Under the pieces are notes generated by a model that ran no database searches, had not been told where the DNA came from, and saw only the letters and a program-made list of their open reading frames with translations. From positions 1 to 64,000 of IMG/VR virus record IMGVR_UViG_3300032093_000109: a DNA stretch of 64,000 nt. The stretch is one strand, 5' to 3'. The translations under genes and the position numbers were made by a program. Shown in pieces: positions 1-64,000 of the stretch. The stretch is from a virus. How positions within the stretch are numbered: position 1 is the stretch's first letter; each line of letters opens with the position of its first letter.

Positions 1-504
1 GTATGTGCCGTTTAAGATGACTCCGCCAAAACTTCCTGTCAAAGAGCTGCGAACCCGAAACGACAACGTAACGGATTGCGCACTTGCGGTGCCCCATGCC
101 AAGTCAGAAGTGTTGAACCCCTCAACTGGCTGCTCAATGACAAATGTATCGCTTGCTCCCACCGAGTACGCCGACAAAGACGTGACTCCTAAGTAATTCG
201 TAAAACCAACCGGGGGCGTAACAGCACCTGCGTTTCGCTGAACGCTGAATTTAGACGCAGCAGTTAGACCGCAGCGCCACCTATCTAAAGCATATTGCCC
301 ATCGGTAGGAGTCACACTCGCCCCGTTGTTTCTCTGATCAATCCGCATGTCGCCGTTGATGATGCGGTTGCGCATGCCTATTGACGATGCGTCTGGGTAG
401 GAAAGCCCGTTCAGTGCTGAGTCAACGTCTGGGGCTGTTATGGTGCCTGCCGAGTCCAGCGCTGGCGTTGTAATCCCGCTGGTTCCATCTAAAACAATTG
501 CCAT
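1..504 (-). CDS. Tail fibre-like protein, 5' part only (cut by window edge)
   Basis: The frame is open from an ATG at 504 down to base 1 (168 codons, no stop), so this is the N-terminal part of a longer protein. It matches the protein at 62611-63639 closely: both carry R-N-R-I-(I/L)-N-G, I-D-Q-R-N, SVTPTDGQY and GVTSLSAYSVGASD. The two are therefore paralogous tail or fibre subunits. The N-terminus (MAIVLDGTSGI) differs from the paralogue, which suggests a different attachment end on a shared body. A role in the distal tail is inferred from the neighbouring tail genes. The C-terminal end is not visible. Confidence 0.8.
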   Translation of the reverse strand, partial: MAIVLDGTSGITTPALDSAGTITAPDVDSALNGLSYPDASSIGMRNRIINGDMRIDQRNNGASVTPTDGQYALDRWRCGLTAASKFSVQRNAGAVTPPVGFTNYLGVTSLSAYSVGASDTFVIEQPVEGFNTSDLAWGTASAQSVTLSFRVRSSLTGSFGGVILNGTY

Positions 505-514
505 TTCTTACCCC

Positions 515-976
515 TTAAACCACAACCCAACGGCTACCGGACGGCACCGTCACACTGACACCCCCGGCAATCGTCACCGGTCCGCCTGAGATGGCGTTGT
601 GCCCAGCGTTGATCGTCGAGCTTGATGTCACCGTGGCCGCGTTCTCGACATAACCCATGCCACCCACCACAGCGCGTTCAGCGGGGTAGGCCACAAAGAC
701 ATCCTTGCTGCCGGCACCGAAGTTCACCAGCGCCCCAGCGTTGCTTGAGTCCAGCACCGTATCCCGCGAGAGCGTAGTGCCCGAAGCTGTGTAGGTGCCG
801 ATGCCCACTTCCCACTCAGCGGCCGTGGAGTCCGTGATGGTGTAGTAGGTGGTGTTCCCGTCCCCGATGACGGAGAAGGTTTGGAAGCCGCCAACAGCCG
901 CCGCGCCCAGTGTAAACGTGCCTGTGCCGGTGGTGGTCGAGGTGACTTTAACGCGATCTTTGACAACAAAAGCCAT
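515..976 (-). CDS. Putative tail or decoration protein
   Basis: This 153-residue protein is rich in Gly, Thr and Val and has no cysteine. It ends in a short beta-rich repeat (GGVSVTVPSGSRWVVV), a type of ending common in small phage tail proteins beside fibre genes. It has no signal peptide or membrane segment. It sits between the fibre at 1-504 and the repeat protein at 986-1828 on the same strand, with only short gaps, so it belongs to the late operon. A structural role is inferred from composition and position; no catalytic motif is visible. Confidence 0.55.
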   Translation of the reverse strand: MAFVVKDRVKVTSTTTGTGTFTLGAAAVGGFQTFSVIGDGNTTYYTITDSTAAEWEVGIGTYTASGTTLSRDTVLDSSNAGALVNFGAGSKDVFVAYPAERAVVGGMGYVENAATVTSSSTINAGHNAISGGPVTIAGGVSVTVPSGSRWVVV

Positions 977-985
977 GTGTGTTCC

Positions 986-1828
986 TTACGAGCTGGTCTT
1001 GATGACCTGCCATGAGGTCCCATCCGAGGTGTTGATGACCTGCCATGTGGTGCCGGTATTCGTCTGCACATTTTGCCACGCCACGCTCTGGCTGTCATTA
1101 ATCAGCTCCCACAGCAGACGCATGCTCACGCTGTCCTGCGCAATACCCAGCTCGGCCACCAGCACAGCAAACAACTGTTGCACCGATACCGTCTCAGAGC
1201 CCTGCGCCGCTTCAGTCACAGCCGTAGCAAAATCCACTTGGCCGATCAGGGCATCCGCAATGCTCGACGCTTCAGTCACTTGAGCCAGAACAATCGTGTT
1301 GGCCGAGATTGTGTCCTGCGCCGTGGCACCTTCGAAGACCATTGTCATGGTCGCCTTGAGCGCTTCAATCAGGTCAGCAGCAACCGCCGTCTCGTTGACC
1401 GTGGAGACCAAAGACACCAGCGTGCTGGCTACATCCGAGCCCGTGGCACCCTCCAAAATGGTTCCGAGGTACTCAGGGGTGGAGCTGGTCAGATCGGAGC
1501 CTGTAGCGCTCTCATTGACGTTTGTGGCGAAGTTGCTCAGTGCTGAGACCGAGTCCAGACCACTGGCGAGTTCAAAGACGGCCACATTGACCGAAGCAAG
1601 CGCAGAGACCTGATCTTGTCCTGTGGCAGTTTCCGTGACCAGAGAGACAAACACCACGCGGGTGGATACTGAATCCGTCCCGGTGGCGCTCTCAGAGATA
1701 TTGCTGGCGAAGTTGGCCAGCGCAGAAGTTAGGTCAGCCCCAGACGCAGACTCATTGATGAGTGCGATGTAGACGTTGCCGCTCAGCGCGGCGAACGGCG
1801 ATGTAGCGAATGGGGCTCCTGCAAACAC
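986..1828 (-). CDS. Protein made of eleven 20-residue repeats
   Basis: The 280-residue protein starts with GTG at 1828, just after the TAA of the upstream gene. Residues 26-245 are eleven consecutive units of exactly 20 residues. Each unit starts with a unit like E-(S/T)-A-(S/T)-G-x-D followed by (V/L)-(S/T)-A, then a hydrophobic stretch and the next E. The last 35 residues hold a second short repeat around TWQVIN and SWQVIK. This regular length suggests a solenoid or fibrous shaft. It lies among tail genes, so a virion spike or whisker is plausible, but I do not recognise the family. Confidence 0.75.
   Translation of the reverse strand: MFAGAPFATSPFAALSGNVYIALINESASGADLTSALANFASNISESATGTDSVSTRVVFVSLVTETATGQDQVSALASVNVAVFELASGLDSVSALSNFATNVNESATGSDLTSSTPEYLGTILEGATGSDVASTLVSLVSTVNETAVAADLIEALKATMTMVFEGATAQDTISANTIVLAQVTEASSIADALIGQVDFATAVTEAAQGSETVSVQQLFAVLVAELGIAQDSVSMRLLWELINDSQSVAWQNVQTNTGTTWQVINTSDGTSWQVIKTSS
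1094..1753 (-). repeat. Eleven 60-bp (20-codon) coding repeats
   Basis: These are in-frame degenerate repeats inside the 280-residue gene. Every unit is exactly 60 bp with no insertion or deletion, while the base sequence has diverged. Selection on unit length therefore appears stronger than on sequence. Confidence 0.85.
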
Positions 1829-1829
1829 A

Positions 1830-2351
1830 TTACGCAGCGTCGAGGCTGAAGGTGTACGTGCAGTTGATCACGTCGCCCGAGACCACAGCGCGATCGCCGG
1901 GAGCGGCGAAGTCGGAGGCCGAGAACAGCACGCCAGTGGTGCCGCCTTTGGTATTGTTTGAGGTCAGGAACGCACCGCCCACAACGGTCGTACCGTTGAT
2001 GCTGAACACTGCCACAGAAGACGAGTTGGTGATCACCGAAGGATCGGCCGTAGTAGCCGCGCTGAAGATAGCTTGGGGACGAGTAGCTTGGCTGTACGCC
2101 GTGACTTCCGTCCAGCCAGCGTGGGAGGTCATGGTGTTGGCTGCCGCAGGGTTGTTCGAAGCGGCAGCGCCGTACAGGCCAATGTACCAAGCAGCGGTGT
2201 AACCCGAGCCGGTGAAATACTTGTCATTCATGTCCTTGAGGCCGACGTTGACCACGAGGTTGTGCTTCTCTTCAGACCACTTGAGGTTTCCCTCGCTGTC
2301 GAAACACTGCACGGTGAACACGCCACCAGCTTTGACTTTTTCAATGCTCAT
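1830..2351 (-). CDS. Putative virion structural protein
   Basis: This 173-residue protein opens with a beta-rich N-terminus (FTVQCFDSEGNLKW..HNLVVNVGL) and continues with long Ala, Thr and Ser-rich stretches. Its order beside the 134-residue protein at 2364-2768 recalls paired small structural proteins in other phages with this head type. It has no enzymatic motif and no signal peptide. Its TAA stop abuts the GTG of the repeat protein, which suggests coupled translation. A role in tail or decoration is an inference. Confidence 0.55.
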   Translation of the reverse strand: MSIEKVKAGGVFTVQCFDSEGNLKWSEEKHNLVVNVGLKDMNDKYFTGSGYTAAWYIGLYGAAASNNPAAANTMTSHAGWTEVTAYSQATRPQAIFSAATTADPSVITNSSSVAVFSINGTTVVGGAFLTSNNTKGGTTGVLFSASDFAAPGDRAVVSGDVINCTYTFSLDAA

Positions 2352-2363
2352 TTCAAGCTCCTA

Positions 2364-2768
2364 TTAGGAAAAACGGATCAGTGCACTGGACACTGTGTTG
2401 GCGGGCACCTGCACCAAGAACGTGTTGGTTGCAGTCTTGTCGGAACCAAAGTCCAAGACCGCGACGGACTTGTTCCCTTTGGAGCTATTGTAAATGAGGG
2501 CACCCCGAGCGGTAAACGCTGCAGGGTTCCACGACACGTTGGCGAAGTTCACATAGCCAGCTGCGTTCACGCTGATGCCGGTCATGACTTCCCCGCCGGC
2601 CGTGTAGCCAGTCCCGGAAGTTTCGCCGGTCACCGTGTAAACGGTGGTGCTTGCATCCAAGTCGGCCGTAGCCAGATACAAAGCGATCTTGAACGTGTCG
2701 GTGTTGAAGTCGTGGATGCCTTGCAGAAGCTCGGCTTTGAACGAAGTGGTTGCGGTTTGGGTGATCAT
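2364..2768 (-). CDS. Putative tail/structural protein
   Basis: The 134-residue protein begins MITQTATTSFKAELLQGIHDF and ends in a beta-rich segment (TFLVQVPAN...ALIRFS). I recall similar small proteins in many phage structural clusters, where they are usually annotated as virion structural proteins. Its ATG overlaps the TGA of the HNH gene upstream (ATGA), so translation is probably coupled. Its function is inferred from position and general resemblance. Confidence 0.55.
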   Translation of the reverse strand: MITQTATTSFKAELLQGIHDFNTDTFKIALYLATADLDASTTVYTVTGETSGTGYTAGGEVMTGISVNAAGYVNFANVSWNPAAFTARGALIYNSSKGNKSVAVLDFGSDKTATNTFLVQVPANTVSSALIRFS

Positions 2769-3484
2769 GCGGCGACCTCGAATTTATTCAGTTTGCGCAT
2801 GTTCTCAACGCCGGGTATGACTTGCAAATTTAGTGGTACGTGCAGCCCCGACACGCGCTTTCCTTGAAGCGGAATTATATGATCGACGTGCCAAACAAAA
2901 CCAAAAAGTTTTGTGCGTAAAGCCGCAATCTCATAAGCCTGCTGCATAGCCCAGTGCTCGTCATCTGACAGCCAGCTTGGTGTTCGCTTTAGCTCGGCCG
3001 CATGGCGTCGTTGTTGCGCGGCTGCTACGAGGTGCTTGTTGTTCTGCCGCCAGTTGCGGGTTGTCTGCTTGCGCTTTTCAGGGTTCTCTTGGCGATACCG
3101 CACACCGGCTACACGAATAGCTTCGGCGTTTTTAAACTTGGTCTTGCGAGCGTACTCGCGCACTTTCTCTGGATTTCTGGCCGACCAAGCCTTGATGATT
3201 TCTGCGCACTTTTCTCGGTTTTTTGCTCGGTATTCGGCATCCCGGTCACGTTTTTTCTGCGCCTTCAAAGGGTCCGCCATAGCTTTTAAACGGTCTTTCT
3301 GACGTTGCAAACGTGTACGCTCCGGATCGGTTGATCGGCTTTTCTGCAAATTTTGTTTTGCGCACTCCACACAGGCCCCGGACACCCGACGTAGTCCATC
3401 CAACTCTGGATGCGCTTTGCAGGGACTCCCAAAACATGTTGGCAACCCTAACGCTTTGGCTTCTTGTCGGGTGTATCGTGTCAT
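2765..3484 (-). CDS. HNH endonuclease with N-terminal zinc finger (free-standing homing type)
   Basis: This is a 239-residue protein. Residues about 17-42 carry a Cys pattern (C-F-G-S-P-C ... C-V-E-C) typical of a small zinc finger. The middle is very basic, with repeated NPEK-R units that suggest helical DNA contacts. Near the C-terminus, HVDHIIPL followed by GLHVPLNLQ forms the HNH beta-beta-alpha metal fold. Both ends overlap the neighbouring genes by ATGA (2765-2768 and 3481-3484). It is one of three related proteins here (also 8454-9056 and 57755-58456). A self-spreading DNA nicking or cutting role is typical of the family. Confidence 0.85.
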   Translation of the reverse strand: MTRYTRQEAKALGLPTCFGSPCKAHPELDGLRRVSGACVECAKQNLQKSRSTDPERTRLQRQKDRLKAMADPLKAQKKRDRDAEYRAKNREKCAEIIKAWSARNPEKVREYARKTKFKNAEAIRVAGVRYRQENPEKRKQTTRNWRQNNKHLVAAAQQRRHAAELKRTPSWLSDDEHWAMQQAYEIAALRTKLFGFVWHVDHIIPLQGKRVSGLHVPLNLQVIPGVENMRKLNKFEVAA

Positions 3485-4188
3485 GTCACCGCCTGACGGT
3501 ACTGCCCATTTCTATAACTGTCGGACCTTTCGAGGCCATCACCCAAGCGTTTAGCCAATGCCATAGCCTCTTTGTATTTAGTTTCCAGAACAATGCCTTC
3601 AGTTTGCACATCGACCTTCATAAATATAGCGGCCTCGACTAACGATCCATACAGCAGCACAGAATCAAAATTGTCTCCGAGCCACGTAGTACCCGCTGTA
3701 ACAATGGACTCGGGGAAGTAATAGTAATGAAGTTCTACATTATACGCCGCATCTGGCGTTGGGCCAAGGATGAAGCTCAGCTCATTCGTGGGTGCCGGAG
3801 GGTTTGTGTTCGTGGTCGTTGGACCGAACAGTGCATAGTACTTCGGGATGCCGGTAGACGCCGGGTTAGGGTACGCCTGACGGATGAAGTTCACATCCTT
3901 GTTGAGCAGAAACTCGTAGCGCCCGGTAGCGTCAATGACCGCCATTGAGTACACCGACAAGAAGTCAGAGGGCGACGACAGGTACTTGTTCGATACCGTG
4001 GTCAAGCCCGTCACGTTCTTGCGGATCGAGGGGAACTGCACCGTGTTGTAGATGCGCTGCTCGGCTTGCCGAATGAACGTGTTGATCTGATCCTCGGACG
4101 TGACTGTCTGGCCGTCCCACGTCCCGGTGTCCGGGAACGTGTTCTCCAAGTACGCTTGAATGTTGGCAGACAGCTCGGCGTAGTTCAT
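3481..4188 (-). CDS. Head-to-tail adaptor (SU10/phiEco32 adaptor-like)
   Basis: The 235-residue protein begins MNYAELSANIQAYLENTFPD and continues INTFIRQAEQRIYN, the helical start typical of podovirus adaptor proteins that dock under the portal. A central segment (YLSSPSDFLSVYSMAVID) and a later one (YNVELHYYYFPE) also fit this family, and the length is usual. It lies two genes from a second connector-like protein (4777-5469). Its role is to join the portal ring to the tail nozzle. The assignment is from remembered family features. Confidence 0.75.
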   Translation of the reverse strand: MNYAELSANIQAYLENTFPDTGTWDGQTVTSEDQINTFIRQAEQRIYNTVQFPSIRKNVTGLTTVSNKYLSSPSDFLSVYSMAVIDATGRYEFLLNKDVNFIRQAYPNPASTGIPKYYALFGPTTTNTNPPAPTNELSFILGPTPDAAYNVELHYYYFPESIVTAGTTWLGDNFDSVLLYGSLVEAAIFMKVDVQTEGIVLETKYKEAMALAKRLGDGLERSDSYRNGQYRQAVT

Positions 4189-4195
4189 TCAGACC

Positions 4196-4375
4196 TCACG
4201 CCATTGGGCCACGGGCCATGGTGCCTTTTGTAGCCGCGCCAGTGCCGCGAATTTTGATGCCGCCGCCTTCAGCCAAGCCCTTGTGAGCTTTTGACGCAGG
4301 CTTGTTCGCGTGCGCTTTGAGCATCTTCTGCATCACCTTCTTGTCCATCTTCACATCAGAGTGTTTGGTTGCCAT
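4196..4375 (-). CDS. Small basic Gly-rich protein (59 aa)
   Basis: The ATG is at 4375 and the TGA at 4198-4196. The protein is Lys/Met-rich at the N-terminus (KMDKKVMQKMLKAHANK), then has LAEGGGIKIRG and ends ATKGTMARGPMA. The LAEGG-G-I element and the KGTM tail echo motifs in the basic proteins at 5472-5999, 6511-6738 and 6749-6973. It sits between the adaptor and a zinc-ribbon protein in the late operon. A DNA-associated or internal head role is a guess. Confidence 0.65.
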   Translation of the reverse strand: MATKHSDVKMDKKVMQKMLKAHANKPASKAHKGLAEGGGIKIRGTGAATKGTMARGPMA

Positions 4376-4384
4376 GTCGGCTCC

Positions 4385-4774
4385 TTACGTTACAACTACC
4401 GTTACTGTACCAACTTCCACGTTCAACACCAAGTCATTTGGCGTCAAACCTGCATCTGTGGCATACGCGCCGCCAACAGGCAGCCAGCCCCACTGGATGT
4501 CTCGACTACCCCCACCGGCATAACCATCTGCCAACAAGCCCGACTGCAGATAGCTGCTGTCAGGACGCGGGTTGCGCAGGCCCTGCGGGTCGTCCACTGG
4601 GAACATGCCCAGTTGCAGCTGCGGCTGATCAGGCTCCCAGCACTCTTTGCAGACCAGAATGTTGACGTTCTTGGTCTTGATGACCAATGCTTTTAGCTCT
4701 TTGAGCCGAAACTGAAAGCCACAGCGATCGCATATCGAGATCGCCTTTTTGCCTTGGGCAAACCGATTACCCAC
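4385..4774 (-). CDS. Zinc-ribbon phage protein
   Basis: This 129-residue protein has two CxxC pairs (CDRCGF near residues 15-20 and CKECW near 42-46), which form a zinc ribbon. An acidic, Pro-rich linker follows, then a beta-rich C-terminus (LVLNVEVGTVTVVVT). Proteins of this kind are often encoded next to connector genes in podoviruses; whether they are in the virion is not settled. It is placed between the two connector-like proteins. Confidence 0.65.
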   Translation of the reverse strand: MGNRFAQGKKAISICDRCGFQFRLKELKALVIKTKNVNILVCKECWEPDQPQLQLGMFPVDDPQGLRNPRPDSSYLQSGLLADGYAGGGSRDIQWGWLPVGGAYATDAGLTPNDLVLNVEVGTVTVVVT

Positions 4775-4776
4775 GC

Positions 4777-5469
4777 TCAGCTCCCAATGAACTGCTGGCG
4801 GGGCACGAATCGAACAGCGGCTTTTTCTTGGTCTTCACCTGCGGCCAAGCCCCAAGCCTCGTCGTACTGTTCTTTGAGCACACCCAAACGCTCGGCACCA
4901 CCGGGCACCTTCAGGGCCAAGTAGTAGGCCAAGCCTGCAACCATGCAGGGGATGAAGCGAAACGGCATGTCCATCGTGTTCACACCATCACCTGCGTTCT
5001 GGATACGGCGCATGCGCCAATAGACGAGCTGGTACGTCTGGCTGTCGTCTGGTATGGGCCACAGGGTCACGCGAGGGGTGTTCAAGCGCTCCACCCAAAT
5101 CTGGATGGGTCGGGCTTGCTGGAGTTTGTTGGGGATCGTGGCGTAGGTCGAGACGCTGATCCGGGTAATGGTCAGGTCGGCCTGTGTTGATTCGTTGCCA
5201 GCGCCTGTGCGGATGACATGCTCCAGCAGGTCCACGGTGTCTTCTGGCAGGTTGTATGTGGCAGTGCCGGGGATCAAGTTAATCGTGCCTTGCTCGAAGG
5301 TGAACATGTTCACGCCTCGGTTGGCCCAGTCTGCAAACATCAAGTTCAAGGAACGCCGCGCTGTGCGCAGGTCGTAACCGGTCCTGAGTTCGCCGCCGCA
5401 ACGCTCGAACGCCTCTTCGACGATCTCGGAGAGGTCCAAATTGAAGTTTGCGACGCCTGATGTTGCCAT
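4777..5469 (-). CDS. Head completion/connector or tail tubular A-like protein
   Basis: This 230-residue protein has an N-terminal helical pattern (LDLSEIVEEAFERCGGELRTGYDLRTARRSL) followed by LNLMFADWANRG, features I associate with gp4-like head completion and tail tubular A-like proteins. The middle has beta strands (TINLIPGTATYNLPED) and the C-terminal part a helical arm. It lies two genes from the SU10-type adaptor, so the two may form consecutive rings of the neck. The exact homology class is uncertain. Confidence 0.65.
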   Translation of the reverse strand: MATSGVANFNLDLSEIVEEAFERCGGELRTGYDLRTARRSLNLMFADWANRGVNMFTFEQGTINLIPGTATYNLPEDTVDLLEHVIRTGAGNESTQADLTITRISVSTYATIPNKLQQARPIQIWVERLNTPRVTLWPIPDDSQTYQLVYWRMRRIQNAGDGVNTMDMPFRFIPCMVAGLAYYLALKVPGGAERLGVLKEQYDEAWGLAAGEDQEKAAVRFVPRQQFIGS

Positions 5470-5471
5470 GG

Positions 5472-5999
5472 TTAAATCATCCTACCTTTGGTCTTGCCTT
5501 TTTGGGCGATGCCGTCTGCACGAGAAGAAGCTTTGGAAGCCGCCTTCTTGACTGTACCGCCTTTTTTGTAGTCGTCGCTATTGAAAGCACGATCAGCCCC
5601 GAAGCCAACACTGGCCAGCTGACTTTTGGCGGCATCTTCCCCAACCTCTCTTTTCACGCGAGAGAGAATGCGAGCGTTTTTTTCTTTTTTCAAAACTTCC
5701 GGTGAAGCTTTAAATGGGTGCCTACCTGTTTTTTTGATGATTTCCGCAAGCAACTTATCTTGCTTCTCGTTTTTGGCGACGTCTCTGCCAATCAAGCCGC
5801 TGATGTCTGGTTTTGCTTTTGCCGCTGCTTTACCGCGCAGAGGGGCTGCCAAAGCCATTGCGCCGCGCACGGGTGCAGCCAGCAAACTTTCTAGGGTGGT
5901 GTCTGTTTGTAAAGCCTGTTTTTTCTCCATCATATCGCGCCATGCTTTGGAGCCATACTCTGGAGCGTCGTCTTCTAAAACGCTTTTGTATTCAGCCAT
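5472..5999 (-). CDS. Basic protein with conserved GG and DGxxxKGxTKG tail
   Basis: The 175-residue protein is Lys/Ala-rich and has no recognisable enzyme motif. Its C-terminus has YKKGGTVKKA followed by SRADGIAQKGKTKGRMI. The second half of this tail recurs in the proteins at 6511-6738 and 6749-6973. Its start overlaps the TAA of the next upstream gene (TAATG). It lies in a run of small basic proteins between connector and capsid genes, so packaging inside the head or DNA binding is plausible but unproven. Confidence 0.65.
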   Translation of the reverse strand: MAEYKSVLEDDAPEYGSKAWRDMMEKKQALQTDTTLESLLAAPVRGAMALAAPLRGKAAAKAKPDISGLIGRDVAKNEKQDKLLAEIIKKTGRHPFKASPEVLKKEKNARILSRVKREVGEDAAKSQLASVGFGADRAFNSDDYKKGGTVKKAASKASSRADGIAQKGKTKGRMI

Positions 6000-6232
6000 T
6001 ATCTAAACCCTGCTGTTTTCTTTGCGATGGACTTGGGCTGCGCTACGAACTGCTTCCCGGCTTTTTTGCCAGCGCGTTTCGCACGCGTTGTAGCAGCGTA
6101 CTCAGCAGGGCTGAGGCTTTTAATCGCAGCTTTAGGTAGGTATCGTTCACCTGTTTCAGAAGATTTTTTACCACTTTTGGTCCCCCATTTTTGGTCGGTC
6201 CAGTCTTTTAGAGATTTCTGCGGTGCTTTCAT
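5999..6232 (-). CDS. Small basic conserved protein (DUF5872-like)
   Basis: The ATG at 6232 was chosen because the longer frame has low-quality sequence before MKAPQKSLKDW. The 77-residue product has W-T-x-x-K-W-G-T-K-S-G-K, GERYLP, AEYAATTRAKRAGKKAGKQFV and QPKSIAKKTA. This pattern matches a family I remember as DUF5872, found in viruses and bacteria, with no known function. The high Lys content suggests nucleic-acid or membrane contact. Confidence 0.7.
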   Translation of the reverse strand: MKAPQKSLKDWTDQKWGTKSGKKSSETGERYLPKAAIKSLSPAEYAATTRAKRAGKKAGKQFVAQPKSIAKKTAGFR

Positions 6233-6233
6233 C

Positions 6234-6509
6234 TCAGTCCCTGTACCTGCCGCCAGCGGCTTTGTACTTCTTGGCGACCAATTGTGCCTTACGTGCAGAC
6301 CATTGGCCCGCCTTGGTTCCATGCGTGGCAGCGGCTTTCACTTGGCTTACGATCTTCTTGCGAAGACTGGGCTTGGTGTAGTTGCCAGCGGCGTTCACCT
6401 TCCCACCCTCTTTGTATTGGGTGAAGTCGGTGTCATCCAGACGGCCCTTACGCTTTGGTCCGGGCATTTTAGATGGGAGCATGTCCCCCATACCGCGACT
6501 GCGTAGCAT
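6234..6509 (-). CDS. Small basic conserved phage protein (QWSARKAQ family)
   Basis: The start is set at ATG 6509, one base after the TGA of the upstream gene. The longer open frame overlaps that gene and lacks coding character. The 91-residue product has YKEGGKVNAAGNYTKP, then LRKKIVSQVKAA and GQWSARKAQLVAKKYKAAGGRYRD. This C-terminal block is widely conserved in phage small proteins but has no assigned role. The YKEGGKV segment matches the GG motif of its neighbours. Confidence 0.7.
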   Translation of the reverse strand: MLRSRGMGDMLPSKMPGPKRKGRLDDTDFTQYKEGGKVNAAGNYTKPSLRKKIVSQVKAAATHGTKAGQWSARKAQLVAKKYKAAGGRYRD

Positions 6510-6510
6510 G

Positions 6511-6738
6511 TCAGACCATCTTGCCTTTGGTCTTGCCTTTTTTGGCGCAACCATCAGCCGCACGGACGTAACCGCCGGCTTTGAACGTGGTACGAGCCTT
6601 CTCGTATGCCTCGTCCAGCTTGGGCTGGTTCTTTTCGTCTTCAGCGGTTTGCAGCATGCCCTTGATGTCGCTCGCACGTTTGCGCGACTCGCCTGCAGAC
6701 TTATGCGCTTTCAGCGACGCCATTTTTGCTTTGCTCAT
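6511..6738 (-). CDS. Small basic protein with GG and DGxxxKGxTKG tail
   Basis: This 75-residue protein has a helical charged N-terminus (SAGESRKRASDIKGML) and ends FKAGGYVRAADGCAKKGKTKGKMV. The tail matches that of the 175-residue protein at 5472-5999. There is one cysteine inside the tail. It is translated just before the QWSARKAQ protein in the late operon. Function unknown. Confidence 0.65.
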   Translation of the reverse strand: MSKAKMASLKAHKSAGESRKRASDIKGMLQTAEDEKNQPKLDEAYEKARTTFKAGGYVRAADGCAKKGKTKGKMV

Positions 6739-6748
6739 GGTGCGCTCC

Positions 6749-6973
6749 TTAGCAGGTTTTGCCGCCGCCAGCCATCTTGATCATGGTGCCCTTGGTGCCG
6801 CCCTTTTTGATCACACCGTCAGGACGCGAATTGGTCTTGACCGCGCCCATTTTCATGGCGGGCTTCTTGGCCGCAGCTTTTTTGGCTGCAGGCTTTTTCT
6901 TGCCGAACATCTCTTGCATGTCGGCCTTGGCCATACCGCGACCCATTTTCTTCATCATTGCGTTTTCCATCAT
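6749..6973 (-). CDS. Small Met/Lys-rich protein with DGxxxKGxTKG tail
   Basis: This 74-residue protein has a Met-rich start (MMENAMMKKMGRGMAKADM), an AAKKAAAKKPA block resembling histone-like tails, and a C-terminus SRPDGVIKKGGTKGTMIKMAGGGKTC. The tail aligns with the proteins at 5472-5999 and 6511-6738. Its ATG overlaps the stop of the 45-residue gene upstream (ATGA). Charge-based DNA contact is plausible; nothing more can be read. Confidence 0.65.
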   Translation of the reverse strand: MMENAMMKKMGRGMAKADMQEMFGKKKPAAKKAAAKKPAMKMGAVKTNSRPDGVIKKGGTKGTMIKMAGGGKTC

Positions 6974-7107
6974 TTGCTCCTTTTGGCCTTGTCGGCCTTT
7001 ACAAACTCTTTACCCACCTTGACGGGCACCTGAACCTTCTTGGCGAACTTGGGGTTGTTCGCCACCGCTTGCATGAACTTCTTCTGCTCTGGTGATTTGC
7101 TGGGCAT
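6970..7107 (-). CDS. Small conserved phage protein (MPSKS family, 45 aa)
   Basis: The ATG at 7107 overlaps the TAA of the upstream membrane gene (TAATG), and the stop overlaps the next ATG (ATGA). The protein reads MPSKSPEQKKFMQAVANNPKF..KKVQVPVKVGKEFVKADK. Short proteins starting MPSKS-x-x-Q-x-x-F-M are common in phages and bacteria and have no known function. The tight overlaps on both sides support expression. Confidence 0.7.
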   Translation of the reverse strand: MPSKSPEQKKFMQAVANNPKFAKKVQVPVKVGKEFVKADKAKRSK

Positions 7108-7352
7108 TACTTCCCCACGTACCAATTGGTGAGTTGAACCAACCCTGCGCCCACGACGCTACTGGCTCCGCCAACCAACATCAAAACCTTCCATCCGCCA
7201 CGAGCTTCGGAAAGCGTTTTGTCGATTGCCAACAACGTTGCTTGCATCTCTTTCATGTTCACCAGCATCTTGTCCATGTCATCTTGCAAATGCTTGATGT
7301 CGGACGCATGCGTGGCGAGTTCTCGGGCTGTTTGGATAGCATCGTCACTCAT
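7107..7352 (-). CDS. Small coiled-coil protein with C-terminal membrane helix
   Basis: The 81-residue product has a long amphipathic N-terminal helix (HASDIKHLQDDMDKMLVNMKEMQ..) and one membrane segment near the C-terminus (WKVLMLVGGASSVVGAGLV). This layout is reminiscent of haemolysin XhlA-type phage proteins. It is far from the lysis cassette at 57.3-60.2 kb and lies among head genes, so lysis is only one option. An alternative is a virion or membrane-anchored head assembly protein. Confidence 0.6.
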   Translation of the reverse strand: MSDDAIQTARELATHASDIKHLQDDMDKMLVNMKEMQATLLAIDKTLSEARGGWKVLMLVGGASSVVGAGLVQLTNWYVGK

Positions 7353-7353
7353 G

Positions 7354-7614
7354 TCAGCACTTCCATCTTTTCAGGGCAGCCGCCTTGCGGGTGGGCCGGC
7401 CCTTTTCGTCTTTCAGCGGACCCGGCATCCCGGACATGCGAGCGCAGAAAGAGTTCTTGCGCTTGCCGCCTTGGGGCTGGGGGGCTTTGAGATTACTACC
7501 GGTGGCAGCGTTGTACTTGGCACGGCCCTTGGCAGTCAGCCCCGCTCCTTTGGAGACGGGTAGCTTCTCACCACGACCGACTGCAAGGGATGGGGTCTTC
7601 TTCTTGGTAGCCAT
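7354..7614 (-). CDS. Small basic conserved protein (DUF6321-like)
   Basis: The 86-residue product reads GLTAKGRAKYNAATGSNLKAPQPQ and then SFCARMSGMPGPLKDEKGRPTRKAAALKRWKC. This matches a short phage family I recall as DUF6321, of unknown function. Two conserved cysteines and strong positive charge suggest nucleic-acid binding. Together with its neighbours it forms a cluster of seven tiny basic proteins. Confidence 0.7.
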   Translation of the reverse strand: MATKKKTPSLAVGRGEKLPVSKGAGLTAKGRAKYNAATGSNLKAPQPQGGKRKNSFCARMSGMPGPLKDEKGRPTRKAAALKRWKC

Positions 7615-7616
7615 GA

Positions 7617-7928
7617 TCAGCCGTAGAACAAAACGATGGACGTGGTGTTCGTCACCGTGCCGTGTAGATCGCCCTCTTTGCAGAGAACGCCTTCTCCCGG
7701 AACGGGGATGATTGTGTAGCCGGCAGTCGTGTTGGCAGCGGTGTTAACCGTGGCGATGATGTTGCCCGAGGCCCCACCTTCGCGGATCACCACAGACCCG
7801 GCGCTGGCACCATTCACGGCGTAGATCGTTTTGACACGAGTACGGGGAATGTCGCCATCACCTTGGGTCTTGAAGTTGCCAGTCGCCGTCAGCGGCTTGG
7901 TCGCTAAGACGTCAGTTTGCATACCCAT
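7617..7928 (-). CDS. Putative head decoration/structural protein (103 aa)
   Basis: This small beta-rich protein (RTRVKTIYAVNGASAGSVVIREGG, GYTIIPVPGEGVLCKEGDL) has no membrane segment and no catalytic motif. It lies beside the 139-residue Ala/Thr-rich protein and upstream of the small basic cluster. Genes of this size in this position often encode head decoration or tail accessory subunits. That role is inferred. Confidence 0.5.
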   Translation of the reverse strand: MGMQTDVLATKPLTATGNFKTQGDGDIPRTRVKTIYAVNGASAGSVVIREGGASGNIIATVNTAANTTAGYTIIPVPGEGVLCKEGDLHGTVTNTTSIVLFYG

Positions 7929-7941
7929 GGTGGGCTCCTAA

Positions 7942-8361
7942 TTAGGCAGTGCGCGTGAACACGTAGGCAGTAGCGCTGGAGAACATGATGGTGTAACGAG
8001 CCAAACCGGTAGCGCCGGAGGCAACAGTCAAATCACCAAAAGAGCCAGCGGTATCTGTAGCTGCGGTGGACAGGATCGCGTTGGTGTTCACTGCGATGGT
8101 CACGGTGTTTGCGCCAGCGGTGTTGTCGATGAACAAGTCCAACACGGTGCCTTTGGTCGCGCCGATGGCAGAACCCAGAGCCGTACCGGTAGGCAAGGTG
8201 ATCGTGGTAGCGGCAGCCGAGGTCGAAGTGATGTAACCAGATGCAACTTGAGCTGCAGTAGCGGTTGCCGTGGAGTTGATTGCGTTGGCGGTGGAGACTT
8301 GGTGGCCGTCGATGAATCCGTTTTGGGATGTGACTGGGCCGTTGAACGTAGTGCGTGCCAT
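7942..8361 (-). CDS. Putative head decoration/structural protein (139 aa)
   Basis: The protein starts MARTTFNGPVTSQNGFIDG and then has long Ala/Thr stretches and beta strands (TTITLPTGTALG, ARYTIMFSSATAYVF). The composition is typical of beta-sandwich virion proteins. It precedes an HNH gene that separates it from the major capsid gene. A virion role is probable; the precise location is unknown. Confidence 0.55.
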   Translation of the reverse strand: MARTTFNGPVTSQNGFIDGHQVSTANAINSTATATAAQVASGYITSTSAAATTITLPTGTALGSAIGATKGTVLDLFIDNTAGANTVTIAVNTNAILSTAATDTAGSFGDLTVASGATGLARYTIMFSSATAYVFTRTA

Positions 8362-8453
8362 GATTGGTTCCTCATGCGGTTGAAGTGTTCTGTCTGCATG
8401 ACGTCGGCCCGGAGCCGTCAGAACACCGAAAAAATCCGGGTTGGGTGTTTATA

Positions 8454-9056
8454 TCACGCTGGTGTGGTGGGGTCAACGAGCTTGTTCGATTTTTGCAAGT
8501 TTTCTTCCTGTGTGATGACCCGCAGGTTCCATGGCACATGGAGGCCACAAACTGCCGGATTGATTAGCGGAACAATGTGGTCGACCACGTACCGCTCGCC
8601 GGTCAGTTTTGTAAGGCTCATAGCCTGAAGGTACAGGTGTCGAATGGCCAACTTTTGCTCCGCCGTTATCCACGGCGGCGTTGCTTTTTTGTGGCGGCGT
8701 TTGCGAACACTGACAAAGGCTTTGTAAAGCTCCGGATTTTGCTTCTTATATTTCTCCCGGTGCCCCTTGCGTTCCTCGGCCGGACGGGCGTTTGCTCGCG
8801 CTATAACAGCGTCTTTGTTTGTTTCGTAGTAACGTCGCTTCGCATCTTTACCGGCTTCAGACTGGTTGTACTGCGCGAAGTACTCGGCGCGGGTTTCGTT
8901 GTCTCGCTGCCATTGAAGTTTCATGCAATCTACGCAGACGCCCTTGGTCTTGCGCGGTGCGATGTGCCCGTGTTTGCACGGCTCTCCGGTGAAATAGTAC
9001 TTGGCCCCCGTTGCCTTGGCTTCGGCTCGGGTCTTGGGTAGGTTTGTGGTGTCCAT
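8454..9056 (-). CDS. HNH endonuclease with N-terminal zinc finger (second copy)
   Basis: The start is set at ATG 9056, where the conserved domain begins; the frame stays open further upstream through the terminator. The 200-residue protein has G-E-P-C-K-H-G-H..R..G-V-C-V-D-C at residues about 25-45, a basic middle, and YVVDHIVPL followed by GLHVPWNLRVI near the end (HNH fold). It is related to the genes at 2765-3484 and 57755-58456. It lies between the major capsid terminator and a structural gene, so its own promoter or read-through would be needed. Confidence 0.85.
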   Translation of the reverse strand: MDTTNLPKTRAEAKATGAKYYFTGEPCKHGHIAPRKTKGVCVDCMKLQWQRDNETRAEYFAQYNQSEAGKDAKRRYYETNKDAVIARANARPAEERKGHREKYKKQNPELYKAFVSVRKRRHKKATPPWITAEQKLAIRHLYLQAMSLTKLTGERYVVDHIVPLINPAVCGLHVPWNLRVITQEENLQKSNKLVDPTTPA

Positions 9057-9116
9057 GTGTGCTCCTTGATACGACACAGGAAATATACCACAGCTATTTT
9101 CGCCGTCAAACAGGCA

Positions 9117-9145
9117 ACAAAAAAGCCCCCGAAGGGGCTTTTTTG
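9117..9145 (-). terminator. Strong terminator downstream of major capsid gene
   Basis: The stem AAAAGCCCC/GGGGCTTTT has a tiny loop and A/T runs on both sides, so it can act in either direction. It lies 42 bp after the capsid stop, where very high capsid transcript levels would be cut off. Confidence 0.85.
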
Positions 9146-9186
9146 TGCTGCGTCTTTCTTGGCTGTGAGCCAAGCGACTACGGTGC

Positions 9187-10098
9187 TTAGTTCGAACCGG
9201 GCGAACCGTACATTCCGAGGGCGTCACTCCATCCGAATGAATAACGCTCTCTACTTTTGTACCTAACGTTCCCGGTATCGAAGTCCCCGTCCATGGAATT
9301 TTGCAGCGGGGTACGCACAAAATGCTTCAAGCCGTTTGGAACGTCGGTGCACAGGAACCAAGCGTTGTTGTCGGTCAAGAAGTGGTTGACGGCATAGCCT
9401 TCAGGGATCGAGCCCATTGCTTTCAACGCGTTCAAGTCGTTGTCAGCAGTGGCCACACGCAGCTCGGTGTCAAGCAGACGCTTGGCAACGAACATCAGTG
9501 CAGGAGGCACGACCAGCTTGCGGGGCTTGGCAGCGATCAACAGACCACGTTCGTCAGTCCACGCAGCGATCTGGATAACGGCGGCTTCCAAGGAAGTCTC
9601 GTTCAAATCGGAGGCGACTGCAGGACGGTTGCTGTTGGTACCACCAGAGACCAAGGGGTGCGCGGTGCTGAACAAAGAAACGCCGTCGCCACCAGTGTAG
9701 CTGCCGGAGAAACCGTTGTTCAAGATCGAAGCGGCCTTGACCTGCTTGGTGTATGCCATGGCACGGGCCAAAGCCTTGGTGTAGCGGCTGGACAAGCTGT
9801 CATACAGGTTGTCTTCCACAGCTTCTTCAGTGATGGAGAAGCCCAAAGCGATGGTTTCGTGGGTGTAACGTGCGGTGAAGGCTTCCTGCGCATTGTCATA
9901 AGCAATAGCGGCACCTTCGGACTTAACCGGGGCAGCGCTGAAGCCAGACAGCTTGGTTTCTTCTTCGAACGAACGCTCGGAGGTTTCGGTTTCGAAAATC
10001 TCTTTGTGTTCTTCGCCGTACTTTGCATACTCCAAACCGAACAAGGCGTTCAGGCCGGGGAGCAATTCTTTCAGCAGTTGTGCGCGTGAAATAGCCAT
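9187..10098 (-). CDS. Major capsid protein
   Basis: The 303-residue protein begins MAISRAQLLKELLPGLNALFGLEYAKY and contains YTHETIALGFSITEEAVEDNLYDSL and LFSTAHPLVSGGTNSN, features I associate with gpT-like/HK97-fold phage capsids of this size. The C-terminal RERYSFGWSDALGMYGSPGS fits the end of the P domain. It follows the scaffold and a small decoration gene and is the only gene here with its own strong terminator, as expected for the most abundant virion protein. A separate prohead protease gene is not obvious. Confidence 0.85.
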   Translation of the reverse strand: MAISRAQLLKELLPGLNALFGLEYAKYGEEHKEIFETETSERSFEEETKLSGFSAAPVKSEGAAIAYDNAQEAFTARYTHETIALGFSITEEAVEDNLYDSLSSRYTKALARAMAYTKQVKAASILNNGFSGSYTGGDGVSLFSTAHPLVSGGTNSNRPAVASDLNETSLEAAVIQIAAWTDERGLLIAAKPRKLVVPPALMFVAKRLLDTELRVATADNDLNALKAMGSIPEGYAVNHFLTDNNAWFLCTDVPNGLKHFVRTPLQNSMDGDFDTGNVRYKSRERYSFGWSDALGMYGSPGSN

Positions 10099-10112
10099 GA
10101 TTTAGCTCCTTA

Positions 10113-10796
10113 TTAGACGCCGGTTGGGTTGAGGTACTGATGACCACCTGCCAACGAGACAGAAGCAGTTTCAGCGGTGAAGTCGATGGTAATCGCGGCG
10201 GAAGGTGCGTTCCACTTGCAGATCAATTCGACGAAGTTGCCAGACGAGTTGGCAGTGTCCACAACCACGTCAACGATGCGGATAGGCAGCGTAGCGGTGG
10301 TAGTAGCGCCAGCAGCGGTGTAAACACCGATCTTGCTGTCACCAGAGGTGGTCGAGCCAGCGTTCTGGACCAAAGCGGCGTTGCTGCCAATAACGGTACG
10401 ACCCAAGTATGCGGGGAGCAAACCGGAGGCGGTGTCATCGGCGGTGGTGCCAGCGACCAAGACGGCCTTAAACAGGACATCTGGATCATCAACAACGAAA
10501 GCCACAGCATCAGCAGCCACAGTGCCGGTGGGCCAGAACTGTTGGAATTGCAGTTGCTTGGTGGATGGGTTGGTGAATGAGCAGCCCATGAAGATACCCA
10601 CAGGGGTAGCTGTAGAGGTGCCGGTGTCTTTTTCGATGACACCACCAGAAACAATCTTGACCACGTCGCCGTAGAAGATGTTCGCTGCATAGCCGCTGGC
10701 AATGCTGAATGCACGGGTTGAACCGGCATAGACTTGACCACCGATCAGATTGATCGGCTTCAGTCCGTAGGGAGCAGAAACGACAGGATATGTCAT
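10113..10796 (-). CDS. Putative head decoration protein next to capsid
   Basis: The 227-residue protein starts MTYPVVSAPYGLKPINLIGG..AGSTRAFSIASGYA and is beta-rich throughout, with no Cys pairs or catalytic residues apart from scattered ones. It is encoded immediately upstream of the major capsid gene, where cement or decoration proteins are frequent. Its C-terminus (SLAGGHQYLNP) is Gly-rich. The assignment rests on position and composition. Confidence 0.6.
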   Translation of the reverse strand: MTYPVVSAPYGLKPINLIGGQVYAGSTRAFSIASGYAANIFYGDVVKIVSGGVIEKDTGTSTATPVGIFMGCSFTNPSTKQLQFQQFWPTGTVAADAVAFVVDDPDVLFKAVLVAGTTADDTASGLLPAYLGRTVIGSNAALVQNAGSTTSGDSKIGVYTAAGATTTATLPIRIVDVVVDTANSSGNFVELICKWNAPSAAITIDFTAETASVSLAGGHQYLNPTGV

Positions 10797-10808
10797 AGGG
10801 TTTCTCCG

Positions 10809-11258
10809 TTATTTAGAACCTGAACCAAACCCACGGCCCTTGCTCGTACGTGATTCACGCTCACTGAACAGGGGCATACGCGGGTCACTATTGCGCATGA
10901 AGTTGTTATCCACAGAATCCACCTGCGCCTCGGCTTGTTTTTGGTAGTACTCGTCACGGGCAACCATCATTTCTGAAGGAGCTCGGCAGAGCATCAAACC
11001 GCCAACTTCCACATTACCTTCCTTGTTGCCTTGCAGCATCAATTCTGGGTGGTCGCTTGCTTTCACGGGTTCCCAGCCATCACGCATCTTTTTGGACACG
11101 TTGGTTGGGTCCGGTTGTCCCATGATTGCGGTAGCAATCCATCGGAAAGCAACACCCGGTTGTGGGTCGGGCGCGGGCAAGGTGCTGGGAGGCACATACA
11201 CTGCACGCATGGATTTTTCGCGCGACACCAAGTCACGATTTGTACGAGCATCAGCCAT
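10809..11258 (-). CDS. Conserved head-cluster protein (149 aa)
   Basis: The protein has PDPQPGVAFRWIATAIMGQPDPTNVSKKMRDGWEPV and a middle block DHPELMLQGNKEG..VGGLMLCRAPSEMM, patterns I have seen in phage genes between scaffold and capsid. It overlaps the scaffold gene end by 8 bp. The C-terminus is Ser/Gly/Arg-rich and probably disordered. It could be a minor head protein; function is not known. Confidence 0.6.
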   Translation of the reverse strand: MADARTNRDLVSREKSMRAVYVPPSTLPAPDPQPGVAFRWIATAIMGQPDPTNVSKKMRDGWEPVKASDHPELMLQGNKEGNVEVGGLMLCRAPSEMMVARDEYYQKQAEAQVDSVDNNFMRNSDPRMPLFSERESRTSKGRGFGSGSK

Positions 11259-12207
11259 TTCGGTTCTCCATTTTCAACAGTTCAGCAGCGTATTGCTGCG
11301 GGGTAAGACCAAGTTTTTTTGCCAACGCCACTTGGGTGCTGGTTAACTTGACTTTGCTTGCGCCCGACGTGCGGGTTACAGCAGCCACCACTGTAGGTTT
11401 TCGTGGAGTAGCCGAGGATGTCTGACCGGAGTCTTCCACGCGGGATTGCGTGAACGCCTCTGGAAACTTCTCTCGCAAGCGAGCGTCGATATGCTCGTAG
11501 TAGGCGTCGCTTCTGGGGTCAACGCCGTTGTTGCGCAATTTTAGGTCCAGTCCCAGCGCGTAGCTGGTTAAGTCCTCGAATCCCTCAGCACCAAACCACT
11601 GGTTTTTTTGCTGCCAGCGCAGTGACTTTTCGTCAGGCTTGGAGGCTGCGGGTTGCGATGGGTTGATTTGTACAGCACTTTCACGCTCTTGTAAAGGTAC
11701 TGGCTTGAAATTTTTTGCACTTTCAAGTTTTAACTTCGCGTCGAGCATCTTTTCCTGCGCGGCCATCATGGCGTCGTTGTCGTACGCCTCCTGTGCAGAC
11801 TTGTACTCACGGCGAGCTGCGTCGAGCTCCATCTCCGCGTTCTTCGTCATGGTTTGGGCGTAAGCCTCGGTACCGGTGTTGACGTATCCGCGCAGCTTTT
11901 TGTTCTCTTCGATCAACTGCTGGGCCACGCGCAGGGCTTCTTCGCGCTCACGAACAGCGGCTTCCTTGGCCCGACGCTCATCGTGACGTGCGTGGGTCAG
12001 CTCTTTGATGCGCTGCTGGGAGCGAGCACCGTACTCTTCGAGCTCGTCTTCGGTTGGGTCCTCAACCTTCTTGTTCAGAGGCTGTCGGCCGCGATCTGCA
12101 GGGGGTGTGTCGTCAACGATCTCGACTTCAAAGTCTTCTTCGTCGGCCCCCGTATTGGGTTTTTTGTCCTCGACTTCGTCGGGGAACTTAAAGTTATCTG
12201 GGTCCAT
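11251..12207 (-). CDS. Scaffolding protein
   Basis: The 318-residue protein has an acidic N-terminus (EDFEVEIVDDTPP), a long predicted coiled coil (residues about 65-175, rich in E, R, K, A and Q) and a C-terminus with SKVKLTSTQVALAKKLGLTPQQYAAELLKM, a small helical domain that would bind capsid subunits. It has no cysteine-rich or membrane part. This composition and its place between the GroES-like gene and the capsid gene fit a phage scaffold that guides procapsid assembly and then leaves. Confidence 0.75.
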   Translation of the reverse strand: MDPDNFKFPDEVEDKKPNTGADEEDFEVEIVDDTPPADRGRQPLNKKVEDPTEDELEEYGARSQQRIKELTHARHDERRAKEAAVREREEALRVAQQLIEENKKLRGYVNTGTEAYAQTMTKNAEMELDAARREYKSAQEAYDNDAMMAAQEKMLDAKLKLESAKNFKPVPLQERESAVQINPSQPAASKPDEKSLRWQQKNQWFGAEGFEDLTSYALGLDLKLRNNGVDPRSDAYYEHIDARLREKFPEAFTQSRVEDSGQTSSATPRKPTVVAAVTRTSGASKVKLTSTQVALAKKLGLTPQQYAAELLKMENRNG

Positions 12208-12216
12208 GATCTCTCC

Positions 12217-12627
12217 TTAAACGCGCATGATGCCGCGAGGGTCTTGCACAACGGCGTCGATCTGGTCGTCGTTCAACAACCGGAACTCACTGCCGAAAAT
12301 CTTGAAGCGGGTACCTGCATACGCACGCACCATCACAAAGTCGCCTTCTTTGCACCACGGGCCGGAGGGGAATTTCTCCTTGTCGCTGTACGCTTCGGGA
12401 CCAACTTTGAGCACCATCAGAACGACCGTCGTCTGCTCTTCCACCCGCATGACCGAGTCGGCCTTGAGGATGTTGGAGTTCTCAAACGTGTTCTTGGCGG
12501 TGGGGATTGCACACAAGATGCGCCAGCCGGTTGGGTCCGGTAGCATGCGTGCTTTTTCGGCAGGAGATGCGTCTTCGTCAGGCATCTGAACCGTTTCGAT
12601 CACAGGAGAGTCGAGTGTTTCACTCAT
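12217..12627 (-). CDS. GroES-like cochaperonin
   Basis: The ATG at 12627 (MSETLDSP) was chosen over an earlier GTG. The 136-residue protein has GWRILCAIPTAKNTFENSNILKAD, then VVLMVLKVGPEAYS, KEGDFVMVRAYAGTRFKI and LNDDQIDAVV, which follow the beta strands and the GDxV turn of GroES. The region after NSNILKAD would form the mobile loop that binds host GroEL. Phage cochaperonins such as T4 gp31 let GroEL fold the capsid protein, and this gene lies in the head cluster. Remote homology is judged by eye. Confidence 0.75.
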   Translation of the reverse strand: MSETLDSPVIETVQMPDEDASPAEKARMLPDPTGWRILCAIPTAKNTFENSNILKADSVMRVEEQTTVVLMVLKVGPEAYSDKEKFPSGPWCKEGDFVMVRAYAGTRFKIFGSEFRLLNDDQIDAVVQDPRGIMRV

Positions 12628-12697
12628 TTTTTTCACTTTCACAGAGGCGTAGCAAACCGTGCTACGAGCGGCCCGTTGACCAGACGGGGAGCTGAGG

Positions 12698-12922
12698 TCA
12701 ATTCAAGTCGTCGTCCATGTCGCCATTGGCTTTGCGGGCGGCGTGCACGATGTCCAAGATGTGGCGTTCAGCAACCGCCAGACCTCGAATGACACCACAC
12801 AGTTCTTTGTACGCAGGAAAATCCTGACAAGCGCCGGTAGCAACGTCATCGGCGTAGTTGTTCATGTCCGTTCGAATTTTTTCTCGCAGCACACGGATGA
12901 ACGCATCGGTTTCAGGGCTCAT
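12698..12922 (-). CDS. Small conserved helical protein between portal and cochaperonin
   Basis: This 74-residue protein is mostly helical and acidic at the end (NGDMDDDLN). The pattern FPAYKELCGVIRGLAVAERHI is recurrent in phages with this portal type. Its ATG overlaps the portal stop (ATGA), so it is probably coupled to it. Function unknown. Confidence 0.6.
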   Translation of the reverse strand: MSPETDAFIRVLREKIRTDMNNYADDVATGACQDFPAYKELCGVIRGLAVAERHILDIVHAARKANGDMDDDLN

Positions 12923-15342
12923 TGGTTACCTTTCGTATTACGTTGCATGGCCGTTATTTCGGAGATTTCCGTTTTGTCGGCCTTATCCAGTGCCTCGACA
13001 GCCAAACGCTGCTTGGCGAGTTCGGTCTGGTCTGCCTTGTTGGCGGCGTCCATTGCCAGACGCTGCTCTTCGATGGCGATTTTCTGGTTGCCCTGCTGAA
13101 TTTTTGCCTGCGTCTCGGCATCCTTGCGAGCTTGCTCTTGCATCTGCATCTGGATGACGGGGTCTTGTGCTTGCTGTTGGGCTTGCTGTTGAGCCGCTTC
13201 TGCTTGATTTTTCTGCAGCAAACGGGTGGCGGCTTGCGCTGCCATCTGAGCAACCTTGGCCGCGACCTCGGGGTCCATGTTCTCGTTTTCTTCCTCCGAG
13301 GGCAGCAGAGCACCCAACTGCTGCTCGATCTGCTTGCGGTACTCGAAGGCCATGTGCTCGTTGATGTGAGCCATTGCTGCCGCCTGAATCTGCTGGGCCA
13401 TGGGGTTCTGGCCGATGAGCTGCGCCATCTTGGGGTCCTGCATCGCAGCCATGTGCACGGCGATGTGCGCTTGGTGGTCCTGCTCCAAGAACGCCTTGAC
13501 GGGCTTGCCGTTGATCAGGTCCATGTTCTCGCGCACGGGGTCTGTGGGCTTCTGGTCATCCTCGATTGGCACCAGCTTGTTGGCATCCTTGATACCCAGC
13601 ACGTCAAGCATCTGGCGGTGCAAGAGCGGCAAGTTGTAAATCTGTGGCGACATCTGCGCCAGCTGGATCACCGCTTGGTACTGCACCACACGCTGCGCCA
13701 GAGTGGCCGCGTTGGGGTCGCTCACGGGAATGATCTCCACGTAGCTGAAGTCGGCCTTGCGTGCGTGCGGCTGTGCGTCTTCAACCTCGTAGTCGTAATC
13801 GTCGTCCGCGTAGTCGCGCATGATGGCGGCGAGCATCTTCAGCTCTTGCTTGAGCGAGAAGTGCACACGGGCCTGAATGGCAGACATCACTTTGAGGGTC
13901 CGCTCCAGAATAGCCAGTGTGGTGCCCACAGGAGCATTGGCTGACATGTCTGAAATCTTGTTGTCGGCCGAGGCCGCGAAGCGGCGGCCTTCCTCGACGA
14001 TCTTGTCCATCAGGCCCGACAGGACCAGCGAAGGCTCCTTGTAAGGCAGCGGTAAGATGTTGTCGCGGATGTTGCCCGAGCCCACGTCCACGTCGCGGAA
14101 CTCGCCCGGAGCGATCGGGGTGTCGTCGCCCTTGATACGCAGGCCACGGGTCTTCAAACCACCGGGCAGGTTGCTCAGCGTACCAGCGTCAACCAGCTGA
14201 CGCATCAGGCTGGTGGCGCTCTTGGCATAGCCGCCGATCAGGTGGAACAGACCGAAGCCGTACGAGCCGAAACCGGGGATGTACTGGTAGTGCACGAAGT
14301 GCTGACGCTTCAAGCGCAGGTTGTCGTCAGGGGACCAGTTGCGGCGGATGGCCAGAATGTCGTTGGTCGAGGTCAGCACCGTCACGATGTAAGGCAGGCC
14401 GATGCCTGTCTCCACGCCGTTCTTGTCCTTGTCCTCAAAGCCGGGAAGGTCCAAGTCAACCTGAATCTCCAAGAGCTCGTAGCGGTCGTCGTTCATCGAG
14501 CTGAAGCCGGTCTCTTCGTCCTTGGCCTTGCGGATGTCGTCGATGTTGCGGGTGGGCTCGCCCAAGTCCACCTCACGGTAGAACCCGGCGTTCATCAGCT
14601 TGAGAATCTCGTTCTCGGTCTTACGCATCACGTGGGTGACGCGGTAGCAAGTGAAGATGTCCGTCACGCCGTAAGGCAGGATCACGTCCTCGGCAGGCAC
14701 AAACACCGATGTCTGGCGACCCAAGCTGGGGTCGTAATAAACCTTCTTGAACGCAGAACCCGTGGCCGGCAGGCTCCAGAGCATGCGCTCGTGCTCAGGG
14801 CGGAACTCAACCATGACCTCGGTCAACTGGTAGTTCATGTCCTCGGCAACGCGGCGGGCGGCTTCTTGCTTTTGCGTTGTCTGCTTGCCAACAATTTTTG
14901 TCATCACCGGGCCTTTGGCCGGGAATGTCTCCATGATGGTCTCGGACTGGAACCGCACAACGGCTTCAGTGATCATGGGGTGGAAGACGCCACAGGCACC
15001 GTTCCACGGCTCCGTGCGCTCCTCGTACTTCAGGCCCAGCAGCTTCAAGCCTTCCTTGTACGTCTCTTCCCAATCCTTGCGGCTGTCCTTGTCGTTCTTG
15101 ACGTCATCGCTCAAGGTCTCGGCCAGCGCATGCAGGTCCTGCTCTTCCATGAACTCGGCGATGTTGGACTCGAAGTCATCAGCCGAAGGCTCACCGGGCT
15201 TCAAGCTGATCTCCAACCCGTCGATGCCGATGTTGACTTCCTCGGGGTCCACGATCTCAATCTCGATCGGGGACTCCTCTTCTGCAGCTTCATCAATGCC
15301 CATGGGGGCTTGGTATAGGGCTTTGTCAATGTTGGTCGCCAT
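12919..15342 (-). CDS. Portal protein
   Basis: At 807 residues this is a large portal of the podovirus SU10-like group. Motifs include an N-terminal acidic arm, WEETYKEGLKLLGLKYEERTEPWNGACGVFHPMITEA, TCYRVTHVMRKTENEI and YIPGFGSYGFGLFHLIGGYAKSATSLMRQLVDAGTLSN. The C-terminal 200 residues form a Gln/Ala-rich barrel-like helix. It forms the dodecameric DNA channel at one head vertex. It sits between the HEIEH protein and a small helical protein in the late operon. The size and order with TerL support the call. Confidence 0.85.
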   Translation of the reverse strand: MATNIDKALYQAPMGIDEAAEEESPIEIEIVDPEEVNIGIDGLEISLKPGEPSADDFESNIAEFMEEQDLHALAETLSDDVKNDKDSRKDWEETYKEGLKLLGLKYEERTEPWNGACGVFHPMITEAVVRFQSETIMETFPAKGPVMTKIVGKQTTQKQEAARRVAEDMNYQLTEVMVEFRPEHERMLWSLPATGSAFKKVYYDPSLGRQTSVFVPAEDVILPYGVTDIFTCYRVTHVMRKTENEILKLMNAGFYREVDLGEPTRNIDDIRKAKDEETGFSSMNDDRYELLEIQVDLDLPGFEDKDKNGVETGIGLPYIVTVLTSTNDILAIRRNWSPDDNLRLKRQHFVHYQYIPGFGSYGFGLFHLIGGYAKSATSLMRQLVDAGTLSNLPGGLKTRGLRIKGDDTPIAPGEFRDVDVGSGNIRDNILPLPYKEPSLVLSGLMDKIVEEGRRFAASADNKISDMSANAPVGTTLAILERTLKVMSAIQARVHFSLKQELKMLAAIMRDYADDDYDYEVEDAQPHARKADFSYVEIIPVSDPNAATLAQRVVQYQAVIQLAQMSPQIYNLPLLHRQMLDVLGIKDANKLVPIEDDQKPTDPVRENMDLINGKPVKAFLEQDHQAHIAVHMAAMQDPKMAQLIGQNPMAQQIQAAAMAHINEHMAFEYRKQIEQQLGALLPSEEENENMDPEVAAKVAQMAAQAATRLLQKNQAEAAQQQAQQQAQDPVIQMQMQEQARKDAETQAKIQQGNQKIAIEEQRLAMDAANKADQTELAKQRLAVEALDKADKTEISEITAMQRNTKGNQ

Positions 15343-15351
15343 TTCGGTTCC

Positions 15352-16149
15352 TTAAATCAGTTTGCTACCACCGGCGTTGTCCACACGACCGCCGTTAGCG
15401 TAACCAATCAGTTTTTTCAAACCACCCAGCATGCCGTCTTCTTTTTCGGGCTGGCGGGTGTACGGGTCTATATCACGGGGGTCAAGGCGCGTTTGGCGCA
15501 GCCCGGTGACGGCGTTGTAAGTCTCGCGCACGTCCTTGTCTTTGAACAAGGTTTTACGAAGAACGGGGTCTTTTGTCAGGTCCACGTTCTGTGCAGCTTC
15601 CGTGCCAGCCAGTGTAGCAAGTATTTCGTAGAGGCCAACACGCCCTTGTTCGCGTATGAACTCAGGGTCCATGTACGCATTGTCGATGCCGTACTTTTCT
15701 TTCAAATACGGTGCCGATTCAATCAGACCATCCAAAAAAGCACCGCGCTTGCGTACGATCTGTGTGGTCGGTTTGTCCGAACCGTCGCCCAGAAGTTCTT
15801 CAAACTTGTCCCGCGTTAGCTGTGCAAACCCAAGGTTCTGGCGTGCGAGCAAGTGCTCAATCTCATGCGCTGCTGTGTCCGCTCCGGCGCTGGGGGCCTT
15901 AAACACGGTCTGTTCGCGTCGGCGGTTGTTGTCCTTCTCGCTGGCACGATTACTTCCTATGACAAACCCACGCGTGTTTGTGTCTTCCAAATACGGCAAG
16001 TCCCGCACCCGTAAGCCGGGTAAACCTGCGCCTGTGCTGGGCATCCGGTCGATCTTAGACGGCGAGGTCCTTGTGTCTCGCACGCCGACCTGCTGCATTG
16101 CCTGCAGCGTGGCCAAGTCCGGTGTGTAGTCGTCGTTTTGCTTTGCCAT
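15352..16149 (-). CDS. HEIEH zincin-like protein between TerL and portal
   Basis: This 265-residue protein has T-A-A-H-E-I-E-H-L-L at residues 92-101 (H95, E96, H99), a metallopeptidase zinc motif. A third ligand is not obvious; E110-E120 or D residues near RDKFEELLGDGSD are candidates. The C-terminus has GLKKLIGYANGGRVDNAGGSKLI, which carries the GG motif seen in other virion-associated proteins. It is encoded between terminase and portal, a position where prohead proteases often lie. It could therefore be a maturation or virion peptidase, but no family match is known to me. Confidence 0.6.
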   Translation of the reverse strand: MAKQNDDYTPDLATLQAMQQVGVRDTRTSPSKIDRMPSTGAGLPGLRVRDLPYLEDTNTRGFVIGSNRASEKDNNRRREQTVFKAPSAGADTAAHEIEHLLARQNLGFAQLTRDKFEELLGDGSDKPTTQIVRKRGAFLDGLIESAPYLKEKYGIDNAYMDPEFIREQGRVGLYEILATLAGTEAAQNVDLTKDPVLRKTLFKDKDVRETYNAVTGLRQTRLDPRDIDPYTRQPEKEDGMLGGLKKLIGYANGGRVDNAGGSKLI

Positions 16150-16158
16150 CTGGACCCC

Positions 16159-17700
16159 TCAGTAGTACGCCGCACGCCGTGGGATGCGGTACATCAAATC
16201 TTCTTGCTCGTCGGAGTCTAACGCAATGAAGCCCCCCTGCCTATAGCGCAGGAGCGCCTGTGTGGTGGTGTCCACGTAGTCGTCGTGCTCGCCCACGGGG
16301 AAGGCTGCGATCTCCTCGATCACCTCCCGCGCCCAGCGGGTGTCGGGTGCCCACACCGTGCCGGAGGCAAACAAGTCAGCGACCGCGTTCAGACGCACCA
16401 TCTTGTCGTTGCCCCGGCTGGGGCTGAACTCTTGTACGGGTATACCCGTAGCCCGCAGCTCTTGGATCAGCGGTGCACCCGCCGCCTTCTTTTCAACGAT
16501 GAACGCATCTGGCTGCCATTCCTTCCAGTGCTTCAAGGCGCACTCCTTCAGCTCTGGGAACGTCATGCGGGCCTTAAAGGCGTCGAGCAGGATCAGGTTG
16601 GGCTTGCCCCCAGCCTCCTCGTTGTAGAAGACACCCCACGTGGTGCAGGCGCTGTAGTCGGAGTTGTTCTTGGTCTCAAAGGCCGTGTCCCAGCTCTGGA
16701 TGATGTACTCGCACGACGGCGGGTCGTCACGCTCCCATATACGCCACATCTTGCGCGAGACCAGCGCAGAGGTGTCCGATGTGGGCTGCTGCATGTACTG
16801 CGCGTTCCAGAACCGGGGGTCCATGTTGGCCTTCTTGGACTGGAGCTGGTCCAGTGGCCACTGCTCTGGCCAGAGCGACTTCTCGTTCTCCTCACCCTCG
16901 TGCAGGATGGCCGGCAGCTCCACGATGTCCCAACGGTCGGCTTCGGGGTTGCGGGTCTGGAAGTCAAGCAGCCGCCCGGTCAGGTCCAAGAGACTCCAGC
17001 GGGTCATGATCACGATGATCGCGCCACCGGGCATTAAGCGCTGCAAGGGGCCTGTTTGGAACCAATTCCACGCCGTGTCAAATGCTAGACGCGAGTTAAT
17101 TTTGACGTCCTGCTCCGAGTGTGGATCGTCAATCACGAAGAGGTCGGCACCACGGCCGGCCAGCGCACCGCCCACACCCACCGCATAGTACTGGCCCCCG
17201 GACTGGGTGGACCATTTGCCCGACGCCTTCTGGTCGGAGGCTACCAGTGTGCTGGGGTAGAGCTGGCGGTACTCATCCGTGTCAATCAAGTTCCTCACCC
17301 GGCGGCCAAAGTCCTCGGAGAGCGACGCGGTGTGCGTGCCCATGATGATCTTCTTCTCGGGGAAGCGCCCCATGAAGTAGGCCGGGAACAGGTAGGAGCT
17401 GAACTCGGACTTACCCATACGAGGGGCGATGTTGATGATCACCCGCTTCTTCTTGCCCTCGACCACGTCGGTGAAGATTTTGGCCAGTTTGCGGTGATGA
17501 GCCCCCACCTTGAAGCCGGGGTAGACGTACTTGGCAAACTCAATCATGTCCGAGCGTCCAAGCACGTTGGACAAGCGCTTTTCGCGCTCTTCGAGCATCT
17601 CAAAGAGGTCCATCTTCTCTTTGACGGTCATGGTCGGAAGCACCTTCTGGAGGGCTTCGAGCTCCCGCTTGGAGAGGGAGGTCAGTTGTTCAACGCGCAT
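16159..17700 (-). CDS. Terminase large subunit
   Basis: The 513-residue protein has Walker A-like IAPRMGKSE (about residues 91-99), Walker B ADLFVIDDPH (about 186-194), an MTRWS coupling motif, and a C-terminal nuclease with SWDTAFETK, FIVEKKAAG and GEHDDYVDTTTQALL. The domains are in the usual order and length. It packages DNA using ATP and cuts the concatemer. The small subunit gene is immediately upstream with an 11-bp overlap. Confidence 0.95.
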   Translation of the reverse strand: MRVEQLTSLSKRELEALQKVLPTMTVKEKMDLFEMLEEREKRLSNVLGRSDMIEFAKYVYPGFKVGAHHRKLAKIFTDVVEGKKKRVIINIAPRMGKSEFSSYLFPAYFMGRFPEKKIIMGTHTASLSEDFGRRVRNLIDTDEYRQLYPSTLVASDQKASGKWSTQSGGQYYAVGVGGALAGRGADLFVIDDPHSEQDVKINSRLAFDTAWNWFQTGPLQRLMPGGAIIVIMTRWSLLDLTGRLLDFQTRNPEADRWDIVELPAILHEGEENEKSLWPEQWPLDQLQSKKANMDPRFWNAQYMQQPTSDTSALVSRKMWRIWERDDPPSCEYIIQSWDTAFETKNNSDYSACTTWGVFYNEEAGGKPNLILLDAFKARMTFPELKECALKHWKEWQPDAFIVEKKAAGAPLIQELRATGIPVQEFSPSRGNDKMVRLNAVADLFASGTVWAPDTRWAREVIEEIAAFPVGEHDDYVDTTTQALLRYRQGGFIALDSDEQEDLMYRIPRRAAYY

Positions 17701-18355
17701 CGGCGTCGGCCGGTGGGTCTACGGGGGCTTCACCTGCGTCCAGCGGGGTATCCGGCAGGTCATCAGGCAGGGGCTCATCCATTCCAGATACGTCCTCAGC
17801 GTCAATCACGCCCATGAAGCGGTTGAGCTTTTCCTTGATCTTGGCGTCCAGATCAGAGTCAGAGAGCGCGGTCTTCTTGACCTCAATTCGCTCGGTAAAC
17901 AGCGCCACTTCGGTGACTTTGCCCAGCATGTCAAGCGCCTTGAGACGAATTTTTGCGTCTGGGTGCTTGGTTTCCTCCAGAATCTGCGAGACGGCATAGC
18001 CGCGCAGCTCCTTGGCCTGCTCCATGAACTCCCAGTCATACGCGCTGAGCATGCCCACCAAGTGCTGTACCGCCTGCGGTACCTTGATCTGGGTCAGTTT
18101 CGTGCGTATGTCGAGCACATCGGTGCCGGACGTCATGGCTGTGAACGCCTCTCGCGCTGCTTGGCGCTGGGCATCATCTACTGCCGCGTCGGGGTCTACA
18201 TCGTCGAAGCCCTCCAGAAATGCGCTGGTGGCCGCTTGTGCATCGACAATGCTGGCTGGGTCTGCCTTTGCCAAAGGCAAAAGCATCTTGGCGTCGTGCT
18301 GTTGCACGGCGGGGGTGAATTGCGTGGGGTCATCCACGATAAGGTGTTCAAGCAT
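17690..18355 (-). CDS. Terminase small subunit
   Basis: The start is set at ATG 18355 (MLEHLIVDD); a TTG at 18373 in the same frame is a possible earlier start. The 221-residue product has LRGYAVSQILEETKHPDAKIRLKALDMLGKVTEVALFTERIEVKK, a helical block conserved in small terminases of this podovirus group, and an acidic Pro-rich tail. It recognises phage DNA for packaging. It is the first gene of the leftward late operon. Confidence 0.8.
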   Translation of the reverse strand: MLEHLIVDDPTQFTPAVQQHDAKMLLPLAKADPASIVDAQAATSAFLEGFDDVDPDAAVDDAQRQAAREAFTAMTSGTDVLDIRTKLTQIKVPQAVQHLVGMLSAYDWEFMEQAKELRGYAVSQILEETKHPDAKIRLKALDMLGKVTEVALFTERIEVKKTALSDSDLDAKIKEKLNRFMGVIDAEDVSGMDEPLPDDLPDTPLDAGEAPVDPPADADAR

Positions 18356-18448
18356 ATTTGCGTAGGTTGGCAACCTCGATGTACACAGTCTATACTACCA
18401 CCGCAGTCTGCGCAAGCGGGTTGCAGTGCTATTCTCCTTGTTGAGTTT

Positions 18449-18480
18449 GGCCCCGGTTGCAAGACTGGGGCCTCTTTTTT
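18449..18480 (+). terminator. Rightward terminator in the divergent control region
   Basis: The stem GGCCCC/GGGGCC (18449-18454 and 18467-18472) has a 12-nt loop and is followed by TCTTTTTT. It lies before the early promoter, so it would stop rightward transcripts that run antisense to the terminase genes. On the minus strand the same stem would lie in the 5' leader of the late transcript. Confidence 0.7.
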
Positions 18481-18489
18481 ATTTGGCTA

Positions 18490-18505
18490 TGTCCATTGTT
18501 AGACA
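18490..18505 (-). promoter_or_regulatory. Operator-like site 1 (minus orientation)
   Basis: Read on the minus strand, the 16 bp are TGTCTAACAATGGACA, a dyad with TGTC/GACA arms. Near-identical 16-mers lie at 25115-25130 and 35735-35750. Here it lies 135 bp upstream of the terminase small subunit start. No good -10 box was seen immediately beside it. Confidence 0.7.
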
Positions 18506-18587
18506 AGGTTAATTGGAATTTTTTATAATATAGGTGGGGGTAGGCGTTAATTAATTGAGGGGGTGGGGTGCTTTTTAATTGGTTGAT

Positions 18588-18603
18588 TTGACAGCATTAG
18601 ACA
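18588..18603 (-). promoter_or_regulatory. Diverged copy of the operator-like motif
   Basis: On the minus strand it reads TGTCTAATGCTGTCAA, sharing 11 of 16 positions with TGTCTAACACTGGACA. It is 98 bp from site 1. It may be a second, weaker binding site or a chance match. Confidence 0.35.
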
Positions 18604-18737
18604 AAAATGGTGGGGGTGGTTATGGAACAGTGTTATTGTACAGCGCCACCACACACGCCCAAAAGGGGTTCCCCCCGGTGGGTGGGGGTCAGAACCGCCA
18701 AAATTACCAAACCGCAAAACTGCCAAAAAAGCTGGAA

Positions 18738-18746
18738 TGGTATAAT
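18738..18746 (+). promoter_or_regulatory. Early promoter with extended -10
   Basis: TGGTATAAT is a perfect extended -10 (TGnTATAAT). A -35 box is weak, which is normal for this promoter type. Transcription would start near 18752, before the first hairpin repeat and the early gene at 18829. The rest of 18481-18737 is T/G-rich and contains no gene I can support. Confidence 0.75.
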
Positions 18747-18773
18747 AGAGGCATCTAATCAAGGTGGTTAGGT

Positions 18774-18796
18774 AATAGGGACACGTTGTCCCTATT
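18774..18796 (+). repeat. Hairpin A, copy 1
   Basis: AATAGGGACA-CGT-TGTCCCTATT has perfect 10-bp arms and is followed by TTGTTTTTG. It lies in the leader of the first early gene. The core AGGGACA/TGTCCCT is shared with four other intergenic copies. Confidence 0.85.
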
Positions 18797-18828
18797 TGTT
18801 TTTGTTCTTTTCAATTTGGAGTTTCATC

Positions 18829-19221
18829 ATGTCTCAATTCAAACCAGTCGTCGCCGCTTATCGCCAGTTCCTCAAGGCAGGCACAACCTACGGCACAGCC
18901 CTGCGCGACGTTGCCGCACAACTCAAAGGCGCATCGTGTCCCGAACTCATGCGAGAGCTGGCGACTGTTCACGCGGAGCATTTCGAGTGCAAGGTGTCGT
19001 GGTCAGGCAAAGGCGCGGCGCAGTTCTTCAAGGGTGCAGAGTATTCGTTCGAAGGGCGCTTTGATGCGGCCTACAAGTCTTGGCAACGCAACGTCTTGGT
19101 TCACTTCAGTGCGCCCAAGGAATCGTTCAAGACCGAAGCCGACCCTGTGGCCAAGATGATTAAGGCGATGGAAAAACTCACGCCAGCACAGCGCCGCAAA
19201 GTCTTGGCCGCTTTTCAGTGA
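18829..19221 (+). CDS. Early protein of unknown function (130 aa)
   Basis: The ATG at 18829 follows a GGAG and was preferred to an open frame starting at 18796 inside the hairpin. The protein is mixed helical and basic (AAYRQFLKAGTTYGTALRDVAAQL, SAPKESFKTEADPVAKMIKAMEKL). As the first gene after the early promoter it is a candidate host-takeover protein. The family is not recognised. Its TGA overlaps the second hairpin copy. Confidence 0.7.
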   Translation: MSQFKPVVAAYRQFLKAGTTYGTALRDVAAQLKGASCPELMRELATVHAEHFECKVSWSGKGAAQFFKGAEYSFEGRFDAAYKSWQRNVLVHFSAPKESFKTEADPVAKMIKAMEKLTPAQRRKVLAAFQ

Positions 19222-19278
19222 CAGGGACAGCGTGTCCCTGTTTTCTTCCGCACAACTCAGAGCGTCTGGGTTGTGCGG
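19221..19278 (+). repeat. Two-hairpin intergenic element, copy 2
   Basis: Hairpin A is ACAGGGACA-GCG-TGTCCCTGT (19221-19241, 9-bp arms). Hairpin B is CCGCACAAC/GTTGTGCGG (19248-19256 and 19270-19278). A ribosome binding site follows about 20 bp later, before the ATG at 19308. Confidence 0.8.
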
Positions 19279-19307
19279 TGTTTCAAAACCCGTCAAACGG
19301 AGAACCC

Positions 19308-19475
19308 ATGCAACTCATCACAACCCTTGGTAGGGCATCGCTCTACCGCAAAGAGTCCTACAACAGCCGCACAACACCGCTCATCGAATGGGTCGTGCGT
19401 GTCGGGGACAAGACGATGCGGGAGTGCCGCACCAAACGAGACGCCATGACATGGCTCAACATCTACAAGGATTAA
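19308..19475 (+). CDS. Small early protein (55 aa)
   Basis: The ATG at 19308 follows CGGAGAACCC. The protein reads MQLITTLGRASLYRKESYNSRTTPLIEW..DAMTWLNIYKD, basic with one Cys. It resembles nothing I know. It follows the two-hairpin element directly, a pattern seen at other early genes. Confidence 0.6.
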   Translation: MQLITTLGRASLYRKESYNSRTTPLIEWVVRVGDKTMRECRTKRDAMTWLNIYKD

Positions 19476-19480
19476 GCACC

Positions 19481-19606
19481 ATGCCCCAAAATCACCCAAC
19501 CTTTATGCGTTCCTTGCATGACTGCATATCCATACAGTGGTTGCCGCGCTGTCCAGTATTCGTGACAGCAACTGGCAGATATAGCGGTCATCTACAACCC
19601 GCATGA
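19481..19606 (+). CDS. Possible tiny protein (41 aa)
   Basis: The ATG at 19481 lies 5 bp after the previous stop, with AAGGA nine bases upstream. The protein (MPQNHPTFMRSLHDC..) has no known features. It may equally be non-coding, because this gap seems to hold the origin-like region. Confidence 0.3.
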   Translation: MPQNHPTFMRSLHDCISIQWLPRCPVFVTATGRYSGHLQPA

Positions 19607-19873
19607 AACCTAGCGCCTGCCAAAAAGGTGGCTCTATATATATAAATTTATTTAATTAAAAGATATATATATACACCCCTTTTTGTTTTGCCACCTTCTT
19701 GCGGAGAAAGAAGCTCTCAGGCTTTTTGGTTTTTCTATTTCCCCAGCGGCATGTTCACCGAACCCAAAAACCCTGCAACCCGCATAAACACAGGGCTTCT
19801 AGCTTGCCGTGCAACCCGCAGTTAGTGGCAGCGTCACTGGCGCAGCGCCAGTAGGTGTCAGTACGTGTGACAC
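19595..19873. other. Candidate replication origin: AT-rich island with short repeats
   Basis: A run of TA-rich sequence (19633-19672, several TATATA and TTTAATTAAA blocks) stands out in a GC-rich genome and is bracketed by GGTGGC and GCCACC. Three copies of CAACCCGCA lie at 19595, 19776 and 19812. A palindrome ACTGGCGC-A-GCGCCAGT lies at 19836-19852 and GTGTCA/TGACAC at 19855-19873. Iterons plus an AT-rich region are typical of origins, but no initiator is proven. The stretch 19607-19892 has no convincing gene. Confidence 0.45.
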
Positions 19874-19892
19874 TTAGCGGTACAATTCACCG

Positions 19893-19911
19893 CAGGGACA
19901 GCGTGTCCCTG
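19893..19911 (+). repeat. Hairpin A, copy 3
   Basis: CAGGGACA-GCG-TGTCCCTG with 8-bp arms, 23 bp before the ATG at 19934. No second hairpin is seen here. Confidence 0.85.
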
Positions 19912-19933
19912 TCCCACAAACCACGGAGCCCCC

Positions 19934-20677
19934 ATGAAAATCCAACCCGACGGCGACTTCGCCCTGCTCATACCCGACCCACACGATGAGGGCGTGAACC
20001 CACTCACGCTATGCCCCAAGTGCAACGCCTACAAACCGCCGAACAACTTCAAAGAGCACCTGACCAAGCTCCAAGCCCGCAAGCAAGGGTTTGCTGGAAC
20101 CCACGCCGTAGAGATAGAGCGCTCCATGTGCCTCGCGTGCCGCAACCCACGCAAGGAGTTCAACCCCATGAGCCTCAAAGAGATATCCAACGCCGTGTAC
20201 TACGGGGTGATGACCCAGTACGAGGCTGACGTGTTACGTGAGAAGCGAGCCAAGGCCCGCAGTATGACGAGCACCAACAACATGAGGGAGTACCACCACA
20301 ACAAACGCAAGGAGGCGTGGCGCGGTGTTCGTTCCGTACTCAGAGCGGACTCCCAGTGGGCCAGCAATTTGCTACGCCTACTAAGCCGGACAGACAGGGG
20401 TAGCACCAAGCTCTACGCTTTCGTAACGCGTTACAGGGGCGTACTACATAAGCACATGAGTGAGAAGGTGTGGTCAATCATGCGCACCGGCCCCAACTTC
20501 GACATACCACCACCCCCACGCAGACTCATCGAGTTACTGTCCGACCTGCCCGAGCCAGTCGGTGACCTGCGGGACGAGTGGTACATGAAGATACCTTACG
20601 AGCAGACGAACAGGATAAAGCCCCCTGCCTTAGTAAGGGAGGCGTTAGGTAACCTCGTCCTCCCCCAACCAGAGTAA
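19934..20677 (+). CDS. Zinc-finger early protein of unknown function (247 aa)
   Basis: The N-terminal third has two CxxC pairs (TLCPKCNAY near residue 27-34 and MCLACRNPR near 64-72), a likely zinc finger. The rest is basic and helical (NNMREYHHNKRKEAWRGVRS) with a Pro-rich stretch (DIPPPPRRL). There is no HNH core, so it is not obviously an endonuclease. The gene stands alone between two hairpin A copies. A nucleic-acid-binding role is inferred. Confidence 0.6.
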   Translation: MKIQPDGDFALLIPDPHDEGVNPLTLCPKCNAYKPPNNFKEHLTKLQARKQGFAGTHAVEIERSMCLACRNPRKEFNPMSLKEISNAVYYGVMTQYEADVLREKRAKARSMTSTNNMREYHHNKRKEAWRGVRSVLRADSQWASNLLRLLSRTDRGSTKLYAFVTRYRGVLHKHMSEKVWSIMRTGPNFDIPPPPRRLIELLSDLPEPVGDLRDEWYMKIPYEQTNRIKPPALVREALGNLVLPQPE

Positions 20678-20680
20678 CAG

Positions 20681-20742
20681 CAGGGACAGCGTGTCCCTGT
20701 CCACAAGTAAAGCCGAAGTCGGTGCGGCTCTCAATCACCGAC
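20681..20742 (+). repeat. Two-hairpin intergenic element, copy 4
   Basis: Hairpin A is CAGGGACA-GCG-TGTCCCTG (20681-20699). Hairpin B is GTCGGTG/CACCGAC (20718-20724 and 20736-20742). It is followed by ACATCAACTGGAGA and the ATG at 20763, a run also seen after copy 5. Confidence 0.85.
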
Positions 20743-20762
20743 ACATCAACTGGAGAATCATC

Positions 20763-20960
20763 ATGACCTATGCGTCAAGTATCAAGGAGAGAGAACTCGC
20801 CAAGCTCCGCACCCTGCGTGCTGAGTTCGCAGAGCGAGCAGAGATGAGCCGTCGCACGGATGAGTTCATGCGTAAGGCTGAGAAAGCGCAAGCACAGGAC
20901 GAGCTGGACTGGGGCCGCATCAAGGCCACCAGCTACCGCCTCAGACTCAACAAACGATAA
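20763..20960 (+). CDS. Small charged helical protein (65 aa)
   Basis: The ATG at 20763 follows TGGAGAATCATC. The protein is almost entirely a charged helix (IKERELAKLRTLRAEFAERAEMSRR..). It starts a run of tightly overlapping genes to 22155. Function is unknown; a coiled-coil partner protein is possible. Confidence 0.6.
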   Translation: MTYASSIKERELAKLRTLRAEFAERAEMSRRTDEFMRKAEKAQAQDELDWGRIKATSYRLRLNKR

Positions 20961-20971
20961 GGAGAAAGCAA

Positions 20972-21178
20972 ATGACCACACTAACCGGACACCAGATAGA
21001 GGCGGCTCGCCTATTGACCCTGCGCCAGATGTTGAACCTCGAAATCAAAGGACTGCACAAATCCCGAGGCCCGACTGCTTACTCAACGCTCAAGATGATG
21101 GGCTACAAGGGCTCACGACAAGACGTATTCAACGCGCTCACTGAGTGGCGCAACAACCTGATGGGAGAGACAGCATGA
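20972..21178 (+). CDS. Small early protein (68 aa)
   Basis: The ATG at 20972 follows AAGGAGAAAGCAA, a good ribosome binding site. The helical, basic protein contains ARLLTLRQMLNLEIKGL and KSRQDVFNALTEWRNNLMG-type segments. It overlaps the next gene by ATGA. The family is not recognised. Confidence 0.6.
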   Translation: MTTLTGHQIEAARLLTLRQMLNLEIKGLHKSRGPTAYSTLKMMGYKGSRQDVFNALTEWRNNLMGETA

Positions 21179-21390
21179 AGAAGTTAGTGAAACTACCCGG
21201 CACCGACATATGGGTCAACCCTATCCATGTGGTGTATGTAGAGCAGAAGGAGCCGTACGAAAACTACGGCAACGCTGGAAGGGCGCGAGTGGAGGTGTGC
21301 ATCACGATGTATGGCCGCTACCGCACAGTGGACGTATATGACACAACAGCCGCAAAGATTGTGGCACTCATCAATGGAGAGACAGCATGA
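21175..21390 (+). CDS. Small beta-rich protein (71 aa)
   Basis: The ATG at 21175 overlaps the upstream TGA. The protein reads KKLVKLPGTDIWVNPIHVVYVEQKE..VEVCITMYGRYRTVDVYD and looks like a compact beta fold. Such short VNP-x-H-V proteins resemble phage proteins of unknown role. It ends in GETA, as does its neighbour at 20972, because both end in the same GGAGAGACAGCATGA junction. Confidence 0.6.
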   Translation: MKKLVKLPGTDIWVNPIHVVYVEQKEPYENYGNAGRARVEVCITMYGRYRTVDVYDTTAAKIVALINGETA

Positions 21391-21581
21391 AACTGACTGA
21401 ATACCGCAACAACCTGTATGGCGACCGAGGTAGTGACGTAGTGGGGGCGTTGCAGTTTGCCTACCGCCTGATTGACACACTACCCAAGCGTGACCGACTA
21501 ACGGCCCTGACTGCAATGATGGTCGTGGTCAACACAATGGTCAACGCATCTGAAATCGAAACACCGAAGGAACGGAAATGA
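21387..21581 (+). CDS. Small helical early protein (64 aa)
   Basis: The start overlaps the upstream stop (ATGA). The protein contains VVGALQFAYRLIDTLPKRDRLTALTAMMVVVNTM, with hydrophobic helices but no clear membrane segment. It overlaps the NinX-like gene by ATGA. Function unknown. Confidence 0.6.
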   Translation: MKLTEYRNNLYGDRGSDVVGALQFAYRLIDTLPKRDRLTALTAMMVVVNTMVNASEIETPKERK

Positions 21582-21925
21582 AAACATCTGAACTGACAGG
21601 AGCCGCTCTCGACTGGGCGGTGGCGAAATGCGAGGGGCGCGGCATAGAGTTTGACGACCCACGCGACCCATGGCTGACCCGTGACGGCATCGCAGACCAG
21701 CCGCTCCACAGCTACACACCATCAACCGACTGGGCACAAGGCGGGCCGATCATTGAGAGGGAGGGCATCAGCATTGGCGCTCATTTGGACGGGGGGGAAT
21801 GGTTTGCCCGTGATTATTGGGGCATGAATGAGCAAGCCGCAGAAAAGCCCCTGATTGCCGCCATGCGGTGCTACGTGGCATCCAAACTGGGCGACAACAT
21901 CGACATACCGGAGGAACTCAAATGA
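21578..21925 (+). CDS. NinX-like protein (DUF2591)
   Basis: The 115-residue protein has MKTSELTGAALDWAVAKCEG, YTPSTDWAQGGPIIEREGIS and PLIAAMRCYVASKLGDNIDIPEEL, all signatures of the DUF2591/NinX phage family. NinX proteins occur in the early or nin regions of many phages and are of unknown function. It lies inside a run of overlapping small genes. Confidence 0.85.
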   Translation: MKTSELTGAALDWAVAKCEGRGIEFDDPRDPWLTRDGIADQPLHSYTPSTDWAQGGPIIEREGISIGAHLDGGEWFARDYWGMNEQAAEKPLIAAMRCYVASKLGDNIDIPEELK

Positions 21926-22155
21926 ACTACGACCTCGACACAACAGAAGGCATGACCAACGCTGTGCAGTGGAACAACAAACAACTGGCACGCGTAGCCG
22001 ATGGGGGTATCTGGATAGTCCCCCGCTCTGGCTTGATTGTCCGCATCGTGGATGGCATGCGCAAGGTGGCGTCTATCCGTGAGGGGCATACGCCTGACCC
22101 CAGTGTGCGCCGTGTCATGGTGGCCGCTGGCTGGACTGTGCAAGACGCCAAGTAA
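21922..22155 (+). CDS. Small early protein (77 aa)
   Basis: The ATG at 21922 overlaps the NinX stop (ATGA). The protein has QLARVADGGIWIVPRSGLIVRI and DPSVRRVMVAAGW, a compact mixed fold with no known family. It ends just before the fifth hairpin A copy. Confidence 0.6.
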   Translation: MNYDLDTTEGMTNAVQWNNKQLARVADGGIWIVPRSGLIVRIVDGMRKVASIREGHTPDPSVRRVMVAAGWTVQDAK

Positions 22156-22158
22156 TTC

Positions 22159-22202
22159 AGGGACAACGTGTCCCTATCCGTAGCCGATGCGGTTTCATCG
22201 GC
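22159..22202 (+). repeat. Two-hairpin intergenic element, copy 5
   Basis: Hairpin A is AGGGACA-ACG-TGTCCCT (22159-22175, 7-bp arms). Hairpin B is GCCGATG/CATCGGC (22183-22189 and 22196-22202). CACATCAACAGGAGA follows, then the ATG at 22225. Confidence 0.85.
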
Positions 22203-22224
22203 ACATCAACAGGAGATTTTCATC

Positions 22225-23730
22225 ATGGATACCATCCAAAACTACAACCTGCACTGCCTCATGACTGTGCTAAACCACAGCCGCACTTGGCACCATGTCC
22301 TGCAGTGCCGTTTCTACATACACCCCGTTGTGTATGACCTCATGACCACACGTGCTCGCCCTATCGACTGGCACCGTGTCGTGCTTGAGTGGCCTCACGT
22401 ATCTGAGTCTGACCCTACCCGCATCGCATACACACGTGACGAGAAGGGCGGTGAGTATGACCGACAGGTCGTGACATCCGTCAACAAGTATGTGCGTGAG
22501 CGCTGGGCGCATGCCGACTTGCCTGACCACGTGTTGCGTGAGATGGTCGATGCCTACAACGCCAAGCAGTCCAACACCTGCGAGTTTGTGCCTGACACTG
22601 CCAAGGACTACATCAAGGTGGTGCAGACTGGGCCTCGCTCATGTATGCGTTGGGACAGCTACGATGAGGACGAGGAGGATGCCTGCACACGTGAGCACCC
22701 ATACCGATGCTATGACCCGCAGTATGGTTGGCGCATGGCTGTGCGTCGCAACGGACGCGATCAGTTTGTCGGTCGTGCCTTGGTGCTGGAGACCGACAAG
22801 CACAAGTGCTTCGTGCGTACGTTCAAGGCGGACAACGATAACCCCAACAACACGGGCTACTCACACTCGGACGAGAAGCTACAAGCGTGGCTCAAAGACC
22901 AAGGGTATGAGCACTTCAACTCTTGGCCTGCTGGCACCAAGCTGTACACCGAGGAGGTGCGAAATGGCGATATGCTTGCACCCTACATTGACGGCGACAG
23001 GTACAACGCTGACTTGGGGCAGAGCGACGGCGTCTACTACTGGCGCATCTCAGGCGATGGTGAGTACCAGCTGCGCGAGACCAACGGCACAGCCGAGTTC
23101 ATCGAGAGCTGCACCTGCGAGCACTGCGGCTCACGTGTCAGTGAGGATGACTTGCACGGCACCGGTGTTGACGGCGACTACTCTGTGTGCAGCAGTTGCC
23201 TCGACTCTGACTTCACATACGTGGACAACGTCTGCCGTTGGGGTGGTGCGTATATCAACAACGACGAGGTGGTGACAACAGTCGAGGGCGATGCCATCGT
23301 GCCCGGCTCACGCTCAGCTGAGGACTACGTGTGCCTTGACAACGGATGCCACGATGGTGATTACACGCACATCGACAACACCGTGTGCGACATTGACGGC
23401 AACTACTGGCACGACGATGACGTGGGTGACGATGTGCTTCGCCTCGATGACGACAGCAAGCACAGCGGTGAGTACATTGACGCTGATGATGTTCACACCA
23501 CTATGTGTGGCCGACACTTCCACGACGATGACATTGGCGAGACCATCGTGCACCTTGAGTACGGCGTGCATGACGGCGAGACTGTGCTGATGGACGACAC
23601 AGTGCTTGACTGCTACGGCGACCGCTGGCACAAGGATGACATCGGCACGTACCTCAAGCAGTCAGCCCTTGACGACAGCGTGTACGTTGACATCAGTCAG
23701 ATTGAAATCACAGAAGGAGAAACCAAATGA
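22225..23730 (+). CDS. Cys-rich protein with tandem His/Asp repeats (501 aa)
   Basis: The ATG at 22225 follows AGGAGATTTTCATC; the longer frame starts inside the hairpin element. A CxxC zinc finger (CTCEHCGS ... CSSC) lies near residues 300-330. The last 170 residues contain four diverged repeats of about 36 residues with (Y/H/R)-(W/F)-H-x-D-D-(V/I)-G and a following D-D. This part is extremely acidic and could bind divalent metals. The family is not recognised. It overlaps the peptidase gene downstream by ATGA. Confidence 0.65.
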   Translation: MDTIQNYNLHCLMTVLNHSRTWHHVLQCRFYIHPVVYDLMTTRARPIDWHRVVLEWPHVSESDPTRIAYTRDEKGGEYDRQVVTSVNKYVRERWAHADLPDHVLREMVDAYNAKQSNTCEFVPDTAKDYIKVVQTGPRSCMRWDSYDEDEEDACTREHPYRCYDPQYGWRMAVRRNGRDQFVGRALVLETDKHKCFVRTFKADNDNPNNTGYSHSDEKLQAWLKDQGYEHFNSWPAGTKLYTEEVRNGDMLAPYIDGDRYNADLGQSDGVYYWRISGDGEYQLRETNGTAEFIESCTCEHCGSRVSEDDLHGTGVDGDYSVCSSCLDSDFTYVDNVCRWGGAYINNDEVVTTVEGDAIVPGSRSAEDYVCLDNGCHDGDYTHIDNTVCDIDGNYWHDDDVGDDVLRLDDDSKHSGEYIDADDVHTTMCGRHFHDDDIGETIVHLEYGVHDGETVLMDDTVLDCYGDRWHKDDIGTYLKQSALDDSVYVDISQIEITEGETK

Positions 23731-25073
23731 GCTACGCTACCAAACCAAACAAGACCACCAAGAAATCAACCAAGAAGGGTAACGCCATGAGCGCCAAGAC
23801 CTACATCACCACGCCCACCGTCCTACAAACAGTGACATCAACCGTGACCACCCCTGTGTACAAACGGGCAACCCTGCAAGAGCGAGCGCTCTCTGCTGCT
23901 GACGTGACGCTGGCTCGCAAGTACGAGGGCTCCATGCTCATGACCACACTCGACAAGATGCTCAGCATGAAGCGTCCGCATGATGGGTTCAACGAGCGCA
24001 ACGCGCTGGGCTACATCCTGCGGGGCATCCCCGAGGGTGCTGCGTGGTCGTTCGATGAGGTGGGTAACCTGCACGTGGACTACCGAGCACACGCCACCAA
24101 CCGAACGCTGTTCACTGCACACGTGGACACTGTGCACCGTGACGACGGCATCAACCACATACGCAAGACCGACTCCGTGTGGTTTGCTGACGGCTCGCAG
24201 CTGGGCGCTGACGATGGCTCGGGTATCGCCATGCTCATGCACTTGATGACCAACGAGGTGCGGGCCTACTACCTGTTCACTGTTGGCGAGGAGTGCGGCG
24301 GCATCGGTGCCACACACGTGGGCAAGCACAACACCGAGCTGCTCAGCCAGTTCGACCGAGCCATTGCCTTTGACCGCAGGGGTTCGAGCGACATCATCAC
24401 GCATCAGTCGGGCGGTCGGTGTTCGTCCGATGCGTTTGCCCAAGCGCTCAGCGACAAGCTCAACGATGCCGGTATGCTCTACATGCCATGCGATGGCGGC
24501 GTGTACACCGACACTGCCGAGTTCATCCGTGTCGTGCCTGAGTGCACCAACATCAGCATCGGTTACCTGTGCGAGCACAGCAGTGATGAGGCCCAAGACA
24601 TCCTGCACCTGCGTGCGCTGGCTGACGCTGTGTTGTCGTTCGACTGGGACGAGTTGCCTACCGAGCGTGACCCGGCTGCTGTTGAGCCTGACTTGTATGC
24701 TGATTGGAAAGACTACGGACACGCATGGGATACCAAGTCGAGCGGCAAGCAGCACGCATGGGACAAAGACAGTACGTGGGGCAAGTACAAAGAGTACGAC
24801 GACAGTGAGTGGGCCAAGTACATCGCTGACGAGGACTATATGTACGAGGTCATTGACGCGCTGACTGAGGCAGAGCAGGGCAGCAAAGCCAACCTCGCCC
24901 GCATCATGGCCAACGCTATCCTGCCTGACGACCCAGCTGAGGCCCTGCACTTCGTCAACCAGCACATCTCACAGTTGACGCCCGAGCTTATCGAGAGTGC
25001 GGCGACTTCGCTGTACCAAGGTATGGACGTGGACTCCGTGATGTGTGAGCTCTATGACGCCATCAGTAACTAA
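23727..25073 (+). CDS. M20/M28-type zinc peptidase
   Basis: The 448-residue protein has the metal-binding pattern of M20/M28/M42 co-catalytic zinc peptidases in order: TAHVDTVH (about residue 130), LGADDGSGIAML (about 161), GEECGGIGA (about 187), FDRRG (about 215) and a late H in GYLCEHSSDE (about 280). The C-terminal 120 residues are acidic and lack an obvious domain. Such exopeptidases are unusual in phages and could process host peptides or a small-molecule signal. The start overlaps the upstream stop; MSAKTY at 23787 is an alternative. A terminator follows the gene. Confidence 0.8.
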   Translation: MSYATKPNKTTKKSTKKGNAMSAKTYITTPTVLQTVTSTVTTPVYKRATLQERALSAADVTLARKYEGSMLMTTLDKMLSMKRPHDGFNERNALGYILRGIPEGAAWSFDEVGNLHVDYRAHATNRTLFTAHVDTVHRDDGINHIRKTDSVWFADGSQLGADDGSGIAMLMHLMTNEVRAYYLFTVGEECGGIGATHVGKHNTELLSQFDRAIAFDRRGSSDIITHQSGGRCSSDAFAQALSDKLNDAGMLYMPCDGGVYTDTAEFIRVVPECTNISIGYLCEHSSDEAQDILHLRALADAVLSFDWDELPTERDPAAVEPDLYADWKDYGHAWDTKSSGKQHAWDKDSTWGKYKEYDDSEWAKYIADEDYMYEVIDALTEAEQGSKANLARIMANAILPDDPAEALHFVNQHISQLTPELIESAATSLYQGMDVDSVMCELYDAISN

Positions 25074-25078
25074 GTTTG

Positions 25079-25106
25079 GAGGGGGGCTTGCGGCCCCTCT
25101 CTTTTT
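25079..25106 (+). terminator. Terminator after the peptidase gene
   Basis: The stem GAGGGG/CCCCTC is followed by TCTTTTTG. It ends the first early operon just before the next promoter. Confidence 0.85.
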
Positions 25107-25134
25107 GTGTAGAATGTCTAACACTGGACATTCT
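25088..25134 (+). promoter_or_regulatory. Promoter with operator-like dyad (site 2)
   Basis: The -35 TTGCGG (25088-25093) and -10 TAGAAT (25110-25115) are 16 bp apart. The dyad AGAATGTC-TAACACTG-GACATTCT (25111-25134, perfect 8-bp arms) contains the shared 16-mer TGTCTAACACTGGACA at 25115-25130. A repressor bound here would cover the -10 and the start site. The gene at 25161 is downstream. Confidence 0.75.
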
Positions 25135-25160
25135 TTCTTTAACCCCAAGGAGCTTTAGAA

Positions 25161-25847
25161 ATGGAAAACGCACTGCAACACGCACTCAAGAACGCCATGA
25201 CAGGCGCAACAAAGCAATGGTTCGATGACGAGCCAGATACACAACCTCAAGCACTCAATCAAACACAGGAGAAATCAATCGTGCAAGCACCACAAACCCT
25301 TACCCTCGCACAGACAGACAACACACAATCCCCCGAGCGCGGCTCACAAGTTCGAGCCGTCTACAAGATGCTTGTCGAGACACCCAAGGTGACGTGCTCT
25401 CAGTTAGAAAAGCGCGCCAGAGACATGGGCTACCCTTGGTTCGACAGCATCAGTGGCCAGCTCAAGTTGTTGTACGACCGAGGCTTGGTCATGCGTGTGA
25501 AGCTGCCGCCCGAAGGCACGGACTACAAGTCCTCATACCGTTACTGGCCCATAGCCATGACGCTTGATGAAGCAATGGCGAAGGTTAAGCAAGAGCGTGA
25601 GGCTAAGAGCAAGGCAGGTCTGGCAGGTCTCTCTATCAACAAAGAGAAAGCCAACAAAGAGAAAACTGTGCAGAGGTTGGTACCCAAGAAGAAGCCCGTG
25701 CCTACTGTTGAGCAGTTCGAGCAAGCGCAAGCCGCGCAACCCATCAAGATGCTTCGTGTAGGCGTTGACCCCAAGCATGTGGTCGAGAGTTTGTCGGTAC
25801 GCGATGCGCGTGCCGTGTATGAAGAACTCAAGAAGTTGTTTTCCTAA
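25161..25847 (+). CDS. Putative winged-helix regulator (228 aa)
   Basis: The ATG at 25161 follows AAGGAGCTTTAGAA. Residues about 60-130 (VRAVYKMLVETPKVTCSQLEKRARDMGYP..SGQLKLLYDRGLVMRV) look like a winged-helix fold, with helices and a strand pair (LVMRVKL). Flanks are Gln-rich and Lys-rich, probably flexible. As the first gene after an operator-bearing promoter, it could itself bind that operator. The family is not recognised. Confidence 0.55.
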   Translation: MENALQHALKNAMTGATKQWFDDEPDTQPQALNQTQEKSIVQAPQTLTLAQTDNTQSPERGSQVRAVYKMLVETPKVTCSQLEKRARDMGYPWFDSISGQLKLLYDRGLVMRVKLPPEGTDYKSSYRYWPIAMTLDEAMAKVKQEREAKSKAGLAGLSINKEKANKEKTVQRLVPKKKPVPTVEQFEQAQAAQPIKMLRVGVDPKHVVESLSVRDARAVYEELKKLFS

Positions 25848-25859
25848 AAGGAGCGCACC

Positions 25860-26069
25860 ATGTACAAAATACCTAAACAAAACATCCCCAACGCTGACTA
25901 CGTGTACCCACGCACACTTGAGGAAGCCTTTGGCCCATACGAGCGATGGGGCGAGGTGGTCGAGAAAGATGCCCAACCAGAGATGGATTGGGAAGACAAA
26001 GCAGTCTTGTGGATGGCCCCTGTTGTGGTGATCTTCTTGATTGTCTTGTTTGCCTTGGAGGTCGTATGA
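25860..26069 (+). CDS. Small membrane protein (69 aa)
   Basis: The hydrophobic C-terminus (AVLWMAPVVVIFLIVLFALEVV) is one membrane segment. The N-terminal part is acidic and soluble. It starts with an AAGGAGCGCACC ribosome binding site and overlaps the zinc-ribbon gene by ATGA. Possibly a membrane-tethered modifier of host functions. Confidence 0.6.
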   Translation: MYKIPKQNIPNADYVYPRTLEEAFGPYERWGEVVEKDAQPEMDWEDKAVLWMAPVVVIFLIVLFALEVV

Positions 26070-26215
26070 ACGAAACCTGCCCTAAGTGCGATTCAGAAGA
26101 ATACGACACGATCAAATGGTCGTGGCAACAAGGAGTTACACCTTACGACGACTACTACGTCTGCTGCTGTTGTCAGCATGAGTGGAGTGAGGAAGAAGTT
26201 GGAGAGCAACCATGA
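26066..26215 (+). CDS. Tiny zinc-ribbon protein (49 aa)
   Basis: The ATG at 26066 overlaps the upstream stop. The protein reads NETCPKCDSEEYDTIKW.. and then VCCCCQHEWSEEE, two Cys pairs forming a zinc ribbon. Short zinc-ribbon proteins often bind RNA polymerase or nucleic acids. It overlaps the next gene by ATGA. Confidence 0.65.
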   Translation: MNETCPKCDSEEYDTIKWSWQQGVTPYDDYYVCCCCQHEWSEEEVGEQP

Positions 26216-26436
26216 AGTACCTCGCCGCAATCTGGCTGGTGCTGTCCGTCGTGATCGGCTACGAGCTGACTGGGATGGCGTTTACACGTGGCTTTGAACA
26301 AGGCTACGTCGAGGGGCAAGACCGGGCACTCATGTCCCCGCAAGCCTTGGAGACTTGTACAAAGTGGTGGTTCGATGGCAGTGAGCCACGGGCCAAGCAA
26401 GCAATGAATCAATACTGTGAAAGGAACAAGAAATGA
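26212..26436 (+). CDS. Small membrane or secreted protein (74 aa)
   Basis: The N-terminal segment (MKYLAAIWLVLSVVIGYELTGMAF) is a hydrophobic signal-anchor. The remainder is soluble with two Cys. There is no lipobox. The ATGA overlaps on both sides show an operon with strong coupling. Function unknown. Confidence 0.6.
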   Translation: MKYLAAIWLVLSVVIGYELTGMAFTRGFEQGYVEGQDRALMSPQALETCTKWWFDGSEPRAKQAMNQYCERNKK

Positions 26437-26720
26437 AAAAAGTTGAAAAATTCAATGTTCGCCTTGTCAACACGGGCGAGAGGTACGGGCTCGATGACTG
26501 TTTGGTCAACGACAAAGCGCCGATGGTGGAGTTTTACGATTCGAGCTACGCAGGTTCTTCCTTTGGCGAGCGGGGGCAGTTTGTTTCGCGCTACTACGTG
26601 AGCACCCTGTTGGATCGGCAACCCCTCGGGCTTTGCCTTGATGGCGGGGTGCCTGAGTGGTCGGTATCGGCCGCGGGGATGCAGCAGGTCGTTGAATACA
26701 TTCAACAACCCACTTTGTGA
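26433..26720 (+). CDS. Early protein of unknown function (95 aa)
   Basis: The protein begins KKVEKFNVRLVNTGERYGLDDCLVND and is beta-rich with DSSYAGSSFGERGQFVSRYY. It has no recognised family. Start and stop overlap or abut neighbours, which supports expression. Function unknown. Confidence 0.55.
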   Translation: MKKVEKFNVRLVNTGERYGLDDCLVNDKAPMVEFYDSSYAGSSFGERGQFVSRYYVSTLLDRQPLGLCLDGGVPEWSVSAAGMQQVVEYIQQPTL

Positions 26721-26732
26721 CAGGAGAAAGAA

Positions 26733-26948
26733 ATGAGCAACACAAACACAGGTGGGCGAGCATTTCCAGCACCCACCACAAAGCCACTGGAGAACTACTA
26801 CCCCGGCATGACCCTGCGCGACTACTTTGCGGCCAAGGCGATGCAAGCGCTCATGACTGCTGGGTACTGGAATTGGAAGGAACCCAAAGAAGATTCTGAT
26901 AGATGTTACGCAATGGCAGACGCCATGCTGAAAGCGAGGGAAGCATGA
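26733..26948 (+). CDS. Conserved small phage protein (GMTLRDYFAAKAM family, 71 aa)
   Basis: The protein has GMTLRDYFAAKAMQALM and ends RCYAMADAMLKAREA, a block seen in many small phage proteins of unknown function. The start follows AGGAGAAAGAA. It overlaps the next gene by ATGA. Confidence 0.7.
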   Translation: MSNTNTGGRAFPAPTTKPLENYYPGMTLRDYFAAKAMQALMTAGYWNWKEPKEDSDRCYAMADAMLKAREA

Positions 26949-27148
26949 CCTCAAGAGAACAATTTGAACTCGACCACTTCGGCATCAGCCCCGGCAAGGT
27001 GGGCAAGCGGACACCTGCGTTTTGGATTCATCAAGCCCCATCAGCTTGGCGCAAGACCATGAAGTACTGGGCGGCACTGGCCCTTGGCATCGTCCTTGGC
27101 GCTGTGGGTGCTGGTGTGCTGGCTGTTGTTGTGGGGGTGGTTAGATGA
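26945..27148 (+). CDS. Small C-terminal membrane protein (67 aa)
   Basis: The ATG at 26945 overlaps the upstream stop. The C-terminal WAALALGIVLGAVGAGVLAVVVGVV is a strong membrane helix with Gly repeats. The N-terminus is soluble. It overlaps the 27145 gene by ATGA. A membrane-modifying role is possible. Confidence 0.6.
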   Translation: MTSREQFELDHFGISPGKVGKRTPAFWIHQAPSAWRKTMKYWAALALGIVLGAVGAGVLAVVVGVVR

Positions 27149-27567
27149 GCAAACAAACCGAAGCAATGAAGCGATGGGTTGAGGTTTTCGATGGTAATTG
27201 GCACGATGAACCTGTCGATTCGGAATGGGCAGACAGAGCACATCAAGCCCTTGCCGAGATGCGCCAAGCCATCGCAGAGGCAGAGCAGCCAGCACAAACG
27301 TGTAGCCGCCACGCCGAAGCCGAACGACTGGCTGATCAGTTGGAAGACCCGGTGAACGCAAAACTGTACCTAGCCCCCTACATTGCCGCCGAACTGCGCC
27401 GCTTGGTGTCGTTCAACAACGACCTGATGGACGAAGTGGCACGGCTACAAAAGCGTGAGTGGGTGGGTTTGAACTGGGATGAACTGCCGGACACGCACTT
27501 TGGCGACGCTGCGTTCTTAAAGGGCGCTCAGTGGGCAGAAGCCAAGATCAAGGAGAAGAACACATGA
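27145..27567 (+). CDS. Early protein ending in the KEKNT junction tail (140 aa)
   Basis: The protein is acidic and helical (ALAEMRQAIAEAEQPAQ). A later block (REWVGLNWDELPDTHFGDAAFLKGAQWAEAKIKEKNT) resembles other phage REWVGL proteins. The ending EAKIKEKNT comes from the shared AAGGAGAAGAACACATGA junction, which carries both the next ribosome binding site and ATG. Function unknown. Confidence 0.6.
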   Translation: MSKQTEAMKRWVEVFDGNWHDEPVDSEWADRAHQALAEMRQAIAEAEQPAQTCSRHAEAERLADQLEDPVNAKLYLAPYIAAELRRLVSFNNDLMDEVARLQKREWVGLNWDELPDTHFGDAAFLKGAQWAEAKIKEKNT

Positions 27568-27818
27568 CGCTTCCCGGACTCATTGATGCGGTCGAGTTTC
27601 GACGCGACAGCTACGGCCTGACGCAAGGTGAGTGGGCCTTTGTGCTTGGCATCCAGCCTAGTCATTACAGTGAATTTGTCAACAGCAAACGCGCCCTGCC
27701 TATTGGTGCAATGGCCAAGTGCTTCGAGTACGGAGTCCCGGCTGAGTGCCTGTTTCAGTGCCTACCGAACAAAACCATCAGGCACATCAAAGCCAAACTC
27801 AAGGAGAAGAACACATGA
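27564..27818 (+). CDS. Small XRE-like HTH protein (84 aa)
   Basis: The ATG at 27564 lies in the ATGA overlap. Residues about 17-45 (SYGLTQGEWAFVLGIQPSHYSEFVNSKRALP) are a helix-turn-helix like XRE/Cro. The 84-residue size fits a Cro-like monomer. It is a candidate phage regulator of the early operon. The end KAKLKEKNT is the junction tail. Confidence 0.65.
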   Translation: MTLPGLIDAVEFRRDSYGLTQGEWAFVLGIQPSHYSEFVNSKRALPIGAMAKCFEYGVPAECLFQCLPNKTIRHIKAKLKEKNT

Positions 27819-27988
27819 CAGCAATAACACGTAAACAATTCGCAGAGGACGTGTTTGCGATACTAAAACAATGCGTTGCTGAAGAATACGAAGATGCTAC
27901 CGAACAGGAGCGTGAGCAAGCGATGGCAAGAATACTGGACGCTTGGGGCGCACAAATGTTTATGGGTTCAAAGGAGAAGAACACATGA
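27815..27988 (+). CDS. Small acidic helical protein (57 aa)
   Basis: The ATG at 27815 overlaps the previous stop. The helical acidic protein (FAEDVFAILKQCVAEEYEDATEQEREQAMARIL) ends in the junction tail GSKEKNT. No family is known. Confidence 0.6.
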   Translation: MTAITRKQFAEDVFAILKQCVAEEYEDATEQEREQAMARILDAWGAQMFMGSKEKNT

Positions 27989-28239
27989 AAGACCTCACAG
28001 AAAAAATTCGTGTCCGCATCATGCAGGAAGCATACGACCTCGCAGACCGCAACGATAGCGAAGGCTACAACTCGGTCAAGGTGATGTGTAGTGATGTTTT
28101 GACGCTTTTGCCGCGACGGGAGTGGGTGGGGCTGACGGATGCGGAATATCAGGAGATACTTATAAAGCATGACGGTAGTGGATTGATTTTGTTTTACCAC
28201 TTGATTGAAGCCAAACTCAAGGAGAAGAACCATGGATGA
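27985..28239 (+). CDS. Early protein with REWVGL motif (84 aa)
   Basis: The ATG at 27985 overlaps the previous stop. The protein has RVRIMQEAYDLADRNDSEGYN, LLPRREWVGLTDAEYQEIL and the tail EAKLKEKNHG. The REWVGL block is shared with the gene at 27145. Function unknown. Confidence 0.6.
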   Translation: MKDLTEKIRVRIMQEAYDLADRNDSEGYNSVKVMCSDVLTLLPRREWVGLTDAEYQEILIKHDGSGLILFYHLIEAKLKEKNHG

Positions 28240-28453
28240 CGGAATGTTTGACGATGTTCCACTGATGAACAAGGCGCGAGACAAGGCGTGGGAAGCTTTT
28301 ACCAAGCGCAAGAACGCCGCCACCCTGTTCACCGATGACAAAGACTTTGAGTTCCCGCTCAACGGTGGGTTCTACGCCATGTGGTGCGTATGCTGGGCCA
28401 AGGCGTGGGATGCTGGGTTTAAGTCGGGCTATGAGGCCAAGGAAAAAGAATGA
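28232..28453 (+). CDS. Small early protein (73 aa)
   Basis: The ATG at 28232 (GGAGAAGAACC upstream) is preferred to an earlier one. It contains KAWEAFTKRKNAATLF and FYAMWCVCWAKAWDAGFKSGYEAKEKE, features of small phage helical proteins of unknown role. It overlaps the next gene by ATGA. Confidence 0.6.
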   Translation: MDDGMFDDVPLMNKARDKAWEAFTKRKNAATLFTDDKDFEFPLNGGFYAMWCVCWAKAWDAGFKSGYEAKEKE

Positions 28454-28635
28454 TCAACCGCTTCATCACATGGTTGCGCCGTGATGATCAGCTACTTGAG
28501 CCACTGCGCAGAGAGATTCAACAGAAGGAGAAGAACATGGAATGGGACGACTTGCAAACCATCTGCCTGTACATCATCTACATCACGATCATCATGGGCT
28601 GTGGCCTACTGGTCGCCTTCTGGATCATGGCATGA
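28450..28635 (+). CDS. Small membrane protein with a possible second start (61 aa)
   Basis: The first ATG (28450) overlaps the previous stop. A second ATG at 28537 has a near-perfect ribosome binding site (AAGGAG then 6 bp) and would give only the membrane helix (CLYIIYITIIMGCGLLVAFWIMA). Both products may be made. It is like a holin-type dual start, but far from the lysis genes, so this is speculative. Confidence 0.55.
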   Translation: MINRFITWLRRDDQLLEPLRREIQQKEKNMEWDDLQTICLYIIYITIIMGCGLLVAFWIMA

Positions 28636-29033
28636 GAGTCAAGTACGTCAGCAAGAACACGGCGCTCAACCCTGTGGCCCGTGCGATGGCGCAGAAGAAG
28701 CTGGCTGATGACCTGACCACCCGCAAGATCAGGTTGTACATGATGCAAGATGGTGAGCCGTGCGCTGACCTGCTGGAGAACTTGGCCGTGATGTTAGCAA
28801 CCATTGGTGTAGCCTCCGAGCTTGACCCTGACGTTGGCGGTGAGGATGTAGGTGTACGCATCCTGCGCGGTGGTATGTCCGCATGCCAAGCCCTGATCAA
28901 GACCGACAAGTGGGACTCTACTCAAGCTGTATCTATTGAACGTGCGCTGGACGAGGCCCAGCTACTGAACAAACGAGTGCACCCTGTGTATATTGCACGG
29001 GCCAACTCCATGAGAAATGAGGTAATGAAATGA
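28632..29033 (+). CDS. Early protein of unknown function (133 aa)
   Basis: The ATG at 28632 overlaps the previous stop. The protein is helical with SKNTALNPVARAMAQKKLADDLTTRKIRLYMMQDGEPCADLLENLAVML and VRILRGGMSACQALI. No known family. It overlaps the next gene by ATGA. Confidence 0.55.
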   Translation: MRVKYVSKNTALNPVARAMAQKKLADDLTTRKIRLYMMQDGEPCADLLENLAVMLATIGVASELDPDVGGEDVGVRILRGGMSACQALIKTDKWDSTQAVSIERALDEAQLLNKRVHPVYIARANSMRNEVMK

Positions 29034-29215
29034 GATACGAACAAGCCAAACCACTGGTCGAAAAGCTGATGGACATAGCCGTGCTGTACCACGGAGCGCC
29101 GAGCATGCTGCGCGAGAAGGTGTACAACGCACTGGACGAGTTCCTGCCCACCCTTGATGAAGGTTGCCGTGAGCGTGGGTGTATTGCAATAGACGACTTC
29201 AAGGAGAAGCCATGA
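29030..29215 (+). CDS. Small early protein (61 aa)
   Basis: Overlapping start and stop (ATGA on both sides). The protein is helical, with YEQAKPLVEKLMDIAVLYHGA and CRERGCIAIDD. The end DFKEKP is a variant of the junction tail (CAAGGAGAAGCCATGA). Function unknown. Confidence 0.55.
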   Translation: MRYEQAKPLVEKLMDIAVLYHGAPSMLREKVYNALDEFLPTLDEGCRERGCIAIDDFKEKP

Positions 29216-29391
29216 AAATAGATGAACGAATCTGGCCTCTGCCCAACGCTTTCAACATCCGTGAGGGCAGTCCGTTTGGTAAGAGCGACAAGATGATTAA
29301 GGACCAAGAGCAATCCCTCAAGGCATCCAAGGCGGGGCAAGCCCATCGAGCCAAAACCGTAGACACTCGCTTCAAACACAAAGGAAAGTAA
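29212..29391 (+). CDS. Small basic early protein (59 aa)
   Basis: The ATG at 29212 lies in the ATGA overlap. The basic protein contains KIDERIWPLPNAFNIREGSPFGKSDKMIK and ends TRFKHKGK. No family known. Function unknown. Confidence 0.5.
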   Translation: MKIDERIWPLPNAFNIREGSPFGKSDKMIKDQEQSLKASKAGQAHRAKTVDTRFKHKGK

Positions 29392-29604
29392 ATGAACGAA
29401 CATGAACTGGACCTACTCGTAGCAGACCTGCAATATGAAAACAGACAACTCCGCAACCAAAGAGACAACGCAATCGAAGAAGCAATCCACTTGCGCCATA
29501 CCCTTGAACACATCTACGCCAAGTGTGTTCTGGCCATTCGAAAGGGTGAACCCGAAAATACTGGAGGCGATGCACCGAGCCACGCTGACAAAGCGGCGTA
29601 CTGA
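29392..29604 (+). CDS. Small coiled-coil protein (70 aa)
   Basis: The protein (LDLLVADLQYENRQLRNQRDNAIEEAIHLRHTLEHI) is an almost continuous coiled coil. It starts at ATG 29392 directly after the previous stop. Such short coiled coils can be adaptors. Function unknown. Confidence 0.55.
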   Translation: MNEHELDLLVADLQYENRQLRNQRDNAIEEAIHLRHTLEHIYAKCVLAIRKGEPENTGGDAPSHADKAAY

Positions 29605-29634
29605 TCACCTAGCCGACCTCGGAGAAGCTACGCT

Positions 29635-29913
29635 ATGAGCCACAAACCTCGGAAAATAATGGCCGTAGAAATGCGAGCCCTTGGCATGACATACAGAAAA
29701 ATTGGGGAAAACCTCGACGTGTCACCAACCCGTGCACAACAGCTTGTTATTGCGGGTAAGCGTGTGTTTGCGCGGCGCTTGCAGGCAGAAGCGAGGGCGT
29801 ACGAAGAAAGATGCAACGACGGTCATTTCAAAACGTATGAACTACAAATGCTACTGCCCCTGCTCGGCTTCTTGAAGGAGATAGCCGATGGTCCAACAAC
29901 AGATTCAAAATAA
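29635..29913 (+). CDS. HTH DNA-binding protein (sigma region 4-like)
   Basis: The 92-residue protein has AVEMRALGMTYRKIGENLDVSPTRAQQLVIAGKRVFARRL, a helix-turn-helix resembling sigma-70 region 4 or ECF-type domains. It could redirect host RNA polymerase or act as a repressor. It is preceded by a GGAGAAG site and followed by the DUF3310 gene. Confidence 0.65.
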   Translation: MSHKPRKIMAVEMRALGMTYRKIGENLDVSPTRAQQLVIAGKRVFARRLQAEARAYEERCNDGHFKTYELQMLLPLLGFLKEIADGPTTDSK

Positions 29914-29925
29914 AGGAGCACTGAT

Positions 29926-30147
29926 ATGAGCAACGAACAAAACGCGCTGGACGTACAAGTCGGCGGCGATCACTACAAGAAGCTGAAGATTCAGCCCATC
30001 GAGTACATCCACGCCAACCAGCTTCCATACTGCGAAGCCAACGTGGTCAAGTACATCAGCCGCTGGCGCGACAAGGGCGGCATCAAAGATTTAGAGAAGG
30101 TCAAGCACTACGTCGACCTGCTCATCGAACTCGAACACCTCAAATAA
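29926..30147 (+). CDS. DUF3310 protein
   Basis: The 73-residue protein has QVGGDHYKKLKIQPIEYIHANQLPYCEANVVKYISRW and GIKDLEKVKHYVDLL, the typical short DUF3310 block found in many phages (sometimes annotated as a nucleotide kinase-like protein). Its activity is not proven. It is the last gene before the structured RNA at 30156-30236. Confidence 0.9.
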   Translation: MSNEQNALDVQVGGDHYKKLKIQPIEYIHANQLPYCEANVVKYISRWRDKGGIKDLEKVKHYVDLLIELEHLK

Positions 30148-30155
30148 ACAGTACC

Positions 30156-30236
30156 CCAACACCCTATGATGGCCGACTGCGCGAAGCCTTGCAGATGTAA
30201 ACCGCAGTCGTGTGTGCGCGGGGTGTTGGATTTTTT
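30156..30236 (+). ncRNA. Nested hairpin ending in a T-run (structured leader or terminator)
   Basis: An outer stem CCAACACCC/GGGTGTTGG (30156-30164 and 30221-30229) encloses an inner stem CGACTGCG/CGCAGTCG (30174-30181 and 30203-30210), then TTTTTT. Competing stems exist: TGTGTGCGC (30211-30219) with GCGCACACA (30241-30249), and TTGGATT (30226-30232) with AATCCAA (30249-30255). These could switch termination on or off. No ORF covers it. Confidence 0.65.
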
Positions 30237-30266
30237 GTACGCGCACACAATCCAATAACACGAAAC

Positions 30267-30296
30267 GAGGGGGCGTGTAATCTGCATAACCCCCTC
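30267..30296 (+). other. Second hairpin in the leader of the VRR-NUC gene
   Basis: The stem GAGGGGG/CCCCCTC (30267-30273 and 30290-30296) lies 20 bp before the ATG at 30317. It is not followed by a T-run. Together with the upstream structure it fills the 169-bp gap. Confidence 0.5.
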
Positions 30297-30316
30297 ACCC
30301 AATCTGAAAGATACCA

Positions 30317-30628
30317 ATGGCAGCAACGCCTGAATCGAAAGTAAAGAAGCAAGTCGTCGAGATACTCAAGCACGAGCGTGTGTACTACTTCTACCCAGTC
30401 ACGGGCGGCTTTGGACGCAGCGGTGTACCTGACATCGTCTGCTGCTTGAACGGGCGCTTCTTTGGTATAGAGTGCAAGGCGGGCACCAACAAGCCCACCG
30501 CACTACAAGAGGCCGAGATGGCCCGTATAAGACTCGCTGGCGGCAAGACGCTGGTGGTCAACGAAACAAACCTCAACGATGTAAAGGAGTTAGTAGCATG
30601 GATAAAGAAGCAGCCGCAAGAGAACTGA
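30317..30628 (+). CDS. VRR-NUC nuclease
   Basis: The 103-residue protein has ESKVKKQVVEILK..YFYPVTGGFGRSGVPDIVCCLNGRFFGIECKAGTNKPTALQ, which is the VRR-NUC (PD-(D/E)xK) core with catalytic PDI, EC-K and Q. Phage VRR-NUC nucleases act on branched DNA, for example during recombination or replication. It opens the replication gene set that continues to 40.9 kb. Confidence 0.9.
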   Translation: MAATPESKVKKQVVEILKHERVYYFYPVTGGFGRSGVPDIVCCLNGRFFGIECKAGTNKPTALQEAEMARIRLAGGKTLVVNETNLNDVKELVAWIKKQPQEN

Positions 30629-30867
30629 TCGACAGCGTAGCATCGCTGCCCCACGGAGCCGCCGTACACGTGGCGCTTACCATACGGGAGTTGATACGCT
30701 GCGCTAATGATGGGCACTCGCTTGTATTGATACTTCAGGACAAAAGCGAAGTTGCTCAGATGCACGCCTTCGGCGACAAGGACGTGGTGTTCGAGCTCGT
30801 GTCCTGCGCATACGAGACGGTGCTCAACGAGCAGATGCACAGCACACCAAGCGGGGTGATGCAATGA
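30598..30867 (+). CDS. Small early protein overlapping VRR-NUC (89 aa)
   Basis: The ATG at 30598 lies inside the end of the VRR-NUC gene (31 bp overlap, different frame). The protein is helical at first (DKEAAARELIDSVASLP) and beta-rich later (HSLVLILQDKSEVAQM). It overlaps the DNA polymerase gene by ATGA. Function unknown. Confidence 0.6.
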   Translation: MDKEAAARELIDSVASLPHGAAVHVALTIRELIRCANDGHSLVLILQDKSEVAQMHAFGDKDVVFELVSCAYETVLNEQMHSTPSGVMQ

Positions 30868-32891
30868 GCATGCCCTTTGATCGACTCATCGTGCTGGACT
30901 TCGAGACAGCATGGGGTCGTACCGCTAAGCTGGGCTTCTCGTGTCAGACAACCGAAGAATACCTCCGTGACCCACGCTTCAAAGCATGGGGCCTGTCATG
31001 GAAAGACATTGACCTCAGCAACCCGCAGCTGTGGCAACCCGGCCAACCCATCAGGACTGGTGCTGTGTGGGTCAGGGGCTCAGGCATCAAAGCGTGGGGC
31101 GAGGACATTGACTGGAGCCGCACCGCAGTGGCATGCCAGAACACCCAGTTCGATGGCGCTATCCTGTCTTGGGTCTACGGCATCCGCCCTGCCTTCTTGT
31201 TCGATACCCTGTCGATGGCACGCGCACTGTACGGCATCGAAGCAGGCAACAGCCTGAAGAAACTCGCCGAGCGCTTTGAGCTGCCACCCAAGGGCGATGG
31301 GCTTGCGTCCTCCGAGAACATTCTGGACGCGCTGCCCTTTGTGATTGAGCAGGAGTTGGCCGAGTACTGCAAGCACGACACGTGGTTGTGTGAACAGATT
31401 CTGCTGCGCATGCTGCCCGGATACCCCGCCAGTGAGCTGCGCCTGATCGACATGACGCTTCGCATGTTCACAATACCTGAGCTGGAGCTCGATGCCAACA
31501 TGCTCACGCAAGCACTGCTTGAGGAGAAGCTTAACCGTGGGGCGTTGCTCAACCGCCTGAAAATCACGGACTCGGTGCTGGCATCCAACGATCTGTTTGC
31601 CGAGGCACTGCGCCAGCTGGGCATCGAGCCCCCGACCAAGAAAAAAAAGCCCACGGCCAAAACGCCCAAGCCTGTCGGTGTGAACTTTGCCTTCGCCAAG
31701 ACCGATGCGATGTTCCAAGCCATGCTCAACGGTGACAACGAGGACGTGGCCCTGCTGTGTGAGGCGCGTCTGAAGGTCAAGTCCACATCCGAGCGCACCC
31801 GTGCGCAACGCTTTCTGGACATCAGCAACCGAGGCACGCTGCCTGTGCCGCTCTCATACTACGGCGCGAAGTCGGGGCGCTGGACCGCAGCCAAGGGCTC
31901 GGCCATCAACATGCAGAACTTAAAGCGCGGGTCCTTCCTGCGCAAGGCCATCATGGCCCCCAAGGGTAAGGTGCTGGTGGTGGGTGACTTGAGCCAGATC
32001 GAACCGCGTGTGTTGGCATGGCTCTCGGACTACGACGAGATGCTGGCGATCTTCCGCGCTGGCGGTGACCCGTACGCTGCGTTCGGTGCGCAGATGTTTA
32101 ACCTGCCCGGTATGACCAAGGACTCGCACCCAGTGCAGCGACAGTCAGCCAAGTCAGCGCTGCTTGGTGCAGGCTACGGTCTGGGTTGGGCATCGTTCGC
32201 TGCTCAGTTGTTGGTGGGCTTCCTCGGGGCTCCGCCCTTGCGCTACACAAAGGCCGACGCCAAGCAGCTGGGTATCACAGGCCGGCATGTGCACAGCTTC
32301 TTGGAGAACAAGCACCACATGGAGAAGATGTTTGAGATCGCCCACATCTGCACGGACGAGGAGCTACTCATTCACTGCGTAACAGCCAAGGCCATCATCG
32401 ACAAGTACCGCGCCACAGCGCAGCCTGTTGTAGGTCTGTGGAACCTGTGCGGTGAGCTCATCGAGCACAGCCTGTACAACGGCAACGAGTACACGCACAA
32501 GTGCCTGACCTTCCGCAAGGAGGAGATCGTGCTGCCCAACGGCATGAGCATCATCTACGACGGGCTAAAGCCCAGCAAGGACGAGGAAGGCAGATTGCAG
32601 TGGACATACGGCGCAGACGATGATAAGCTGTACCCCGGAAAAGTCGTGAACAACATCACACAGGGGACGGCCCGTATTGTGATGACCGATGGCATGTTGC
32701 GGGTAGATAAACGCTACCCTTGCAAGGGAACGGTGCACGACGAACTCTTGGCTTTGGCTCTTGAAGAACACTCTCAGGAGGCACTGTCGTGGGTGATCGC
32801 GCAGATGACGAAGGAGCCGAAGTACATGCCGGGTATCCCGCTGGCAGCAGACGGTGGTGTGCACCGCAGGTACGGGCTTGCAAAGAATTGA
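30864..32891 (+). CDS. Family A DNA polymerase
   Basis: The 675-residue protein has an N-terminal 3'-5' exonuclease (VLDFETAWG with D11/E13; TAVACQNTQFDGAIL) and the polymerase domain. Motif A is VVGDLSQIEPR (about 374-384), motif B is RQSAKSALLGAGYG (about 424-437) and motif C is VHDELL (H625, D626, E627). There is no 5' nuclease domain, as usual for phage forms. It replicates phage DNA and lies between a VRR-NUC gene and a helicase gene. Confidence 0.95.
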   Translation: MSMPFDRLIVLDFETAWGRTAKLGFSCQTTEEYLRDPRFKAWGLSWKDIDLSNPQLWQPGQPIRTGAVWVRGSGIKAWGEDIDWSRTAVACQNTQFDGAILSWVYGIRPAFLFDTLSMARALYGIEAGNSLKKLAERFELPPKGDGLASSENILDALPFVIEQELAEYCKHDTWLCEQILLRMLPGYPASELRLIDMTLRMFTIPELELDANMLTQALLEEKLNRGALLNRLKITDSVLASNDLFAEALRQLGIEPPTKKKKPTAKTPKPVGVNFAFAKTDAMFQAMLNGDNEDVALLCEARLKVKSTSERTRAQRFLDISNRGTLPVPLSYYGAKSGRWTAAKGSAINMQNLKRGSFLRKAIMAPKGKVLVVGDLSQIEPRVLAWLSDYDEMLAIFRAGGDPYAAFGAQMFNLPGMTKDSHPVQRQSAKSALLGAGYGLGWASFAAQLLVGFLGAPPLRYTKADAKQLGITGRHVHSFLENKHHMEKMFEIAHICTDEELLIHCVTAKAIIDKYRATAQPVVGLWNLCGELIEHSLYNGNEYTHKCLTFRKEEIVLPNGMSIIYDGLKPSKDEEGRLQWTYGADDDKLYPGKVVNNITQGTARIVMTDGMLRVDKRYPCKGTVHDELLALALEEHSQEALSWVIAQMTKEPKYMPGIPLAADGGVHRRYGLAKN

Positions 32892-32911
32892 TTTTTATAA
32901 GGAGAAAGCAC

Positions 32912-33217
32912 ATGAACAAAATACCAAGCCGCCTCATGGTTGGACCCAAGTGGTTCACCGTGGAGCACCCCAAAATTATGTACAAGTACGGGTGCATGGG
33001 GTCTGTACGCTACGACATCCGCGTGATCAACGTAGCCAGTCACAGCAGCCGCACAGGCAAGCGCTTCACCCCAGCGCAGCAGGAGAACACGTTTTGGCAC
33101 GAGCTGACGCACGCTATCTTGAACGACATGGGCAGCCCCTTGTGCGAAGACGAGCGCTTCGTCACCCTATTCGCTGACCGATTAACCAAAGCCATCCGCA
33201 CTGCGAGATTCAAATGA
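32912..33217 (+). CDS. Small HELTH zincin (101 aa)
   Basis: The ATG at 32912 follows AAGGAGAAAGCAC. The protein contains NTFWHELTHAILNDMGSPLCEDERFVTLFADRL: H63, E64 and H67, with a possible downstream Glu ligand (E74-E76). The compact size resembles minimal gluzincins such as ImmA/IrrE-type or SprT-like domains, which process regulators or cross-linked proteins. It is set in the replication operon. Confidence 0.7.
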   Translation: MNKIPSRLMVGPKWFTVEHPKIMYKYGCMGSVRYDIRVINVASHSSRTGKRFTPAQQENTFWHELTHAILNDMGSPLCEDERFVTLFADRLTKAIRTARFK

Positions 33218-33882
33218 CCAAACCGATTGCATGGAGCCACACAGCCCTCAAAGATTACGAGGGTTGCCCACGTAGGTACCACGAGGTTCGGGTGCTCAAG
33301 AAGTACCCCTTCCAAGAGACCGAGGCTACACGCTACGGCAACGACTTGCACAAGGCCATTGAGCTCTACATCCAGAACCAAACGCCGATTGACGAGAAGT
33401 ACGCGTTCGTGCAGCCAGTGGTTGATGCGCTGCTCAAGAAGCCCGGACGCAAGATGGCCGAGCAGAAGATGGCCGTGACCGTGGACCTCAAGCCCTGCGA
33501 TTGGTTTGCCAAAGACGCATGGGCACGAGGCATCGCCGACTTGCTCATCATCGACGACGAGAACATGACAGCGTGGGTGGCTGATTGGAAGACGGGCAAC
33601 AACAAGTACCCTGACCGCGATCAGCTGCGCTTGATGTCGCTGCTGGTGTTCGCGCATCACCCACACATCCGCAAGGTCAACTCAGCGCTGATCTTTGTGG
33701 TCAAGGACGACATGGTCAAGGCCAAGATGGAGGTCGAGGAGTTCTCAACGGGCTGGCAGCAGTACCGTGAGCGCGTGGCCAAGATCGAAGCGTCGCTGGC
33801 CAACGGCGTATGGCATCCCAAACAAACCCCGCTCTGCGGCTGGTGCCCCTGCACCGGATGCGAGCACAACCCCAAGCACTAA
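33214..33882 (+). CDS. Cas4/RecB-like PD-(D/E)xK nuclease
   Basis: This 222-residue protein starts SHTALKDYEGCPRRYHEVRVLKKYPF, has GNDLHKAIELYI, then GIADLLIIDDENMTAWVADWKTG (D and D-K nuclease residues) and ends with CGWCPCTGCEH. The N-terminal Cys plus the C-terminal Cys cluster resemble the iron-sulphur site of Cas4/AddB-like exonucleases. It probably processes DNA ends during recombination or replication. Confidence 0.85.
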   Translation: MTKPIAWSHTALKDYEGCPRRYHEVRVLKKYPFQETEATRYGNDLHKAIELYIQNQTPIDEKYAFVQPVVDALLKKPGRKMAEQKMAVTVDLKPCDWFAKDAWARGIADLLIIDDENMTAWVADWKTGNNKYPDRDQLRLMSLLVFAHHPHIRKVNSALIFVVKDDMVKAKMEVEEFSTGWQQYRERVAKIEASLANGVWHPKQTPLCGWCPCTGCEHNPKH

Positions 33883-33892
33883 GGAGTGTGTG

Positions 33893-34132
33893 ATGGCAAG
33901 CAAACCCAGAGACTACAAGCAAGAGTACACCGAGTTCCACGGCAAGCCCGAGCAGGTCAAGAAGCGTGCACAGCGCGTCAAGGCACGCCGCATGCTGGAG
34001 AAGGAAGGCGCGGTCACCAAAGGCGACGGCAAAGATGTTGACCACATCACGCCGCTCAAGAAGAACGGCACAACAGCGCGAAGCAACTTGCGCGTGCGAA
34101 GCGTCAAGGCCAACCGAGGCGACAAAACGTAA
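33893..34132 (+). CDS. Small HNH protein (79 aa)
   Basis: The ATG at 33893 follows AAGGAGTGTGTG; the longer frame overlaps the Cas4-like gene. The protein reads MASKPRDYKQEYTEFHGKPEQVKKRAQ..GDGKDVDHITPLKKNGTTARSNLRVRSVKANRG. The DHITPL and NLRVRS..NR parts are a minimal HNH core. It differs from the three homing-type HNH genes because it has no N-terminal zinc finger. It may be a structure-specific nuclease. Confidence 0.75.
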   Translation: MASKPRDYKQEYTEFHGKPEQVKKRAQRVKARRMLEKEGAVTKGDGKDVDHITPLKKNGTTARSNLRVRSVKANRGDKT

Positions 34133-34137
34133 GCACC

Positions 34138-35700
34138 ATGCAGATCATCGAGAATAAAGCACTTCTAATAAATACACGCACACCGGACAAGTACAACATC
34201 ATCCCCAAGAGACAGGTCGTCTTTGAGTCAGACGAAGGGACCTCTATTCTCATCAAGTGGGGTCTGGACGAAGTCCGTGTGCTGCGCAACTTGGGTGTAC
34301 GCAAAGCCCCCTCGCCCATCATCGGTCGCTACAACTGGCCCGGTAAATACCAGCCGATGGAGCACCAGATAGAAACGTCGGCGTTCCTTACGCTACACCG
34401 CAGAGCCTTTTGCTTCAACGACCCCGGCACAGGCAAGACGATGAGCGCACTGTGGGCAGCGGACTACCTGATGAAGATCGGTGAGGTTCGCCGGGTTCTC
34501 ATCCTGTGTCCTCTGTCGATCATGCACAGCGCGTGGCTTGCCGATATTGGGCAAAGCGTTCTGCACCGCAGCGCCATCATCGCTCACCACAGCAAAGCCA
34601 CTCGGCGCATCGAGATGATCCAAGGTGACTACGAGTTCGTGATCGTCAACTACGACGGCCTGAACCTGATTGCCGATGAGGTCAACAACGATGGGCGCTT
34701 TGATCTGGTGATTGTCGATGAGGCCAACGCCTACAAGACCGTGAGCACCAACCGCTGGAAGACACTCTCAAAGATCATTCAGCCGCACACCTACCTATGG
34801 ATGATGACGGGCACCCCTGCATCGCAGTCGCCTGTGGATGCGTATGGCTTGGCCAAGTTGGTCTCGCCCGATCGGGTGCCTAAGTTCTTCACGGCATGGC
34901 GCGACAAGGTGATGAACAAAGTCACGGCGTTCAAGTGGGCACCCAAGGCCACGGCCAAAGACCAAGTGCACGATGCGTTGCAGCCCTCCATACGCTTCAC
35001 CAAAGCGCAGTGCTTGGACCTGCCACCCGTCATCACAGAGACCCGCGAGGTCGAGATGTCGCCGCAGCAGAAGAAGTACTACAACCTGCTCAAAGAACGC
35101 ATGATGGTGCAGGCCGCAGGCGAGACGATCAGCGCAGTCAACGCAGCCGCAGAGGTCAGCAAGCTGCTGCAAATCAGCGCAGGCGCTGCCTACACGGATG
35201 ACCATGAGGTGGTGGAGTTCGACGCATCGCCCCGCACCCGTGTGCTGCTGGAGGTGCTGGAGGAGACCGAGCGCAAGGTCATTGTGTTCGCCCTGTTCCG
35301 CTCGTCCATCAGTACCATCGTTGCCTTCCTCGACAAGCAGGGCATCAAGAACGAGCAGATTCATGGCGATGTCACCCCGAACAAGCGCGGCGATATCATC
35401 AAGCGCTTCCAGACGGAGCCTGAGCCGAGGGTGCTGGTCATGCAGCCACAAGCGACTGCCCACGGGATTACCCTAACAGCAGCCGACACGGTGGTGTTCT
35501 ATGGCCCGCTCATGAGCGTGGAGCAGTACACACAGGCCATCGCACGTGCGGATCGCAAGGGGCAGGACTCTGACAAGGTGCGGGTCATCCACATCCAGAG
35601 CAGCCCCATCGAGCAGAAGATGTTCAAAGCGCTGGGCAGTAAGGTGAGCGACAACCACCTGCTGACCGAGATGTTCAAAAGCGAAATCGGAAAAAATTGA
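34138..35700 (+). CDS. SNF2-type DNA helicase
   Basis: The 520-residue protein has NDPGTGKTMSALWAADYL (about 92-109), VIVDEANAY (about 191-199), MTGTPASQSP, and a C-terminal helicase half with QATAHGITLTAADTVVFYG and QAIARADRKGQ. These are the SNF2/SF2 motifs I, II, III and V-VI. Phages use this type in replication or recombination. It follows a small HNH gene; an operator-bearing promoter comes right after. Confidence 0.9.
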   Translation: MQIIENKALLINTRTPDKYNIIPKRQVVFESDEGTSILIKWGLDEVRVLRNLGVRKAPSPIIGRYNWPGKYQPMEHQIETSAFLTLHRRAFCFNDPGTGKTMSALWAADYLMKIGEVRRVLILCPLSIMHSAWLADIGQSVLHRSAIIAHHSKATRRIEMIQGDYEFVIVNYDGLNLIADEVNNDGRFDLVIVDEANAYKTVSTNRWKTLSKIIQPHTYLWMMTGTPASQSPVDAYGLAKLVSPDRVPKFFTAWRDKVMNKVTAFKWAPKATAKDQVHDALQPSIRFTKAQCLDLPPVITETREVEMSPQQKKYYNLLKERMMVQAAGETISAVNAAAEVSKLLQISAGAAYTDDHEVVEFDASPRTRVLLEVLEETERKVIVFALFRSSISTIVAFLDKQGIKNEQIHGDVTPNKRGDIIKRFQTEPEPRVLVMQPQATAHGITLTAADTVVFYGPLMSVEQYTQAIARADRKGQDSDKVRVIHIQSSPIEQKMFKALGSKVSDNHLLTEMFKSEIGKN

Positions 35701-35706
35701 AAGGAG

Positions 35707-35750
35707 TTGCACAAGTCCGAAAACACGTTATACTTGTCAAACAATGGACA
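35707..35750 (+). promoter_or_regulatory. Promoter with operator-like site 3
   Basis: The -35 TTGCAC (35707-35712) and -10 TATACT (35729-35734) are 16 bp apart. TGTCAAACAATGGACA (35735-35750) begins directly after the -10, so the start site lies within it. The same arrangement holds at 25088-25134. Confidence 0.75.
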
Positions 35751-35767
35751 ACAACAAAGGAGCTCAA

Positions 35768-36187
35768 ATGGAAGATAGCACTCAAGTACAAGAGCCAGTA
35801 TCAATGGATAAGCTGGTTCGTATTTACCGCAAGATGCGGGACAAGCTGCAGGAGCTTGACCGCGAGTACACCACCAAGATGGAAGAGATCAAGGTGCAGC
35901 AGGACGAAGTGAAGAACGCGATCAAGGAGCAGATGCAAGCGCTTGGCTCCAAGTCGGTCAGCACCCCCAGCGGCACAGCGATCTTGTCCAAGAAGGTGCG
36001 TTACTCAACGCAAGACTGGGACTCATTCAAACAGTTCATGGTCGATCACAACGCGCTGGACCTGTTGGAAAAGCGTATCGCACAAACGAACATGGCGCAG
36101 TTTCTCGAAGAGAACCCCAAGCTCGTTCCACCCGGCTTGAACTCGGATGCGTTCTACGACGTGTCTGTGCGCAAGCCAACCAAGTAA
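35768..36187 (+). CDS. Conserved phage coiled-coil protein (139 aa)
   Basis: The ATG at 35768 (AAAGGAGCTCAA upstream) is preferred because an ATG at 35744 would lie at the transcription start. The protein has an N-terminal coiled coil (RKMRDKLQELDREYTTKMEEIKVQQDEVK) and a conserved end (NMAQFLEENPKLVPPGLNSDAFYDVSVRKP). I recall this ending in many podovirus early proteins. Function unknown; partner binding is likely. Confidence 0.7.
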   Translation: MEDSTQVQEPVSMDKLVRIYRKMRDKLQELDREYTTKMEEIKVQQDEVKNAIKEQMQALGSKSVSTPSGTAILSKKVRYSTQDWDSFKQFMVDHNALDLLEKRIAQTNMAQFLEENPKLVPPGLNSDAFYDVSVRKPTK

Positions 36188-36202
36188 CTCAGGAGCAATA
36201 CC

Positions 36203-36430
36203 ATGCTGACAACAACCCCTTTGACCGCACACCCCGCCGTGGTTGGTTCGCAAGAAGCCTTCCGCACAGAAACCGAAGCACGCGCCTTTTGGGACGCGCT
36301 GCCAAACAAGTTCGAGTACGCCTTCAAGTACATCGTCTCTGTCGATAAAAACGAAACCATCGCAGTGGTGCTTGTCCCCTGTTCCCCCGAACTCTACAAA
36401 GACTACTACGTCTTTGGCGAAGTCAAATAA
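36203..36430 (+). CDS. Small early protein (75 aa)
   Basis: The protein reads AHPAVVGSQEAFRTETEARAFWDALPNKFEYAFKYIVSVDKNETIAVVL, a small mixed fold. The start follows AGGAGCAATACC. No family is recognised. It lies between the coiled-coil gene and the ssDNA-binding candidate. Confidence 0.5.
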   Translation: MLTTTPLTAHPAVVGSQEAFRTETEARAFWDALPNKFEYAFKYIVSVDKNETIAVVLVPCSPELYKDYYVFGEVK

Positions 36431-36454
36431 ACCCAACCTCAACTAGGAGTAACC

Positions 36455-37423
36455 ATGAGTGAAATCGCTCTCTTCGGCGGCAGTAAAGTCCCCGCCTTCG
36501 TTAAAAAAGCCGAGCTCTCGGCAATCGCCAAAGCCCTCGCAGGCGGCGCTGGTCAGTCTGGCAAGCGCATCAGCATTAAAGGCGGTGTGTTCCGCTTGGT
36601 GCACGACGGCAAGGAAGTCTCTCAGATTGAGGACCGTCACCTCGATGTCGTCATCGTCAACGCTGCCCCCAAGGTCAGCCGTATTTTCTTCGCCAAGAAG
36701 TGGGATGCCGACAGCACCACTGGCCCTGACTGCTGGTCCAGCGATGGCAACGTGCCTGACAAGGAAGTCACCGCACCCCAAGGCGAGAACTGCGCCAACT
36801 GCGACATGAACGCCAAGGGCTCCGGCACTGGCGAGATGAAGGCTTGCCGCTACCAGCAGCGCTTGGCTGTGGTGTTGGCCGATGATGTTGAAGGCGATGT
36901 CCTGCAGCTGTCGCTGCCTGCTACCTCGATCTTCGGCAAGGAAGCCAACGGCAAGTACCCCCTGCAAGCCTACGCCCGATTCCTCGCCGCCCAGAGCATC
37001 AGCCCTGAGATGGTCGTGACCGAGTTGCGCTTCGACACCACGGTGGAGAGCCCCAAGCTGGTGTTCAAAGCCAAGCGCTGGTTGAGCGACACCGAATACG
37101 AGACCGTGCAAGAGAAAGGCCAGAGCGACGACGCCGTCAAGGCTGTTCAGTTCAGTGTGGGTGCACCCGCTGCTCCCGCCGCTCCTGCTCTGGAAGGTAA
37201 GCGTCCTACCAAGATTGCCCCGCCTCCTGCTGCGGATGCTGAGGAAGAGGAAGCGCCAGCACCAAAGGCCAAGGCCAAGGCCAAAGCCGCACCAGCTCCA
37301 GCACCTGTGGAAGAGGAAGAAGGCGAAGAGCCAGTGGTTCGTAAAGCTGCTGCCAAGAACACCAGCGTGCCAGCTAAGAGTGGCCTTGCCAACCTCGCTG
37401 CTGCGTGGGACGACGAAGACTAA
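36455..37423 (+). CDS. Putative ssDNA-binding protein
   Basis: The 322-residue protein has a beta-rich N-terminal domain (ISIKGGVFRLVHDGKEVSQIEDRHLDVVIVNAAPKVSRIFF), a Cys group (CANCDMNAKGSG..ACRYQQ) suggestive of zinc, and a long Ala/Pro/Lys/Glu-rich linker. It ends in an acidic WDDED tail as in SSB and T7 gp2.5-type proteins. The promoter at 35.73 kb and flanking replication genes fit. Homology is by general shape only. Confidence 0.65.
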   Translation: MSEIALFGGSKVPAFVKKAELSAIAKALAGGAGQSGKRISIKGGVFRLVHDGKEVSQIEDRHLDVVIVNAAPKVSRIFFAKKWDADSTTGPDCWSSDGNVPDKEVTAPQGENCANCDMNAKGSGTGEMKACRYQQRLAVVLADDVEGDVLQLSLPATSIFGKEANGKYPLQAYARFLAAQSISPEMVVTELRFDTTVESPKLVFKAKRWLSDTEYETVQEKGQSDDAVKAVQFSVGAPAAPAAPALEGKRPTKIAPPPAADAEEEEAPAPKAKAKAKAAPAPAPVEEEEGEEPVVRKAAAKNTSVPAKSGLANLAAAWDDED

Positions 37424-37424
37424 A

Positions 37425-37456
37425 AAGGAGTGGGGGCTTCGGCCCCCTGTTTGCCC
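37425..37456 (+). promoter_or_regulatory. SD element separated from its start by a UUCG hairpin
   Basis: AAGGAG (37425-37430) is followed by the stem GGGGGC-TTCG-GCCCCC (37432-37447) and then the ATG at 37457. If the hairpin folds, the SD-to-ATG gap is about 10 nt, as in T4 gene 38. The same stem may also act as a weak terminator. Confidence 0.5.
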
Positions 37457-37735
37457 ATGGCCTATTCAGACAAAACCGTAGATGTGGTACTCAACGCCCC
37501 GAAGACGCTTGGTAGCCGACTCGGGCGCTGGGCCATTCATCTCGACTTCCCGGTGACCAAGATCGCCCAGTGTACGGGTGCTACGCGCCAGACTGTGTAC
37601 AACTGGTTTGCAGGCGGCGATATGCTCGCGCCCTACGAAGATCGTGTCGCCGTCCTCATTAAAATTTTAGAGTCGTCCAGCAACGCTGAAGACGCATGGA
37701 GAAAAGCATGTCAAGCATTCGCCCTGAGAACCTGA
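37457..37735 (+). CDS. Small HTH protein (92 aa)
   Basis: The start at 37457 follows the hairpin. Residues about 30-60 (DFPVTKIAQCTGATRQTVYNWFAGGDMLAPYEDRVAVLI) form a helix-turn-helix of XRE/terminase-like type. It may be a regulator of the late genes or of replication. A GTG at 37430 is a less likely start. Confidence 0.6.
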   Translation: MAYSDKTVDVVLNAPKTLGSRLGRWAIHLDFPVTKIAQCTGATRQTVYNWFAGGDMLAPYEDRVAVLIKILESSSNAEDAWRKACQAFALRT

Positions 37736-37854
37736 CCAACGAAGAACTGTTGCGCTACGCTGCCTTGATTCCCGCAGGGGACGTTGCTGCGCTCCAAGCG
37801 TACAACACCGAGTTGTGCAAGCGGCTGATCGCCGCCCTCGACGACCAAAAATAA
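37708..37854 (+). CDS. Small overlapping protein (48 aa)
   Basis: ATG 37708 to TAA 37854, overlapping the previous gene by 28 bp. The protein reads MSSIRPENLTNEELLRYAALIPAGDVAALQ..LCKRLIAALDDQK. A GGAGAAAAGC sequence provides a ribosome binding site. It is helical and has no known family. Confidence 0.6.
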   Translation: MSSIRPENLTNEELLRYAALIPAGDVAALQAYNTELCKRLIAALDDQK

Positions 37855-37875
37855 AACCCCCTGCGAAGGAACTGT

Positions 37876-40800
37876 ATGTTGCCGCTTGAGTTTCTCGCGG
37901 TGGTTCTGCCGTCTGCGGGCCATGGCCACTATTGCGTGGCAGAACTATCGACGCCAAAAAAATCACACGTTTTTAAAACAACGCTTGGAGACCTGCAACC
38001 TACTCTGGATAAATTTAATTCGGTCCCGTACGACACGTACGTGGCCATGGCCACCTTTGAAGAACCCGGTAAACGGATAGCAAAAAACGCACGCTTCCTG
38101 CGCTCGCTCTTCATCGACATCGACTGCAACCACAAGCTCGACATCCCTGATGCCGAGGGCAACATAGCGCCACGGGAGTACCCATCTGCCAAGGCAGCGG
38201 TGCACGCGATCGACAAGTTCTTGGAAGACAGCGGTCTGGGCGCGTTGGGCCAACCATGGCTGGCTTCATCCGGCGCAGGTGTTCACGCGTACTGGCCCCT
38301 GAGCGATGACGTGAGCGTTGAAGACTGGAAGCCAATCGCTGAGAACTTCAAGTCCCTGTGCAAGCAGTACGGGTTAGAGATCGACTTCACCGTCACAGCC
38401 GACGCAGCGCGTGTCATGCGCGTAATAGATACAACGAACACCGGCACCAAAGGCATCAAGAAGGTGCGTGGTGTAACACGTTCTAAGCTGGTCTCGCAGG
38501 GCGACATCTTCGATCTGGACGACTTGGCCAAGGCCATACGCACCAAGCTGGTCGCCCCCTCGTTTGAGACCAAGCAAGCGCTCATGCTCCCCGGTGCACG
38601 ACCGAACGCTGCCAAGAGCTCCACCGCACTCAAGCTGTTCGCCGACAGCAAGACCTCGTTCAAGAAGATTCTCAACGCGTCTGTGCAGGGCACAGGTTGC
38701 GGCCAGCTCGTGTACTACATGGAGAACGCCACCAAGGATGGGCTTGAGCCACTGTGGCGCGGTCTGCTCTCATGGGCCAAGTGCTGTGAAGATGACGGCT
38801 TGAAGTACGCCCAGCGCTTGTCGGACCTGCACCCCTACGAGCCCGAGCGCATGCAGCAGAAGTGGCAAGAGATCAAAGGCCCCTACCCCTGCTTGAAGAT
38901 GGACGGCGAGAACCCCGGCATCTGCTCCAGCTGCCCGCACTTTGGCAAGATCACCAACCCCTTGGGGCTTGGCCGTGTCGTTGAGTTCGACACCACCGAG
39001 AAAGAAATTAGCTTGGCACCCCGTGAGGTGCAGCCCGAATACCACGACGAGTCCAGCGTTGATGAGGAACTGGACGCCTACTACGAAGCCGAGGACAGCG
39101 AAGCGGCTGCCGCCCCGACAGTGACTCGACCCAGCGCTCCACGTGGCTTTGGCTACGGCCGCACAGGCGGCGTGTACATGGAGAGAAGCGACGAGGACGC
39201 TGACGGTAAGACCACAACCAAGCAGATCATGCTGCTGCCCTTCGACTTGTTTGTTGTGCGCTTGCTCAAGGCCAACAACGAGCACACCGTGCACATGATT
39301 TACGACCGCAAGGAAGGCCCACAGGAGATCATGCTCCCGCAGAAGGCCGTCGTGTCCAAGGACGAGACCGTCAAGTCGCTGGCCTCTCAGAACGTCATCG
39401 CGCAGTTCGGCGCTGGCAACGACAAGAACTTGTTTGAGTACGTCCGCGCCTGTGTGAACGAAGCCAGTACGAACCAGCAAGCCGTCAAGGTGCCCGACCA
39501 CTGCGGCTGGCAGGAGGACAACAGCTACGTGCACAACTACAAGGTCTTCCGCCCCCACAAGAAAACAGTGTCGATGCCTATGCAGGGTATGGAGAACGTC
39601 AACCACGGCATGAACGCCTACGGCACGATGGAGCAGTGGCAGAAGTTCATGAACATGCTGATCGCCAAAGAAATGTACGAGGTGCTGACGATCTTCTTGT
39701 GCTCAGCCTCCGCTCCGCTCATGCGCTTCACAGGCATCAACGGCCTGACCTACCACTTCACTTCGCGTGGGTCCGGTACGGGTAAGTCACTGGGGCTGGA
39801 CGCAGGCGCTTCTCTTTGGGGCAGCCCCCTAGGGTACCGCGTGAGCCGGGACACTTCGCCCGTGGCCTTTCAACAGCGCTTGGGTTTGCTGCACAGCTCT
39901 CCGCTCATCACCGATGAGATAACGCAGAAGAACCGCAACGCCGAAATGGAGTGGCTGCCTTCGTTCCTGTTCGACATGGCCGAGGGTAAGGGCAAGGAGC
40001 GTATGGAGGCGGGTGCCAACCGTGAGCGCATCAACACGACTTACTGGCGCACAGTGGCGCTCCTGACCTCCAACAACCCAGCGGTGGACTACCTGACTGG
40101 TACCCGTGCCCACTCCTCTGAGGGTGAGCTGCGCCGTCTGCTGGAGTTGACCATGGAAACCCAGCTCTCTTGGACTCCTGACGAAGTCACTATCATCAAG
40201 TCTCTTGCTGATAACTGCGGCCACGCAGCTCCAGTTTTTATTCAGTACATGGTCGATAACTTCGACAAGGTGCGTGAGCTGACCAACCTCACGACTGCGC
40301 GGATGTACAAAGAACTCGAAGCAACCAACGACGAGCGCTACTGGATGGCCGGGGTTGGTACCGCCATGGCCGCTGGCATTCTGCTCGGGCCGAAGCACAC
40401 GAACGTCGTTAACCTTCCCCTGCGCAAGATTCTAGAAGTCTTCCGTGGCATGGTGGACAACATGCGCGAGCACACCCGCAAGTCTCAGCGTGCAGCAACC
40501 GACATCCTCAACATGTTCGTGCGCGAGAACTACGGCAAGATGGTCAACGTGGTCTATCTGGACCACAAGATTCAGGTGTTGGCCAACGGCTTGGATGCGT
40601 CCACCGACAACGATCTGGCCGAGAACAAATCCATGACGCGCACAGTGGTGATGGGCCGAGTCGAGCGCGGTGTTACAGTGGGCATGACCGACTTCTATAT
40701 CGAGGAGCGAGTGATGCGTGCGTTCTGTTCTGGCAAGAGCTTCGGGTACTCCGACTTCAAGCGTCAGATCGAGAAGGTGTACCCCACCAAGTACTGCCGT

Positions 40801-40920
40801 AAGAACCTGACCGCCAAGACGGACGGCCCAGATATGCGGGTGCAGGCCATCTGTATCTCGCAACCTCAGTCAGATGCACAAGCGGACGCGGATGCAGACG
40901 CGCTGGACAATGCGGATTAA
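37876..40920 (+). CDS. Primase-polymerase/helicase fusion
   Basis: The 1014-residue protein has an archaeo-eukaryotic primase (AEP)-like part: SLFIDIDCN (about residues 77-85, D-x-D), SSGAGVHAYWPL (about 135-146) and TADAARVMRVIDTTN. It also has a zinc-type CSSCPHF and a C-terminal ATPase with TSRGSGTGKSLGL (about 629-641) and SSPLITDEITQ. This is a primase-polymerase joined to a DUF927/D5-like helicase. It would prime and unwind phage DNA. A HTH gene lies upstream and the last rightward gene overlaps its end. Confidence 0.85.
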   Translation: MLPLEFLAVVLPSAGHGHYCVAELSTPKKSHVFKTTLGDLQPTLDKFNSVPYDTYVAMATFEEPGKRIAKNARFLRSLFIDIDCNHKLDIPDAEGNIAPREYPSAKAAVHAIDKFLEDSGLGALGQPWLASSGAGVHAYWPLSDDVSVEDWKPIAENFKSLCKQYGLEIDFTVTADAARVMRVIDTTNTGTKGIKKVRGVTRSKLVSQGDIFDLDDLAKAIRTKLVAPSFETKQALMLPGARPNAAKSSTALKLFADSKTSFKKILNASVQGTGCGQLVYYMENATKDGLEPLWRGLLSWAKCCEDDGLKYAQRLSDLHPYEPERMQQKWQEIKGPYPCLKMDGENPGICSSCPHFGKITNPLGLGRVVEFDTTEKEISLAPREVQPEYHDESSVDEELDAYYEAEDSEAAAAPTVTRPSAPRGFGYGRTGGVYMERSDEDADGKTTTKQIMLLPFDLFVVRLLKANNEHTVHMIYDRKEGPQEIMLPQKAVVSKDETVKSLASQNVIAQFGAGNDKNLFEYVRACVNEASTNQQAVKVPDHCGWQEDNSYVHNYKVFRPHKKTVSMPMQGMENVNHGMNAYGTMEQWQKFMNMLIAKEMYEVLTIFLCSASAPLMRFTGINGLTYHFTSRGSGTGKSLGLDAGASLWGSPLGYRVSRDTSPVAFQQRLGLLHSSPLITDEITQKNRNAEMEWLPSFLFDMAEGKGKERMEAGANRERINTTYWRTVALLTSNNPAVDYLTGTRAHSSEGELRRLLELTMETQLSWTPDEVTIIKSLADNCGHAAPVFIQYMVDNFDKVRELTNLTTARMYKELEATNDERYWMAGVGTAMAAGILLGPKHTNVVNLPLRKILEVFRGMVDNMREHTRKSQRAATDILNMFVRENYGKMVNVVYLDHKIQVLANGLDASTDNDLAENKSMTRTVVMGRVERGVTVGMTDFYIEERVMRAFCSGKSFGYSDFKRQIEKVYPTKYCRKNLTAKTDGPDMRVQAICISQPQSDAQADADADALDNAD

Positions 40921-41101
40921 CTACCCATGGGACAGGCTGGAGAAAGGGCAGGGGTTCTTCATCCCTGCCCTCGACCTTGAGAAAGCCAGAGAAGACGGAC
41001 TGATTGCAGCTATGCAGGTCCGCTTCTTCTACCCCCACTACATGTACGTCATCAAGGACGGACTCATTGGGGTCTGGTTCTACCGAACGCCCATCACTTA
41101 G
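40910..41101 (+). CDS. Small conserved phage protein at the end of the early region (63 aa)
   Basis: The ATG at 40910 overlaps the primase stop. The protein (PWDRLEKGQGFFIPALDLEKAREDGLIAAMQ..YVIKDGLIGVWFYR) resembles small phage proteins with GFF(I/V)P-x-L-D-L. Its stop overlaps the convergent 2914-residue gene by 8 bp. No terminator hairpin was seen here. Confidence 0.65.
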   Translation: MRINYPWDRLEKGQGFFIPALDLEKAREDGLIAAMQVRFFYPHYMYVIKDGLIGVWFYRTPIT

Positions 41102-44100
41102 CCATCCGCGCAACCTCTTTGACCTGCTCCGCCAGCTTGCGCTGGTACAAGTCAATCTCGTTCAGGCGCTCGCGCTTCTCTGCGGCGCTGAAGTCCGGGT
41201 CGCTGTTGATGGCTCGGCGCATCGCAGCCAGCTCACCCATGGCCTGTTGGAAGCTACCACCGGTAGAGCTCAGCGCGATCTCACGTGCATACTTGTCGGC
41301 GAAGGCCCGTGCCTCGGCCTGACGGCCGTCCGTGACCAACCGCTTGAACGTGCCGGCTGCCTGCTGCCAGTCCTCAACATCCGCGTACACCGACGCCACG
41401 ATACCGCGCCCGTTGTTGGGTTGGAACGCAGCGCCGAAGAATGGTGTCTCGGTGAGCTTGCTCTCGGCGTTCTCTCCTGCAGTGTCGCTGTTGAACGGGC
41501 GCAGTACCGGGTTGACCAAAGACATTGTCAAGATACCAAGGCTGCCGGTGTAGCCGCGAACCAAGTGCTCGACCTGCAGCGGAGACACGCCGACTTGTCC
41601 CATCAGCTTGGCCAGCTCCGTGGTGTTGGGGCGGTAGCGCTCGGCCGGGATGGTGCCCAGTTCGCGCTGGCTCTCGATCGGTGCCTTGGTAAAGAAGCTG
41701 TAGTTGGCCATCGACTCAATGATGGGCTTGGCAATCGTTGGGATGTCGCCGGGAATGGACATACCCAGAACGTGACGCAAGCCCTTCAGTGTGTCCTTGG
41801 ATTCGGCATCATTAAACGCTGCGTTGAAAATCAACTCAGGGATGGCTTTGGCCACAGCACCGACTTCAAACGGGATTGGTATCCGAATCGCCGCCTCAAG
41901 TCCGGGTACAGGGATGAACCAGTTCATGGCCCGTTCTTCTGGCGTGGCGTTTTTGTACGCCTCGTCGTCTTGCATGGCCACAGCGTACGCCAAGGTAGCG
42001 CCCATCATCAATGCTGCGCGTTGGTACAGCTTCTGACGAACCTGCAGCTTGTCTTGGAAGACCGTTTCGCCCGTCACACCCGTGCGCCAGACCGAGTCCA
42101 GACCTTGGAGCTGAGCGTTGAAGAACGGGATCAGCGTGGAGATCATGTACAGGCTGGTGGACGTACCCCGGCGTGAGAAGTTCATCACCTCGGCGGCACC
42201 CAGCGCGGCTTCGAAGTGGCTCATGCCTTGCTCACGGTACTTGTCGTACAGCACAGCGCGGGTAGCGGTATCGCCTTGCAGGGCGAAGTTGTCCAGACTC
42301 TGCATTGCAGAACTCCAGCTCATGCCGCCTTGATTGGCCAAGTCCCGCAGGGTGCGTGAGGCGTCGTTAAAGTCGCCCGTCATCACGTTGGAGCTGACAG
42401 CGCCGGAGCGCATGAGTTTAATTTCGGTTGGGCTCAGGCCACGGCGAATCTTCGTCATCTCTTTGATCGAGCTGACAATAGGCGTGAAGTTCAAGCCCGT
42501 GACCATCCAAGCGTGCAATGGGTCACGGATCATCTGGCGGATCATGTACAGGGGCATGCGAACAATAGACGAGCGCAGCCATTGCGTTGGCATACCAGCA
42601 ATTTTCAGCGCCGTAGGTACGGACGCTTTGATACCGTGCAGACCTTGGAGCAGTAGCTCGGCAGGAATATCTTTGGGGAACAGGTCCGCATCTAACTTGA
42701 CCCAGAACGACTTGCCGGCCTGCTTGAAACGAATTGAGTTGGCCGGACCCTCGCCTTCGACGATCGTACCCATACCCAAGCTCTGCACCATGTACCCTAC
42801 ATCACGCGCTTGCAAGTTTTGCATGGACATGCGGGTGAGCAACTGGGCGTTCTGCATCACGCTCTCAGTAAAGCCGAGGAAGTCTTTCTCCCCGCCAACC
42901 AAGTCCTTGAGCTGGGGCTGCTGAATGACGTTACCAATTGTGCGGCGGGTGTTACCCACAAGCATCTCGATGTTGCCGTTATCCGTCTGGCGATAAAACG
43001 GCACGTAGTTACCGCTCTTAAAGTAGTTCCACTCCGCGTTTGTGAAGACGCCCGCAGCGTGCGCAAAGTCCAGCATACCTAAGTTGTACTCACGGAACTC
43101 TTTCTCCGCCTGCTCAAACGCTTGCTTGACCTTGGGGTTCTTTGCGATGAACTCCTTCTGCTCACGGATTTCTCGAACAGTTGGAGGGTTGCGCATGTTG
43201 AGCACCTCATACCCGCGCTTGTCGCCCTCAATACGCTTGATCTGCATGTACTTGTAGAACTGCTCTTCGACGGCCTTCATGTTGCCGATGTCTGGCACAG
43301 CGCCGCGCAGGGTCTGCAGTACCTTCATGACCGACGGCTTCTTGTCATCCACGTCTACGCCGAAGTAACCCTTCTCGTCCTTGACCAACTTCAAAGGGCC
43401 GTTCAAAAGGGCTTGGTGTACAAAACGGTTGATCTCACTGTACAAGCGCATGTAGATGCGTGTCTGCATGGCATCGGTCTCGGTCAGCTTCTTGCCGCTT
43501 AGACCCATCTGCACCAGAGCTTCACGTGCGCCCCATGCGTCCAGTGTTTTGACGCGCAGACCCAGCGCCCATGTGGAAAGCTTTTCGTTGAAGGTTTTGC
43601 TGCGTTGATCGCTGCCGCCGAAGGACCGCCGCATGCTCTCAGGCACATTGGCGTTGTACTTGGCGTTGTCGCCGGGGACGATACCCCGCATGACCGAGGC
43701 GACGCGGGCAGCCGCGATAGGCTGTGCAGGAGCAAACAGCTTGTAGATGTTCTCGACGGCTTGGTCAGAAACAGTCTTTGGCGAGAAGCCCAGCATGCGC
43801 AGAATAGCGTCGTACATGCGCTGCAGAACACCGCGCTCGTCCAGCATGTTGCGCAGCTTGTTGTTGGACATTACCTCGGAGACCATCTCTTCCACGGAGT
43901 ACTTGGCGTACTCGCGGTTGAAACGGGGGTCGGCCTGCACTTTTGCAAACAGGCTTTCCAAGTCTTGACGGGCTTGGCGCTGCTCGGGGGTCAGTGTGGC
44001 TGGGTCTGCGCGGAGCAAAGTCAAGGTAGCGGGGTGCACCACCTCGTGCAAGAACGCTTCCTCAGTCATGCCGGTGACGCTGCTGATCTGGACCTGCATG

Positions 44101-47100
44101 TCTTTGCCGACGTACAAACCTTCCACAGGCACGCCGTTGGAGTCCACCACGTTGGGGTTGGAGACGAGCGTCACACCTTTGAGGTACGGGGCCACGAGCT
44201 TAGCCAGCTCACGCACGAAAGGCGTGGAGCCTTCTTCTTGCAGACGGACCAAAGCGTCTTCCAGATTACCGGAGCGCACTTCTTCCTTGACCGTGGTGGG
44301 CAGCTCTGTGGTTGGGCGAGCGTCGTAATCCGCGTTTCGGATTACAGAGGCGTGAGTGTCGTCTCCGTAGTACATGTCACCGATAACGTCCTGCAAGTAG
44401 TTTGCTTCTTTGGACGCTTTTGGTGCGCGTGTTGGTTGCTTTTTCTTTTTCTTCTCGGCAGCAACGACCGCCTCTACGATTGGGGTAGCCTCTGCCTTGG
44501 CATCTTGCAGTTCTTTTGCGATCTTGTTGGCTGTCTTCTGCTCTTTCTTTCCAACAGGTGTGTCGCGTTGCTTGGTGCCGCGTGCCTCTTCAATCTTGGT
44601 CTCAGGCACGGGGACGTTCTTGTCATTGATGCTTTCTTCAGACGCAGTGCGAAGCTTACGAGGCGCTGCAGATTGCTTTCGAGTAGCAGGGCCTGTGCTC
44701 TGCGTATTCGCTGCGTTCTGGATGTCGCGTAACTGGCTCAGTTTGTAGCGGTACTCACCCAGCAACGCCCTAGCGTTTTGAGTAGCAACGGAGTCACCGC
44801 TTTCTTGCGCGGCGTCAAAGTCTGCCTGCGCATCTTTAACTTGTTGCTCCGCATCCGACAACGCCTTGGCGTTTACATTACGGGGTTCGGCCAAACGTGC
44901 TTGACGTGCCTCGTTCAAACCGTCCAGCTTAGTCTGCGCTGCAGCAAGCGCGGCTTCTGCGTTCTTGACGGCTTTGGGTTTGCCTTGTTCTTTGGCTGCA
45001 TCCAACGCAGCCCGCACGTTTCTGACTTGCTTCTCGGCGGCACTGATTGCATCCAGTTCGCGGTCTCGCGTCTCGGCCATTTGAGCGGCTTGCTCTTGGC
45101 GCTGCTGTTCCGGCGTTTTAATGGCGGTTTTGGTAACACCCGTTCTGCGGCCAATCTTGGCGTCGCGTTCGTTGAGTTGCTTCAACAGGTTGTCGATCTT
45201 CTGCTGCTGCTTAGCCCGCTTCGGCTTCTCAAGTTCTGCACGGTTTGCCCCGCGCTCGACGGCCTTACGCTCTTTCTGGTTAAGCAGCTCCCCTGCCAAC
45301 TTATCGCGTTCTTTGGCGAGGTTCTCCAAAATAATCGCTCGGGCGCGTAAATCGTCCTGCAGGGTAGCGTCGCGCTTTTCTCTGCTGAGTTCCACCTCGG
45401 CCTCTACTGCGCGAAGGGCGGCAACCGCTGCAGCACGCTCGTCTGCACTCAAAGCAACGAGGTTTTTATCCACACCGCTTTCAACCCGCGCAATAAGCTC
45501 AGCCACCTTGTCTTTACCTAGATCACTGATGATGTCTTGAATCTGTTCACGGCGCTTTTCGAAGGACACCAGTGTGCGTGACGAGTAGACCGGCAACAGC
45601 GCTTCAATAGCCGCTTGTGTGTCTTTGCGCTCTGCCTTGGGTGCGACGCGGACGTTGCGGCGTTCGGTTTCTTTTTGTTTACCCTTGATGGCGTCTTTGT
45701 AGCGGTTAACCGCTTCGCGCATGGCGTCGGACTGCCGCGCCAACTCTGTCAGCTGCGCTTCAAGGGGTTTAACCAGCGCATCCATGCGAGTCTTCAAACC
45801 GGCTTCAACGTCTGCACGAATAGTGCGGGCCACGTCGGCGTCGGAACGCAACGCGTTGAGCTCTTGCACCAACTCCGGATCAGCACCCAGCGCTTTGAGC
45901 GCGGCATCGAGGCTACGCTTAGCGTTGTTGCGTGCTGTTGTCAGACCTGTCATGCGGCGGGACAGCGTGCGCAGCTCAAGCTGCAACGCAATATCTTTCT
46001 GCAAAAAGTCCAGTGTGCGCTCGTCTTTGCGTGCCGCCGGGTCAGTGGTCCACCAGAAACTGCGCATCTCGTTGATGAGTTTCTGATGTGTGTCTTGCAC
46101 TTGCTTTTGAAGGCGTTGCAGCTCGTCTTTATCCGCAACCAGTGCGGCGTAATCGGGGGTCTTTTGGCTGACGCGCACATTTGTGCCGTACAGTTTGTTC
46201 CAAGCCTCGTCGTATTTTTTCTTAGCGGCGTTGTAGAACGACGTGTAGCCTTGCAAAGTACGCAAGGTGTTCTTGACCTTGGTGACACGCTCGTCTTTTT
46301 GCTTTTCGCGCTTCTCGATAGCGTCGATGGCTGCGCTGAAATCCGCCTGCTGCGTTTCAATTTGGCTGGTGATTTGCTCCGAAGCAATCTTGGCTTCCGT
46401 CAGTTTGGCATATGCGTTCCAGTACGCCATGTTGAACGGCAACAGCGCTTCGTCCATGTCCGCTTGCAGTTCCGACAGAGCTTTTTTGGTTTCTTGCACC
46501 AACGCTTCTGCCACTGCTTTTTCAGGTGAGCCGTCAAGCTCTTGCTGAGCAGCGTTGCGCTGCGCGATCAGCCGCGCAATTTCTTCCTGCAACTCTTTTG
46601 CGCGTGTTTCCAGAGGGGCCATAAGCTTCTGCGCACGGGCTTGCGTTTCGCCAACAAGGTCAAGCGCGTCTCGCACTTGAGCCAACTCGGTGCTGGCCAT
46701 GTAATTGTCGAAGTCGAGGAAGTCGGAGAACAGGGTGCCGATGTCTGCGGCAAACATGTCGGTTTGAACGGCACGGCGAACTTCGCCCGTGGCACGGCGA
46801 TCCATGCCGCCTTCTTTGCCTTCGCGGCTGGTGCCACGCAGTGCTTCGCGCTCTTTGGGTGTGTACGCACGCCCCGCACGCTCAGTGACTTGCTCGGTCT
46901 CGGAGCGCTTTGCTTCGTCAATGTTGCGCAGAATGGCTTGCACTTCTTTGCGAAGCGTGGGGGACGGGTTGCCTGTGGTCAGGCCGTACAAATACTCGCC
47001 GACAATTTCTGTCGCGCTCTCGCCATCGACGCTTGCTTTTTTGATACCGGGCAAGTCGTCTTGGACGCGCTCAAACAATGCGCCATCTTCGTCAGACAAG

Positions 47101-49838
47101 CGGTTGGGATCAACGCGCTCAACCAGCTTGTCGAGCATTGCGTCCGTGATACGTGCAGGGGTAAGCGTCCGTTCAACACCCGCGCCGCGTTTGGGGGCGA
47201 TGGCTTTATTGCGGATTTCGTTCAAACCTTCTTCGATCGACTTGGCTGCAGCGTAGCGGTTGGCGAATGTGCGACGGCCGGGTATACGGCCTTCTTTACG
47301 CGCAACGCCCATACCAGTGCCAGTCACGGCACCCTGCGCTTCAGGACTATCTTCCGGTACCAAGACGCGTTCGCCGTTGAGCTCGACTTCAACCATGTCG
47401 CGGGTATCGCCAAAACGGTCTTTCAACTCTTGCACTTGCTCTTTGGCAGCAGCAATAATCTGAGTCCGCTCCATGGCTGTGACAGGTTCGCCACGAACGG
47501 CTTCGATCTCGTTGACCAGCGTGTTGTACACCTGCTGTTCAGCGGCGTCCAGTTCATTCTGTTTGGCTTTACCTTTGTTGAAACGGTCAAGCAGCGTCAC
47601 GGTTTTGGCGTACGCAACGGCGCGAGCATCGGAGGCAGTTTGCGCAAGCCTTACGTCTTGCGGCTGCTTGGAGCCGAACACTTCTTGCAACGCACGGGTG
47701 TCTGTGCCACGAGGCGTGCTTTCTTTGGTTTCGCGCTGCTTGAGTTCTCGCAGTTCCTCAATGGTTCGCTCTGCCGCTTTTTTGTCGCCAAGAACACGCG
47801 CAAGCTGCAAATCGGCCTCAAGTTTGGCCCGAGTAGGCGTGCCGTCAACAACGCCGGAACCGCTGACAACATCTGACCGCAAGGTATCTTGTGGAAAGAG
47901 AGTTCCCTGCGCGGTTTGGCTGGTGTCCATACGCGCCAGCTTATTGATTTCGTCAAGCTCCGCCCGCAGTTCGCGCTCTCGAATTGCATAGCTAGCGGGG
48001 CGCGAGCCCATGTCCCGTAGGGCTTGTATCTCTCGCTCAATTTCGGCACGTCGGGCGTCTGCTTGCTCTCGCCCAATACCCATCTCGGAACCAAGCTGGC
48101 TCAAACGACTACGCAACCCTGCGCGAACCAAGTTAGCCTGCTCTATACTCATGCCCGGTAGCGCACCTCGGGTCTGGGCAACCGCCATAGCGCGGCCGGG
48201 GTCTTCTGCCAGAGCCTCGATCATCTGCTCGCCCGACAGCCGCACACCTTGGCTGGCGTCAATACCGGCCAGTGCCAACTCAGGGTTGTTGTCGATGGCT
48301 TCTTGCTTGGCGCGTTGTGTGGCCGCACTCAGTTGCTGCTGCACGTAGTACGGAATCTGTTCTTCTGCAGAAACAGGTGCTGATGGGAACGCTTCTGCGT
48401 CCACGCCTTCAGGCAAAGCTTCGCCGGACATGACGGCGCGGCGGCGGGGGGCACCTGTGCGAGGGTCACGCGTCGGGGTGCTTGGGATGCCAATGTCTTC
48501 TGCCAGCGCATCTTCAGGCGTCATTTCGGTCATGCGCTTGAGCTGGTTGATGCGTGGGGCCAAACCTTGGTACTGCTCTTTAAGCGCGTCGTACCCAACC
48601 TGCTGGCGCACTGCGCGAATCTGGTTGCTGATGTTGGTGTTGTGCTCACGGTCTTCATCGACCGTGGGGGAGTTCTTGACGATCTTGCGCTTTTGTTCTT
48701 GCAGGCTCTGGAGCTGCTGCGTGGCTTGCTCGTACTTGCTGGCGATGTCCAACGCGTATTCGTCGGACGCTTTGTAGTCGGCGTCTTTTTTGGCTTCTTG
48801 GGCAAGGCGCTCTTCTTCTGCCTTGCGGGCAGCAATACTCATGGAGCGATCGGGCAGGGCCACGCCCAGTGCCGCGCCACCCAGACCACCGGCCAACGCT
48901 TCTTGCGTGGCTTGACCCGCCACACCGGTAAACGCATCCACATCGCGCCCAGTGCGTTGCAAAGCCAAGTTGGCAGCCAAGCGCTCTTGACCGCCCTGCA
49001 GACCTTCGAGTGGGAATTCACCAGCGGCTGCAGTCAGACCCGTAGCTCCGCGCTCGCCAATACGCTTGGCTAAAGCCTGCTGGGCAGCGCCTGCCTGTGC
49101 ACGAACACCACCGGGAATCAATCTTTCAGCACCGGTCGAGCCGGCCACAACACCCAAACCACCGCCCAGCAAGATTTGGTCCAAGTTCTCACCGACGTAA
49201 CTTTGCGCACGGGCAGCGGCGGCTTGCGCTTCTTCAGGGGACTTTTTGTCTTCGAGCTCAGCTTGGAGCACCGCTTCATAGACGTTCTGTTTTACAGCGC
49301 CTGCACCTTGGGCGCCACCGATCGCACCGCGCACCGCCATGATGGCGCGTGCACCCAAACCAATTTTTGCCAAAGGCAGTGTGGCCACCATGGGCGCGAA
49401 GGAGCCCAGTGCAGAGGCGGTTGTCTGAATAGGCGCTTCAAGGACGTTGAGCAGACCGGCCTTAATTTCTTCCCAAGTGGAGCCGGACTCTTCGGCCTTC
49501 TTCATGCGAGCAGCTTGCGCTTGCAACTCGGCTTGGCGGCTGGTGCTCAGGCCCTTCTGGAGGGACTCGCCTGTCTCTGCAAGGTAGCGGGATGCTGCGT
49601 TGTCTGCACCAAAAATACTGGTTAAAGCACCAGTAGCCCCGACTGCGCCAGACGCAAACGAGCGCCCGAGATCGCCCAAGTAAGAACCTTGCTCTTTTGG
49701 TGGCTCTGGTGGGGGTGCAACTTCTTCTTGAAAAGCATCCGGAAAAAGCTGCATTGCCGCTAAGTACGCGTCTTCTGGACGTTGCCCCTTGCGGAGTTCA
49801 ACAAGGTCACCGTTCGGGAGCTCAACGTATTGGGGCAT
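41094..49838 (-). CDS. Giant polyvalent internal virion protein (2914 aa)
   Basis: The N-terminal 330 residues have hydrophobic Gly/Ala helices (GAVGATGALTSIFGADN) suited to membrane insertion. The middle (about 330-1700) is very long coiled coil. A zincin motif FLHEVVHP lies at H1931-H1935, with KYSVEEMVSEVMS after it as a possible third ligand. The C-terminal part (about 2460 onwards) has RGLSPTEIKLMRSGAVSSN, a block that recalls LPD38 polyvalent-protein regions. It is the longest gene in the window and the last of the tail/internal cluster. It probably enters the host with the DNA. Confidence 0.75.
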   Translation of the reverse strand: MPQYVELPNGDLVELRKGQRPEDAYLAAMQLFPDAFQEEVAPPPEPPKEQGSYLGDLGRSFASGAVGATGALTSIFGADNAASRYLAETGESLQKGLSTSRQAELQAQAARMKKAEESGSTWEEIKAGLLNVLEAPIQTTASALGSFAPMVATLPLAKIGLGARAIMAVRGAIGGAQGAGAVKQNVYEAVLQAELEDKKSPEEAQAAAARAQSYVGENLDQILLGGGLGVVAGSTGAERLIPGGVRAQAGAAQQALAKRIGERGATGLTAAAGEFPLEGLQGGQERLAANLALQRTGRDVDAFTGVAGQATQEALAGGLGGAALGVALPDRSMSIAARKAEEERLAQEAKKDADYKASDEYALDIASKYEQATQQLQSLQEQKRKIVKNSPTVDEDREHNTNISNQIRAVRQQVGYDALKEQYQGLAPRINQLKRMTEMTPEDALAEDIGIPSTPTRDPRTGAPRRRAVMSGEALPEGVDAEAFPSAPVSAEEQIPYYVQQQLSAATQRAKQEAIDNNPELALAGIDASQGVRLSGEQMIEALAEDPGRAMAVAQTRGALPGMSIEQANLVRAGLRSRLSQLGSEMGIGREQADARRAEIEREIQALRDMGSRPASYAIRERELRAELDEINKLARMDTSQTAQGTLFPQDTLRSDVVSGSGVVDGTPTRAKLEADLQLARVLGDKKAAERTIEELRELKQRETKESTPRGTDTRALQEVFGSKQPQDVRLAQTASDARAVAYAKTVTLLDRFNKGKAKQNELDAAEQQVYNTLVNEIEAVRGEPVTAMERTQIIAAAKEQVQELKDRFGDTRDMVEVELNGERVLVPEDSPEAQGAVTGTGMGVARKEGRIPGRRTFANRYAAAKSIEEGLNEIRNKAIAPKRGAGVERTLTPARITDAMLDKLVERVDPNRLSDEDGALFERVQDDLPGIKKASVDGESATEIVGEYLYGLTTGNPSPTLRKEVQAILRNIDEAKRSETEQVTERAGRAYTPKEREALRGTSREGKEGGMDRRATGEVRRAVQTDMFAADIGTLFSDFLDFDNYMASTELAQVRDALDLVGETQARAQKLMAPLETRAKELQEEIARLIAQRNAAQQELDGSPEKAVAEALVQETKKALSELQADMDEALLPFNMAYWNAYAKLTEAKIASEQITSQIETQQADFSAAIDAIEKREKQKDERVTKVKNTLRTLQGYTSFYNAAKKKYDEAWNKLYGTNVRVSQKTPDYAALVADKDELQRLQKQVQDTHQKLINEMRSFWWTTDPAARKDERTLDFLQKDIALQLELRTLSRRMTGLTTARNNAKRSLDAALKALGADPELVQELNALRSDADVARTIRADVEAGLKTRMDALVKPLEAQLTELARQSDAMREAVNRYKDAIKGKQKETERRNVRVAPKAERKDTQAAIEALLPVYSSRTLVSFEKRREQIQDIISDLGKDKVAELIARVESGVDKNLVALSADERAAAVAALRAVEAEVELSREKRDATLQDDLRARAIILENLAKERDKLAGELLNQKERKAVERGANRAELEKPKRAKQQQKIDNLLKQLNERDAKIGRRTGVTKTAIKTPEQQRQEQAAQMAETRDRELDAISAAEKQVRNVRAALDAAKEQGKPKAVKNAEAALAAAQTKLDGLNEARQARLAEPRNVNAKALSDAEQQVKDAQADFDAAQESGDSVATQNARALLGEYRYKLSQLRDIQNAANTQSTGPATRKQSAAPRKLRTASEESINDKNVPVPETKIEEARGTKQRDTPVGKKEQKTANKIAKELQDAKAEATPIVEAVVAAEKKKKKQPTRAPKASKEANYLQDVIGDMYYGDDTHASVIRNADYDARPTTELPTTVKEEVRSGNLEDALVRLQEEGSTPFVRELAKLVAPYLKGVTLVSNPNVVDSNGVPVEGLYVGKDMQVQISSVTGMTEEAFLHEVVHPATLTLLRADPATLTPEQRQARQDLESLFAKVQADPRFNREYAKYSVEEMVSEVMSNNKLRNMLDERGVLQRMYDAILRMLGFSPKTVSDQAVENIYKLFAPAQPIAAARVASVMRGIVPGDNAKYNANVPESMRRSFGGSDQRSKTFNEKLSTWALGLRVKTLDAWGAREALVQMGLSGKKLTETDAMQTRIYMRLYSEINRFVHQALLNGPLKLVKDEKGYFGVDVDDKKPSVMKVLQTLRGAVPDIGNMKAVEEQFYKYMQIKRIEGDKRGYEVLNMRNPPTVREIREQKEFIAKNPKVKQAFEQAEKEFREYNLGMLDFAHAAGVFTNAEWNYFKSGNYVPFYRQTDNGNIEMLVGNTRRTIGNVIQQPQLKDLVGGEKDFLGFTESVMQNAQLLTRMSMQNLQARDVGYMVQSLGMGTIVEGEGPANSIRFKQAGKSFWVKLDADLFPKDIPAELLLQGLHGIKASVPTALKIAGMPTQWLRSSIVRMPLYMIRQMIRDPLHAWMVTGLNFTPIVSSIKEMTKIRRGLSPTEIKLMRSGAVSSNVMTGDFNDASRTLRDLANQGGMSWSSAMQSLDNFALQGDTATRAVLYDKYREQGMSHFEAALGAAEVMNFSRRGTSTSLYMISTLIPFFNAQLQGLDSVWRTGVTGETVFQDKLQVRQKLYQRAALMMGATLAYAVAMQDDEAYKNATPEERAMNWFIPVPGLEAAIRIPIPFEVGAVAKAIPELIFNAAFNDAESKDTLKGLRHVLGMSIPGDIPTIAKPIIESMANYSFFTKAPIESQRELGTIPAERYRPNTTELAKLMGQVGVSPLQVEHLVRGYTGSLGILTMSLVNPVLRPFNSDTAGENAESKLTETPFFGAAFQPNNGRGIVASVYADVEDWQQAAGTFKRLVTDGRQAEARAFADKYAREIALSSTGGSFQQAMGELAAMRRAINSDPDFSAAEKRERLNEIDLYQRKLAEQVKEVARMAK

Positions 49839-49910
49839 GGCAGTGTCTTTTCAGCGGTTGTTTCAAAAGCAGCGCGAAGCCGAACCCGCGCCGCCCCTAT
49901 TCTACGGCGT

Positions 49911-52631
49911 TTATTCAGGCAGTTGGCGCACCCGCCGCCCTGAACTGTCGTCGGTCGTCTTCAGCGCGTACTTCTTTACGTAATCGGCGTAGGACAACAC
50001 GGGTATGTCCTTGTTGTAAATGTCTTTTTTACCGAGGTTGTTGTTTATGTAATTTTGATACGCTGCTTGGTAGTTGAAGGGTTTTTCTGCGCTGTCACGC
50101 ATACCTGCAATCTTCACGCTGGTGTCGAGCTTCTTTTGCTCCATCGCCATTTCCGTAATGAATTCGGCGTCTTGGCGGGTCATGTCCAACTTGTCCTTGC
50201 CGAACTTGTAGATAGCATCCGCGTTGGCGACAGCCGCGTTGTCCACGTTGGCTCGCAAGCGCTCCATGCGCTCTTGGCTCACACGCTTGTCGCTGCGCTT
50301 GGCGTTCTCCAGTGCGGTCATGGCGTCGTCCAGCTTCTCCTTGCGGTTCTGGATGCGCTCGATGCCGGTGGTGTACGCCTTGGTGCCGACCAGTGCGCCT
50401 TTGCCGATGTTCTCGAAGGCGTTGGCAGACGTGCCCGACATCATGGCCAGACCTGCTTCGATCAGCGCCATGTTGAAGTTCTTGTCCTCAGCGCCTTTTA
50501 GACCCTCTTCCCGAGCCTTCAAGCGCTTCTCTTGCTCGGTACCAAATTCACCCAGCTCGGCTTCTTGGGCTTTTCCGCGTTCGAGCTGGTTGGCGGCAGC
50601 AGCCGTACGGGCAGCGTTGATGTCGCCCACTTGTGTCTCTAAACCAGCAAGACCTGCAGCAGTTTGCGCTTGCAACGCACTGAGTCCAGACAGGGGTGCG
50701 GCCGTTTTAGTCGCGGTTCTGGTAGATGCTGGTTTTTCTGTGCCGGGTTTACCCTTAGCAGCTGCAGCAGCTTGTTCGGCTTTGGCTTTTGCAGGCGTCA
50801 GACCGTCTAACCCAACTCGGGGGTCGTTCATGCCTTTGCGCAAGTCTGTACGAGGCTTTGTGGTTGGTACGAGCGAAGTGGCGCGGGGTGCAGCAGTAGT
50901 CGCAGACACACCGGGCAAAAGCGTACGGTCAAAAAACGGGCTTGATGGAATGATTTCACCACCGCGCTCTTCAGCTAAGCGTTGTTGCAAAGAAGAGCGC
51001 TCAGCCTCTCGGGCAGCGGCTTCCTCTGCGTTTTTCTCTTGCTGCGCTTGCAGTTCTGCTTGAAACATGGCTTGGCGGTACTCGGAGAAGCTCTCTCCAG
51101 CGCGACGTGGCCTGAACACAGAGCTGCCCGTTTCCCCACTGAACGCAATAATCCCGCCACCGGCTGCGGTCACTTCGTCCATGTTCTCAAGGTTGCGTGC
51201 CCCCAAGTCACTGATACCGCCGCCCAGCGCTTCGGCAACCACAGTGCGCTCAGGTGGAGGGGTTGTGGCGGCTAGTTGACCAATACCAGCGGAGCGCACT
51301 TTGTCGCGGTTCAACAGTTCTTCAGCGACAGCGCCCAGCGTCACAGGCCCTTGTGTGGGGTCTTGCTGCAGCGCAATCAGTTGCTGGTCACTCATGTCGT
51401 CGGCCATTGCGGCCAACTGAGGTTGGTTCAAGCTGGAGATACCGCCGCCACCTGCGTAAGAGTGAATCAAACCGCCCTTGGCATTGCCGCCGCCTGAAGC
51501 ACCGTAGGCTGCCACACCCGCGCCAATCAATTGGGATGCTGGGTTAGGCTGCTCTTTGGGTGGCTCCACAAGCTGGGACACCTGTTTACCCGGTTGGCTG
51601 ATTTCACTTGTGCGCTGGGTCGTGCTATACGGCACACCGCTGATGAGACCCTGCTGGAATGCCAACTGCTCGTAGGGATACTTCTGTGCGGTGAGGTAGT
51701 CGCCGTAGCCCACATCAAGAAGAGCTTGCTCGCGCTGACGCTGAACGTCGCCAGCCGTACCCAAACCCTTGGTGATGTCCATCTCTTGGCCGAACTGGGT
51801 CTGGCCCAATTGGCCCAACTGACCTGACGCCTGCAAGCCCGTGCGAAGACCCTCCAAACCCAGCTGCTGGCCCTGAATCCCGTAGTTGGCCCCGAACTGT
51901 CGGGACTGCTCACGCATGGCCTCCTCTGCGCCAAACCGGCTCAGGCCCTGCTCAAATGCACGCCCCATGCCCTGAGTTTGAAGATCGGCCAACTGTTGAG
52001 CTGTATCACGACGCAGAGCACGCTGCTGCAGTGCAGCGCCAGAGCCACCAAAAGCGCCTTGACGCGCAGCTTGGCCAGACAGCATGGCTGCTTGTTGATC
52101 GGAGGCTTCCTGAGCCTTACGGCGCTCAATATCCACAACGTTCTGCATGTACGGATTCATGTACTGCTGCGCTTTTTCCGCAGTAAAGCCGCCCATCTCG
52201 TAAGGGTTAAATGTCCCCAAGCCAGAACCGACCTGCATCGCACGCTCGCCCGCCAAACCCGCTAAACCCGTAGCTTGACCAATTTGACCGGCCACGCCTT
52301 GGTTACGCATACGGCCAAACGCAGTCTGCATATCTGGCGAGAACTCGGCTACACGAGAGCCGGTGTATGCCTCATAAGGTCGGCTGGTCAGCGCTTGGCC
52401 TCGAGCAATCAGGTCCTGTGACGCATCGGTCAGGTAGTTTGGAATCTCGTTGGCCGTGGTGCGGTTGGTTACCGTTGGGCCAGATTCTGTAACGCGAGTT
52501 GTGGCTTGAGGTGCGGGCGCAGAGCTACCGCCACCGCCGCCATAAACAATGCGGCCACCGGCCTCTTTGCGGGTAGCGGAGTCACCAAAGGTCTCACCCA
52601 AGGCATACAGTTGACGACGTGAATAGCTCAT
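49911..52631 (-). CDS. Internal virion protein with Gln/Gly-rich regions
   Basis: The start is set at ATG 52631 (MSYSRRQLYALGETFGDS), which overlaps the upstream TGA; a longer frame reads into other genes. The 906-residue protein has a Gln/Gly/Ala-rich region of helices (GQQLGLEGLRTGLQASGQLGQLGQ) similar to internal channel-forming proteins, then GG motifs (NAKGGLIHSY, YAGGGGISSL) and a basic, coiled C-terminus. A role in DNA ejection is inferred. Confidence 0.65.
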   Translation of the reverse strand: MSYSRRQLYALGETFGDSATRKEAGGRIVYGGGGGSSAPAPQATTRVTESGPTVTNRTTANEIPNYLTDASQDLIARGQALTSRPYEAYTGSRVAEFSPDMQTAFGRMRNQGVAGQIGQATGLAGLAGERAMQVGSGLGTFNPYEMGGFTAEKAQQYMNPYMQNVVDIERRKAQEASDQQAAMLSGQAARQGAFGGSGAALQQRALRRDTAQQLADLQTQGMGRAFEQGLSRFGAEEAMREQSRQFGANYGIQGQQLGLEGLRTGLQASGQLGQLGQTQFGQEMDITKGLGTAGDVQRQREQALLDVGYGDYLTAQKYPYEQLAFQQGLISGVPYSTTQRTSEISQPGKQVSQLVEPPKEQPNPASQLIGAGVAAYGASGGGNAKGGLIHSYAGGGGISSLNQPQLAAMADDMSDQQLIALQQDPTQGPVTLGAVAEELLNRDKVRSAGIGQLAATTPPPERTVVAEALGGGISDLGARNLENMDEVTAAGGGIIAFSGETGSSVFRPRRAGESFSEYRQAMFQAELQAQQEKNAEEAAAREAERSSLQQRLAEERGGEIIPSSPFFDRTLLPGVSATTAAPRATSLVPTTKPRTDLRKGMNDPRVGLDGLTPAKAKAEQAAAAAKGKPGTEKPASTRTATKTAAPLSGLSALQAQTAAGLAGLETQVGDINAARTAAAANQLERGKAQEAELGEFGTEQEKRLKAREEGLKGAEDKNFNMALIEAGLAMMSGTSANAFENIGKGALVGTKAYTTGIERIQNRKEKLDDAMTALENAKRSDKRVSQERMERLRANVDNAAVANADAIYKFGKDKLDMTRQDAEFITEMAMEQKKLDTSVKIAGMRDSAEKPFNYQAAYQNYINNNLGKKDIYNKDIPVLSYADYVKKYALKTTDDSSGRRVRQLPE

Positions 52632-53032
52632 AATTTGACTCCGGTGATTCGGTATTTCTCTTCGAACCCGTAGCGCCCAAGCAGGCGCGTCATAGATTCT
52701 CGGGCTGCGCATTCAAGCGTCGTGGCCCCCATAGAAGCAGCGATGGCTTTGACTTGCTCGATCGTTTGTTCGTCGATGACAAGCTTTCCGCCGGTCGTGG
52801 TGATAAATGCGACCCGGGCAGAGGGTCGGTTAAAAAAAGAAATGGTTGCAGCGCCGTGGATGACTTCATCCTCTACGCCAACAACAAGGGTCCATTCGCC
52901 CGAGGACAGAAGAGACTGTACATGATCCAGCGTGTAGTCCCCCTTGGACTGCTCCAGTGCATCTTCAATAAACGCACTCACCATGGGCCACGTCCGGTGC
53001 ACCCACTGAACGGGGACTACCTGCAAGTTCAT
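52628..53032 (-). CDS. GNAT-like internal virion protein
   Basis: The 134-residue protein has a GNAT acetyltransferase-like pattern: GAATISFFNRPSARVAFITTTGGKLV and MGATTLECAARESMTRLLGRYGFEEKYRI. T7 gp13 and related phage proteins share this shape; whether it is an active acetyltransferase is unclear. It is placed between two internal-type proteins and overlaps both by ATGA. Confidence 0.7.
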   Translation of the reverse strand: MNLQVVPVQWVHRTWPMVSAFIEDALEQSKGDYTLDHVQSLLSSGEWTLVVGVEDEVIHGAATISFFNRPSARVAFITTTGGKLVIDEQTIEQVKAIAASMGATTLECAARESMTRLLGRYGFEEKYRITGVKL

Positions 53033-54591
53033 GCCATGGCTCTTTCAAGGCGAACGGGCTTGATCTGCTTCTTGCTTCCAGTGGCTTGTTGACGAACCTT
53101 GTCCATCATGGCGTAGAGCTTCTTGGCACCGCCAGCCTTATTGACCACCTCGGGAGGGATGTACATCTCGCCATGGGCCACACGGGCTGGCTGTTTGCCT
53201 TCAATGTTGGTTTTCACGGTGTCGGATTGTCCGCCGTCTTTGCCCTTGATCGGCGTAGCTCCGGGGAGCAGGGCCATGATGCGGCGGTAGCCAGCATCGG
53301 TATTACCCTCGCCCACCATGCTCACCACGTCAGCAGGAACCACAAAGCCGCCTTGTTTCATACCGCCTCTAGCTAGACCCATAAGACCGCCAGATGCCAA
53401 AGAAATCGAGCCGCCAGCGTAAGCGTTAGCGCCATCCGGGCCGTCTGGAGATTCGGGAGTTGCAGCGGTAGAGCCGGCACTACCCTCAGATGCTCCACCC
53501 ATGCCAGCGTTAGGCCCCATTCCTGCCATTTCAGCGTCATTGGTCTGAGTGCCCCCAACATAACCCGAGCCAGCGCTTGGCGCGGCAGTAACGCCAAGAG
53601 TCAAGTTCTGCTCACGCTGAAAGTCTTGTGGGTCCATAAAATAACCCAAGGGTGTCTGAAGAGCCCGCGTAAATCTACCCATCGTTGGATTTTCTGCGTA
53701 GAACGCAGCTTGTTTCTCGGGAGTATCAAAATCGGCATTGGGTGTGTAGCCGTCACCACGACCAGTCTCTATCATCGGCTGAGTAAACTTGGGCACTTGG
53801 ACCGGCGCTTGCACTGGGGCTTGGACTGGTGCCATGAATGGAATTGCGGGAGCGCGTACTTGGCGAGGTTGACGCACAGGCGCTTGTGTGTAGATGTTTT
53901 TCCCTTGATACATGTAGTTGGGCATCACGCCTTCGTATGCCCGGATGTCTTCAAACGCACCGCCTTCGGCCATTTTGACCGTGCCGCCCTGTGCTGCTTT
54001 GGAATACGGGATGTACACATTCCCAGTGCCGCCCGTGTACCTTGGCATTGGGGGTGCGTACGCTTGAATGTTTTGGAACGGGACCGAGGACTGGTTAATG
54101 TCCATGCTCATCAACGGGTACGGCCCTTGCTGTTGCTGCGGCATTGGGGCATTTAAACTCGGAGCCAAGGCCATCAGACCCGACTGAAACATCTGTTTCC
54201 CTGTGAGCGCTTGTCCTGCCGCCTTGCCCAAGCCGGCTCCGGACGCCAACTGAAAGCCGCCGTAACCGCCGAGACCGCCTGTGATAGCGCCCATGCCGAC
54301 ATCTTGGCCGGAGCGTCGGGCTTGATACCCGCCTACTGCCGCGCCAGCTGCGGCACCCAAGTAAGGGTTTGCGGTCATAAAACTAACACCAGCACCCACC
54401 AGCGTGGGGAGGATGGATTTCAAGAAGCTGGCCTCGACCAAGCCCGTCTCAGGGTTGACCGACAGAGAGCCGCCAGCGTTCTCTGCAAGCTTTTGTAAGC
54501 CAGCCACTTCACCCGTGGTCATGTGAACCAAGACGGAGTCTCCGTTTCGGCCTTTGGCTTCCATCTGTTTGGCGATTAATTGCAAGCTCAT
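53029..54591 (-). CDS. Gly-rich internal or tail protein with GG motifs
   Basis: The 520-residue protein has a Gly/Ala membrane-active block (VGAGVSFMTANPYLGAAAGAAVGGY and GLGGYGGFQLASG), APVQ repeats, and several GG segments (AAQGGTVKMAEGGAF, LARGGMKQGGFVVPADVV). The C-terminus is basic with RVAHGEMYIPPEVVNKAGG, a block seen in other phage internal proteins. A role in ejection or as virion core is inferred. Confidence 0.6.
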   Translation of the reverse strand: MSLQLIAKQMEAKGRNGDSVLVHMTTGEVAGLQKLAENAGGSLSVNPETGLVEASFLKSILPTLVGAGVSFMTANPYLGAAAGAAVGGYQARRSGQDVGMGAITGGLGGYGGFQLASGAGLGKAAGQALTGKQMFQSGLMALAPSLNAPMPQQQQGPYPLMSMDINQSSVPFQNIQAYAPPMPRYTGGTGNVYIPYSKAAQGGTVKMAEGGAFEDIRAYEGVMPNYMYQGKNIYTQAPVRQPRQVRAPAIPFMAPVQAPVQAPVQVPKFTQPMIETGRGDGYTPNADFDTPEKQAAFYAENPTMGRFTRALQTPLGYFMDPQDFQREQNLTLGVTAAPSAGSGYVGGTQTNDAEMAGMGPNAGMGGASEGSAGSTAATPESPDGPDGANAYAGGSISLASGGLMGLARGGMKQGGFVVPADVVSMVGEGNTDAGYRRIMALLPGATPIKGKDGGQSDTVKTNIEGKQPARVAHGEMYIPPEVVNKAGGAKKLYAMMDKVRQQATGSKKQIKPVRLERAMA

Positions 54592-54633
54592 GGGTGTACC
54601 TCGTTGGTAGGTATTCTAGGTGTTTACACGCTT

Positions 54634-55281
54634 TCAGGGAAGTCGTGAAACGAAGTTGACCGTCATGATGACGGAGGGGATTTCTGGCCGGGTCGGGCTG
54701 GTGCCTGCGGCATAGTGCTCCAAGAACACATCCGTGCTGCTGGCCCACCATTTGATGGTGAGGTACTCGGTGTTAGGGTTGGCAACCGTAAAAATGCCTG
54801 TTATCGCGGGGACCGTGTGGCCGTAAACACTGACGCTTTTGCGTGCAGGGATGTCAAAGCGGGTGTTGGACAGTGGGTAGTTTGATCCGTTGTACCCAGC
54901 CCAAACCTCAAACTCTTGCACGGCGTTGCTTCGATTGCTTACCTGCAGCGTGAACGTCACCAGATACTGACCTGCTTGGGTAAACCAAATCTCGTCGGTG
55001 TTTTCAACGCGGACACCCTTCGTGATGACTGGCTGGTTGAAACTCAGCTGGTTAAACCCTGTGATGCTGGCGTTAGCCTGATCCTGATCGCTCATCAGCA
55101 TGGCATGGGGATTCTCAACATACACCCCGCCCAGAGGCCCGAACACCTGTTGAAACAGACTCGACGCTTGGTTGAGGTACAGGCGCAGGACGTTGATGAA
55201 GCCCACCATGTAGCCCGCGTTTACACCTGCTGGACCGGGGTCTGGCAGGCGGGGCGAGGCTGGGGTTTTGAGCTGTGTCAT
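54634..55281 (-). CDS. Beta-sandwich structural protein
   Basis: The 215-residue protein has a helical start (NAGYMVGFINVLRLYLNQASSLFQQVF) and then a jelly-roll-like region (QYLVTFTLQVSNRSNAVQEFEVWAGYNG, RKSVSVYGHTVPAITGIF), typical of C1q/TNF-like trimeric phage domains. Overlap with the nozzle gene (ATGA) supports a tail role. Confidence 0.6.
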   Translation of the reverse strand: MTQLKTPASPRLPDPGPAGVNAGYMVGFINVLRLYLNQASSLFQQVFGPLGGVYVENPHAMLMSDQDQANASITGFNQLSFNQPVITKGVRVENTDEIWFTQAGQYLVTFTLQVSNRSNAVQEFEVWAGYNGSNYPLSNTRFDIPARKSVSVYGHTVPAITGIFTVANPNTEYLTIKWWASSTDVFLEHYAAGTSPTRPEIPSVIMTVNFVSRLP

Positions 55282-57248
55282 CTACGGCCAGACGGTTTGA
55301 TGTCCGCAGTGGGCGTACCCAGCTGCCATGCGACACCAGTTGTGTCAGAGCCCACACGCAAAGCCATCTGCCGGCCACGGATGCGAACGTTGACCTGCGG
55401 GGTGAACTGTTGCACGTTGTAGGTACGCTGGCTCAGGTAGTTGTTTGCGCTCTGCACAGCGGGGTTGTTGGCCGTGCCGTAGTTTGTACCGGGGAACTGC
55501 CGTGGTCGGATGGTGAAGTTGGCCGTTGGGAACGGGGCGTTCGAACCATCAAACGTCAGGTCAGGGATGATCCGCCATACGTAGCCAAACGAATCCCCGT
55601 CCTCAAGGTTGAAGTCGGCAGACTGAATGAAGCAATCAATGGCCGCAGGTGGGTTCACCGAGCCGTCGTCGTTACCCGTCTCGTGGTACAGAATCTGACT
55701 CCCATACCCAGCAGCCACTGGTACATCTCGCAGCGGCGCATCCAACCAAGCCGTGCGGGCCATGCTGCCGTAATACCAGACGTTCTCGAGGTAGTTGTAG
55801 ACCACGTACTTGTCGATCGTGGTCGAGTTGGCTGAGCAGTAGAACCACCACACCTCGCTGAACGCATCATTGACACCAGCCGTGATCTGGAACTGCTGGC
55901 TCAGGTTGATGTCTTGGAAGACGTAGGTGCGCAAGTCGCTGGGCAAAGTCTGCACCCGGCCGTTGTAGACATAGAACTTGTCCACGCCCATCCAGTAGGT
56001 CATGTCATGCACCGTGATCACAGCATTCGGGCCGGCAATCGAGGTGTTGTCAGCCAAAAGCTGAAAGTTGAACACAAAGGGTAAACCCTGATACTGCTGA
56101 GAGTAGACCGCAGCGTCGGTGAACACCAGCACCTCTTGACGAGTCTGCTGAGCGCAAATGATCTCTGAGCCACGGGTCAGGCGGAAGAAGCCAGCCTGCG
56201 TTGTAGCGCCGTCCAGCGGGTCCCAGATGGTGTAGTCGTTCTGAGCAGACCAGCGGATGAGCATGGGGTCTTGCTGGTTGGGGTCTGCCGCATCCGGGTC
56301 GTTTACACCATAGGCCACAGCAAAGCGTGACTGATCCGTCACTTGAACGAAATTACAAATCTCGGGGCAGTAGGTATCCGATGTAAACGGGGCGGGGCTG
56401 GCTGGAGAAAGGACCACAGCCCTATCAAAAATCGTGGGGTTGGCATTGTTCTTCCAGTAGTACAAAGCGCCGCCGCGATCATTGAAAATCAAGTCCTCAC
56501 CCCAGTTCGACTGGCTCCATGTGCGAAGCTGCACATCAACACCAATGGCTGGAGACGCAACACCCCAGCCGGTACTTGCGTAGCCAGTCGTGATACCACC
56601 CCAGCCACCTGCGCCCCAGCCCACACCGACCGTGTAAATGTCGGAGCCGGTTGAGATTTGATACTTGGCAACAGTGCCTGCACCGCCATTACCCACGTCG
56701 CTGGCATTGGCGTTGACCCCTACCACAATTGTGTAAACAGACGAACTTGTGGTGGTGGCTACCCGATGCTCTGTGTTGAGAATGCCTGCTGTGATGTTGC
56801 CGCCCAAACCTACCGCAGCACTGAAAGTTACAAAATCGCCGGCTTGAGTGTTAGAACCTGCGTCCGTTACCGTAATGATGTTTGATCCATCCGTGGCAGC
56901 AAAGGTGGCTGCACCAGCGGCGGTGGTTTCCTTTAGCGGGGTAATGTCGTTGAACGCGCCGCCCACGGTGTTCTGGATGTAGTATTTTAGGTTGGTGCCG
57001 ACGGCCAGCAGGTTGTAGCCGGACAGGTTGGCCCAGTTCCACAGGGCACGAGCCACACCCCAATAGGAGCCAGTGGCCGGAGCTAAACCGCCAGCTTGCG
57101 TGCCGGAGTCCTTCTCCCAGCCGCCGATCTTTTGCGGAGTGCCAGACTTGAAGCGCACCTTGTCCGACTCAAACCAACGGCCCTCTTCGGTCAGGGTCGT
57201 GTTTTCCCTCGACACGCCGGGGCGGAACTTGAGCGCTTTCAAAGTCAT
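55278..57248 (-). CDS. Tail nozzle / stabilisation-type protein
   Basis: The 656-residue protein begins KFRPGVSRENTTLTEEGRWFESDKVRFKSGTPQKIGGW, which matches proteins from other phages that I recall as packaged DNA stabilisation or tail tubular B-like. The rest is beta-rich, consistent with a propeller: VLVFTDAAVYSQQYQGLPFVF, WMGVDKFYVYNGRVQTLP. It forms part of the tail nozzle after the adaptors. Its exact homology to gp10-type or nozzle proteins is by memory. Confidence 0.7.
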   Translation of the reverse strand: MTLKALKFRPGVSRENTTLTEEGRWFESDKVRFKSGTPQKIGGWEKDSGTQAGGLAPATGSYWGVARALWNWANLSGYNLLAVGTNLKYYIQNTVGGAFNDITPLKETTAAGAATFAATDGSNIITVTDAGSNTQAGDFVTFSAAVGLGGNITAGILNTEHRVATTTSSSVYTIVVGVNANASDVGNGGAGTVAKYQISTGSDIYTVGVGWGAGGWGGITTGYASTGWGVASPAIGVDVQLRTWSQSNWGEDLIFNDRGGALYYWKNNANPTIFDRAVVLSPASPAPFTSDTYCPEICNFVQVTDQSRFAVAYGVNDPDAADPNQQDPMLIRWSAQNDYTIWDPLDGATTQAGFFRLTRGSEIICAQQTRQEVLVFTDAAVYSQQYQGLPFVFNFQLLADNTSIAGPNAVITVHDMTYWMGVDKFYVYNGRVQTLPSDLRTYVFQDINLSQQFQITAGVNDAFSEVWWFYCSANSTTIDKYVVYNYLENVWYYGSMARTAWLDAPLRDVPVAAGYGSQILYHETGNDDGSVNPPAAIDCFIQSADFNLEDGDSFGYVWRIIPDLTFDGSNAPFPTANFTIRPRQFPGTNYGTANNPAVQSANNYLSQRTYNVQQFTPQVNVRIRGRQMALRVGSDTTGVAWQLGTPTADIKPSGRR

Positions 57249-57274
57249 GGCAAATCCTTCAGGTTGCTCGGATT

Positions 57275-57742
57275 TTACGCAACCAGACCGGGTAAGTACA
57301 CCGTCTTGCCGCCCTGCTTGGTGGCGGTCATGACCTGCTTCTTGAGGTTGCCGGGGTCATACGACACATGCACCCAGCCGCTGTCGGGGATGCCGGGTGT
57401 GTAGAACTCCAAGATCAACTGCGTGAACTCAAGGTTGTCTTTTACCCACTGGGCCAGCTCAGCGTTTGGAACACCGGGGATTTCGATGTCTGCGGCCATG
57501 CCACGGCAGTGGTCACTGGTACGCGAGCCACCCACCTTGGCGTTGACGTCAGGGTGACGGAAGCCGGAGTTGATCTTCACACCCTTCTGATAGTGGTCGC
57601 GGATGGGCTGCAGCACCTTGCCAGCCAGCTCGGTCAAGTTTGCGGCCTCGGCTGGGCCGGGGGTGTTTTCCATGTCGTAGCGCAGAGCCGTCTCGCTCTT
57701 GGTCAGCTCGTGCAGTGAGAAGTTACGGGTCAATTGGGTCAT
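57275..57742 (-). CDS. M15 peptidase endolysin
   Basis: The ATG at 57742 (CGGAGTTTGACC upstream) is preferred to a TTG two codons before. The 155-residue protein has NSGFRHPDVNAKVGGSRTSDHCRGMAADIEIPG (H78 and D85) and WVHVSYDP (H125). These are the zinc ligands of M15A D-Ala-x or L-Ala-D-Glu peptidases, which cut peptidoglycan crosslinks during lysis. It has no signal peptide, so a holin is needed. Confidence 0.9.
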   Translation of the reverse strand: MTQLTRNFSLHELTKSETALRYDMENTPGPAEAANLTELAGKVLQPIRDHYQKGVKINSGFRHPDVNAKVGGSRTSDHCRGMAADIEIPGVPNAELAQWVKDNLEFTQLILEFYTPGIPDSGWVHVSYDPGNLKKQVMTATKQGGKTVYLPGLVA

Positions 57743-57754
57743 GGTCAAACTCCG

Positions 57755-58456
57755 TCAGGTGGTTAACGGCGCAATTCTCGCGCCTTTTACAAGGTTTTCT
57801 TTAGCCCATAGGGGCTGCAGGTTTGTATAGCGGCAAAGCGCGTACAGATCGTTTTCGGTTTTTGCGGACGCCAGTGGGGTGATGTGGTCAATATGCCATT
57901 CGCCGTGGTTTTGCCATGACATGCCCAGAGCAAACTGCTGCTCTAGGTGCTGTAGCGCTGTGTCAATAGAACAACCGAGAAGCTCCGTGGTTCTTTTCGA
58001 TGCACGTATGGCCTTGCGCTTGAGCGCTGACTTGACCAGTGTTCTTAGCCTGCCACGCATACGGTATAGCGGGTCTACAGCCGATCTTGTTTTTGCATAC
58101 GCGCTTTGAAGTGACGCCATTTTGTGTTTGTGTTCTTCATAGTAGCGTTTACGTGCCGCTTTTGCTTGATCGTTTTTTTCCAAATAGTATTTTTTTGCGT
58201 CTGCGCGTATTTTATTTCTGGCGGCCTCATTCTCTGCATAACGCAAACGGCGACGCTGGTTTTGCGAATCTTTGTGCTTGGCGTGCTTGATCGCGTTTCG
58301 TCGCTCTGTACACCCACAACAGATTTTTGAGTTTGTGTAGCGGCTGCTGGTGTGCCCGTGAGAACAGGGTGACCCAGTAAAGTACCGCGAGATGCCGCGC
58401 TCTCTAGCGATCACCCTAGGTAGCACAACAAAATCAAACACCATCTGGCTTGTCAT
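57755..58456 (-). CDS. HNH endonuclease with N-terminal zinc finger (third copy)
   Basis: The start is set at ATG 58456, where coding character is clear; it overlaps the holin end. The 233-residue protein has TGSPCSHGHTSSRYTNSKICCGC near the start, a long basic helical middle, and HIDHITPL with YTNLQPLWAKENLVKG at the end (HNH). It is related to the genes at 2765-3484 and 8454-9056. It separates the endolysin from the holin. Confidence 0.85.
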   Translation of the reverse strand: MTSQMVFDFVVLPRVIARERGISRYFTGSPCSHGHTSSRYTNSKICCGCTERRNAIKHAKHKDSQNQRRRLRYAENEAARNKIRADAKKYYLEKNDQAKAARKRYYEEHKHKMASLQSAYAKTRSAVDPLYRMRGRLRTLVKSALKRKAIRASKRTTELLGCSIDTALQHLEQQFALGMSWQNHGEWHIDHITPLASAKTENDLYALCRYTNLQPLWAKENLVKGARIAPLTT

Positions 58457-58694
58457 TTTCCTTGTCCTCATCCTTGCCACGGTTCAGAGCAAGCATTGTT
58501 CCCAAAGAGCCTGTAATGAACGTGGCGATTGGGGCCAGTAGTTTGAAAAACTCCGCGTCCATTGGGCTCATATTAATCATCGGCTGCGTCACCCAGATCA
58601 ACGAATGGAGAATAGCCCCCACAATGCCCATCAGCGTTACACAAAGTGTGATGATGATTACAAAACGACCTGCGCTATCCCAATCAATTTTCAT
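58434..58694 (-). CDS. Holin with two membrane segments
   Basis: The 86-residue protein has hydrophobic segments AGRFVIIITLCVTLMGIVGAIL and LLAPIATFITGSLGTMLALN, and a charged C-terminus (KDEDKENDKPDG). This is a class II-like holin layout. It opens the inner membrane for the M15 endolysin. The HNH gene overlaps its end and the lipoprotein gene overlaps its start. Confidence 0.75.
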   Translation of the reverse strand: MKIDWDSAGRFVIIITLCVTLMGIVGAILHSLIWVTQPMINMSPMDAEFFKLLAPIATFITGSLGTMLALNRGKDEDKENDKPDGV

Positions 58695-58857
58695 TTGGAA
58701 CCTCTATTAAAAATTTTGTGCATGTTTCATCCGCCAAACACGGCGGGGGTTCGCACTTCGGGTCTTTCCAGTTTACTGGGTCCTGACAAGGGTACCTGTA
58801 CGAATCTTCGCATCCCGAGACCATGAACAAGACCAGTAGTGTGATGATTGTTTTCAT
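58684..58857 (-). CDS. Small Cys-rich lipoprotein
   Basis: The ATG at 58857 overlaps the previous gene (ATGA). The protein has a lipobox (LVLFMVSGC) and a Cys/Pro-rich body (YRYPCQDPVNWKDPKCEPPPC). Such lipoproteins occur in podovirus lysis regions. It may be an outer membrane accessory to lysis or exclusion. Confidence 0.7.
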   Translation of the reverse strand: MKTIITLLVLFMVSGCEDSYRYPCQDPVNWKDPKCEPPPCLADETCTKFLIEVPNEN

Positions 58858-59300
58858 ACGTCCCTCGCCATCCAAATTGCCCAACCGATTATCAGGCCCA
58901 AGCCACCCAGCAGGGCAATGACCAACATGATCATGAACACATCTTTGATTCGGTCGATGAGGCGCTGACGATCAAGCACTTTCTGGCGCTTGTCCGCTTC
59001 ACGCTTTTTCTTGACCTTGACCTGAAACGCCAACCAGTCATCCCAAAGGCCACCGCGCCCGGAGTAGATCATCATCTGCTTGAGTTCTTCCTCTTGCTGC
59101 TTGAGCTTTTCAAGCGCCATGAACTCCTCAAGGTCACTACCCCTTGACCCGCCCTTCTCGTTGGCTTTTCTCTGTATTTCTGCCTTGTTGTCGAAGTATT
59201 TAAACAGCGACTCTCCGGCGGCCATGATGTCACCGGAGTTCTGCACAGCCTCCTTGATCACAGAAAACGCGGCGTTGCATGCCGCAAGCTCTAGTAACAC
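58854..59300 (-). CDS. Coiled-coil membrane protein of the lysis region
   Basis: The 148-residue protein has a soluble charged coiled coil (LEEFMALEKLKQQEEELKQMM) and a C-terminal membrane segment (FMIMLVIALLGGLGLIIGWAIWMA). I have seen such proteins next to spanins in podoviruses but their role is not clear. The start codon is GTG. Confidence 0.6.
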   Translation of the reverse strand: MLLELAACNAAFSVIKEAVQNSGDIMAAGESLFKYFDNKAEIQRKANEKGGSRGSDLEEFMALEKLKQQEEELKQMMIYSGRGGLWDDWLAFQVKVKKKREADKRQKVLDRQRLIDRIKDVFMIMLVIALLGGLGLIIGWAIWMARDV

Positions 59301-59303
59301 GGT

Positions 59304-59768
59304 TCACCTTACTGCTGCAATGGCTTGCCAAGCTGAGAAGAGACTTTGGGCGTCAGTGGCGTGGCCGTCAGCTTTTGCTGCCAGCTCTGAATATTCGCGA
59401 GTGCACTGCTCGAATACGATGCTGAGGGTATTGGTGTACTGAGCGAGGGAGGTGTCGGTAGCTTGGGCGAAGGAGCTACGACTGGCAATGAGGTCGTCGC
59501 GCAGCCGGTCACGCTCATTGCGAGCGGAATCAGCATCAATGACATTGCGCCGCACAATCTCGACCGCTTTTCTAAGGGCTGCATCTTTTTCCTCCTGCAT
59601 CTGCTGGGTCTTGGCCGCAGCCTGTTCTGTCGCCACCTGAAGCGCCTGAGTGTGCTCAAGCACCATCGCGTCGATCTTACCGTTTAAACGCCACCCGTTG
59701 GCCGTCCAGCCAGTGAGAAGCCCCACAGCCAGCGCACCAGCCAACAAGTAGGGCGTCGGGAAGATCAT
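59304..59768 (-). CDS. i-spanin (Rz-like)
   Basis: The 154-residue protein has an N-terminal membrane anchor (LLAGALAVGLLTGWTANG) and a long periplasmic coiled coil (QALQVATEQAAAKTQQMQEEKDAALRKAVEIV). This is the layout of inner-membrane spanins. With the Rz1-like protein encoded inside it in another frame, it fuses inner and outer membranes at the end of lysis. Confidence 0.8.
   Translation of the reverse strand: MIFPTPYLLAGALAVGLLTGWTANGWRLNGKIDAMVLEHTQALQVATEQAAAKTQQMQEEKDAALRKAVEIVRRNVIDADSARNERDRLRDDLIASRSSFAQATDTSLAQYTNTLSIVFEQCTREYSELAAKADGHATDAQSLFSAWQAIAAVR
59309..59584 (-). CDS. Embedded o-spanin (Rz1-like)
   Basis: This 91-residue gene lies entirely inside the i-spanin in another frame. 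The ATG at 59584 follows AGGAGGAAAAAG, a near-ideal ribosome binding site. The protein has a charged n-region (EKRSR), a hydrophobic core and a lipobox (LAMSVTGC), then a Pro-rich body (PVVAPSPKLPTPPSLSTPIP), the hallmarks of Rz1. The embedded order is the classic lambda Rz/Rz1 arrangement. Confidence 0.85.
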   Translation of the reverse strand: MQPLEKRSRLCGAMSLMLIPLAMSVTGCATTSLPVVAPSPKLPTPPSLSTPIPSASYSSSALANIQSWQQKLTATPLTPKVSSQLGKPLQQ

Positions 59769-60226
59769 GGCACTGGGTACAGCAGCACATCGTCAACTGT
59801 GCCGATGATTGGCTCACGGCCCTGCACCAGATCAACAATCATGTCGTTGTCCAGCTTCTTACCTGCCAGCGAGTTGTCGCTGTGGCGCAGTTGGACGGAA
59901 GTGTTCTGCTGGATTGAGTAGAGCTGAGTCAGGCTTGGCACGATCAGAGCAGCCCATGGCAACAAAGCCTCGGCGGTGCTCTTGGGTGCGGCGATCATCT
60001 GCTGGTTCGACTTGGACCCAGCGTTCTTCAGCGCAAAGTACATCTGAGCAGCGCCCTTGGCTTGAGCGTCACCCTTGGTAGCCATCTCAACGATAGCCAT
60101 GTCAGCACGCATCTCCTGCTCGGCGAGGCGTTTTTCACGAGCTTCCACAGCTGCGTAGTAGGCGTCGTTGCCAGTGGCACAAGCAGTCAGCGTCAGGGCT
60201 GCGGTGAGTGTTGCGATCAGTTTCAT
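59765..60226 (-). CDS. Lipoprotein next to spanins
   Basis: The 153-residue protein has a signal peptide with lipobox (LTAALTLTACATG) and a helical body (AVEAREKRLAEQEMRADMAIVEMATK). It overlaps the i-spanin start by ATGA. It may be a structural or exclusion lipoprotein; function unknown. Confidence 0.65.
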   Translation of the reverse strand: MKLIATLTAALTLTACATGNDAYYAAVEAREKRLAEQEMRADMAIVEMATKGDAQAKGAAQMYFALKNAGSKSNQQMIAAPKSTAEALLPWAALIVPSLTQLYSIQQNTSVQLRHSDNSLAGKKLDNDMIVDLVQGREPIIGTVDDVLLYPVP

Positions 60227-60246
60227 TGCGTTCTCCTGTTTAAAAA

Positions 60247-61260
60247 TTAAGCGATGCGGTAGCGCACCACGACTATGCCGGAGCCACCTGCGCCGGAGTT
60301 GAACCCACGGAAGGCCGCTGCACCGCCACCGCCACCGCCGGTATTGGCAGTTGCAGAGGTTGGTGCCGTTTCGCCGTTGGTGCCGTTACCGCCGCCGCCG
60401 ATACCACCCGTAGGGGAGCCATCTGTGATGGATGTACCGCCGCCACCACCGCCATAGTATTGGGTCGAACCTGTGCGGATGGAGTTACCAACACCGGGGC
60501 CGCCAGCACCGCCGCCGCCAAAGTTCAAGACGGCATTGCCCCCAGCACCGCCAGCACCACCACCACCGCCGCCGTTGCGATATGCGTTGCCTGCAGAGTT
60601 CCAACCATAGCCACCAGCGTTGCCTTGGCCCGATGTCCCGGAGCCGCCTGCAATTGTGTAGTCGCCGCCAGCCGTTGGGGTGCTTCCACCGCCGCCACCA
60701 GAGCCGCCAGAAGCTCCAGCTTCAATACCGCCGCCGCCACCACCAATTGCAGTCAGGCCAAAAATTGAGGAGTTGCCGCCGTTGTTGCCGTTGCCAAGGC
60801 CGGACTGCGAAGAGCCACCAGAACCAACAGACACGCCATAGGACCCAGCAGCTTGCGTCGTGGAGCTTGCCAAAACGCCACCAGCACCGCCACCACCGCC
60901 GCCAGTGAACTCGTAGCTGCTGTACCAGCCTTTGCCACCAGAACCACCACCCGCAACAATCAGATAGTCGATGCTGTTAAAGCCCGACGTGCCTGCGTTG
61001 CTGACTGTCAGCGTGCCACCGGAGGTGAATGTGTGGACCTTGTAAGTTGCACCCCCGGAGGAGTAGGTTGTTTCCGTGCCGCCAGAGGCAATGATGAACC
61101 GAGACTTGCCGTACAGGTTGCTCATGGAAATGGCACCGGAAGGCACTCCGGCCAGCGCACGGACATCCGCGTCGTTTAGGCTGATCTGCGCCGTAGACGA
61201 CTTCTGCAGCTCGACGTTGACCTGAGCCAGCGTGATGGTGCCTGAACTTGGGAGTGCCAT
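60247..61260 (-). CDS. Glycine-rich tail adhesin
   Basis: The 337-residue protein starts MALPSSGTITLAQVNVELQKSSTAQISLNDADVRALAG, which resembles fibre attachment ends. The rest is very Gly-rich with runs of five to seven Gly, consistent with a polyglycine II sandwich as in T4-like gp38 adhesins. The last residues (GIVVVRYRIA) are beta-rich. It lies between the lipoprotein and the S74 fibre. It probably binds the host surface. Confidence 0.75.
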   Translation of the reverse strand: MALPSSGTITLAQVNVELQKSSTAQISLNDADVRALAGVPSGAISMSNLYGKSRFIIASGGTETTYSSGGATYKVHTFTSGGTLTVSNAGTSGFNSIDYLIVAGGGSGGKGWYSSYEFTGGGGGGAGGVLASSTTQAAGSYGVSVGSGGSSQSGLGNGNNGGNSSIFGLTAIGGGGGGIEAGASGGSGGGGGSTPTAGGDYTIAGGSGTSGQGNAGGYGWNSAGNAYRNGGGGGGAGGAGGNAVLNFGGGGAGGPGVGNSIRTGSTQYYGGGGGGTSITDGSPTGGIGGGGNGTNGETAPTSATANTGGGGGGAAAFRGFNSGAGGSGIVVVRYRIA

Positions 61261-62393
61261 TACTTAGCCTCCAGCGCTTTCACCTTGGCGTCAAGCTCCT
61301 TGATGGCCTCGATCAAAACACCAACAATGTTGCCGTAGGCCACCGACAGAATGCCGTTTGCGTTCTCTTGCACGACCTGTGGAAGCACTTCTTGCACCTC
61401 TTGGGCAATGACGCCAATACCGGCAGCGCCGTCTTTGGTAAACGCCACGCCGCGCATGGACTTCACCGTGTCCAGTGCGTACTTAATGGTGACGATGTTT
61501 TCTTTCAGACGACGGTCGGAAAACGCCGTGACGTTGCCAGCCATCGTGAGGTTGCCCGACATATCCATCTGCAAGCGGTTTGCGCCAGCAGACCATCCAC
61601 CAATACGGAACACGTTATCCGTATCCAGACCCATGTTAACTGCAAAACCAGTCCTATGCAGAGACATGGTTGCAGCGCCAACACCACCGCCACCGATCTC
61701 AAAACTTCCGGCTCGGCCTACCGTTGCCGTGTTGCTGCCTATCGGGACGTTGACTAACCCTGAAAAGGTTTTGGTGCCGCCAATGGTTTGGTCGCCTACC
61801 GTGTAAACGCCGTTGGTTACGGTTCCTGCATTGCCCGTCAAGTTCCCCGTGACGTTACCCGTGACGTTACCCGTGACGTTACCCGTCAGGCTGGCTGTGA
61901 TGGTTCCAGCTGCGAAGTTACCCGAGCCGTCTCGCTCAACAAGGGTGTTGGGGGTGTTAACTGATGTGGCCGGGGCGGTTATAAAAGAGAAGTTTGTGCC
62001 GTTCGTCATAACGAACAGGCGACGGCCAGCAGGAACCACCACACCCGTACCAGCCGCAGTGGTGTTGCCTATAACCGTGGAGTTGTAGATCGTGGCCGCG
62101 TAAGCACTGGCGTTGTAGATGACGTACAGCTTGGGGCTGGGCGGGGCGTAGACGTTGAAAACAGCAGCGGTTGTGGTGGTCAGCTCAATCATGGCATTGC
62201 GGGCCTGATCCGCCGCGCCGTCGGCATTGGTGAACGCTTGGTTGGCCGTGGTGACCGACACCGTCTCGTAGCCCGAGATTGCGTCTTCGATTAGAGTACC
62301 TAAGTTTGTATTAGTTGTACTCCCCCAGTTTCCGGCCTGCTCCCCGTTAGCAATTAGTTCTATTCTAAGGTTGGGTGAAAAGCTACTTGGCAT
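61260..62393 (-). CDS. Tail fibre with S74 autochaperone domain
   Basis: The 377-residue protein has an N-terminal attachment end (IELIANGEQAGNWGSTTNTNLGTLIEDAI), a short TGNV tandem repeat, and a C-terminal S74 domain beginning AFSDRRLKENIVTIKYAL, with GVIAQEVQEVLPQVV. The S and K of SDxRLK are the autocleavage residues. S74 folds a trimeric fibre and is then cleaved off. Confidence 0.9.
   Translation of the reverse strand: MPSSFSPNLRIELIANGEQAGNWGSTTNTNLGTLIEDAISGYETVSVTTANQAFTNADGAADQARNAMIELTTTTAAVFNVYAPPSPKLYVIYNASAYAATIYNSTVIGNTTAAGTGVVVPAGRRLFVMTNGTNFSFITAPATSVNTPNTLVERDGSGNFAAGTITASLTGNVTGNVTGNVTGNLTGNAGTVTNGVYTVGDQTIGGTKTFSGLVNVPIGSNTATVGRAGSFEIGGGGVGAATMSLHRTGFAVNMGLDTDNVFRIGGWSAGANRLQMDMSGNLTMAGNVTAFSDRRLKENIVTIKYALDTVKSMRGVAFTKDGAAGIGVIAQEVQEVLPQVVQENANGILSVAYGNIVGVLIEAIKELDAKVKALEAK
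61851..61886 (-). repeat. 12-bp tandem repeat in fibre gene
   Basis: Three exact copies of GACGTTACCCGT, flanked by partial ones, encode the TGNV repeat in the fibre shaft. Slippage here would change shaft length by 4 residues per unit. Confidence 0.85.
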
Positions 62394-62416
62394 GATCGTT
62401 CCTCAAAGTTGCTTGA

Positions 62417-62599
62417 TTATCCAGCATTGGGCTCTGGTTGAACAGGGTCGGCTGGGGTTGGGACGTTGCCCTCGGCCAGCCACGCAAGGTACTCGACGTA
62501 GTCACGATTATCAGGATCGAAGGGGATGAAGGCGTTGTCCGCGATGCGTTTGATGCACTGTGCGGGTTGGCCGAATTGATCTGGTAGTTGTTGGTACAT
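62417..62599 (-). CDS. Small phage protein near fibres (60 aa)
   Basis: The protein has QCIKRIADNAFIPFDPDNRDYVEYLAWLAEGNVPTPAD, a short conserved block seen near fibre genes in phages. It may be a fibre assembly or attachment protein. It has no signal peptide. Function unknown. Confidence 0.65.
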   Translation of the reverse strand: MYQQLPDQFGQPAQCIKRIADNAFIPFDPDNRDYVEYLAWLAEGNVPTPADPVQPEPNAG

Positions 62600-62610
62600 G
62601 ATGTTTTCCC

Positions 62611-63639
62611 TTACAGTTCAATGGAGCCGATAACCCGCGCATTGATGTCTCCGCTGTGCGGATTACTTTGATAAAAACCCTTTGTTGTATCTTGGCTAAA
62701 ATTGGCTACAGCTCCGCTTGTTCCCGACAGAGGTACTAGCGTTAAAGTTGGCGCTGCTCTTTTTTGAACAGCCCAATATCCGGGCTGATAATGCCCAACA
62801 ACTGCCGTTAAAAGAATCATGCCCGTTGTCTCGTAGTACCGCTGACACAACGCCAACTCAGTACCAAAAGGTCTGCGCTCAAAAGGCGTGGCGACTGAGC
62901 CAGCTTCGAGTTGGACGCCGGTGATGTAGAAGGTGGCTCCGCTTGTGCCGACTACGGAGACAGAGCCGGTGGCTGAAATAAGGTTTGACGCTTGCCAAGA
63001 ACCGGCAGTGCCGTTGTATGTTGAGCCAACGCCTAGACCAAACTTCACCCTCAAACCAATACCGTTGTTGGTCAGCCATGTGCCAGACGTATCTCCCGCA
63101 ATAGTCACAGACTTTTGCTCCCAAGTGTTCGCAGCAGAAATGGCATAGGTGAACGGGTAGGCGCGGTTGTTAGCTGAGTTACCAATCGTTCCACCAAACG
63201 TCCCTGTCAGGCTTGAACGGACCCAGAATGAAACTGTTACAGTACTGGCGTTGGCGGTTCCCCACGCTAAATCTGCCGAGTTAAATCCTTCTACTTCTTG
63301 AAGCACGGCGAAATAATCTGAAGCTCCCACGCTATACGCCGACAAGGATGTAACTCCTAAATAGTTTGTGTAGCCAGCAGGGGGTGTAACGCCGCCTGCG
63401 TTTTGTTGGACAGAATATTTAGACGCGACAGACTGCAACTGTTTCCATCTATCTAAAACATACTGCCCATCAGTCGGCGTCACACTCGCCCCAGCGTTCC
63501 TCTGGTCAATGACCATCCCGCCGTTCAGAATTCTATTTCTAAAGCCCTGCAAGCTCTGTGCTGTCGGGGTCATGCCGTTAATCTGGGCGGTGTTGCCCCC
63601 AGCGGCGTTGGTGATGGTGTTGACTGCTAGGGTGCTCAT
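62611..63639 (-). CDS. Tail fibre-like protein (paralogue of the one at 1-504)
   Basis: The 342-residue protein starts MSTLAVNTITNAAGGN and shares a long N-terminal core with the protein at 1-504. It has beta-rich segments (TVSFWVRSSLTGTFGGTI, YNGTAGSWQASNLISATGS) and no S74 domain. It overlaps the next fibre gene by ATGA. It is probably a fibre or baseplate-like receptor protein. Confidence 0.75.
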   Translation of the reverse strand: MSTLAVNTITNAAGGNTAQINGMTPTAQSLQGFRNRILNGGMVIDQRNAGASVTPTDGQYVLDRWKQLQSVASKYSVQQNAGGVTPPAGYTNYLGVTSLSAYSVGASDYFAVLQEVEGFNSADLAWGTANASTVTVSFWVRSSLTGTFGGTIGNSANNRAYPFTYAISAANTWEQKSVTIAGDTSGTWLTNNGIGLRVKFGLGVGSTYNGTAGSWQASNLISATGSVSVVGTSGATFYITGVQLEAGSVATPFERRPFGTELALCQRYYETTGMILLTAVVGHYQPGYWAVQKRAAPTLTLVPLSGTSGAVANFSQDTTKGFYQSNPHSGDINARVIGSIEL

Positions 63640-64000
63640 GCTCGACCTTTCAATGCTGCGATTTCAGCGGCTTGTGCGTCCACTTTGGCGTTGAGCTCTT
63701 GGATGGCTGCGGTCAGTGTGGCAACCAAGAAGCTGGTGTCGATGCCTTGGGGGTTGATGGAGCCGTCTTCGTTGACTGCGTCCTTCTCACCACTCACGCA
63801 CTCAGGCACAACCGCTTGCAACTCATGCGCAATGAAGCCTTGGCTCTGGCTGTCATCTGCGTTCCACTTGTAGGTGACGGGCTTCAGTTGAGCGACCTTG
63901 GCAAGCGCACCAGTCATGGGCTGGATGTCGTGCTTCAGGCGGTAGTCGGAAGAAGTGTTGTAGGAGGTTGCTGTGGTTGTTACGATTATGGTCCCAACAA
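63636..64000 (-). CDS. Tail fibre with S74 domain, 3' part only (cut by window edge)
   Basis: The frame is open through 64000 and has no start in the window. The last residues have SYNTSSDYRLKHDI, MTGALAKVAQLKPV and GFIAHELQAVVPE, which are an S74 autochaperone domain with S and K positioned for self-cleavage, and an end helix (LNAKVDAQAAEIAALKG). The missing part would hold the rest of a fibre. Gap size outside the window is unknown. Confidence 0.85.
   Translation of the reverse strand, partial: VGTIIVTTTATSYNTSSDYRLKHDIQPMTGALAKVAQLKPVTYKWNADDSQSQGFIAHELQAVVPECVSGEKDAVNEDGSINPQGIDTSFLVATLTAAIQELNAKVDAQAAEIAALKGRA

Follow-up and report, generated by a model that had tools for sequence, protein, structure and literature searches.

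Five early-region palindromes in a viral genome as the likely binding sites of a small protein encoded by the first early gene

The stoperators of cluster A mycobacteriophages such as L5, Bxb1 and TipsytheTRex are asymmetric 13-bp sites, oriented with transcription and present in 20–30 copies, that are bound by the monomeric HTH repressor of these temperate phages (PMC6550527, PMC9283540). In SPbeta, a repeated 15-bp intergenic motif was recognised in silico well ahead of the repressor that binds it, MrpR (PMC10516654). Here we describe a 64,000-nucleotide stretch of viral DNA (the window) in which the palindrome AGGGACA-NCG-TGTCCCT occurs five times, each copy in an intergenic gap of a 3.4-kb early stretch. 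Based on sequence comparison, we propose that a small protein encoded by the first early gene most likely binds these repeats.

The five copies listed by a first-pass annotation were all found, at 18774–18796, 19221–19241, 19893–19911, 20681–20699 and 22159–22175 (sites 1 to 5; all features given here are on the + strand). With up to three mismatches allowed, 11 strand-matches are observed against 0.53 expected in shuffles, and the 65,313-base record contains no others, the sites being restricted to the early region. An Rfam search at the sites gave no match. Copy 1 is reversed, with CGT at its centre on the + strand, and the remaining copies have GCG or ACG.

The sites lie downstream of an early promoter, as stoperators do. 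A strong sigma-70 promoter, P1 (TAGACA-18-TATAAT, 11/12; 18500–18529), has counterparts in many relatives 185–270 nt upstream of site 1, and an extended −10 promoter, P2 (TGGTATAAT; 18738–18746), closely precedes site 1. The two are separated by a putative leader hairpin, CTAATC..GGTTAG (18755–18771), and candidate hairpins of other sequence occur in the leaders of relatives. Site 1 itself lies in the leader of gene 1 (18829–19221), which encodes a basic protein of 130 aa, and site 2 overlaps the final base of the gene 1 stop codon, such that gene 1 is bracketed by a leader copy and a copy just past its stop codon. There follow gene 2 (19308–19475; 55 aa, function not assigned), a −10-like hexamer, TACAAT (19881–19886), directly upstream of site 3, and a widespread early gene for a 247-aa CxxC...CxxC protein (19934–20677), with site 4 located 3 nt past its stop codon. 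In nine genomes a −10 precedes copy 1 by 33–44 nt, and later copies are mostly within 9 nt of a stop codon. Placement is not uniform, as copy 1 of the family E genomes is upstream of the nearest promoter by about 59 nt.

Most of the roughly 40 relatives that we compared, whose terminases are about 80% identical, have a palindrome of their own at the homologous gaps (GGGTCA, TTGCGACA, GGGGAAG, GGGTTCA and others), with a single palindrome family in the early gaps of each genome and 4–7 copies of a 15–20-bp dyad whose centre is 2–4 nt long. Some genomes (L059/068/071/080, L078, L081 and L085) have another palindrome family or no clear one. In L024, which is 93–96% identical to the window, sites 1–4 all have the same three base changes within conserved flanks. 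Block recombination was rejected as the source of this change because the flanks of site 2 are conserved up to the three changed bases. From one relative to another, sites 1–4 change as a set that excludes site 5, which does not follow gene 1 in L024, L026 or L036. Among viral contigs the exact pattern has 16 matches, 14 of them single-copy. These single-copy matches were first taken as chance, but one of them, L003 (the L024 contig), is a true relative, its other four sites having changed. No such repeat family was seen in the stretches examined of the cultured relatives DSL-LC04 and HTVC023P, and the bacterial genomes gave only one distant terminase match, in a betaproteobacterial MAG.

Gene 1 tracks the palindrome across these genomes (Mantel rho 0.26, p 0.0001; partial 0.29, p 0.0005, given terL). 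The correlation is modest, owing to saturation of the half-sites between families, and family membership brings shared ancestry into it. Neither terL (p 0.80) nor the CxxC protein from between sites 3 and 4 (p 0.71) tracks the palindrome, and the CxxC protein, the first candidate binder, was rejected as the specificity factor for that reason. Two pairs of relatives make the same point. L026 and L036 are 98% identical in both the CxxC protein and terL and 25% identical in gene 1, and their palindromes differ on both sides of the CxxC gene; L036 and L050 share 98% identity in gene 1 and the same palindrome, with CxxC proteins that are 33% identical. Specificity is uncoupled from genome relatedness. 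When gene 1 families were used in searches by protein only, a palindrome followed the stop codon in 34 of 37 distinct matches, as compared to 20/138 for other genes and 18/740 for shuffles, and leader and post-stop half-sites agreed in 24 of 26. Within gene 1, it is the N-domain that tracks the palindrome, and the C-terminal helical module is swapped between families. Five residues separate the GATTCA-type from the GGGTCA-type proteins, three of which are charge reversals. In family E, residues 38 and 43 are R and E in proteins of the GGGTCA type and E and K in those of the GATTCA type.

The gene 1 protein has no recognised DNA-binding domain and no Pfam, PHROG or PDB relative, and fold searches with two models (pLDDT 79 and 86, pTM 0.58) returned no match; neither an HTH repressor of the L5 type (Pfam, PHROG, PDB and fold searches) nor a tyrosine-recombinase fold as in MrpR was found for it. 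The family has no match among 50,697 phage records. Taken together, the window-type gene 1 proteins were too divergent to serve as a single alignment in a collection scan. Only two family members show a match, a weak one, to an arm-DNA-binding profile. Even so, we think that the gene 1 protein is probably the cognate DNA binder.

The first-pass annotation had treated the palindrome and a second hairpin as one element, and had argued from pairing retained under changed sequence that this element functions as RNA. Two different elements had been joined. The three second hairpins it described are real: one of 14 pairs with a GCG loop after gene 1 (19248–19278) and two of 7 pairs, GTCGGTG-CGG..-CACCGAC downstream of site 4 (20718–20742) and GCCGATG-CGGTTT-CATCGGC downstream of site 5 (22183–22202), both standing before ACATCAACnGGAG; the sequence reported as shared by copies 4 and 5, CACATCAACnGGAGA, is found after these last two. 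Hairpins 4 and 5 differ at two stem positions, where both partners have changed (T-A to C-G and G-C to A-T). A search of relatives, as had been suggested, with covariation scored, gave 39 distinct stems at 51 loci, the covariation being strongest for the hairpin after gene 1. Because pairing is kept while sequence changes, the second hairpin is, as judged by this pattern, an RNA structure under selection, and for this part the argument for RNA function stands. The palindrome and the second hairpin are nevertheless separate elements, since no hairpin of this kind follows sites 1 and 3, and hairpin 5 is still present in L034 and L050, relatives from which the palindrome has been lost. The hairpin after gene 1 resembles a terminator, combining a covarying, stable stem with a U-rich, if imperfect, tract (19279–19298; family consensus UGUUUCAUUUCUUGUCnAAC, window version TGTTTCAAAACCCGTCAAAC), and we regard it as a candidate. 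A conserved U-rich tail was seen only at a position other than beside the palindrome, where a boxA of the lambda nut type would stand.

For the palindrome the RNA argument fails. It changes in concert with gene 1, its centres occur in both orientations, and deviations in its half-sites are hardly ever compensated (22 single changes that break pairing and 12 that leave G.U, versus 1 double change); it therefore reads as a duplex-DNA site for a symmetric protein rather than an RNA hairpin. We propose that the gene 1 product is a small, two-part protein whose N-domain homodimer would bind dyads in double-stranded DNA. Because copy 1 follows two promoters in the leader of gene 1 itself, and the remaining copies come right after stop codons within the early operon, the bound protein would most likely act on elongation as a roadblock. 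In the manner of stoperators, it would silence first its own transcript and then, stepwise, the downstream early genes, and the covarying terminator-like hairpin would assist shut-off at gene 1. That gene 1 represses or roadblocks early transcription we place only slightly on the favourable side of even; the overall explanation, in which gene 1 encodes an autoregulator that binds the dyads and so blocks or tunes transcription of the early genes, is somewhat more probable.

It is also conceivable that the protein is loaded on the same dyads as a positive regulator, promoting elongation or initiation by Q-like antitermination or by activation. The binding evidence serves this reading equally well, and both the T-rich tracts or terminator-like hairpins after sites 1 and 2 and the upstream copy 1 of family E would suit it. 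However, most copies are inside the operon past stop codons, far from promoters, and the leader site is downstream of the start of gene 1's own transcript, which makes positive regulation unlikely. Slightly less likely again is antitermination of the lambda N type, in which gene 1 would encode an N-like protein, the palindrome would form an RNA hairpin akin to boxB, and polymerase would read through the terminator hairpins. Gene 1 is indeed small, basic and the first early gene, the element occupies its leader and precedes a terminator-like hairpin, and specificity varies between relatives as in lambdoid N/boxB. Yet conservation resides in the stems and not in the loops, centres of two nucleotides are ill suited to an RNA hairpin, and in mRNA the inner A-to-G variant results in an A.C mismatch as often (10) as in G.U (9); the two centre orientations and the uncompensated half-sites weigh against it as well.

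The proposal of the first-pass annotation, that the palindromes act in cis as intrinsic terminators or as RNA processing or stability hairpins with no trans factor, we judge improbable. Copies 1 and 2 are followed by an excess of T (0.38–0.42 versus a background of 0.20–0.23), and the site 1 stem with its T-rich tract scores as a terminator, but T tracts are mostly absent at copies 3 and later, and hairpins of this kind need no shared sequence, whereas here each genome has one arm sequence that changes in concert. Phage N4 hairpin promoters, with a stem of 5–7 and a loop of 3, match the shape and position of the palindromes before early genes, but this first guess, prompted by the 3-nt centre together with a virion protein of 2914 aa, was dropped and is very improbable, as that protein matches LPD38 and not N4 polymerase, sigma-70 promoters precede site 1, and the centre varies in length and orientation. 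A PF00940 search for virion RNA polymerase, with controls that contain no positive, was empty.

Returning to the roadblock reading, we propose that site and protein would be exchanged as a pair, probably because regulators of related phages fail to act on a new specificity, although selection by phage-phage interference is itself a tentative suggestion. Searches of the record that holds the window, and of six relatives (five of 60–67 kb, one of 22 kb), found neither PF00589 nor PF00239 integrase. These phages appear lytic, and their host is probably a freshwater betaproteobacterium. More speculatively, gene 1 and its dyads might be a modular and hypervariable means of self-recognition in lytic freshwater phages. 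An early protein from a new fold family would silence early operons that carry its dyad, which would confer immunity to superinfection, or a competitive effect, without lysogeny, and specificity would be switched by replacing the protein along with all its sites. More than ten half-site types, by a good margin, are matched to candidate cognate proteins on nearly constant genome backbones, a natural experiment in the rewiring of protein-DNA specificity at four or more sites at once. If repression holds, it would suggest that repressor/operator diversification, usually tied to lysogeny, occurs in phages in which no integrase was found, and it would provide a simple marker to predict which environmental phages interfere with each other.

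How does this locus compare to the known systems? With the N4 virion RNA polymerase promoters it shares a short palindrome with a 3-nt centre before early genes, but no N4-type polymerase was recognised here, sigma-70 promoters are present and centre length is variable. With lambda N and nut/boxB it shares a small basic protein from the first early gene, an element in that gene's own leader and before terminators, and specificity that differs between relatives; lambda N, however, reads an RNA hairpin loop, and here the evidence favours duplex DNA half-sites. As in SPbeta, a motif is repeated in the intergenic regions of one phage genome, although SPbeta is a prophage whose MrpR has a tyrosine-recombinase fold and acts at sites located in promoter regions (PMC10516654). 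Unlike the cluster A stoperators, the sites described here are symmetric dyads of 15–20 bp with centres in both orientations, they number 4–7 and are confined to the early operon, their candidate protein is without recognisable relatives and no integrase was found, and their specificity does not follow genome relatedness. What the two have in common is several sites in short intergenic spaces, many of them away from promoters, and a phage-specific consensus that co-varies with a cognate, here candidate, phage protein.

The five intergenic copies of the palindrome AGGGACA-NCG-TGTCCCT reported by the first-pass annotation between 18774 and 22202 are all found where it placed them: site 1 at 18774-18796, site 2 at 19221-19241, site 3 at 19893-19911 with TACAAT just 5' of it, site 4 at 20681-20699 and site 5 at 22159-22175. 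With up to three mismatches allowed, the palindrome gives 11 strand-matches against 0.53 expected, and the whole 65-kb virus record holds none outside this 3.4-kb stretch. The genome is podovirus-like: it encodes a terminase, a portal protein, DNA polymerase A, an LPD38 protein of 2914 aa and a DUF927 protein similar to primases. Structural genes upstream of 18373 point leftward, and the early genes, which point rightward, start at 18829. The LPD38 protein (41094-49838) has an HExxH-like motif, FLHEVVH, and is probably an ejected virion protein.

Over most aligned stretches, the window and the related viral contig L024 share 93-96% identity. In L024, sites 1-4 read CAGGAACA-CG-TGTTCCTG in place of the window palindrome, each having undergone the same G-to-A change in the left arm, loss of one centre base and C-to-T change in the right arm within otherwise conserved flanks. 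A wider search of relatives, which the first-pass annotation had recommended, uncovers distinct palindrome families at homologous gaps. Viruses with ~80% identical terminases carry their own family, in 2-7 copies, in most contigs reaching far enough. Written as half-site followed by centre length, these are GGGTCA-3, GGGGACA-2, GTGGACA-3, GGGGGTA-4, GGGGAAG-4, TTGCGACA-2, TGTTGACA-3, GGGGAGA-2, GCGGACA-3, CGCGACA-3, AGAGAGA-3, GGGGTCA-2, GGGTTCA-2 and TGTTACA-3. Because each genome has a single palindrome family, exchanged everywhere at once, we propose a trans-acting, sequence-specific factor. Five relatives (L059, L068, L071, L080, L087) also have early-region tandem hairpins of the GCCGGC-TGC-GCCGGC type, spaced 22-27 nt apart, upstream of another palindrome family, CGGCAA.

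The RNA function that the first-pass annotation favored is not borne out for the palindrome, as centres occur in both orientations inside single genomes (CCG/CGG, GTTT/AAAC, TT/AA) and deviant half-sites are almost never compensated. Imperfect sites at 78 loci include 22 pairing-breaking changes, 12 G.U pairs and one compensated double change, a GGGGACA type in L036 that may be a different element. After removal of duplicate contigs, the inner A-to-G variant is seen nine times in the left half, giving a G.U pair in mRNA, and ten times in the right half, giving an A.C mismatch. What is conserved is half-site identity, not pairing; the conservation is DNA-type rather than RNA-type.

By simple clustering, only one early protein besides that of gene 1 is widespread, the 247-aa CxxC protein (19934-20677). 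It is ruled out as the specificity factor: L026 and L036, whose terminases are 98% identical, have 98% identical copies flanked on both sides by different palindromes, the pairs L026/L034 and L036/L050 share palindromes with copies only 35% and 33% identical, and its distance does not correlate with palindrome distance (p 0.71, 17 genomes). The protein has two CxxC pairs and weak similarity to an endonuclease PHROG (E 0.0024), and its alleles are exchanged independently of gene 1.

The palindrome family co-varies with gene 1 (18829-19221, plus strand), which encodes a 130-aa basic protein. Gene 1 identity is 99% and 98% in those same palindrome-sharing pairs and 25% between L026 and L036. Among 30 genomes, palindrome distance is correlated with that of gene 1 (rho 0.26, p 0.0001), also when partialled on terminase (0.29, p 0.0005), but not with that of the terminase itself (p 0.80). 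Gene 1 is flanked by a palindrome in its leader and another just past its stop codon. When we searched prospectively with gene 1 protein alignments alone and then looked for palindromes around the matches, 34 of 37 distinct matches had a post-stop palindrome, compared with 20/138 other genes and 18/740 shuffled windows, and the half-site in the leader agreed with the one after the stop in 24 of 26.

Gene 1 protein family B goes with GGGACA-like sites and family E, even at 52% N-domain identity, with GGGTCA sites. A family E subgroup with GATTCA has exactly five N-domain differences (K6E, R38E, E43K, F56W, V81K), candidate specificity residues. Profile comparison links families A and B (E 4e-6) and B and E (E 6e-9); A and E compared directly are not significant. 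Neither database relatives nor fold matches were found for the protein. In the gene 1 family (window 18829-19221; L105-L176), C-terminal helical modules such as DPVAKxIxAxxKLTPA appear, by eye, to have been swapped between families independently of N-domain and palindrome type.

Site 5 departs from this pattern. In L024 (9498-9514) it is unchanged inside an identical block; there and in L026 and L036 a GGGGAC..GTCCCC-like sequence is retained though their own families differ, and it does not follow gene 1. Possible readings are that site 5 is a relic, that it was transferred recently, or that it serves another factor.

The second hairpins noted after sites 2, 4 and 5 are present, and their pairing, when scored for covariation as had been suggested, is kept. 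After gene 1 (19248-19278), 39 of 51 stems are distinct, with all six pair types at every inner position. Across 65 distinct loci, the mean stem is 9.2 pairs versus 6.3 in dinucleotide shuffles, and 66% versus 16% have at least 8 pairs; the shuffles are a fair control for picking the best stem per sequence. This hairpin is an element separate from the palindrome and, since a U-rich tail (consensus by eye about UGUUUCAUUUCUUGUCnAAC) follows it, is likely a partial terminator. Hairpins 4 and 5 (with downstream element, 20718-20757 and 22183-22217) are another type, with a 7-pair stem, a loop starting with CGG and then ACATCAACnGGAG, the previously noted shared sequence; hairpin and ACATCAACnGGAG together form a repeated element. 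This type recurs in a few relatives (L026/L154, L121, L028, L035) with two-sided, covarying stem changes, and L034 and L050 have it but lack the palindrome; it probably acts in the 5' UTR on stability or translation.

In nine genomes, the window included, a -10 hexamer precedes copy 1 by 33-44 nt; many have a strong sigma-70 promoter ~185-270 nt further upstream. Most later copies begin no more than 9 nt from the stop codon before them. This placement favors elongation control over promoter occlusion; family E, with copy 1 upstream of the nearest promoter, runs counter. Between two early promoters, a non-coding block (18600-18690; GGTTGkGGAAyAGTGTTC ... GGTGGGGG..GGTGGGG) is conserved in nearly all of 22 aligned genomes; it may mark a genome end or a packaging site, act as an origin, or specify a leader RNA. 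A sub-threshold Rfam sroE match at 25786-25845 (E 0.0015; 28.9 bits against a gathering score of 51) is probably chance, and a weak, below-cut-off HTH_3 match at 27600-27719, in a small early ORF, points to a possible further regulator.

We propose that a homodimer of the gene 1 protein would bind the dyads, acting by roadblock or autorepression; selection may operate through interference between phages. Neither the window's record nor any of six relatives yielded an integrase or serine recombinase, so these phages look lytic, on contigs that may be incomplete. Because its sites are symmetric, its protein is unrelated and no integrase was found, we do not count the palindrome system as a member of the cluster A stoperator system, which is the closest to it in working (PMC6550527, PMC9283540).
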